A stretch of 24,803 bases of DNA from a virus: positions 1 to 24,803 of IMG/VR virus record IMGVR_UViG_3300038309_000065; one strand, written 5' to 3'. The position numbers and the translations under genes were made by a program. The notes beneath the pieces are model-generated. The model did no database searches. It had not been told where the DNA came from and saw only the letters and a list, made by a program, of their open reading frames with translations. Every line of letters begins with the position of its first letter. The first letter of the stretch is position 1. Shown here in pieces: positions 1 through 24,803 of the stretch.

Positions 1-3000
1 CGTTTTCATTATATGTTTTGTCAATCTGGTATGATTGCCATTCGGCATCTGTCATGGTGCGCTGCCTAAGCTGGTCGTCAAGGGATATCGCCAGGTCGTT
101 TGCTGCGTTCATCGCGTCTTCGATGTAAGAAAAGTATTCGTCCGCAGCATCCGCCATTCCAGTCAATGACACATAAGCCCGCTGGCCTGACTCAGTTGTG
201 ATATCAAGCCCCTGGACCAAGCTTTTAAAGCCCTCGCGGGTCATAGGCAGTGATAGGTTGAGGTTATCAAATTGCTCGTTTAAATCTTTTTCAAGCTGCT
301 CCTGCTTTTCAATGTCTGTGAAAAATTTGTCGTTAAACGACATTACAGAATCAATGAACGTGTCCAGCCCGCCTGCCATATTAATTAACGACTCAGATAT
401 GGCGACAAGCTGCTGTGGCCCACCTTTAAAAAATTCATTCCCTGTCCGGTCCATCGCATCTTTGACAACTGCCAAATCAGTTGCCAAGCGAGTCACAGTA
501 TCAAGCATGCCATCGCCCGCTTCCTGGTATGCTGTCGCCCATCCGAAGATCGCCTCTGCCGCTTCGTCTGACAAGCGGCTTAGTTCCTGTGTAATCGCAT
601 CGTTGATCTCGTCCGCGTCTTTGAGTCCCTTGAGGTTTATTTTCAGGGCCGGGAACGTGTAATCAAGAGCGTCTTGCGCGTCCATGCCAAAAATTTCAGC
701 AGCTTCGGTAAACGTCTTCGAAAGCCCGGTGAATATGGATTGGAACAGCCTTGTTGTCTCGTCATCGGCTTGATAATACTCGGTCCATTTCTTCCGTGAC
801 ACGTGGCCGTATTTTTTCGTTTTTTCGTAAATATCTGCGTATTCAGACACACCGACGCCATAACCCCCAGCAAGCTGAGCCATGCTTATATCGCTGGTTG
901 CTATCCCGGCCCCGGTGACTTTAACCGATGTTTTTGAGACCAAATCACTAACCGCGCTCAACGCCCCGAATGTAATGTCGTCTACAAAATCCGCGATTTT
1001 TTCTGTCACTCCAGAAATATCAAGCCCGATCAGTGATGTTAACGGAAGCAGTCCGGTTGTGGATAGCGCCGCATTGACAAGGTTTGATTTGTCGTAGCTT
1101 CTCGAACCCGTAAAACCGGAATATCCGGCCTTGCCCTGGAAGCGGTCGCCGTCACGAAGAATGCTGTTGACAAGCCCGGAGATGTTATCATTTATGCTCC
1201 GCAGCTCATTAAAGATGTTCGTGAGCTTGTCGTATTCCATTGAATATGTGTCTTCGAGCAATTCGAAAGATTTTGTGACAGATTCGCTTTGCTCAGTTGA
1301 TCCAAGAACGGTTGTGGATGGGGTTTTTGTAGATGACTCCCCGCCGCTTGACCCTCCTCCCCCGCTGAAAGCAACCCCTATCAGAGACAAAAGCGCGCTA
1401 ACAACTCCAGCCATAGCGGCCATCCTGGCCGGTGCCGTAAACGGATCTCCAGACCCTTGGGTTAATACGGCATTTACAGCATTGACAAGGGCTACGGCTT
1501 TCTGTGCAGCTTCCATGGCCCTGGCCGCATCCTCCCACCGCTTCGCCCCTTTTGACCCATCATCATAAATCCCGGCGATGTCTGAAAATGCAGATTGCAG
1601 GTTAGAAAAAGTTTTTGATAAATAGCCAGTCCGCTTTTCAAAAAGTTCTTGCTCAAGGTCCGCTTTTTCTTTGGCCGCACGTTCTTCCGCCACCTTGTCG
1701 TCTTGATGATATTTAGTCATAAACTGACGGATCAGCTCTATGGAATTGAGCTTGTGCTTTCTATATTCATCCTCAAACCCGATCAAGTCTTGGTAATAGT
1801 CAGCAAGCTCACTTGCCTTGTCTGCCTGCATTTTAAGTTCTGCCAGATCGGCGTTTTTGGTTATAAGCTCTTCGGCTTCCATGGCTTCGGACCTTGATAT
1901 CAAACCCTTTTTGAAAGCCTTGTCTAAAAGTTTAAGCTTTTCTTCCTCCTGCCGAATGATTTTATTGATTGCCCGCTGGTTTTCGTTTACTGCGAAATCG
2001 GCCTCTTCGGCATACATTTTTTGGAACTCTTTAGAAATCTTTTCCCTTTCCTTTAACGCTTTTTTCATGGCGTCAGTTAATGCCTTTTGGACCTTTTGCG
2101 CCTTTTCCGTTTCAGCGGACTGGACTTTTGATGTGTCATCCCCACCGCCTATATCAAGATCAATCCAGCCAGCAGGGGTATAATTTTGCAATTCCTTCAA
2201 TTCACCGGTATTCCAATCTCGCTTACCGGTAAAAACATCAATGATGTTTCCAATAGCATTGCTATAATTCTCTGAGTGCTTGATAAGCCCGCCGATGTTC
2301 ATATCCACAGATTTAAGCTGTTCGTTCAATAAAACAAGAACAGCGGTTACTTGCCCTATCGGGGTGCTACCGGTCAGGACTCTGGCTATAATCCCAGTGC
2401 CAGCGGCACCGACAACGCCACTCGGTAGGCTGTCATAGATACTCTTTATTGACGTTAGTGAATCAGCAATATCTTCGATATGCCCAGGGATACTGCTTGC
2501 GGCATTCGCCACAGAATCAAACCAGTTAGGAAGGCCCATGTCTTGCAGCTCTTTCTGTTTTTCAAGCCATTCACCGGTTTTCTCGGTGATTTCCCCCATA
2601 GTTTCTTTTATGGCATCAAAAACGCCAGCGCTTGCGAACTGCCGCTCTATCTCAATAATGTTTGACTCAAAAGCAGATTTTACCCCCTGCCATGTTTTCA
2701 TGGCCTTTTTAGCGGCACCGCCAAAATCATCTTCTAACCCCTTGACGATTGTTTTAATAACACGATCTACAGATACACCAGCTTTATTGATTTCCTGTGC
2801 ATCCGCTGTACCGAAAGCCTCGCTTAAATATTTTCTGGCATTAATCCCAGCTTCAGAAAGCTGGTTTAGCTCTTCAGCGGACAACCGGCCCAGTGTTTGT
2901 ATCTGCCCCAACGCCCTGGCCACGCGAGGTAAAGCATCTTCACCAAACAAAATTGACGTATCGACAAGCGTTTCCATCATTTTTATCGTAGGGTTAAGAC

Positions 3001-3430
3001 CCATGGCTTGCAGCATTGCGAATGTGTCAACTGCTTTTTGAGTGTTGACCGGCATAACTTTTGCCCATTCGTTAATCCGCTCCAATGTTTCAACGCCCTT
3101 ACCCTTCGTCATGGCATCAAGTTTTAGTTGCATCTGCTCAAAAGATGCCGCTGTCTGGATGAAATGCCGCGTTGCCAACCCAGCCCCAAAACCGACCAGT
3201 GCGCCTTGTAGCGAGAAAATTGTCTTCATCGCATGGCTCATGCTGGCTTGCAATGTTTTCGATGCCTTCGACAAAGCATGAAAAGCCTTTTCCTGGCGCG
3301 ACATGGCCTTCCACACCTCGGCCTCTGTTTTCTGGCTCTGCTTCCCGAGGTTTGACAAGGTCCGTATAGCGTTATTAACGTCACTGGAATCTATCTTAAT
3401 CGCGAGTGAAGATATGTCTGTTCCGCTCAT
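1..3430 (-). CDS. Tail tape measure protein (partial, C-terminus off the window)
   Basis: This reading frame stays open for at least 1143 codons and leaves the window at its left edge, so the C-terminus is missing. The ATG at 3430 overlaps the stop of the upstream chaperone extension as ATGA, which suggests translational coupling. The N-terminal 200 residues look like the tape measure N-domain: a short amphipathic lead, a glycine-rich hydrophobic stretch (GALVGFGAGLATRHFI), then the motif 'ASFEQMQLKLDAM' and an 'LGQIQTLGRLSAEELNQL' segment. A long charged coiled-coil follows around residues 430-590. A hydrophobic Ala/Met-rich segment then leads into a run of glycines and serines (SGGGGSSGG) near residue 690. 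Tape measure proteins set tail length and sit inside the tail tube, and the position after the tail chaperones fits. It is the longest gene here, as expected for a long-tailed phage. Confidence 0.93.
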   Translation of the reverse strand, partial: MSGTDISSLAIKIDSSDVNNAIRTLSNLGKQSQKTEAEVWKAMSRQEKAFHALSKASKTLQASMSHAMKTIFSLQGALVGFGAGLATRHFIQTAASFEQMQLKLDAMTKGKGVETLERINEWAKVMPVNTQKAVDTFAMLQAMGLNPTIKMMETLVDTSILFGEDALPRVARALGQIQTLGRLSAEELNQLSEAGINARKYLSEAFGTADAQEINKAGVSVDRVIKTIVKGLEDDFGGAAKKAMKTWQGVKSAFESNIIEIERQFASAGVFDAIKETMGEITEKTGEWLEKQKELQDMGLPNWFDSVANAASSIPGHIEDIADSLTSIKSIYDSLPSGVVGAAGTGIIARVLTGSTPIGQVTAVLVLLNEQLKSVDMNIGGLIKHSENYSNAIGNIIDVFTGKRDWNTGELKELQNYTPAGWIDLDIGGGDDTSKVQSAETEKAQKVQKALTDAMKKALKEREKISKEFQKMYAEEADFAVNENQRAINKIIRQEEEKLKLLDKAFKKGLISRSEAMEAEELITKNADLAELKMQADKASELADYYQDLIGFEDEYRKHKLNSIELIRQFMTKYHQDDKVAEERAAKEKADLEQELFEKRTGYLSKTFSNLQSAFSDIAGIYDDGSKGAKRWEDAARAMEAAQKAVALVNAVNAVLTQGSGDPFTAPARMAAMAGVVSALLSLIGVAFSGGGGSSGGESSTKTPSTTVLGSTEQSESVTKSFELLEDTYSMEYDKLTNIFNELRSINDNISGLVNSILRDGDRFQGKAGYSGFTGSRSYDKSNLVNAALSTTGLLPLTSLIGLDISGVTEKIADFVDDITFGALSAVSDLVSKTSVKVTGAGIATSDISMAQLAGGYGVGVSEYADIYEKTKKYGHVSRKKWTEYYQADDETTRLFQSIFTGLSKTFTEAAEIFGMDAQDALDYTFPALKINLKGLKDADEINDAITQELSRLSDEAAEAIFGWATAYQEAGDGMLDTVTRLATDLAVVKDAMDRTGNEFFKGGPQQLVAISESLINMAGGLDTFIDSVMSFNDKFFTDIEKQEQLEKDLNEQFDNLNLSLPMTREGFKSLVQGLDITTESGQRAYVSLTGMADAADEYFSYIEDAMNAANDLAISLDDQLRQRTMTDAEWQSYQIDKTYNEN

Positions 3431-4235
3431 CTTTTATTCCCAGGTTTTGGCCGGTTCTTGATTTGTTCGTTCACTGACTGCAAATGAATAGAATCCATGG
3501 ACTTGATAACGTCCAGTTCCCAAGGTGTAAGCCGTATCTTTGTAATGGTCATCCACGATAATATTTCCGTGCTGCTCAGTGGCAGTGGCGAACCCATCCC
3601 GGTATAATTCCGTCCCCGGGACAGGTCGCCAAACCATTGCCATAAATATTTGATTTCATCCGGGCATGGTGGCGGCTCAAGCTCTTTTGGCATGACGCCG
3701 GTTTGTTCCCAAACTCTTTCGAGACTATCTCTGACCGTCCCATGATCTCCCTGCCTGGCGCTTAACGAAATCTCATGTTCTGCGTAATCACAGATCGATT
3801 CGGTAAGCGCTAAATAAAATTTGCGCGGTCGTCCATCGCGTCGTCGACCTGTTCACGTATCCAGGGGTAATCCTTGTAAAGCATCTTCGCGTTTTCCAAA
3901 GAAAACGGGACATCTTCTCCCTTTATGGTGATGGGCGACCAGCCGACGGTGCATTCAGCCAGGAGCTCGATTGTACCGGCCTCCAGTTCTTCCGGGGTCA
4001 GGGAAGATCCGGCCTTCCCCGGTCTGAACCCACCTTTCGACAGTTTTGCCGTTCGCCTCCGTTGTTGGCGCCTGGACACTTCCTGGAATCTTTCAGAATC
4101 ACGGCCGAGGATGCGGATGGTAATGCCCAGGTCTTCTTTCGTACCGGGATGGAAAAGGGGTACGTCAAAGCCTTCGTTCGCTTTTGAAACAGTGTCGAGG
4201 TCTGCCAGGTCGATCATTTTCTTTTCTCCAGTCAT
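3427..4235 (-). CDS. Tail assembly chaperone, long form made by -1 frameshift (GT-like)
   Basis: The 0-frame gene at 3810-4235 ends just after the heptamer AAATTTT (plus-strand 3816-3822). The -1 frame is open across this point and runs on to 3427. Slippage would join residue 140 (…DDRANF) to YLALTESICDYAEHE… and give a product of about 269 residues. The extension contains the pattern 'MTITKIRLTPWELDVIKSMD', which resembles the C-terminal part of lambda GT-type tail chaperones. The extension has no good start of its own near its beginning; the ATG at 3693 lies well inside it. In lambda-like phages the short G and long GT proteins bind the tape measure protein and recruit tail tube subunits. 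The location between tail tube and tape measure genes is exactly where this pair is usually found. The function by analogy is firm; frameshifting is inferred from sequence. Confidence 0.85.
3758..3822 (-). promoter_or_regulatory. -1 programmed ribosomal frameshift signal
   Basis: The slippery heptamer A AAT TTT (plus-strand 3816-3822) lies in the correct phase for the 0-frame codons GCA AAT TTT. After a spacer of 5 bases the mRNA forms a perfect 7-bp stem, GCGCTTA (from 3810-3804) with TAAGCGC (from 3764-3758). The 39-nt loop can hold a further small hairpin (TCTG…CAGA). Slippery site, short spacer and stem are the three parts of a standard -1 signal. The 0-frame stop TAG is two codons after the heptamer. 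Confidence 0.82.
3810..4235 (-). CDS. Tail assembly chaperone, short form (G-like)
   Basis: A 141-residue protein that begins with ATG at 4235 after the ribosome binding site AAAGGAG nine bases upstream. It starts 'MTGEKKMIDLADLDTVSKA', has a basic middle (RRQQRRRTAKLSKGG) and ends with an acidic helix (REQVDDAMDDRANFI). It contains the phrase 'FHPGTKEDLGITIRILGRDS', common in phage proteins that sit just after the tail tube gene. It is the unframeshifted product of the pair. Most ribosomes should stop at the TAG at 3810 and make this form, while a minority should continue in the -1 frame. The assignment rests mainly on position and the frameshift architecture, not on a catalytic motif. Confidence 0.83.
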   Translation of the reverse strand: MTGEKKMIDLADLDTVSKANEGFDVPLFHPGTKEDLGITIRILGRDSERFQEVSRRQQRRRTAKLSKGGFRPGKAGSSLTPEELEAGTIELLAECTVGWSPITIKGEDVPFSLENAKMLYKDYPWIREQVDDAMDDRANFI

Positions 4236-4263
4236 TGTCTTTTTCTCCTTTGGTTAAGGTGAT

Positions 4264-4308
4264 GGGCTTTCGCTTACCTGGTTATTTTTGATTGATAAGC
4301 GAAAACCC
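4264..4308 (-). promoter_or_regulatory. Hairpin between tail tube and chaperone genes
   Basis: Arms GGGCTTTCGCTTA (4264-4276) and TAAGCGAAAACCC (4296-4308) pair with one mismatch in 13 around a 19-nt loop. No run of T follows on the minus strand, so it is not a clear intrinsic terminator. It lies just after the tail tube stop codon and may shield the tail-tube mRNA from 3' decay or limit readthrough into the chaperone gene. Confidence 0.5.
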
Positions 4309-4319
4309 GGTTTAGTTGT

Positions 4320-5594
4320 TTACAGGGTTGAATCCTGAATACTCATGGTCGTTTCTTCCGAGCTGATCCCGGTCCCGCCGCTGGTGTTCAGCAACGCGGT
4401 AAACGGGATTGTCTGGACAATACCCTTGTCGTTGTCGTCTTTCCCGGCGCCGCCCACCTTGATTCTCGGAAGCGTGAACGCCAGAAAATCGGCGGCCGCG
4501 TCGTCGGACGTTGTGAAAACGCTGTACAGGGAGATTTCATCTTCATTGTCGAAATATCCGCGGAAAGTGGTATCGGTGAAGTAGACCGTCATGTTCCCGG
4601 ATACCCGGAGCTTACCGTCGAACACGTCCGGCCGGCTGTTCGAACCGACAACGGGATCCGCAACGGTCGTGTCCGGATTGATGGAAATATCAAGCCCGGT
4701 CAGCAGAGCAACGGCGGCACCGTTCACGTACAGCAATCCGTTCACGGCCGCCAGGATGCCGTATTCGGACATGGCCGTCGGTCCGGTAAAGTACGGCGCT
4801 TCGGACGTGTCGTACCCAGCCATCCCGAGACCGACCACGTTAAAGTCGATCGTGCTCATTCCGGAAGGCGGAAGCTTGATGTCCATGGACGAGAATTTGC
4901 AGTCCGTGAACACTTCCGACTTGTCTATATCGCTGTAATAGTGCTCAATCGTGAAATACGTGTTCGTGTGGCCGCTGGTCGGCATGAAAGTCTTTTTCCC
5001 GACAACGGTAGTGGTGATGGGATCTCCGGCCGCCTTTGCAGCGATATTCACGTTGTCCATGGACTTAACTGTCATAACGGTATCGGTCAGGGCGGTAATC
5101 AGGAAGTTGTGATTGTTGTTGGCTGTGGCCGTGGTGGTCCAGCCGGTCATTCTCACAACGTCCCCGGCCTTAAACCCATCGTCGAGCCAGGAAAAACCCT
5201 CACCGGAAGATTCCCCGGATTCGTCCGGATCGTTCCTGGTGAAAGTGCCTGTCCCGGTCCCGGTGGAAGCCGCGGTAACATCGTTGTTGGCCGCGTCACT
5301 GGCGCCGGCAGTCCAGTCCCGACGGAAAACGGATTCGATCAACATCTGGTAGGATCCCGGGGAAAGCTCCCCGCTCAAGGCACCGCCGATTGAAATCGCG
5401 CCATGCCGCATATCGGAAACCTGCATGTCGGTCCGTTTTTCGTTCGACTCGTAAGTCTCTTTGCTTTTGTCAACCGTGCTGGTAACACGCCGCATATATT
5501 CTGCGGTCGCCGCGTCAACCGCTGCGGGGGTCCCGAGCGCGGTCTGTTCAGCGATAATCAGTTGTTTATTTACGCCTTTTGCAATTGTGGTCAT
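4320..5594 (-). CDS. Major tail tube protein
   Basis: A 424-residue protein with a strong ribosome binding site (AAAGGAG) before ATG at 5594. The N-terminus 'MTTIAKGVNKQLIIAEQTA' followed by 'AAVDAATAEYMRRVTSTVD' is the usual opening of long-tailed phage tail tube proteins that replace a strained N-terminal arm with a beta sandwich. The middle (about residues 130-190) is a Gly/Thr/Asn-rich insert with 'FKAGDVVRMTGW', typical of a small beta domain. The C-terminal half repeats the tube-fold phrase 'LTGLDISINPDTTVADPVVGS'. No sheath gene lies next to it, which supports a non-contractile tail. It is flanked on both sides by RNA hairpins, as expected for a product needed in many copies. Confidence is high for tail tube; the exact family is not proven. 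Confidence 0.85.
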   Translation of the reverse strand: MTTIAKGVNKQLIIAEQTALGTPAAVDAATAEYMRRVTSTVDKSKETYESNEKRTDMQVSDMRHGAISIGGALSGELSPGSYQMLIESVFRRDWTAGASDAANNDVTAASTGTGTGTFTRNDPDESGESSGEGFSWLDDGFKAGDVVRMTGWTTTATANNNHNFLITALTDTVMTVKSMDNVNIAAKAAGDPITTTVVGKKTFMPTSGHTNTYFTIEHYYSDIDKSEVFTDCKFSSMDIKLPPSGMSTIDFNVVGLGMAGYDTSEAPYFTGPTAMSEYGILAAVNGLLYVNGAAVALLTGLDISINPDTTVADPVVGSNSRPDVFDGKLRVSGNMTVYFTDTTFRGYFDNEDEISLYSVFTTSDDAAADFLAFTLPRIKVGGAGKDDNDKGIVQTIPFTALLNTSGGTGISSEETTMSIQDSTL

Positions 5595-5626
5595 TTTAAT
5601 TTTCTCCTTTGCTGTTATCGGGCAAC

Positions 5627-5685
5627 AAAAAAGGCCAAACGTGGGCGGGACGTATCCCGGTGTGGCCCCACACTTGGCCTTTTTT
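5627..5685 (-). terminator. Intrinsic terminator-like hairpin, bidirectional, upstream of tail tube gene
   Basis: A perfect 12-bp outer stem (AAAAAAGGCCAA with TTGGCCTTTTTT) encloses an inner GTGGG/CCCAC stem and a CGGGA/TCCCG cap. On the minus strand the hairpin is followed by TTTTTT, giving a full terminator shape in the direction of the late genes; it has the same shape on the plus strand. It lies inside the operon, 32 bases before the tail tube start, so readthrough, antitermination or RNA processing is needed for the downstream genes to be expressed. Confidence 0.75.
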
Positions 5686-5692
5686 TGCTGTC

Positions 5693-5713
5693 TTCCCGGT
5701 GATCAGCCGGGAA
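5693..5713 (-). promoter_or_regulatory. Small GC hairpin next to the terminator
   Basis: TTCCCGG (5693-5699) and CCGGGAA (5707-5713) form a perfect 7-bp stem with a 7-nt loop. It sits between the tail terminator stop codon and the larger terminator-like hairpin. No T run follows. It may act as a 3' stabiliser of the upstream message. Confidence 0.5.
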
Positions 5714-5736
5714 TTAGCCCGTTTTCTATTTATTAG

Positions 5737-6156
5737 TTATCTGAATATGTCGGCAAACCACCTTATTCTTACGGGTTGAAGCCACCAGTTATCATCTGTG
5801 CGGTAGCCCTGCGGAACTTCCGGGGTTTTGTCGATCCTTACGGTTATCCCACCGTATGAGAATGAAGCTCCGCGGTAAAAAGTTGACTTTATCAACTCTG
5901 CCCTTGTCGATGCAGCACCCGAACCAGCCTTGATCGGGTAATGCAAGTTCACCTGGAAAAGCCCATGCTCCCGGTAATGGTTGTCATCCATGGTCGGGTT
6001 GTCTGGCTCTGCCGGCATGAAAAAAGCTTCCTGGTATGGTGTCCCAATAACAGGGGCATAATCATCGTTTTCATAGGCGATATCGATCGCGTCGCTCGAT
6101 TCGTCGATGTCATAAAGCGCATTTTGAAGCGCTGCTTTTATGCTAACCAGTGACAC
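5737..6156 (-). CDS. Tail terminator protein (DUF4128-like)
   Basis: A 139-residue protein starting with GTG at 6156, inside the end of the upstream gene (14-bp overlap). AAAGGC eight bases before serves as ribosome binding site. The opening 'SIKAALQNALYDID', the central 'QEAFFMPAEPDNPTMDD' and 'GLFQVNLHYPIKAGSG', and the ending 'WWLQPVRIRWFADIF' match the pattern of lambda U-like tail terminators, often annotated DUF4128. These proteins form a hexameric ring that stops tail tube growth and joins head to tail. Its position between the gp10-like gene and the tail tube gene is standard. Confidence 0.83.
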   Translation of the reverse strand: MSLVSIKAALQNALYDIDESSDAIDIAYENDDYAPVIGTPYQEAFFMPAEPDNPTMDDNHYREHGLFQVNLHYPIKAGSGAASTRAELIKSTFYRGASFSYGGITVRIDKTPEVPQGYRTDDNWWLQPVRIRWFADIFR

Positions 6157-6673
6157 GATATTTTGCCTTTTTTAATGCCGTTTTCAGGTGCATATGGAAC
6201 TCTGTTCGTGTGACCCCAACGATTCCATAGGGGGACTGCCTTACGCTCCACCCGTATTCCAGCCTGATTGCATACGGGACGTTATTCGAGTAATAATAAA
6301 CATGACCGGCCGCGTCCTGCGGGATTTTCTTCATTGCCCGGGCAACCGCCAGCATGCCGCCCGCGTTTTTTGCCCGGCTTGGATCCCGTGTGTTCGGCTT
6401 TTTTTCATTGATCGAATCAACCCCCAGCATCCAGGACCCGCGAAACAACCCCGGCTTATACCCTGGGGGCGCCGGATATTTCCAGAACCTCGGGTTTCCT
6501 ATCGGGGACCGCTCATCAATCCGGACCATGATCAAGACAAGTAGCTCTTTTGTCATTTCGTCCATGGTGTTAACGGTCTTATCAAGGAATCGCTCGACAT
6601 CAGCCGCAAATCCGCCGCTGGTCTTTTTTACATAGCGTGTCCTTGCCGCTTCCTGGGATTTGGTCATTCCCAT
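6143..6673 (-). CDS. HK97 gp10-like neck/tail completion protein
   Basis: A 176-residue basic protein. The segment 'VYYYSNNVPYAIRLEYGWS' near residues 124-142, followed by a 'PYGIVGVTRTEF' stretch, is the hallmark of the HK97 gp10-like family, as is the earlier 'ERSPIGNPRFWKYPAPPGY'. The start ATG at 6673 overlaps the upstream stop as TAATG, with GGAG just before it. These proteins act at the head-tail joint, and the gene order closure - gp10-like - terminator is common in long-tailed phages. An ATG two codons in is a possible alternative start. Confidence 0.85.
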   Translation of the reverse strand: MGMTKSQEAARTRYVKKTSGGFAADVERFLDKTVNTMDEMTKELLVLIMVRIDERSPIGNPRFWKYPAPPGYKPGLFRGSWMLGVDSINEKKPNTRDPSRAKNAGGMLAVARAMKKIPQDAAGHVYYYSNNVPYAIRLEYGWSVRQSPYGIVGVTRTEFHMHLKTALKKAKYRVTG

Positions 6674-7056
6674 TACGCTCCGGCTCCCTTCAAAAGTCCG
6701 TCAAAAAATAAAACCGTGCCAGCCGGCGCCACTGGAAGCGCCTGTTTAATCTGGTAAATACTGCCCGCCGCGTCTTTTATCCGGTTGCCCTCGTTCGGCT
6801 TCGCAAGTTCGTTTCCGTCAGTGTCGTAAGCGGACAATAAAATTTGCCAGTCCCCAGCCTGGACAAGCCCATGAAAGTTGTTTTCGGTCGATACCGGCAA
6901 AATAACCGCCTTCGCCGTGGCGGACGTGGTTGCCAGCTCGACGGTCTGGGTATTCCGGTTATATGTTCCCGGTGTATCGTAATAGACCGTCACGGTCTGC
7001 CCGTTCCGCTTTATCATGCGGTTAATGTCTTTCGCTGTGGTCGAATATTGGCTCAT
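6673..7056 (-). CDS. Head closure / head-tail joining protein
   Basis: A 127-residue protein with a predicted small beta-barrel: 'KRNGQTVTVYYDTPGTYNR' near the start, then 'AKAVILPVSTENNF', 'GDWQILLSAYDTDGN' and a final 'GSIYQIKQALPVAPAGTVLFFDGLLKGAG'. This alternating beta pattern is typical of stopper proteins that plug the portal-connector channel after packaging. The start overlaps the connector stop as TAATG without a clear ribosome binding site, so translation is probably coupled. Assigned from pattern and position. Confidence 0.75.
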   Translation of the reverse strand: MSQYSTTAKDINRMIKRNGQTVTVYYDTPGTYNRNTQTVELATTSATAKAVILPVSTENNFHGLVQAGDWQILLSAYDTDGNELAKPNEGNRIKDAAGSIYQIKQALPVAPAGTVLFFDGLLKGAGA

Positions 7057-7424
7057 TATGAAAAACTCGTTACGGCCCGGATAAAGGCCTTTTTCTTGCC
7101 CCTGGTTGCCAGCTTGCCGGTCGGATCAAGCAATAAAAGAGACTGGCCATAAGTGGTGGCCTCAAGCTGTTTTCCAAGGTTTGCAAATGATTCTGATAAT
7201 TGCCCTATGCTTCGCCGGGTTGCCTGGCGCTCATAGTTCAGTGATATGAAATGAGCAACCAAAAGCTGCTCCATTTTTTTCGCCTGGGCGGTTGAAACAA
7301 GGGTTGATCCGTCGATGGCCTCGGAAATGATGGTGTTTGCAGTGTTGATCCAGAAGTCCATCGAATCACTGTCAATGTCGGTGTCGATGATATACTGGAC
7401 CTCTGCTGATGTTACACGTGCCAT
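7056..7424 (-). CDS. Head-tail connector protein (gp6-like)
   Basis: A 122-residue, mainly helical protein: 'SAEVQYIIDTDIDSDSMDFW' (helix one), 'INTANTIISEAIDGST', then 'AKKMEQLLVAHFISLNYER' and 'LGKQLEATTYGQSLLLLDPTG'. The arrangement, with 'YGQ..LLLDPTGKLA' near the end, is common in adaptor proteins that bind under the portal. Its own ribosome binding site GGAAGGGG precedes ATG at 7424. In related phages this gene normally follows the capsid gene closely. Here nearly 7 kb of glycan-type genes sit between them. Confidence 0.82.
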   Translation of the reverse strand: MARVTSAEVQYIIDTDIDSDSMDFWINTANTIISEAIDGSTLVSTAQAKKMEQLLVAHFISLNYERQATRRSIGQLSESFANLGKQLEATTYGQSLLLLDPTGKLATRGKKKAFIRAVTSFS

Positions 7425-8132
7425 TTATTTTTTCCCCTTCCAAAGTTTCGGGCTTATGAATTCATACACCTTGTTTGTCCATTCAAGCCCGCACCATTCA
7501 ACCGCTTCTTTCATCTGCTGATAATCGCCGTTTACCATTTTCTCCGGCCAAACAACCTTGACGTTAAGCCCGGCCATAACCATTTCTTCAAAACGCTTTT
7601 TGTGCTGCTCAACCCACCATTGCCAGCCGTCTTCCGTAGTTTTTGCTTTTACTGCCCGGCGGTTATGCTCCTTATCAAACGCCCTCATGAAGCTTGTTCG
7701 CATGCAGGAATTAACAATGTCCTGATCTTTCCGGCGAACAATAATCCATCGAGCATTCGGGAAAGCGTATTCCCAGACCGGCCAGAATTGACAAGCTTTC
7801 GCGCATTTATAAAACCAGTGCCCGCCCGGGTAGCCCTGCTTGACCATGACCGAGCAAATACGGCTTGACCAGTCAACCGGGATCCGGAGTTTTTGGATAT
7901 CGACAAGCGGGTATTGGCCCAGCCGGTCAACCCCGATCGATTCAAAGTAAGGCTTTACAACCGTGTTCCGGATCTCCGCATTTTCGAACATGCCTTTCTG
8001 GTTATTATGGTTCGGCCCTGACAACTCGCCGCCCCAGGCGCCGCACATGTTTATAACGCCGGCCACCATGGACGTTCCGGACCGGGCGCATCCGGTTATC
8101 AAAATCGGGGGTTGTTCGATTCTGGTTTTCAT
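7425..8132 (-). CDS. Sulfotransferase B (PAPS-dependent type)
   Basis: A 235-residue protein from ATG at 8132; a TTG at 8141 is an alternative start. The 5'-phosphosulfate loop 'LITGCARSGTSM' lies at residues 11-22. The 3'-phosphate motif with 'RWIIVRRKDQDIVNS' is at about 128-142. A Trp-rich middle (DGWQWWVEQHKKRF) precedes a C-terminal helical part. Sulfotransferases of this family move sulfate from PAPS to hydroxyl or amino groups of sugars or other acceptors, so the host or phage must supply PAPS. It is the last cassette gene before the connector gene, and its stop directly abuts that start. The acceptor is unknown. It is clearly different from sulfotransferase A, so it may sulfate another position. 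Confidence 0.82.
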   Translation of the reverse strand: MKTRIEQPPILITGCARSGTSMVAGVINMCGAWGGELSGPNHNNQKGMFENAEIRNTVVKPYFESIGVDRLGQYPLVDIQKLRIPVDWSSRICSVMVKQGYPGGHWFYKCAKACQFWPVWEYAFPNARWIIVRRKDQDIVNSCMRTSFMRAFDKEHNRRAVKAKTTEDGWQWWVEQHKKRFEEMVMAGLNVKVVWPEKMVNGDYQQMKEAVEWCGLEWTNKVYEFISPKLWKGKK

Positions 8133-8833
8133 TTTCCGCAATACTCCCGTTCGTAAAGATCACGGTTTCGCTGCAAAAGCTTTTTCCAGCCCGGGGGCTT
8201 TGTTTTCGCATGCTCTTGATGAAAAGCGATAAGGTCGTCACGGTTTTTAAAGAAAACGCCCTTCATTCTCACCCGGTCCCTGAAAGCGTCATCGTCGTAT
8301 CCGTACCCGCCTGTGAGCCGCTCATCAAACCCGCCAACCTCTTTGAACAAGTCCCGGTGAAGGCATGAGCAGAAATGATACTGCTTGTTGTTGTGGGTGC
8401 CGTGTTGATACCAGACGAATTCCTTTTTCTGGTCCTTTTTCGCCCTGGGCGCCGCCTTGCATGCACAAACCACGTAAGAAAAAGGCCTGGCCTCGAATTC
8501 TTCATCCAGCCCGCCCAGGATATCGTTTACATGAAGGCATTCAGGACTTGTTAAGACGACATATTCACCACAAGCCGCTTCCACCCCGCGGTTAAACGCC
8601 GTTGACGGGTTGAAGCACGGTTTTTTGAGGCCGTCACTGATAATGGTGATCAAGAATTTGAATTGATCAGCAATGTCGATCAGCTCCCGGGTTTGTTTGG
8701 GGTTCATTTTCGAATCACGAACGATTACAACTTCAAAATCGTACCGCAGGCCGTATAACTCGGCAAACGATTCAAGCGTTTTTTGAAGCTGTTCGGCCCG
8801 TTCGTAATAGGGCATGATGATGCTATATTTCAT
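8129..8833 (-). CDS. Family 2-type glycosyltransferase
   Basis: A 234-residue protein from ATG at 8833, which lies inside the end of sulfotransferase A (11-bp overlap). It opens with 'MKYSIIMPYYERAEQLQKTL', the standard GT2 start (hydrophobic strand, then PYYER). A nucleotide-binding 'FEVVIVRDS' follows. The usual DxD position reads 'YVVLTSPECLH', so the metal-binding acids are not in the commonest form. The C-terminal 'GGFDERLTGGYGYDDDAFRDR' is the classical acceptor-side motif with acidic residues. It should transfer a sugar from a nucleotide-sugar donor in the cytoplasm. No membrane segment is visible, so it is a soluble or loosely bound enzyme. It sits between the two sulfotransferases, which suggests that its product is sulfated. 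Confidence 0.85.
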   Translation of the reverse strand: MKYSIIMPYYERAEQLQKTLESFAELYGLRYDFEVVIVRDSKMNPKQTRELIDIADQFKFLITIISDGLKKPCFNPSTAFNRGVEAACGEYVVLTSPECLHVNDILGGLDEEFEARPFSYVVCACKAAPRAKKDQKKEFVWYQHGTHNNKQYHFCSCLHRDLFKEVGGFDERLTGGYGYDDDAFRDRVRMKGVFFKNRDDLIAFHQEHAKTKPPGWKKLLQRNRDLYEREYCGK

Positions 8834-9386
8834 ATCCAAACACCTCGAAATCTTTCCGGGAGTGTTCAACCACAAGGTCAAGCTCTTTTCTCGTAAAATA
8901 TTCTTTCGGGTCTTTAGCTGGCTTTGTGGTTGTCTTGTTTTTGTGCGGGAACTGTGATATTGATCTGTCGCGCCCCCCTGTAAACGGAAGGTCGCATAAC
9001 GCATCCGGAAGGTCTTTTAACCGTATCCATAAATCAACCCCAGCGCGTTCAACCCACCTGTATTGAGGATCAAAGAAGTTTGGCACTCGCAAAACATCAT
9101 TCGGGGGATTCGCCTTTACGTCGAGCATATATTCCATAAATTCAGAAAAGCTTCTCTGGTCATTGTCACGCTCTTTGGTGAACCACCACCAGGTAAACAT
9201 GCGGTCATAGGGATTACGGACCAGGGTGAACTTAAAGTATGATTGTAATTCATCGGGGACTCTCCATTCGTGCTTAGTCTGTATCTTCCGCCCGGCATAA
9301 AAACCCCGGCACCATCTCCCCATACTGGTTGACCCGGTATGGGGTATCTGGATACAAACAAAGTTGAAGTTATCGCTGGCGATCAT
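8823..9386 (-). CDS. Sulfotransferase A (carbohydrate sulfotransferase-like)
   Basis: A 187-residue protein. 'QIPHTGSTSMGRW' at residues 13-25 fits the 5'-phosphosulfate binding loop, and 'FTLVRNPYDRMFTWWWF' at about 53-69 fits the 3'-phosphate binding motif. The RNPYDR form is typical of the Sulfotransfer_2 group that modifies polysaccharides. ATG at 9386 overlaps the end of the methyltransferase gene by 17 bp and has an AGGGGG site. The C-terminal 'PKEYFTRKELDLVVEHSRKDFEVFGYEI' is typical of the last helix of such enzymes. It is short for the family but complete. PAPS is the expected donor. The acceptor is unknown; the neighbouring glycosyltransferases suggest a sugar. Confidence 0.83.
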   Translation of the reverse strand: MIASDNFNFVCIQIPHTGSTSMGRWCRGFYAGRKIQTKHEWRVPDELQSYFKFTLVRNPYDRMFTWWWFTKERDNDQRSFSEFMEYMLDVKANPPNDVLRVPNFFDPQYRWVERAGVDLWIRLKDLPDALCDLPFTGGRDRSISQFPHKNKTTTKPAKDPKEYFTRKELDLVVEHSRKDFEVFGYEI

Positions 9387-9954
9387 TCCACGCCCCCTTA
9401 TATGTTCCGATGGTTACAAGCCCGTTCGGGTTCGTGCCCTCATGGATCAGGGCGAAATCTTCTTTAATAACATCGTCATGATTCCAAAAGCTTATATGGC
9501 TTTCATACGGATTGCCGTAAACCGCCCCGTCTTGTTCTGTCTTGCCGCCGGTCGGGATGGATAAAAAGCACGGCACGCCTTCCGCTTTGACTCTCTGCAG
9601 GACGGCTTTACCGGTACTTTTTTCCATGTGCTCGATAACGTCCGAGAATATGATGGCATCGCACGGCCAGTCCCTGAGAAAATCACGGTTCAAGATAAAG
9701 TCGGCAGCATCGACACAAAACAGCTCGTCATATTTACCGTATAGCTTGAACTTAGAAATGTACTCCGGCCATATCTCCATGCCCGCCACCGTATCGACAA
9801 CGCCCTTCAGCAGCTCGGCCCAACGGCCGTCACCGCACCCGACATCAACCACGATCCGGGCGCCCAGGCGCTTAATCTCGTCGATTATTCGCGCTTCTGC
9901 TTCTTTTGGTTGCTGTGATCTTGGCATTACCGGCCCTTCTTCGGTTTCTTGCAT
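9370..9954 (-). CDS. Class I SAM-dependent methyltransferase
   Basis: A 194-residue protein with a clear SAM-binding motif I, 'IVVDVGCGDGRWAELL' (residues 34-49). An acidic residue at the end of strand two (AGMEIW) follows, then 'CDAIIFSDVIEHME' (99-111), the usual post-motif found in UbiE/COQ5-type and sugar methyltransferases. The C-terminal part has 'VPCFLSIPTGGKTEQDG' and 'ESHISFWNHDDV'. A second ATG at 9927 follows GAAGG and is a possible true start. In this neighbourhood O-methylation of a sugar, or capping of a glycan chain, is likely, but the substrate cannot be read from sequence. Confidence 0.82.
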   Translation of the reverse strand: MQETEEGPVMPRSQQPKEAEARIIDEIKRLGARIVVDVGCGDGRWAELLKGVVDTVAGMEIWPEYISKFKLYGKYDELFCVDAADFILNRDFLRDWPCDAIIFSDVIEHMEKSTGKAVLQRVKAEGVPCFLSIPTGGKTEQDGAVYGNPYESHISFWNHDDVIKEDFALIHEGTNPNGLVTIGTYKGAWNDRQR

Positions 9955-9967
9955 TTTTTACCCATGA

Positions 9968-10261
9968 TCAGGAGCCTTTCATAAAGTATGTTCTGGACTC
10001 TTCCATGACGTTTATCCCGCCACGACGGATAGCCTCATTAAACCGTTGGTCGATTTCGCCCCGCAGTCTGACGCGGTGTTCGCCGGCAGTCCTGGCCACC
10101 TTTTCACAAGCGGCGATCACTTCCGGATCCGGGTTTTCTTTTTTCCGTTCATCAATAGCGATATGGTTTGCCCGGGAACACTTAATATCTTCATTTATCA
10201 ACTTGTCGATCAATTCACTGAACGGACAGATGTAATCATAAACTTCAGGAACTCTGGGCAT
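9968..10261 (-). CDS. Small helical protein of unknown function in the cassette
   Basis: A 97-residue charged protein from ATG at 10261, chosen because AGGAAGGGG lies just upstream; an earlier in-frame start would overlap most of the preceding gene's end. It reads 'MPRVPEVYDYICPFSELIDK', then a predicted helix-turn-helix hairpin with 'SRANHIAIDERKKENPDPEV' and 'VRLRGEIDQRFNEAIRRGG'. I do not recognise a family. No signal peptide, membrane segment or cysteine cluster is present. It overlaps the glycosyltransferase upstream and precedes the methyltransferase by 13 bases, so it belongs to the same transcription unit. It could be a small accessory subunit for a neighbouring enzyme, but this is a guess from position only. 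Confidence 0.7.
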   Translation of the reverse strand: MPRVPEVYDYICPFSELIDKLINEDIKCSRANHIAIDERKKENPDPEVIAACEKVARTAGEHRVRLRGEIDQRFNEAIRRGGINVMEESRTYFMKGS

Positions 10262-11018
10262 GATTAACCCCTTCCTCCGGCATGGCTTCAGCACCAGCCG
10301 GTCTTGTCTTTCGTTTGCGCTCCGCGCCTTCCTGGTGATAAACAACGGAACCCATGGCCATTGAAAACTTTGCTCCGGCCTCATGGCAGCGGGTGAAAAA
10401 GCGACGGTCCGGCGGATCAATTCTTTTGCCGATCCCGGTCAATTCCCATGGCCCGCATGCTTCCCACCATTTTCGGTGCATGACATACGGCATGGTTAAC
10501 GTGTTCAGCCACCCGCCGCGCTGCTCTTCCGTCTGCAGTTCGCCCGGGCGACGGTGCTTATCTACCAACCGCAAAAACTCCAGGGCGTCAAAATCAGGGC
10601 TTGCAATGGTTCCCAGATCCGCCGTAATGACATGGGGTCCCTTTATCGGGGTAATGTGCTGCGGGCTTACAATGACATTCTCATCGGCCCACTGGACCAA
10701 TTCTTTCAGCCAGTTCCGACCGAAAACAACGTCCGCATCTGTCCGGACACAAAAGTCATTCATGGCAAACCCGGCATCAAAGGTTTTGTTTATTTCACCA
10801 CGAACGTTCGGCACATACCCAACGTCCGGATTTGTTTCGTAGACTTCATGGTGTACCCACCGGTTATCATGGAGCCATGCCAGCACGTCCGGCGAAGCGT
10901 TCCAGGTGACAACGATCAGATCAAAATCCGTCATTCCGGCATTGACCATCAAAGAATTGATGCAGCTTTCAAGCAGATCAGCCGCCGTTGAAACGCATGT
11001 ACAGACGCTAACCCTCAT
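10245..11018 (-). CDS. Glycosyltransferase, GT-A fold (family 2-like)
   Basis: A 257-residue protein. It begins with 'MRVSVCTCVSTAADLLESCI', a GT-A type first strand and helix. 'DFDLIVVTWNASPDV' corresponds to the second strand. 'NDFCVRTDADVVFGRNW' contains a DxD motif (Asp94, Asp96) for metal and nucleotide sugar binding. The C-terminal half has 'PYVMHRKWWEACGPWE' and 'PDRRFFTRCHEAGAKF', the usual acceptor-binding and D/E-R-type region. ATG at 11018 overlaps the end of the preceding gene by 11 bp with AAGGTG as ribosome binding site. The C-terminal 25 residues are basic and low complexity. Donor and acceptor are unknown. Confidence 0.83.
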   Translation of the reverse strand: MRVSVCTCVSTAADLLESCINSLMVNAGMTDFDLIVVTWNASPDVLAWLHDNRWVHHEVYETNPDVGYVPNVRGEINKTFDAGFAMNDFCVRTDADVVFGRNWLKELVQWADENVIVSPQHITPIKGPHVITADLGTIASPDFDALEFLRLVDKHRRPGELQTEEQRGGWLNTLTMPYVMHRKWWEACGPWELTGIGKRIDPPDRRFFTRCHEAGAKFSMAMGSVVYHQEGAERKRKTRPAGAEAMPEEGVNHAQSS

Positions 11019-11760
11019 AAGTCACCTTTATTGCTTCCCATATTGTCGTCGGTTCGGGGTTGTCGTGCCGAATCCGGTTGTTGTGATTCAGGTTCGCCCC
11101 GCCGTGCCAATGAATACCGATAGTTTTCGGATGAAGCTTCCGGCGGCCCCGGAACACCATTTTATGGCGCCTTCCCCACTGCAGGTCCCTGAACGGTGAT
11201 ATCAACCGGGCCTGTTGCCATACAGTATCGGCCGGCCAGGTGCCAACATGATCAAACACTTTGTTTCCGCAGCTTTCGTAATCGTTCGCATCGTAATAAA
11301 AAAACGCCAACTCAAGCAGGTAAGCCCAGATATCGTTCGGCCGGCCCTGCATGAAGGATACCGGGATGTACCCGCTACCGAATCGAATCAACTGCATATC
11401 GGCTTTAATTCTTGGGACCGGCTTTACATAAACGATATCCATGTCTGTTACGGTCCCGCCCCTGGTTGCCATAAGGTGCCAGGCCAGAAGGTCGCTTTTG
11501 TGTATCTCCGGAGCTTCCAATTCGTGGATATCGGGGGCAATATCGGCGATATGGACAATGGACAGGTTTTTAAGGTTCGGCAGCCATGACGTATAATCCG
11601 GGCCGGTATAATGGTTCATGTCCTGTTTTTCCGGCCAGTCGCCGCCGCGTCCGGCGTCGTTCGTGATCAGCGTTACATGGTCATTCAGCGCACAAAGAGA
11701 ATGCAGCGTCATGTATCGCAAAAAGCTCATTATCGGGTTGCCCCAGTATGTCCAGATCAT
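11008..11760 (-). CDS. DxD glycosyltransferase (capsule/mannosyl type)
   Basis: A 250-residue protein starting 'MIWTYWGNPIMSFLRYMTL' at 11760. This start is seven bases after GAGG and overlaps the radical SAM stop; ATG at 11766 is an alternative. The opening 'IWTYW' and the segment 'HKSDLLAWHLMATRGGTVTDMDIVYVKP' show the common GT-A pattern of proteins with a sugar-binding DxD motif (Asp106, Asp108), related to capsular polysaccharide and Och1-like transferases. The last third has 'IGIHWHGGANLNHNNRI', a plausible metal or acceptor site. No membrane helix is visible. It likely adds a sugar to a growing glycan; the donor is unknown. Confidence 0.82.
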   Translation of the reverse strand: MIWTYWGNPIMSFLRYMTLHSLCALNDHVTLITNDAGRGGDWPEKQDMNHYTGPDYTSWLPNLKNLSIVHIADIAPDIHELEAPEIHKSDLLAWHLMATRGGTVTDMDIVYVKPVPRIKADMQLIRFGSGYIPVSFMQGRPNDIWAYLLELAFFYYDANDYESCGNKVFDHVGTWPADTVWQQARLISPFRDLQWGRRHKMVFRGRRKLHPKTIGIHWHGGANLNHNNRIRHDNPEPTTIWEAIKVTYEG

Positions 11761-12725
11761 ACCCATGCCTCATGATCATATTTTCTTGTCATTATCCCCA
11801 GGGCCGCGTTGTAATCTCCGTAATAACAGCGGTCACAAACAAGGCCATTGAACGGCACCTGCTTTTTATAAAAATCTTTTATCTCGGATATATGGCACAT
11901 CCTCATGTTTTCCGGGAAATTGCCGGTGTTACCGTTCTGGGCGTACTGGACGCCGCAGCAGGGGTAAAGATACCCGTCCGGTGCAATCAGCGGTTTTAAC
12001 AGGCTGATGTTACAATACGGTAAGCCGTGGGTATGGTCGGCCCGGGCCTGATAAATCACTCTCGAATCGTCAATACCGGATTCCCTCACGTCTTCTTTGA
12101 TGCCGTGCATCGGGGGGACCCCATTAACATTCATAATATCGGCCACCAGCCGGACATGAGTAAACTTGTGTTCATTCGCAAAGGCCAGGCACTTCATGAA
12201 TTTTTCAAATTCCCACTTTTCGGTCAGGACGTATGAAAAGGCCCAGTCAATATTAGCGGCCGGCACGATGACGGCCATCTTTTCCAAAAGCTTGTCGACG
12301 TCCCGGAAATCGCTCACGCTGATACGGCACCATCCGACTTTATTCAACACGCCATCGATCTTCTCCAGGGCCAGGCCGTTCGATACAAGCCCGACGCCGA
12401 CATGAAGGTCGTGTAAGTATTCAATCAGGTAGTCCAGCCAGGGATATAGGCAGGGTTCACCGCCTCCGGTGATTGTTACGGCTTTCATCCCCAGGTCGGC
12501 CAGGTCGCACAAGGCGTTTGCCATGGCGTTTAATTCCAGCTCCTGGCTTTTCTCCCGTTCGCTGCATGAGCAAAAAGGGCAGTTCAGGTTACACTTGTTC
12601 GTCGGGCAAATCTGAGCGTGGACCGGCTTTATATTGCCGTCGGCATCGACGCACAGGTCTTTTCTTTTAATCAGCTTGGCTGGAAAGACGCTGGCCGCTG
12701 AATATGATTCTGTCAGTTCTGACAT
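11757..12725 (-). CDS. Radical SAM enzyme with Twitch-type auxiliary cysteines
   Basis: A 322-residue protein. The start at 12725 is chosen because GGAGGA precedes it by 6 bases; an earlier in-frame ATG at 12737 lies before this ribosome binding site. The CX3CX2C cluster 'CNLNCPFC' (Cys45, 49, 52) binds the 4Fe-4S centre that cleaves SAM. 'AVTITGGGEPCLYP' is the GGE motif that holds the SAM amino group. The C-terminal part carries CX12GX4C (YCNISLL…PDGYLYPCC) and later 'CDRCYYGDY', the layout of a Twitch or shortened SPASM domain, which would hold a second iron-sulfur cluster. Such enzymes modify peptides or sugars. The gene is tightly packed between two glycosyltransferases, so sugar or glycan modification is a reasonable guess. 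The substrate is not known. Confidence 0.86.
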   Translation of the reverse strand: MSELTESYSAASVFPAKLIKRKDLCVDADGNIKPVHAQICPTNKCNLNCPFCSCSEREKSQELELNAMANALCDLADLGMKAVTITGGGEPCLYPWLDYLIEYLHDLHVGVGLVSNGLALEKIDGVLNKVGWCRISVSDFRDVDKLLEKMAVIVPAANIDWAFSYVLTEKWEFEKFMKCLAFANEHKFTHVRLVADIMNVNGVPPMHGIKEDVRESGIDDSRVIYQARADHTHGLPYCNISLLKPLIAPDGYLYPCCGVQYAQNGNTGNFPENMRMCHISEIKDFYKKQVPFNGLVCDRCYYGDYNAALGIMTRKYDHEAWV

Positions 12726-13426
12726 GGGTTCCTCCATAGACGGTTGATTACGTTGTCAGAGGGCAGTTCATGGAGCCGGGGGGACCCGGACCATGCGATT
12801 AGGCGGGTATCTTCCGGTATCTGGTTGTTGTGATTCCGGAGATACCGCTTTCCGATAATATAGTTTTCTGACGTCAGGCTTTGAATGCGTGGCACCTTGT
12901 CCACATCGATACATTCCGCAATAAACCCCTGATCTCCGTGCCGCCAGTCACGGTGCCGGCTGTTCCGGCGGATGGAAGCATATGTGTTTTTTCTGAACGT
13001 TTCGTAAATATGAGACAGCTTATAAAACGATCCGGCCATAACGCCGGAAGCGAAGTTCTCTTTTTTGTCGGGATCCTTCAAGTTCTGGTTGAATCCCCGC
13101 AGTGATGCAAACTCGACGCGTTCAGCGATATCGCCAAGCTTTTCAATGTCGCCAAGGATGATGGTATCAAGGTCAAGATATATGGCCGGTACATTCGGCA
13201 GGTCCGGGCGGAAAAGCTCAATCTTTGACCACCAGCCTGGCCAGTTGTGCTTTAACGGTCTGACTTCGCAGCAATGATCAAGCTCATGCTCCGGGAAGTC
13301 TGTCAGGCATCGCAATTCGGGGTAAAAGTAAGCTACATCGGAACACCGGCTTAAAGCGTCCGATATCCGCTCGACGTATTCAACGCCGTATGGACCGCCT
13401 GATTTTAGGACCGTGTATATGATCAT
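12713..13426 (-). CDS. Glycosyltransferase with DxD (GT8-like)
   Basis: A 237-residue protein. 'NVPAIYLDLDTIILGDIEKL' near residues 78-97 contains a DxD motif (Asp85, Asp87) of the kind seen in GT8 and related enzymes that bind nucleotide sugar and manganese. 'ASGVMAGSFYKL' and 'WRHGDQGFIAECID' fit the later parts of the same fold (the GDQ motif is typical). ATG at 13426 overlaps the stop of the small upstream gene as ATGA, and its own end overlaps the radical SAM start. There is no signal peptide or membrane segment. Likely a cytosolic sugar transferase; donor and acceptor unknown. Confidence 0.8.
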   Translation of the reverse strand: MIIYTVLKSGGPYGVEYVERISDALSRCSDVAYFYPELRCLTDFPEHELDHCCEVRPLKHNWPGWWSKIELFRPDLPNVPAIYLDLDTIILGDIEKLGDIAERVEFASLRGFNQNLKDPDKKENFASGVMAGSFYKLSHIYETFRKNTYASIRRNSRHRDWRHGDQGFIAECIDVDKVPRIQSLTSENYIIGKRYLRNHNNQIPEDTRLIAWSGSPRLHELPSDNVINRLWRNPCQN

Positions 13427-13575
13427 TTACCCACCCATACCGAGAACCACAGCCAATGGATTGACACATGCCACCAATATCCATCCATAACCGCCGCTGT
13501 TGAATTTGTGTTCTTATGCGAGGATACGCTGGGCACCATTCTAAACCGGTGCCCGGCATGCAATTCGATGGTCAT
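13423..13575 (-). CDS. Small conserved-looking protein, 50 residues, Trp-rich C-terminus
   Basis: An ATG at 13575 overlaps the preceding gene's stop (ATGA), and its TGA stop overlaps the next gene's ATG the same way. The frame fills the whole gap between the two genes. It encodes 50 residues with a His/Arg-containing N-terminus (MTIELHAGHRFRMVPSVSS) and a Trp- and Val-rich tail (GYWWHVSIHWLWFSVWVGK). This tail is amphipathic or weakly hydrophobic, so membrane association is possible. No known domain is recognised. The double four-base overlap is strong evidence that it is translated with its neighbours. Function unknown. Confidence 0.7.
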   Translation of the reverse strand: MTIELHAGHRFRMVPSVSSHKNTNSTAAVMDGYWWHVSIHWLWFSVWVGK

Positions 13576-14303
13576 AACGCCAGCGCCTCTTCCAAACTCA
13601 CTTTTTCAAAACAATCAATCGCACTGTCCGGACTGCAATTGTAAATCCGGACACACTTTGATTTCGCGTCCTGCTTAATCGGCTTAAAGCATCTCAGGTG
13701 CTTATCATAATTCGGCCTTTTGATCATTTTCGGATCTTTGAACTTTTCGAAATGAGCTCCGTGCCAGTGTGAAACCTCTTTCCCGGCAATCTGCCCGGAC
13801 TTCATATCAAGACCGAACAGGACGATGTTTAAGGCGCCCAGATGGACAGCCAGGTCAATCGCCGCCCCGCCGCCGTTACCGTTCCAGACAAGCTTTTTTC
13901 TCGCATCGGACAGGCCGTATTTTTTTGAATGGTCCCTTTGAGCATATTTCACATGAAGGCCCTGGCTGAACTGTGATTCTTCAAACTTGTTACAGCAGGA
14001 CACTTTGACTGACCGGACTTTTTCAAGGCCCTTCACATGAGCGTTAAACCACGAACCATCGACGAACAGCAGAAAGTCAATCCAGGAGCCCAGCTTATAA
14101 GCGTTGTTTATCCCGATCACGTGCCGATCGTGCAGCGGCTTATAATAATCAGAATAAACAGACGCCGGTTCCTGTTGGTCGCAAACCTTTTTGATCAGCT
14201 TTTCAGGAACGCCGAACAACCGAGGCATGGAAAGGCCGCCGCCTATAATAAAGGCCGTGCCGCCTTCCCATATTCTCGGTATTTTCCAGGGGTTGACTTT
14301 CAC
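13572..14303 (-). CDS. Phage glycosyltransferase-like protein (DUF115/GT42-like)
   Basis: A 243-residue protein beginning with GTG at 14303, with AAAGGTG as ribosome binding site, overlapping the end of the exported-protein gene region. 'GTAFIIGGGLSMPRLFG' near the start and 'IGINNAYKLGSWIDFLLFVD' about residues 63-82 form a nucleotide-binding-like pattern. 'WNGNGGGAAIDLAVHLGA' with 'NIVLFGLDM' is the central motif shared with DUF115 and GT42 (CST-I) type proteins often found in phage genomes. 'SHWHGAHFEKF' supplies conserved histidines. CMP-sugar transfer would be the GT42 role, but donor and substrate are not established. It is the first gene of the cassette in transcription order. Confidence 0.7.
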   Translation of the reverse strand: MKVNPWKIPRIWEGGTAFIIGGGLSMPRLFGVPEKLIKKVCDQQEPASVYSDYYKPLHDRHVIGINNAYKLGSWIDFLLFVDGSWFNAHVKGLEKVRSVKVSCCNKFEESQFSQGLHVKYAQRDHSKKYGLSDARKKLVWNGNGGGAAIDLAVHLGALNIVLFGLDMKSGQIAGKEVSHWHGAHFEKFKDPKMIKRPNYDKHLRCFKPIKQDAKSKCVRIYNCSPDSAIDCFEKVSLEEALAL

Positions 14304-14306
14304 AAA

Positions 14307-14684
14307 TCACCTTTCGCCGTATGTGATCATGATTCGATGACCGGACGACAACGTACATTCTGAATACTTGATATACGGCCGCACCTTCATTCCATCGAAA
14401 TATTTGCATGACTCATCGTTCGCAGCGTTGGCCGTCACCTTCATAATTATCGGGCCGGTCGCGGAAGCATGGCGGACAATCAAAACATCGGTCCCCGTAC
14501 TCCCCGGGTTGAACTGTATGGACACAAGATAACGATCACTTCCGGCGTCATAGTTCGCGTCCATGGCCGAAATGTCGACGTACTGGTTGAACTCTCCACC
14601 GGTTACAACCGTATTCGCGGCCCAGGCCCAGGCCGGAACAAGGATGAAGGCGGTCAGGATGATTGTTATAAAAAGCTTTTTCAT
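14307..14684 (-). CDS. Exported protein of unknown function
   Basis: A 125-residue protein with a Sec signal peptide: basic start 'MKKLF', hydrophobic core 'ITIILTAFILVPAWAW' and an AWA-A type cleavage site before 'ANTVVTGG', so mature length is about 103. The rest is a beta-rich domain: 'RYLVSIQFNPGSTGTDVLIV', 'TGPIIMKVTANA', then two cysteines (ESCKYF and SECTLS) that could form a disulfide, and a 'HRIMITYGER' ending. It follows the preceding gene by two bases and takes AAGGA from its 3' end as ribosome binding site. A signal peptide on a protein inside a capsid operon is unusual: the product would leave the cytoplasm. It could act at the cell surface. Confidence 0.8.
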   Translation of the reverse strand: MKKLFITIILTAFILVPAWAWAANTVVTGGEFNQYVDISAMDANYDAGSDRYLVSIQFNPGSTGTDVLIVRHASATGPIIMKVTANAANDESCKYFDGMKVRPYIKYSECTLSSGHRIMITYGER

Positions 14685-14687
14685 GGC

Positions 14688-15095
14688 TTATCCTTTAACC
14701 AGCTCCGCCAGCTTCGCTTTTGCCTCTTCCGGCCGGAGCTTCTTTTCGTTCATGACTTTTTTAGTTGCCCGGTTGACGATGTTAAAAAAGCCGTGTTCTT
14801 CGTGGGGCACGATGTCAAATTCCGGCGCGTCGTTTTTGGGTTCGGGCTCTTTTTCGGGTTCGGGCGCGGGTGTTTTTGCCTTGGCTTCGGCTTTTGCTTC
14901 TTTCACCGCAGCATGGCTGGGGGCTTCTTCAAACAAGTCCCTCATCCCCATGGGGACCTCATCTTCCGTAGCCATAAAAACCTGTCCTTCATTGATCTGC
15001 TTTACTTCTCCATCGATCTCCAGGTAAGCAGTTCCGCCACCCTTCTTTACCCACTTGATTTCACCCGCCCGGGCTTTCTTCTTATCTTTCGCCAT
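14688..15095 (-). CDS. Small phage protein with Pro/Glu/Lys-rich linker
   Basis: A 135-residue protein. ATG at 15095 is chosen because AGGAG precedes it by 7 bases; a longer frame to 15131 lacks a good site. The N-terminal half is a small basic domain ('KKGGGTAYLEIDGEVKQINE', 'GQVFMATEDEVPMGM'). A linker rich in Ala, Lys, Pro and Glu (about residues 60-90) follows. The last 45 residues form another small domain ('EHGFFNIVNRATKKVMNEKK'). It lies directly after the capsid gene. It may be a head-associated or accessory protein, but no family is recognised. Confidence 0.65.
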   Translation of the reverse strand: MAKDKKKARAGEIKWVKKGGGTAYLEIDGEVKQINEGQVFMATEDEVPMGMRDLFEEAPSHAAVKEAKAEAKAKTPAPEPEKEPEPKNDAPEFDIVPHEEHGFFNIVNRATKKVMNEKKLRPEEAKAKLAELVKG

Positions 15096-15167
15096 TGTCG
15101 ATCTCCTTTGCTTGGTTAGCAGTGATTCCATGGCCGGGTTGCCCCGGCCATTAAGAATCAGAGACTG

Positions 15168-16256
15168 TTAAGAGCAGTGGCAAACGCCGCACTGGTTGGC
15201 TGCGTCGGCGCGTACCTGCGGGATTTCAATTGCCATGGTCTTGTAGTTAAAAACCATGGGATCGGCGGACCATTCCAGGTTGGTCAAGCCCATACCACGA
15301 ACCAGACGAACCGTGTCTTTCTGCAGGTTCACCATGACGGCATTGCCGGTCGGCAGAGTGTCGTTCTTTTTACAGAACTTGATGCCTTCCAGCTTCATAA
15401 CGCGCTCGCGCAGGGTCAGGTTCTGCGCAGTCGTGGTGGCGTAGTCGTCGTCAAACTTGGTGGCGCAGTCACGCGGGTAGTACAGGCCGAACGGCCCGGG
15501 CTGATTCTTGTCGATCAGCGCCTGAAGCATCAGCTTAATGTCGGCGTAGATGTTGGCCAAGGTGTCGCTCTTCCAGTTGGTCCCCATGGAAACTGTGTTC
15601 CGGTTCGGGTGATTAAGGTAGCTGTAAATCAACCCGCCACCGAACTTATACGTGACGTTGGTAAACAACATCTGTTCACGTTTCAGCATGACGGCACGAG
15701 CCGCTGCCCTTGCCTGATCCACGTTCAGCGGGTTGCCCATCTTACGGGATACGGCCACTTCACGCGCGGTCAGTAGGAAATCAACATGGTTGATCGGCAG
15801 CGGGAGGTACTCAACCCCGTAGTCGATCCGGTCATTATCCCCGCGGACAACGCCGTCCATGGACAGGGTCGCCGTGAAAGGCTGATCCATGGTGTGGTGT
15901 TCGAGCACGGTAGTAGCCATGCCGTTGCCGCCCAGATCAAACACAAGACCCTCGGTTTCCAGGTCGTTTACGCCGTCAAGCGTGGTGCTTTTGACTTCCA
16001 CAAGAACGTCGTCGAGCTGCTTCCACTCATCCCGGCGAAGCGTCGCGTTCCGCTGGATTGGTACGGACTGGTAGCATTTCGGGTCTTTGGGATCGCCGCC
16101 GATAAACCGGGTAATGCAGGACTGACCGGTCTTTTCATCGATAAACGGCCGCATGGCGAACGTGTTCAGGTTTCCGTTGACATCAAGGAATGCTCCATTG
16201 GCACCGGAAAACACGTTGGCCGCGCTGGGTGAAATAATCGCGGTTTTCTCATTCAT
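15168..16256 (-). CDS. Major capsid protein (HK97 fold, encapsulin-like subgroup)
   Basis: A 362-residue protein. 'LRRDEWKQLDDVLVEVKSTTLDGV' near residue 75, 'HHTMDQPFTATLSMDGVVRG' and 'YLPLPINHVDFLLTAREVAVSRKMG' are patterns shared by phage major capsid proteins of the group related to encapsulin/Linocin-type shells. It is preceded by the protease/scaffold and decoration genes, the usual order. The last residues contain three cysteines in 'CGVCHCS', an unusual tail. The ribosome binding site GAAAGGAGAACA lies within a 12-bp hairpin (see finding). Many copies are needed, so expression is probably high. The function as capsid protein is well supported; the exact family is an inference. Confidence 0.87.
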   Translation of the reverse strand: MNEKTAIISPSAANVFSGANGAFLDVNGNLNTFAMRPFIDEKTGQSCITRFIGGDPKDPKCYQSVPIQRNATLRRDEWKQLDDVLVEVKSTTLDGVNDLETEGLVFDLGGNGMATTVLEHHTMDQPFTATLSMDGVVRGDNDRIDYGVEYLPLPINHVDFLLTAREVAVSRKMGNPLNVDQARAAARAVMLKREQMLFTNVTYKFGGGLIYSYLNHPNRNTVSMGTNWKSDTLANIYADIKLMLQALIDKNQPGPFGLYYPRDCATKFDDDYATTTAQNLTLRERVMKLEGIKFCKKNDTLPTGNAVMVNLQKDTVRLVRGMGLTNLEWSADPMVFNYKTMAIEIPQVRADAANQCGVCHCS

Positions 16257-16261
16257 TTTTC

Positions 16262-16309
16262 TGTTCTCCTTTCAGTATTTGGTTCGTGGCCGAATCAGAA
16301 AGGAGAACA
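16262..16309 (-). promoter_or_regulatory. Hairpin containing the capsid gene ribosome binding site
   Basis: TGTTCTCCTTTC (16262-16273) and GAAAGGAGAACA (16298-16309) are perfect 12-base complements separated by 24 bases. In the leftward mRNA the arm next to the capsid start reads GAAAGGAGAACA and includes the AGGAG that sits nine bases before the capsid ATG at 16256. A folded stem would hide this site, so translation would depend on opening the hairpin. It may also be a processing or stability element. Confidence 0.75.
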
Positions 16310-16377
16310 TGTAAAACGCGGTTGCTTACGATGTTCTGTTTTGATAATCTCTGACTGACCACAAGCTTCTCTCGCAT

Positions 16378-16434
16378 AAGAATGTTTTTGGTCAGGCCCT
16401 TGTCAGTGCTGCAACACTGGCATGGGCCATTCTT
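16378..16434 (-). promoter_or_regulatory. Nested stem structure after the decoration-like gene
   Basis: Outer arms AAGAAT and ATTCTT, middle arms GGCCC and GGGCC, and inner arms CAGTG and CACTG (loop ctgcaa) can all pair in order. The structure begins right after the TAA of the decoration-like gene. A 10-base bulge follows the middle stem and no T run follows on the minus strand, so it is not a standard terminator. The capsid message starts just after it, so it could mark an RNA processing or protection point. Confidence 0.55.
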
Positions 16435-16959
16435 TTATTTAAAGATAACCCTGATCCGGCGGTTGTAGCCCAGCGTGGCGTCAATGGCGCCCTCACCGGA
16501 AGACTCCTTTCCGGAACTTTCGGAAAGGTCTATGGCTTCATCGGCAACGGCCACGATGTTCATCGGGTAGATGGTCACGGCCGCGGACACTTCGTTGGAG
16601 CTTTCGGCTTCGACTACATCGGCGGTGTATTTGTTAACATAGCCGTTCCCGGCGCTTTCCAGCTCATCGCCGATCGCCACACTTTCGCCGTCGGACAGGA
16701 TCAGATAACCCTTATCACCGGCATGGGGGGTCCATACCCGGACCAGGTCGTCGGCGGCGTAAGCGTCGTCCTTATCGTTACCCTGAAGGGAATCTTCAAG
16801 TGCCACCCGAACCGGCGCCAGGTTTCCGCCAGCTTCCGAATGCGCGGCAATACCGGAAGCGCCCCGGACAACAAGCATGCCGGGGGTGATCGCCGACGCA
16901 GCGGCAATCTCTTCGATGTTCGGTACACCCATGCTTTTTACAAGAATTGAATTTGCCAT
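16435..16959 (-). CDS. Head decoration-like protein
   Basis: A 174-residue protein with a strong AGGAGG ribosome binding site. It is beta-rich and opens with 'ILVKSMGVPNIEEIAAASAI'. 'PGMLVVRGASGIAAHSEAGG', 'PVRVALEDSLQGNDKDDAY' and 'YLILSDGESVAIGDELES' suggest a small beta domain typical of DUF2190-type decoration proteins. The tail is low complexity (SESSGKESSGEGAID). It precedes the capsid gene as in many phages. The family is not proven; a decoration or stabilising role is inferred from position and composition. Confidence 0.65.
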   Translation of the reverse strand: MANSILVKSMGVPNIEEIAAASAITPGMLVVRGASGIAAHSEAGGNLAPVRVALEDSLQGNDKDDAYAADDLVRVWTPHAGDKGYLILSDGESVAIGDELESAGNGYVNKYTADVVEAESSNEVSAAVTIYPMNIVAVADEAIDLSESSGKESSGEGAIDATLGYNRRIRVIFK

Positions 16960-17023
16960 TTTATGTATTCCTCCTAAATATTTTTAGTTATTCATCTTTT
17001 TCCCTTCGCCCTTCCCTGTGTGC

Positions 17024-17545
17024 CTACTGAGCGGTTACGCCCGGGGGCAGGAGCGGTGCAATGGTTGAATTCATCTGAGCACCGCCGCCGTTAATGGAAT
17101 AATCGGCCGGCTGGTTGGACTTGATAAAGCTGGCCAGCTTCGCCAGGGCGACGTATTCCATCGCCTTGACTTCGGCCTCGGTGTATGTGTCACCCGCGGA
17201 CAACACCTGGGCCTCAAGCTCGGCCCGCTGCTTCTGATAAAGCTGGGCGCCGTACTTCAGGGACTCGGTATCAAGGCCGGGAATCTGTTTCTGCAAGGCC
17301 TGAATAGCCGCTTCCGGGGTAATCGCCTGGGCGTTCGCCTGGGGCGGGGTTTCCGGTTTGTCGGCCGGTTTTGCGGGCTCCGGCTCCTTGGTGGCCAGTT
17401 CGTGCAGGGCGATCATGTCGTCAACCGCCTTTTCCGGCCACTCCGCCATGGCCTGAATCGTCTCTTCAGACACAAGGCCGCTCTTGGCCAGCAGCGCGAT
17501 TTTTTCCTCACAGCACGGTTTCGCGTCTTTGTTTTTCTGGGTCAT
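17024..17545 (-). CDS. Candidate internal scaffold protein (nested start in protease gene)
   Basis: An in-frame ATG at 17545 (MTQKNKDAKPCCEEK…) follows AGGAG by eight bases. It would give a 173-residue product identical to the C-terminal part of the DUF2213 protein. Its helical, Ala/Gln/Glu-rich composition suits a capsid scaffold. Lambda makes its scaffold Nu3 from inside protease gene C in this way. A second internal ATG at 17899 (MKERINAEAILINMAP) also has an AAGGA site and would give 291 residues. The nested start is inferred from the ribosome binding site and family precedent. Confidence 0.55.
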   Translation of the reverse strand: MTQKNKDAKPCCEEKIALLAKSGLVSEETIQAMAEWPEKAVDDMIALHELATKEPEPAKPADKPETPPQANAQAITPEAAIQALQKQIPGLDTESLKYGAQLYQKQRAELEAQVLSAGDTYTEAEVKAMEYVALAKLASFIKSNQPADYSINGGGAQMNSTIAPLLPPGVTAQ

Positions 17546-18481
17546 CTTCTTATCTCCTTTGTCGTTATTGTCGTTCTGATTCACAGTTTCGTAAGTCTCT
17601 TTTTTAACAACCGGTTCAGGCTCAGTTCCGAATTCGATCACGCCGTTTTCATCGGTCGTGTACGACCTGCGGTAATACTGGTCAGGATGGCCACCTTCCC
17701 GCATGCCTACACGGTAAACGAACGCGTCCTCTGTTACTTGCTCCAAAAAATGCCACCGGCTGTCGGTGTCCATGGCGTCCAGCTTGGCCCGTATGTTTCG
17801 GATAAGGTCAAGCAGGTTCGCTTCATTAAGGTTTATTGTTTCGCGGACGGCTGGCGCCATGTTGATTAAAATGGCTTCCGCGTTGATTCTCTCTTTCATG
17901 GTGTTTCCTTTCTGGTTCGTCCGTATCCCGCACCCGTCGGCCAAAGAACAGGCACCATCGGCATGCGGCAGGATGGCCAGGTGGTCCGGGCGGTGGTTGC
18001 GGGAAACGACTGTGTAATGTTCGTTATTCCAGTCGCCTTCGACATGCTCGTCATCGGTAAAGACTCCGATTGACACGTTTATCGGCTGGCTGGCCTTGAT
18101 CATTTCCAGGGCGTCGTTATCGACAAGGGACAAATGCTGAATATCAATCCAGGCCTCCGCCCGGAGCTTGCCGTCGGAAAAGTTCGCGTTGTACAGGCGC
18201 CCTACAATCCAGTTGTTTTCGTAAAACTCGGGTATGTTCGCGGATCCCGTTTCGCTGACGTCCAGGTCCGGGTGATAGATCACGACCGGCCGGCCGTTCC
18301 AGGCAGCGTAATGATTTGACAGCTCATCGGCAGAATGAAAAGACGGCCCGGCGGATCCATGGTGAACACCTTCAACCATCATCACGACCGGAACAATGAT
18401 GTGCGGCCGGCCGCAATGCTGTTCATACCTTGGCGTGTACGGTGCATTCAACTGAGGGGCTTTATATACTTGAGCTTTCAT
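17024..18481 (-). CDS. Prohead protease/scaffold fusion (DUF2213-like)
   Basis: A 485-residue protein with SD AAAGGA before ATG at 18481. The N-terminal 190 residues match the DUF2213 pattern: 'PHIIVPVVMMVEGVHHGSAG' then 'WNGRPVVIYHPDLDVSETGS' and 'QPINVSIGVFTD'. 'NHRPDHLAILPHADGACSL' (residues 162-180) holds the conserved His. Ser137 and His167 are candidates for a protease Ser/His pair, as in other prohead proteases. The remaining part is a scaffold-like helical, Glu/Ala/Gln-rich region ending 'PLLPPGVTAQ'. Two internal starts with their own ribosome binding sites, at 17899 (residue 195) and 17545 (residue 313), could make shorter scaffold forms. Position between MuF and capsid genes is typical. 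Confidence 0.78.
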   Translation of the reverse strand: MKAQVYKAPQLNAPYTPRYEQHCGRPHIIVPVVMMVEGVHHGSAGPSFHSADELSNHYAAWNGRPVVIYHPDLDVSETGSANIPEFYENNWIVGRLYNANFSDGKLRAEAWIDIQHLSLVDNDALEMIKASQPINVSIGVFTDDEHVEGDWNNEHYTVVSRNHRPDHLAILPHADGACSLADGCGIRTNQKGNTMKERINAEAILINMAPAVRETINLNEANLLDLIRNIRAKLDAMDTDSRWHFLEQVTEDAFVYRVGMREGGHPDQYYRRSYTTDENGVIEFGTEPEPVVKKETYETVNQNDNNDKGDKKMTQKNKDAKPCCEEKIALLAKSGLVSEETIQAMAEWPEKAVDDMIALHELATKEPEPAKPADKPETPPQANAQAITPEAAIQALQKQIPGLDTESLKYGAQLYQKQRAELEAQVLSAGDTYTEAEVKAMEYVALAKLASFIKSNQPADYSINGGGAQMNSTIAPLLPPGVTAQ

Positions 18482-19381
18482 TTATTTATCCTTTCTCACG
18501 GGAAGGCAAACGCACCGTCACCCGTAATGAACGGGAATCATTGTGATTACCTCCGCAAGCTCATACGGGCCTTTGGCTTCCAGCTCTTTGCAGCGTTCAC
18601 AAACCCGATCATCACCGGCCGTCACGAATTCGGCCATGACCTGGACCTCGCCAACGCCCCATTGTTCATACTCTTTTATGGTGGCCAAGTGATGAGCCTT
18701 GACAACACCTGTCCGGCCGATCTGGATTGTCCGCTGCATACCGGACATGAACCGCTCGTTTATTTCGGGCAGGGGCACGTCCGGAATCAGGTTCGTCATG
18801 ATCTTTGTTATCTGGTCTGCAATCAGGGCCGGATCCCGGCCGGCAGGAACGGCTCCATTGAGCAACTTGCCTATGGTCATGTTCATGTTGGTTGCCGTGG
18901 CCTGAATGCTGGTTCTAATTTCCATACCGAGTATCTTTGCCATATCCTGATGGATCGGCTGGACCATGAGCGCGTCAACCCCGCCCATGTCGTTAATCGG
19001 AGGAACCTGATACCCTGCCCTTGACATTTCGGTCCGGGCTCTTTTCACGCCCTGCCGGTATCCCTGGTCCATGTAAGTATCGGTCCACATTTCGTCGGTG
19101 ATGCCGTTCGCGGCCAGGATATCGCGGTTTTCCTGCCGGCTTAACCATTCCAGAAACTTCCGGATAACCTCTGACGGGTTATCGTTTCGCTGTGCGGCCA
19201 TGGTCTGGATGCCGCCGGATAAAATACCGTGCTCCAGGATGGCCGCCCGCACCGCCTTATTGAGATCTTTAAACCGGCGCTTCGCTTCTGTGGCAAACCG
19301 GTTTCTAAGCGTAAGGGTCCGGGTCGGGTCATACTGCCCGTAGAATCTGGCGGAATATGTGTGCATGGCCGGCCTAAACAT
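18482..19381 (-). CDS. MuF-type minor head protein with in-frame UGA
   Basis: The frame from ATG at 19381 ends at UGA (18518-18520) after 287 residues. The N-terminal part is helical (RNRFATEAKRRFKDLNKAVR). The C-terminal domain is that of the SPP1 gp7 / Mu gpF family: 'FVTAGDDRVCERCKELEAKG' with Cys261 and Cys264, then 'MIPVHYG'. In this family the next residues are usually HxxCRC. Here the UGA occupies the first cysteine position, and the same frame continues as RCVCLPVRKDK to a TAA directly before the next gene's ATG. The feature span includes this extension. UGA may be read through, may be a recent nonsense change, or may be a sequencing error. These proteins are minor head components that may be injected with the DNA. 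Confidence 0.8.
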
Positions 19382-20795
19382 TTTCTTCCTCTTCTTCTAT
19401 TTCAGGCGTATTGTCTTCAACCTCGTTGCCCACTTCCGCTTTTCTCATTTCCTCAATATATTCGGCGGCTTCGTCGTCCAACCCCAAGCAGAATTGAAAA
19501 AAAGCGTTTTCAGGCAGGATGTCTTGAGCGGCAGTGTTCGCAGCATAGGCCTGAAGCGCCCGGGCCCGGATTTCTCCGACCTTCGCTTTTTCTTCGTCGC
19601 TGCTGGTTCGCAGGTCAGGCCATTGCACTTGATAGCCGTCTTTACCGGGCTTCGCCAGGATGCCAAAATCGATCAACCTGTCCACAAACGGCCGGATGAT
19701 CTGTGATTCGGCCAGATCTTCGCGCCGGGATTCGACATAATCGTCCCATTCGTCCTTGTCCTGCTGGCTGGACAGTTCACCTCGCTCTGATCCGGTCAGG
19801 ATTCTTTTCGGAATGCCTGTTTCGGAGGATATCATCTGGATCTGGATATCAAGATGCCCGGACGGGTCGGCCACCTGCATGGCTAACGGCGTTATGGTCG
19901 TCCCCTGGGAAAACAGGATTCGTCTGAGGTTGTGCTCATATTCGTCAATCTGGGATTGAAAAGCGTCTTCAGCGTCACCGTCAACATCATAGTCTGGATC
20001 AATGCCAGCATGGAAACCGGGCCGGCCGCCGCGCCAGAACATTTCAGCGGACGAACCAACCAGTTTTTCAATGTCCATCAGCCGGTTGTAAACCGCCTTT
20101 AACTCGGGTTCGCCTTCAATTTCAGACTCTTGCTTATTGCGAACGATATGGACAACCCGCGTCCAGTGGACATCGATCGTCTTTGCTTCGCGGTTGTCAG
20201 TCGCCACGTTGATCGAATAAAGTTCAGGCAGTCCGAACCGGGGATCTGCTGAGTTTTCAACCTTGGTTTTGATTTGGGCCGAATTCTGTGTAAGCGGCTT
20301 AACATATAACAGCTTTGGTTTGCCATGGACCGGGTTTATCTGTTCGGCGTCCGATTTGGCATCATTGAGCCCGAGAAACATGGCGCCGTAAGTGCCGATA
20401 CCAGACAGCTTATCTGCCCTGAAAAACACGGACTTGAGCCGTAACCGGTCGTTAAGTTCGTTAAAGTCTTTTTCAAGCTGGGTTTCTTTGTCGTCGTTTG
20501 ATTCAAAAACCTTAAACTTTCCCCGCCAGGTCGCTTTCGCCGGCCGATCAATGATCGCTTTTGCGATGTCCTGTCGCTGATACCGGGAATAATAATCATC
20601 AAACGTTAATATGAGCGGATACCCCAGGGCCTCATAAACATCACGGTCCCCGCCGTACTGATATCCCAGCTTACCCATAAGCGCGGCCCGGCCAACCAGG
20701 GAGCCTTCAAGCGCGGTTGTCGAAAAGCGCTGAACCTTTGTCACACCTTTTTTTGACATGCGCTGCAGTCTGGCTTGTTTAAGAGTTCTTGCCAT
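19374..20795 (-). CDS. Portal protein (DUF1073-like)
   Basis: A 473-residue protein. The N-terminal part is basic. 'YYSRYQRQDIAKAIIDRPAKATWRG' is the typical opening of the DUF1073 / anti-CBASS-associated portal group. 'FFRADKLSGIGTYGAMFLGL' and 'KLLYVKPLTQNSAQI' follow. The helical wing region includes 'LMDIEKLVGSSAEMFWRGGRPGFH'. 'SETGIPKRILTGSERGELSSQQDKDEWDDY' is the highly conserved portal motif. The C-terminus ends in a run of acidic residues. It overlaps the terminase gene by 17 bases and the MuF gene by 8 bases. Twelve copies form the ring through which DNA enters the head. Confidence 0.92.
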   Translation of the reverse strand: MARTLKQARLQRMSKKGVTKVQRFSTTALEGSLVGRAALMGKLGYQYGGDRDVYEALGYPLILTFDDYYSRYQRQDIAKAIIDRPAKATWRGKFKVFESNDDKETQLEKDFNELNDRLRLKSVFFRADKLSGIGTYGAMFLGLNDAKSDAEQINPVHGKPKLLYVKPLTQNSAQIKTKVENSADPRFGLPELYSINVATDNREAKTIDVHWTRVVHIVRNKQESEIEGEPELKAVYNRLMDIEKLVGSSAEMFWRGGRPGFHAGIDPDYDVDGDAEDAFQSQIDEYEHNLRRILFSQGTTITPLAMQVADPSGHLDIQIQMISSETGIPKRILTGSERGELSSQQDKDEWDDYVESRREDLAESQIIRPFVDRLIDFGILAKPGKDGYQVQWPDLRTSSDEEKAKVGEIRARALQAYAANTAAQDILPENAFFQFCLGLDDEAAEYIEEMRKAEVGNEVEDNTPEIEEEEENV

Positions 20796-22431
20796 TTAGC
20801 ACCCTTACGGTTTTTCGTTTTGCCGCGATGCCGCCGAACGTCATCACAACAGCATCCAGCTCATCCGGGGAATGTTTCAACAGGTCTTTCATGCAGACCC
20901 GGCCTTCCGTTCGGTTTTTCGGCATGATCTTTATTCTGCCGTGGGTAACGCTATACGTCGGGGTTAACGATTGCTGTATGAGCCGTTCGTCCGGGGGAAG
21001 CATGGCGCCAGGGTCGGTTCTTAACCATTCCCTATACGCCCAGTAAAGTTGATCCCTGAGCTGGGCGAACTTGCCGAGCTCGCATTCTTTTGTCGGGGAT
21101 TCGGCAACCTTAATACCAATCGCTTTGCATTTTCCCCTTTTCATTTTCGGGGCAACGCCGGCACCGATGCCGGTTGCATCTACATATGTGACATCCGCGC
21201 CCAACTCATTGTGGAGCGCCTTAAACCTGGTGGCCGATAAATCCGGATCCATGCCGCTCCAGCGCTTCAGCCTGGCCACAAAACCACCGTAACGGGCAGC
21301 GCAAACATTGGAATCGGCTCCGAACTCCGCCACGTCACCGCCCAGGATCGGCTTGACGCCTACGGGCGGGACTTCGCCGTTCATGGCAACATAGGCATCC
21401 CAGCGGGCCCGGGCATTGTCTACCCATTCCCTGGATATAAGCTGCTGTTCCGGCTGTGATGGATACTGGCCAAGCACTTTATAAAAGAACGCCTGCTCGT
21501 TAACGTGGTAGAACCCACTTTTTAACGGCGGGTACATTTCTTCGCTGCCCTGCTTTTTCGCAGTCTTGCCAACCAAAAACAGGGGTAGCTCAAAGGTATT
21601 GATTGTTTGCGGTTCACCCGGGGCCAGCGGCCGGCACCATTCATTGACGCGCTGGACCGTTTTTTCCTGATCAACCGCGCCGGGAATAATGTCTTGACCG
21701 GTGAAAACGTTCGGGTGATTAAAAGCTGAAAGATGGATAATATGCGCCGTGTTGTCTCGTTCGTGGCGATACGGGGTCCCGGCTTCATACCGGGGGTTGA
21801 ACAGGATTAAAAGCCGGACATGGCCGCCGGACATACAGCCGTCAATGCCCTTATAAACAAAATCAGGCACGGTGTCCCCTTCGTCCACGATGAAAAGCAT
21901 ATGGTCGTGATGCTTGCCGGAGAACTTGCCCTCTTTAACTTCGTCTGTCCCGGTGGTCGGCACTGTCAGGGCCTTGATAAATTCTTTCCGGCCGCCGGTA
22001 CACTGAATATCCATGGTGTTGATTTTATCGTTCTTGAACAGGCCGCATTTTTCGGCCATGGTGGCCAGCTCGCCCCATAGGATAGATTGGTTTTCAAACG
22101 GATGGGCAACGGTAAAAACCTGTGAATTCTTAAAGCTTTTTTTAAACCAGATGGCCAGGGCTGACGCGCCGTGGCTTTTCCCGGTCCCGGTGGCGGACCT
22201 GCAAACCGTGATCTGGTTGTCCCGGACTGACTCGGCCATCTTGACCACATCTTCTGTGAAATGTATATTCAGCTTGTCCCGGACAAACCCGACCGGGTCG
22301 CCCTGGTATTTCGTGTAATCGTTTTCCGCTTCAACAGCGAAACTGCCCAGGGCGTCCGGTGACATTTTTGCCGCCAGTATGGCCGCCATCTGATCGACCG
22401 GGGGCAAGTTATGTTGTGCGGCCTGGGTCAT
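20779..22431 (-). CDS. Terminase large subunit
   Basis: A 550-residue DNA packaging motor. Walker A is 'SATGTGKS' (Lys85), Walker B is 'MLFIVDEGD' (Asp183, Glu184), and 'RLLILFNPR' at about 206-214 is the coupling motif region. The C-terminal nuclease has 'ILGGDVAEFGADSN' (Asp366) and 'VTYVDATGIGAGVAPK' (Asp418), plus further acidic residues near the end. The start overlaps the small subunit stop as ATGA. It cuts concatemeric DNA and pumps it into the prohead through the portal encoded next. Length is normal for the family. Confidence 0.95.
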   Translation of the reverse strand: MTQAAQHNLPPVDQMAAILAAKMSPDALGSFAVEAENDYTKYQGDPVGFVRDKLNIHFTEDVVKMAESVRDNQITVCRSATGTGKSHGASALAIWFKKSFKNSQVFTVAHPFENQSILWGELATMAEKCGLFKNDKINTMDIQCTGGRKEFIKALTVPTTGTDEVKEGKFSGKHHDHMLFIVDEGDTVPDFVYKGIDGCMSGGHVRLLILFNPRYEAGTPYRHERDNTAHIIHLSAFNHPNVFTGQDIIPGAVDQEKTVQRVNEWCRPLAPGEPQTINTFELPLFLVGKTAKKQGSEEMYPPLKSGFYHVNEQAFFYKVLGQYPSQPEQQLISREWVDNARARWDAYVAMNGEVPPVGVKPILGGDVAEFGADSNVCAARYGGFVARLKRWSGMDPDLSATRFKALHNELGADVTYVDATGIGAGVAPKMKRGKCKAIGIKVAESPTKECELGKFAQLRDQLYWAYREWLRTDPGAMLPPDERLIQQSLTPTYSVTHGRIKIMPKNRTEGRVCMKDLLKHSPDELDAVVMTFGGIAAKRKTVRVLNGKNS

Positions 22432-22958
22432 TTCTTCCCTTTTTCGGCAAGGCTTTTCTTGATGGCTTCCGCGTACTCGTCAGGCAAAACGCTTAAAACC
22501 GCGTCAACTGCTTCACGGTTTAGGCCTACATTTACGTTGTGTTGATCGCTCATTCCCAGCCAGTTTTTAGCCAGGAAAATGGCGATTGACGGCACGTTTT
22601 CAGACTGCCGGGCAAGCTGCCGGCGCAGCGAAACTTTGCCAGGTGCCCGTTTTTGTGCGTAAATTTCGGAGAATTCAGCACCGTACTCATCGCGCACCCA
22701 CCGGCACATGGTTTTGTCGTCAATGCCGAAAAAGTCGCATAGCTCGCCCTGTGTGCAATGGATACGACAAAGGCCCTCGAAAAGACTTTTATCAATCTCA
22801 ACTTTATGCGGGCCTGGCTTTTTGGGCTCCCCGCCCTGGTAAAGCGTTGAACCGCATTTAGGGCACTTTTTCGGGAGCGTTTCTTTTCTACGCTGCCAGC
22901 GGTGCCCGCACTTTACACAAACAACTTCTTTTTTTTTGGTTTTATACTTTTTAGCCAT
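22428..22958 (-). CDS. Terminase small subunit with zinc ribbon
   Basis: A 176-residue protein from ATG at 22958; a TTG start 15 bases upstream is possible. The N-terminus has two CxxC pairs, Cys14/Cys17 and Cys32/Cys35 ('CVKCGHRW…KKCPKCG'), a zinc-ribbon pattern. 'CTQGELCDFFGIDDKTMCRWVRD' is a helix-turn-helix, and 'ARQSENVPSIAIFLAKNWLGM' with 'NVGLNREAVDAVLSVL' matches the middle and end of phage small terminases. It binds the packaging start site and directs the large subunit. The added zinc ribbon is less common. The cos or pac site is likely nearby, possibly in the gene or in the region just upstream. Confidence 0.85.
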   Translation of the reverse strand: MAKKYKTKKKEVVCVKCGHRWQRRKETLPKKCPKCGSTLYQGGEPKKPGPHKVEIDKSLFEGLCRIHCTQGELCDFFGIDDKTMCRWVRDEYGAEFSEIYAQKRAPGKVSLRRQLARQSENVPSIAIFLAKNWLGMSDQHNVNVGLNREAVDAVLSVLPDEYAEAIKKSLAEKGKK

Positions 22959-23076
22959 TGTCACACACACCAAGCATCCCGTAACGAACCGCTCTTATAC
23001 CGTGCGATTTATCGGGCCGCTCCTGCTATTGCTGAGTTGGGGTTGCGTCACCGTCACTGTTTTTTATTTGTCTTTC

Positions 23077-23102
23077 AGGTCGCAATCAGTGACAAGCGAC
23101 CT
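23077..23102. repeat. 7-bp inverted repeat
   Basis: AGGTCGC (23077-23083) and GCGACCT (23096-23102) are perfect complements separated by 12 bases. It could be a protein binding site in the control region. No T run follows on either strand. Confidence 0.5.
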
Positions 23103-23147
23103 ATTAGAACCCCGCCCGTTTATCCGTTACCGTCGAGCAGACGCGAT

Positions 23148-23171
23148 CGGGGGCCGGGATGACTGCCCCCG
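23148..23171. repeat. GC-rich 7-bp inverted repeat
   Basis: CGGGGGC (23148-23154) and GCCCCCG (23165-23171) form a perfect stem with a 10-nt loop. No T run follows on either strand, so it is not a standard terminator. It may be a binding or packaging element. Confidence 0.5.
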
Positions 23172-23226
23172 CACGGTTTACCTGGCTAAATCATGACACT
23201 ACATATTGAGGTTAATCAAGAAAACG

Positions 23227-23258
23227 GGTGCCATATATGGCCGGTGCCGTATATGGCC
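23227..23258. repeat. Two contiguous 16-bp repeats with palindromic core
   Basis: GGTGCCATATATGGCC (23227-23242) and GGTGCCGTATATGGCC (23243-23258) are adjacent and differ at one base. The first contains the perfect 12-bp palindrome GCCATATATGGC. Paired palindromic sites about 150 bases before a promoter look like operators for a dimeric repressor. The binding protein is not identified; the small RHH gene downstream is one candidate. Confidence 0.7.
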
Positions 23259-23404
23259 ATTATAAGATTGATACGAGTTGAGATCATGCCCGCCTTTTTA
23301 ACTCACTTTCAGGCACACACAACCACAATATATGGTATTCTGGCCAATTTCCGGCACCATAGGCGGCCTTCTTCGCTTTTCTTGATTTTTTTTTAAAATT
23401 TTTC

Positions 23405-23433
23405 TTGACAAACGATTTTGGGGGGAGTATATT
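23405..23433 (+). promoter_or_regulatory. Rightward sigma70-like promoter
   Basis: TTGACA (23405-23410) and TATATT (23428-23433) are separated by exactly 17 bases. The next TATAAT (23434-23439) is too far (23 bases). Transcription should begin near 23440, giving a leader of about 40 bases before the ribosome binding site GGGAGGGAG of the first rightward gene. The consensus -35 box suggests a strong promoter. Confidence 0.75.
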
Positions 23434-23482
23434 TATAATCAAGATGAGAACAAAAACAAACAATCAAAACCGGGAGGGAGTT

Positions 23483-23896
23483 ATGAAATCGCAAACTTTT
23501 GAACAAGCAGAAAAAGTTTACAACGAAAACAAAGATGCCTTAATCAAGAACATCTATGAAATGTTTAATTCAAGCATCGACTATCAAGAGGAGTGGGATC
23601 AAGTTGCTGTCTGGTTTTCGGGGATCGCCGGGAACTTTTCTCTTTGCTACCAAAATTCAGACATGAACGGTGAAAGCAGGGGGGAAGCGAATTACGATAA
23701 CCCTGGGGCTGATTCCGGGCTTGACGAATTAAAAGAAATCTTAAAAAACGATGAGCGCTTTCAACAGCTTATCGCTGAAGAAGAATATTGGAAATATGAA
23801 TTTCTGGAAAAACTCATTTCTGATTTCTGCGTTGATTTTTTCGAAAAGAATAGCATCGCTGACTATTTTGAGTTCCCTGAAAACGAGGAGGATTAA
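23483..23896 (+). CDS. Acidic protein of unknown function
   Basis: A 137-residue protein from ATG at 23483, chosen because GGGAGGGAG lies just before it and the promoter at 23405-23433 would start transcription after the earlier in-frame TTG. It has about 33 acidic and 11 basic residues, a strong negative charge. The fold is probably mostly helical (EQAEKVYNENKDALIKNIYE near the start, FLEKLISDFCVDFFEKN near the end). It ends in 'FPENEED'. No known domain is recognised. It is first in the rightward operon and so probably early. Highly acidic small phage proteins are sometimes DNA mimics or inhibitors of host proteins, but no specific role can be claimed. Confidence 0.7.
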   Translation: MKSQTFEQAEKVYNENKDALIKNIYEMFNSSIDYQEEWDQVAVWFSGIAGNFSLCYQNSDMNGESRGEANYDNPGADSGLDELKEILKNDERFQQLIAEEEYWKYEFLEKLISDFCVDFFEKNSIADYFEFPENEED

Positions 23897-24049
23897 ATGA
23901 CCGAAAAAACAGCATCATACACAGTAAAAGACATCCCTGCTGACCAGTACCGGCTACTCAGACTCAGGGCCGCAGAGCAGGAAATGTCAATAAACAAACT
24001 GTTGCTAAAACTTATTGAACGAGAAACCGCAGGGCTTAAAACCAAATAG
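23897..24049 (+). CDS. Small ribbon-helix-helix-like DNA-binding protein
   Basis: A 50-residue protein starting directly after the preceding TAA. 'ASYTVKDIPADQYRLLRLR' and 'AEQEMSINKLLLKLIERE' have the strand-helix-helix pattern of Arc/CopG/FitA-type proteins. 'SINKLLLKLI' is the typical second helix. GAGGAG is its ribosome binding site inside the end of the upstream gene. These proteins act as dimers on palindromic operators, so it is a candidate for the repeats at 23227-23258. It might also be an antitoxin, but no toxin gene is seen next to it. Confidence 0.75.
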   Translation: MTEKTASYTVKDIPADQYRLLRLRAAEQEMSINKLLLKLIERETAGLKTK

Positions 24050-24060
24050 GAGGGTAGATC

Positions 24061-24234
24061 ATGGAAAAATACAGAATAGAGAACATTCAAAAAGCTAAAC
24101 TAAACGGCGTTAATGTTAAACTTTTCAACGCTTACGAGTACGACGAAGAAAGCAACGCCTATATCCACATCGGACAGTTTTCAGCACCGGCAAAAACTGC
24201 GAACAAAGACCTTGAAAACTTCATAGACGACTAA
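24061..24234 (+). CDS. Small protein of unknown function
   Basis: A 57-residue protein from ATG at 24061 with AGGAGGG upstream. It reads 'MEKYRIENIQKAKLNGVNVK' then 'AYEYDEESNAYIHIGQFSAP' and ends 'KDLENFIDD'. Mixed beta and helix, slightly acidic. No recognised domain. It is 11 bases after the RHH gene and in the same operon. Confidence 0.65.
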   Translation: MEKYRIENIQKAKLNGVNVKLFNAYEYDEESNAYIHIGQFSAPAKTANKDLENFIDD

Positions 24235-24244
24235 CCACAACACA

Positions 24245-24264
24245 GCCCCGGTTCAGGCCGGGGC
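24245..24264 (+). other. GC hairpin between small genes
   Basis: GCCCCGG (24245-24251) and CCGGGGC (24258-24264) form a 7-bp stem with a 6-nt loop just after the stop of the 57-residue gene. No T run follows, so it is probably not a full terminator. It may reduce expression of the next gene or protect the upstream mRNA end. Confidence 0.4.
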
Positions 24265-24288
24265 CTTAACCAAAAGAAGGGATGCACT

Positions 24289-24720
24289 ATGAAAAAAACA
24301 GCACCGCGGATCGCGGATAAAACCTTTGACTTCTTAACGACCGTGTTCCCCACGGTCAACGCCGGACTTGAATACCTGGCCGACGCATTCCCCGGCCTAT
24401 ACGGCCGGACCATACGCGATACCCTGCCGAAATTCGACCGGGCGGAGCTTATGCTTATCATTGACGTTTTTAACGGGACCATGCTCACATCCGGCCTGGC
24501 CGGCCAGCACCTGGCCTTGAACGTGGCCGACGGTATTGATTTGGACAAGCTGGACGAAAAATGGGAGCTTGACCGGGCCGGCATCATGGACAAATTGGCC
24601 GCGCTTTCGCCGTTCGAATCCTGCTGCCTGGAACTCTGGGCGAACGGGTTCTGGTATGCCGGAGCGGATCATAGCGAAAAACCGGGCATTGAGGTCTATG
24701 TGGAAGCGGGGTTGAAATGA
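24289..24720 (+). CDS. Protein of unknown function
   Basis: A 143-residue protein from ATG at 24289 with AAGAAGG as ribosome binding site. Mainly helical: 'TFDFLTTVFPTVNAGLEYLA', 'DRAELMLIIDVFNGTMLTSG', 'GIDLDKLDEKWELDRAGIMD' and 'LSPFESCCLELWANGFWYAG'. It has no signal peptide, long membrane helix or known motif. It contains a pair of adjacent cysteines. Its stop overlaps the next start as ATGA, so both are co-translated. Its GC-rich codon use resembles the late genes more than the AT-rich small genes just before it. Confidence 0.65.
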   Translation: MKKTAPRIADKTFDFLTTVFPTVNAGLEYLADAFPGLYGRTIRDTLPKFDRAELMLIIDVFNGTMLTSGLAGQHLALNVADGIDLDKLDEKWELDRAGIMDKLAALSPFESCCLELWANGFWYAGADHSEKPGIEVYVEAGLK

Positions 24721-24803
24721 AAACATCATACTTTGCAAAACCTGGGATGAAAGCAAACCCGGCCGCCGTTTCAATCGCTCTTTACACGCCGCGCTGGTGG
24801 GGT
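24717..24803 (+). CDS. Partial coding region, C-terminus off the window
   Basis: An ATG at 24717 overlaps the preceding stop (ATGA) and the frame stays open to the window edge (29 codons). It reads 'MKTSYFAKPGMKANPAAVSI' followed by 'ALYTPRWWG'. The 'TPRWW' near the start resembles the opening of small phage proteins that I cannot name with certainty. The coupling to the upstream gene is the main support. Confidence 0.6.
   Translation, partial: MKTSYFAKPGMKANPAAVSIALYTPRWWG

Follow-up and report, generated by a model that had tools for sequence, protein, structure and literature searches.

Gene content of the capsid-to-adaptor interval

The window analyzed here is the whole 24,803-nucleotide stretch of the virus record IMGVR_UViG_3300038309_000065. 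Between its capsid-side genes and the head-tail adaptor gene lie about ten enzyme genes and one small gene. Listed from the adaptor side toward the head genes, the features are:

6673-7056, minus strand: Hc1, flank gene
7056-7424, minus strand: head-tail adaptor, downstream border of the island (phrog_302, E 7e-8)
7425-8132 (or 8141), minus strand: Sulfotransfer_3-type sulfotransferase (ST3), connector-proximal frame gene (PF13469, 32.9 bits, cut-off 27)
8129-8833, minus strand: GT2 family glycosyltransferase (PF00535, E 4.8e-10); start moved from 9004, set by overlap with the Sulfotransfer_2 gene
8823-9386, minus strand: Sulfotransfer_2-type (carbohydrate) sulfotransferase (ST2) (PF03567, 31.3 bits, cut-off 22; phrog_3347 galactose-3-O-sulfotransferase, E 7e-10)
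9370-9954, minus strand: SAM-dependent methyltransferase (PF13489, E 8e-10)
9968-10261, minus strand: small protein of 97 aa with no Pfam match; start picked by a 17-nt overlap and an RBS-like GGAGG
10245-11018, minus strand: GT2-like glycosyltransferase (weak PF00535 match under the cut-off, E 0.0019)
11008-11766, minus strand: DXD-motif glycosyltransferase-like protein (weak PF04488 match under the cut-off, E 0.02; DMD motif in the sequence)
11757-12737, minus strand: radical SAM enzyme with a C-terminal Cys cluster, SPASM/twitch-like (PF04055, E 3.6e-12; CxxxCxxC); NCBIfam gives just partial MoaA/SPASM-type matches
12713-13426, minus strand: GT8-like glycosyltransferase, recurrent in the island (phrog_1962 glycosyltransferase, E 1.2e-31)
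13572-14303, minus strand: DUF115/GT42-like, Maf-like glycosyltransferase, capsid-proximal frame gene (phrog_4603 'alpha-2;3-sialyltransferase', E 4e-31)
14307-14684, minus strand: small protein (u125) with an N-terminal signal-like hydrophobic segment (KD 2.19 at residues 4-22); no PHROG match, private to the window
14688-15131, minus strand: conserved small protein after the capsid gene (HMM matches 243 ORFs of the loci), present in some cassette-less relatives too
15168-16256, minus strand: major capsid protein, upstream border of the island (phrog_771, E 2e-17)
16435-16959, minus strand: head decoration protein, proposed glycan acceptor (phrog_766, E 6e-11)
16459-16536, minus strand: C-terminal loop of the head decoration protein, rich in Ser and Gly (AIDLSESSGKESSGEGAIDATLGYNR, residues 142-167); proposed site of O-glycosylation, with low pLDDT and predicted to be flexible

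An earlier note on this DNA had described a glycosylation-sulfation cassette between the capsid and connector genes, and this was borne out when we derived every coordinate anew on the minus strand. The overlaps between genes, given there as 4 to 17 bases, measured 4-25 nt for most genes, and a gap of 145 nt lies within the cassette at 13427-13571. Two small genes had been counted in the interval. The one encoding the 97-aa protein is inside it and no second one was found there; the capsid gene and the cassette are separated by two further small genes, at 14307-14684 and 14688-15131. The GC content of the cassette genes is 46-54%, slightly under that of the head genes and similar to that of the adaptor. 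Recent insertion in one phage was rejected on the grounds that cassette GC is near that of the adaptor and the frame of the cassette is lineage-wide.

A constant frame around a variable middle

Using the capsid protein as bait, we gathered 169 distinct relatives. The capsid-to-adaptor interval is complete in 84 of them, and our frame counts use these 84. Interval length ranges from 82 to 9777 bp, and 77 of the 84 intervals contain cargo. The expectation that the connector gene closely follows the capsid gene in this phage type holds for the 7 cassette-less relatives (gaps of 82-910 bp) and fails elsewhere. The DUF115/GT42-like gene heads the cargo in 70 intervals, the PAPS-motif sulfotransferase ST3 is present in 64-65 and adjoins the adaptor in 55, and a GT8-like gene occurs in 46. 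With its frame repeated in 70 or more relatives, the cassette is far beyond chance, and a chance mosaic was rejected. The genes between GT42 and ST3 differ among relatives, and several are singletons; for example, the radical SAM, Sulfotransfer_2, DXD glycosyltransferase and methyltransferase genes of the window are largely private to it. The gene set was thus found to recur between capsid and connector genes as a frame, with GT42 first and a sulfotransferase last in most of the 84 loci, and to vary in its own composition. These 84 intervals show a conserved link in related phages and support the earlier proposal of a co-directional, presumably late-expressed glycan pathway with PAPS-type sulfotransferases. 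We hold with moderate confidence that the segment is a lineage-wide, variable O-glycan island acting on the virion.

The capsid-proximal glycosyltransferase

A sequence search of the PDB with the GT42 profile gave nothing significant, so we built a structure model of the GT42-like protein (AF2, pLDDT 92.9). Its best Foldseek match was Maf (5mu5; E 4.7e-5, prob 1.0, TMq 0.57), followed by the GT42 sialyltransferases CstII (E 8e-5) and Cst-I, and the model contains the central Rossmann domain seen in Maf and CstII. Because the protein scores 18.3 bits (E 0.002) against Pfam PF01973 (MptE-like), under the curated cut-off of 34.6, we class it by its Maf-like fold and do not count it among the Maf proteins. 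The usual donors of GT42 enzymes are CMP-nonulosonates. NeuB, which serves nonulosonate synthesis, was not found in 26 long contigs of relatives; the donor would therefore be host-supplied or another sugar, and for the same reason we do not claim the first sugar as a nonulosonate.

Sulfotransferases and PAPS supply

In addition to a PF13469 score above the cut-off, ST3 has both PAPS-binding motifs: R20-S21-G22 (5'-PSB) and R137 and S145 (3'-PB; R-x7-S) are invariant in 17 sequences of relatives. A search for ST3 in isolated phages gave none at E 1e-3. ST2 likewise combines a PF03567 score above the cut-off with visible PAPS motifs (TGSTS and RNPYDR), with Thr replacing the Ser of the 3'-PB. 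No close relatives of ST2 were found in viral contigs and phages; the PF03567 family search gave no match, and its controls were silent too. A candidate for the PAPS-making step lies beside ST3 in 6 loci of relatives, and none is present in the window. This protein scores 65.8 bits against PF01583, compared to 21.1, has the P-loop kinase motifs DGD..R and DFSD.GR, and matches almost only APS kinases in the PDB. Its C-terminal part is divergent, and we label it "APS kinase homologue" because its score of 60.3 bits is under the curated cut-off of 138.7 for the TIGR00455 adenylyl-sulfate kinase equivalog. The cassette sulfotransferases would transfer sulfate from PAPS to a glycan, with the APS kinase homologue beside ST3 in relatives as indirect support.

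The decoration-protein loop as candidate acceptor

The model of the decoration protein resembles the capsid decoration proteins of Sf11 and TW1. Ser makes up 22% of its loop, compared to 5% of the remainder of the protein. With the loop scored as present at at least 2 Ser and at least 12 residues, a threshold chosen after the data were seen, 119 of 128 GT42-positive relatives have a Ser/Gly-rich loop, compared to 0 of 12 GT42-negative relatives; the loop is short or Ser-poor in 9 GT42-positive phages. Loop and GT42 change together on the capsid tree (Pagel LR 39.9, p 4.5e-8), and two control traits of the decoration protein gave p 0.48 and 0.47 in the same test. The tree holds just about 8 independent GT42 changes, 6 of which share a branch with a change in the loop (expectation 1.3, p 2.5e-4), and a conservative independent-pairs test placed 4 of 4 pairs in the expected direction (p 0.125). 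Loop length also correlates with interval length (rho 0.52). This pattern suggests that the island probably decorates the Ser-rich loop on the phage's own capsid.

Alternatively, the virion could be glycosylated and sulfated on the capsid, tail tube or adaptor, with the change in the decoration loop as an indirect correlate. In mycobacteriophages, the capsid and tail tube subunits reportedly carry glycans at their C-termini (Freeman 2023, cited by PMC12619734), and the tail protein of the window has a similar Ser-containing stretch, DESGESSGEG. A phmmer search among the ORFs of relatives gave no homologue of this tail protein, so its loop was read in the window alone. We regard another virion acceptor as unlikely, given that a search of every ORF in the first 125 loci placed 16 of 17 matches to an SSGxxSSG-type motif in the decoration protein and that the co-evolution is specific to the decoration loop.

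Virion or host envelope

The earlier note had offered both virion proteins and the infected cell surface as acceptors. Alteration of the host envelope (O-antigen, capsule or S-layer), leading to superinfection exclusion or serotype change, is suggested by the cargo families GT2, GT11, GT9, FkbM and Polysacc_synt_2, which are typical of surface polysaccharide clusters, and by the placement of related glycosyltransferases under "moron" in PHROGs. However, a TM-like segment is present in only 17 of 433 cargo ORFs, the rest being soluble, and the window cassette has no TM protein besides the signal-like u125. Neither Wzx nor GtrA was found in the 26 long contigs of relatives, in searches whose controls gave matches. 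Gtr-type serotype conversion, which also uses phage-encoded glycosyltransferases, requires a GtrA-like membrane flippase in company with GtrB and GtrC; the control of the GtrA search matched in 7 genomes. A host-surface role is disfavored because membrane and flippase machinery was not found. The late structural position of the cassette, a first gene that is Maf-like and not polyprenyl-linked, and evolution linked to a capsid-protein loop also argue against envelope modification, which we consider improbable, and the virion is favored over the cell surface.

A permissive insertion site that gathers unrelated morons, with no single pathway, would fit a middle region that differs so greatly among relatives, but appears very unlikely given that the first and last genes are fixed, nearly all cargo has glycan, sulfate or methyl functions, and an APS kinase homologue can accompany ST3. 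Hypermodification of phage DNA with glycosylated, sulfated or methylated bases, for which phage systems with glycosyltransferases and sulfotransferases have been proposed (Iyer 2013, cited by PMC10829341), is highly improbable for a cassette that lies inside a head-tail late operon and not next to replication genes, and it leaves the decoration-loop correlation unexplained; a Tet/JBP search gave no match, and its control was silent as well.

A proposed pathway for capsid O-glycans

We return to O-glycosylation of the decoration protein. In the pathway that we envision, the soluble Maf-like DUF115/GT42-like enzyme would act in the cytoplasm and place the first sugar directly on a Ser or Thr residue of a virion protein. 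The decoration protein, whose gene lies just upstream of that for the capsid protein, offers the most likely acceptor in its loop. The products of the variable middle genes (GT2, GT8-like, DXD glycosyltransferase, methyltransferase and radical SAM) would then extend and tailor the O-glycan, and the sulfotransferases would cap it with sulfate from PAPS, which the APS kinase homologue of some relatives may help to make. The capsid would in this way acquire a negatively charged glycan coat that varies among lineages, with particle shielding or adhesion as its likely use. We tentatively propose that this phage lineage builds hypervariable sulfated O-glycans on the decoration loop, with a Maf-type primer at one fixed end of the island and a sulfotransferase at the other, as a phage counterpart of proteoglycans and flagellin glycan islands that generates gene-swapped capsid "glycotypes".

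If this proposal is correct, a bacterial virus carries a sulfated sugar coat, and charged capsid glycans are a surface trait that is common and evolves fast among environmental phages, with bearing on adsorption to particles and mucus, immune recognition of phages, and phage display. With this island, phage sulfotransferases gain a setting, a probable acceptor and an order of steps open to testing. A function, O-glycosylation of virion proteins, is also proposed for the widespread unexplained family that includes P1 PmgO, D3 orf7 and phrog_4603.

Comparison with known systems

The closest parallel in fold is with the Maf flagellin O-glycosyltransferases (5mu5). Maf modifies Ser/Thr of surface-exposed loops with no fixed sequon, although apolar flanks were reported in A. 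caviae (PMC11339370), and its action precedes the export of flagellin (PMC4065374). What we propose here shares with Maf the O-glycosylation, in the cytoplasm, of Ser/Thr in exposed loops of a protein that is later polymerized. In contrast to the three-domain Maf, the island enzyme is a stand-alone domain of 243 aa, its proposed acceptor is a capsid decoration protein, and, as noted above, nonulosonate synthase was not found in the relatives' long contigs.

Homologous enzymes of the phrog_4603 family are encoded by cultured phages, where they are annotated merely as hypothetical, morphogenetic or "alpha-2;3-sialyltransferase". For example, D3 orf7 lies between head and connector genes (the GT42 profile matches a close D3-group homologue at E 1e-20), PmgO lies in the morphogenetic operon of P1 alongside a second glycosyltransferase, and Caulobacter phage CcrSC has gp516. 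Unlike the window, D3 has few or no extra glycosyltransferases, and no sulfotransferase was seen in the phrog_4603 regions of D3, P1 or CcrSC.

Phage-encoded glycosyltransferases are known to modify the capsid and tail tube of mycobacteriophages (Freeman et al. 2023, via PMC12619734), similar to the action on virion proteins proposed here; a sulfotransferase, a Maf-like primer, an APS kinase and a framed variable island are not mentioned in the sources consulted. Sulfotransfer_3 (PF13469) genes, in turn, have been described in marine OM43 phages and Synechococcus phage S-SRM01, as two MVGs with "unclear" function (PMC10580990). Their occurrence in those phages is sporadic, whereas in the lineage described here the sulfotransferase is a near-core gene with a fixed position and, in some relatives, a putative PAPS supply.

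Layout of the cassette

The window, a 24.8-kb viral contig fragment, carries a siphovirus late module on the minus strand in the order terminase, portal, morphogenesis protein, protease, head decoration, capsid, two small genes, cassette, adaptor, head closure, neck, tail tube, tape measure. The features used here are:

16435-16959, minus strand: head decoration protein
15168-16256, minus strand: major capsid protein
7425-14303, minus strand: cassette, between the two small genes (capsid side) and the adaptor

The cassette genes and their Pfam and PHROG matches were as the earlier note had described them, while starts and overlaps needed small corrections. Both sulfotransferases exceed their Pfam cut-offs (32.9 vs 27; 31.3 vs 22). 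Three glycosyltransferases (DXD, GT8-like and the second GT2) score below theirs, though phrog_1962 matches the GT8-like protein strongly (E 1e-31). A protein of 125 aa (14307-14684) separates the capsid-side small gene from the first cassette gene; it has a signal-peptide-like start, MKKLFITIILTAFILVPAWAWA, and no relatives of it were found in the collected loci.

Recurrence of the island in relatives

Because viral and genome collections were scanned with the capsid protein rather than the cassette as bait, the genes inside the island were not selected for. The scans yielded 256 loci representing 169 distinct capsid proteins, and in 84 the capsid-to-adaptor interval is complete; its length ranges over 82-9777 bp (median 4452), with the maximum fixed by the 10-kb flank. 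Of these intervals, 71 contain GT42, the DUF115/GT42-like first gene of the cassette, and in 70 no other recognised cargo gene precedes it. ST3, the adaptor-proximal Sulfotransfer_3-type sulfotransferase, is present in 64 (65 counting L038, where overlapping ORF models mask it); in 55 intervals no more than 60 bp separate it from the adaptor. Seven intervals carry neither gene and are shorter than 1 kb, including those of cultured Brevundimonas phage MaInes and Halorubrum phage Hardycor1. GT8-like genes occur in 46/84 intervals, and the variable middle also holds GT2, GT1-like, GT9 and GT11 glycosyltransferases, FkbM and other methyltransferases, Polysacc_synt_2 dehydratases, an epimerase, an aminotransferase, a UDP-sugar dehydrogenase, and radical SAM and B12-radical SAM enzymes. 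The island is thus a trait of the lineage, its ends fixed and its contents exchangeable.

Individual loci have their own peculiarities. One cassette (L166, 5550-9056) includes zinc alcohol dehydrogenase, TPP-enzyme (E1_dh), short-chain dehydrogenase and O-methyltransferase genes; such a set for tailoring small molecules or sugars is unusual within a phage late operon. Another island contains a B12-binding radical SAM enzyme (L088, 7818-9008), and in a third locus an ORF with collagen-like or Ser-Gly repeats (TSGATGTSGESGSSG) lies downstream of GT42 (L007, 12672-13076).

A Maf-like enzyme and its proposed acceptor

For an AlphaFold2 model of GT42, built from 27 relatives (mean pLDDT 92.9), the best match in the PDB is the Magnetospirillum Maf (5mu5; E 4.7e-5, probability 1.0); next come two GT42 sialyltransferases, CstII and Cst-I, and MptE-type HPPK. 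The gene product falls under the Pfam cut-off for PF01973, and we therefore call it Maf-like rather than Maf. Maf O-glycosylates Ser/Thr of surface-exposed flagellin loops with no fixed sequon, apolar flanks being reported in A. caviae (PMC11339370), and acts ahead of flagellin chaperone binding and export (PMC4065374).

Homologues occur in cultured phages. D3 has a homologous frame between capsid and connector genes (orf7 region; L261, 2687-3145); at the same place in the D3-related phage phPA-G, a gene annotated as sialyltransferase matches the window's GT42 family (profile E 1e-20). The P1 homologue is pmgO (L262, 2444-3106), in the pmg morphogenetic operon together with the glycosyltransferase pmgQ, and that of Caulobacter CcrSC heads a short gene run including a methyltransferase. 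A testable function can now be proposed for PmgO-type genes.

Comparison of flanking head genes revealed a Ser/Gly-rich C-terminal loop in the window's decoration protein, AIDLSESSGKESSGEGAIDATLGYNR. Among all ORFs of 125 loci, 16 of 17 matches to an SSGxxSSG-type motif fall in this protein. By a threshold picked after the data were looked at, 119/128 GT42-bearing phages have a long, Ser-rich loop, against 0/12 phages lacking GT42, whose loops are of the kind AVTTTSSLG. GT42 and loop co-evolve on the capsid-protein tree (Pagel-type test, LR 39.9, 4 df, p 4.5e-8), and 6/8 GT42 changes share a branch with a loop change (1.3 expected, p 2.5e-4); these tests rest on about eight GT42 changes, and few events can inflate them. 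Control traits of the decoration protein gave p 0.48 (length of another variable region) and 0.47 (Ser fraction outside the loop). A strict, underpowered independent-pairs test gave 4/4 (p 0.125), and loop length correlates with island length (rho 0.52, n=71, without phylogenetic correction). The decoration protein model, in which the loop has low pLDDT, matches among others the capsid decoration proteins of Sf11 and TW1 and the base of the phi29 head fibre. The loop is probably the glycan acceptor.

In the window's tail tube protein (4320-5594), a DPDESGESSGEG stretch at 5196-5234 resembles the loop and is a possible second acceptor. In one relative, a Fib_succ_major domain is fused to the tail tube protein (L201, 10380-11411).

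Sulfotransferase and possible PAPS supply

Residues expected of PAPS-binding loops in ST3 (R-S-G; R-x7-S) are invariant across 17 relatives. A small kinase gene immediately adjoins ST3 in six relatives:

L027, 16360-16854: APS-kinase homologue beside the sulfotransferase (also in L012, L095, L166, L191 and L228)

The kinase matches APS kinase PF01583 at 65.8 bits, and a PDB search with its profile gives almost exclusively APS kinases (best E 2.5e-16). Its length is below that of typical APS kinases, and its score is under the TIGR00455 equivalog cut-off. The presence of this kinase next to ST3 is the best genetic sign of real PAPS-dependent sulfation. The window itself has no APS-kinase-like gene.

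Site of action and known systems

The cassette could instead act on the cell surface, a reading disfavoured by the scarcity of membrane functions: even weak TM-like segments occur in only 17/433 cargo ORFs, about half being buried GT42 strands, and searches of 26 long contigs turned up neither Wzx flippase nor GtrA, while their controls gave matches. NeuB was not found in these contigs either. A membrane-free cytoplasmic pathway suits proteins assembled into virions in the cytoplasm. For action on the virion, we infer that the Maf-like enzyme would prime Ser of the decoration loop, enzymes of the variable middle would extend and methylate the glycan, and sulfation would come last. What the analysis shows directly is the gene frame, the folds, the motifs and the co-evolution. 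The benefit may be shielding or adhesion.

In the literature searched, neither sulfated virion glycans nor this framed island nor a decoration-loop acceptor is described. Virion glycosylation is already known in mycobacteriophages, according to PMC12619734 (citing Freeman 2023). Isolated sulfotransferase genes are also known from phages, their function given as unclear (PMC10580990).
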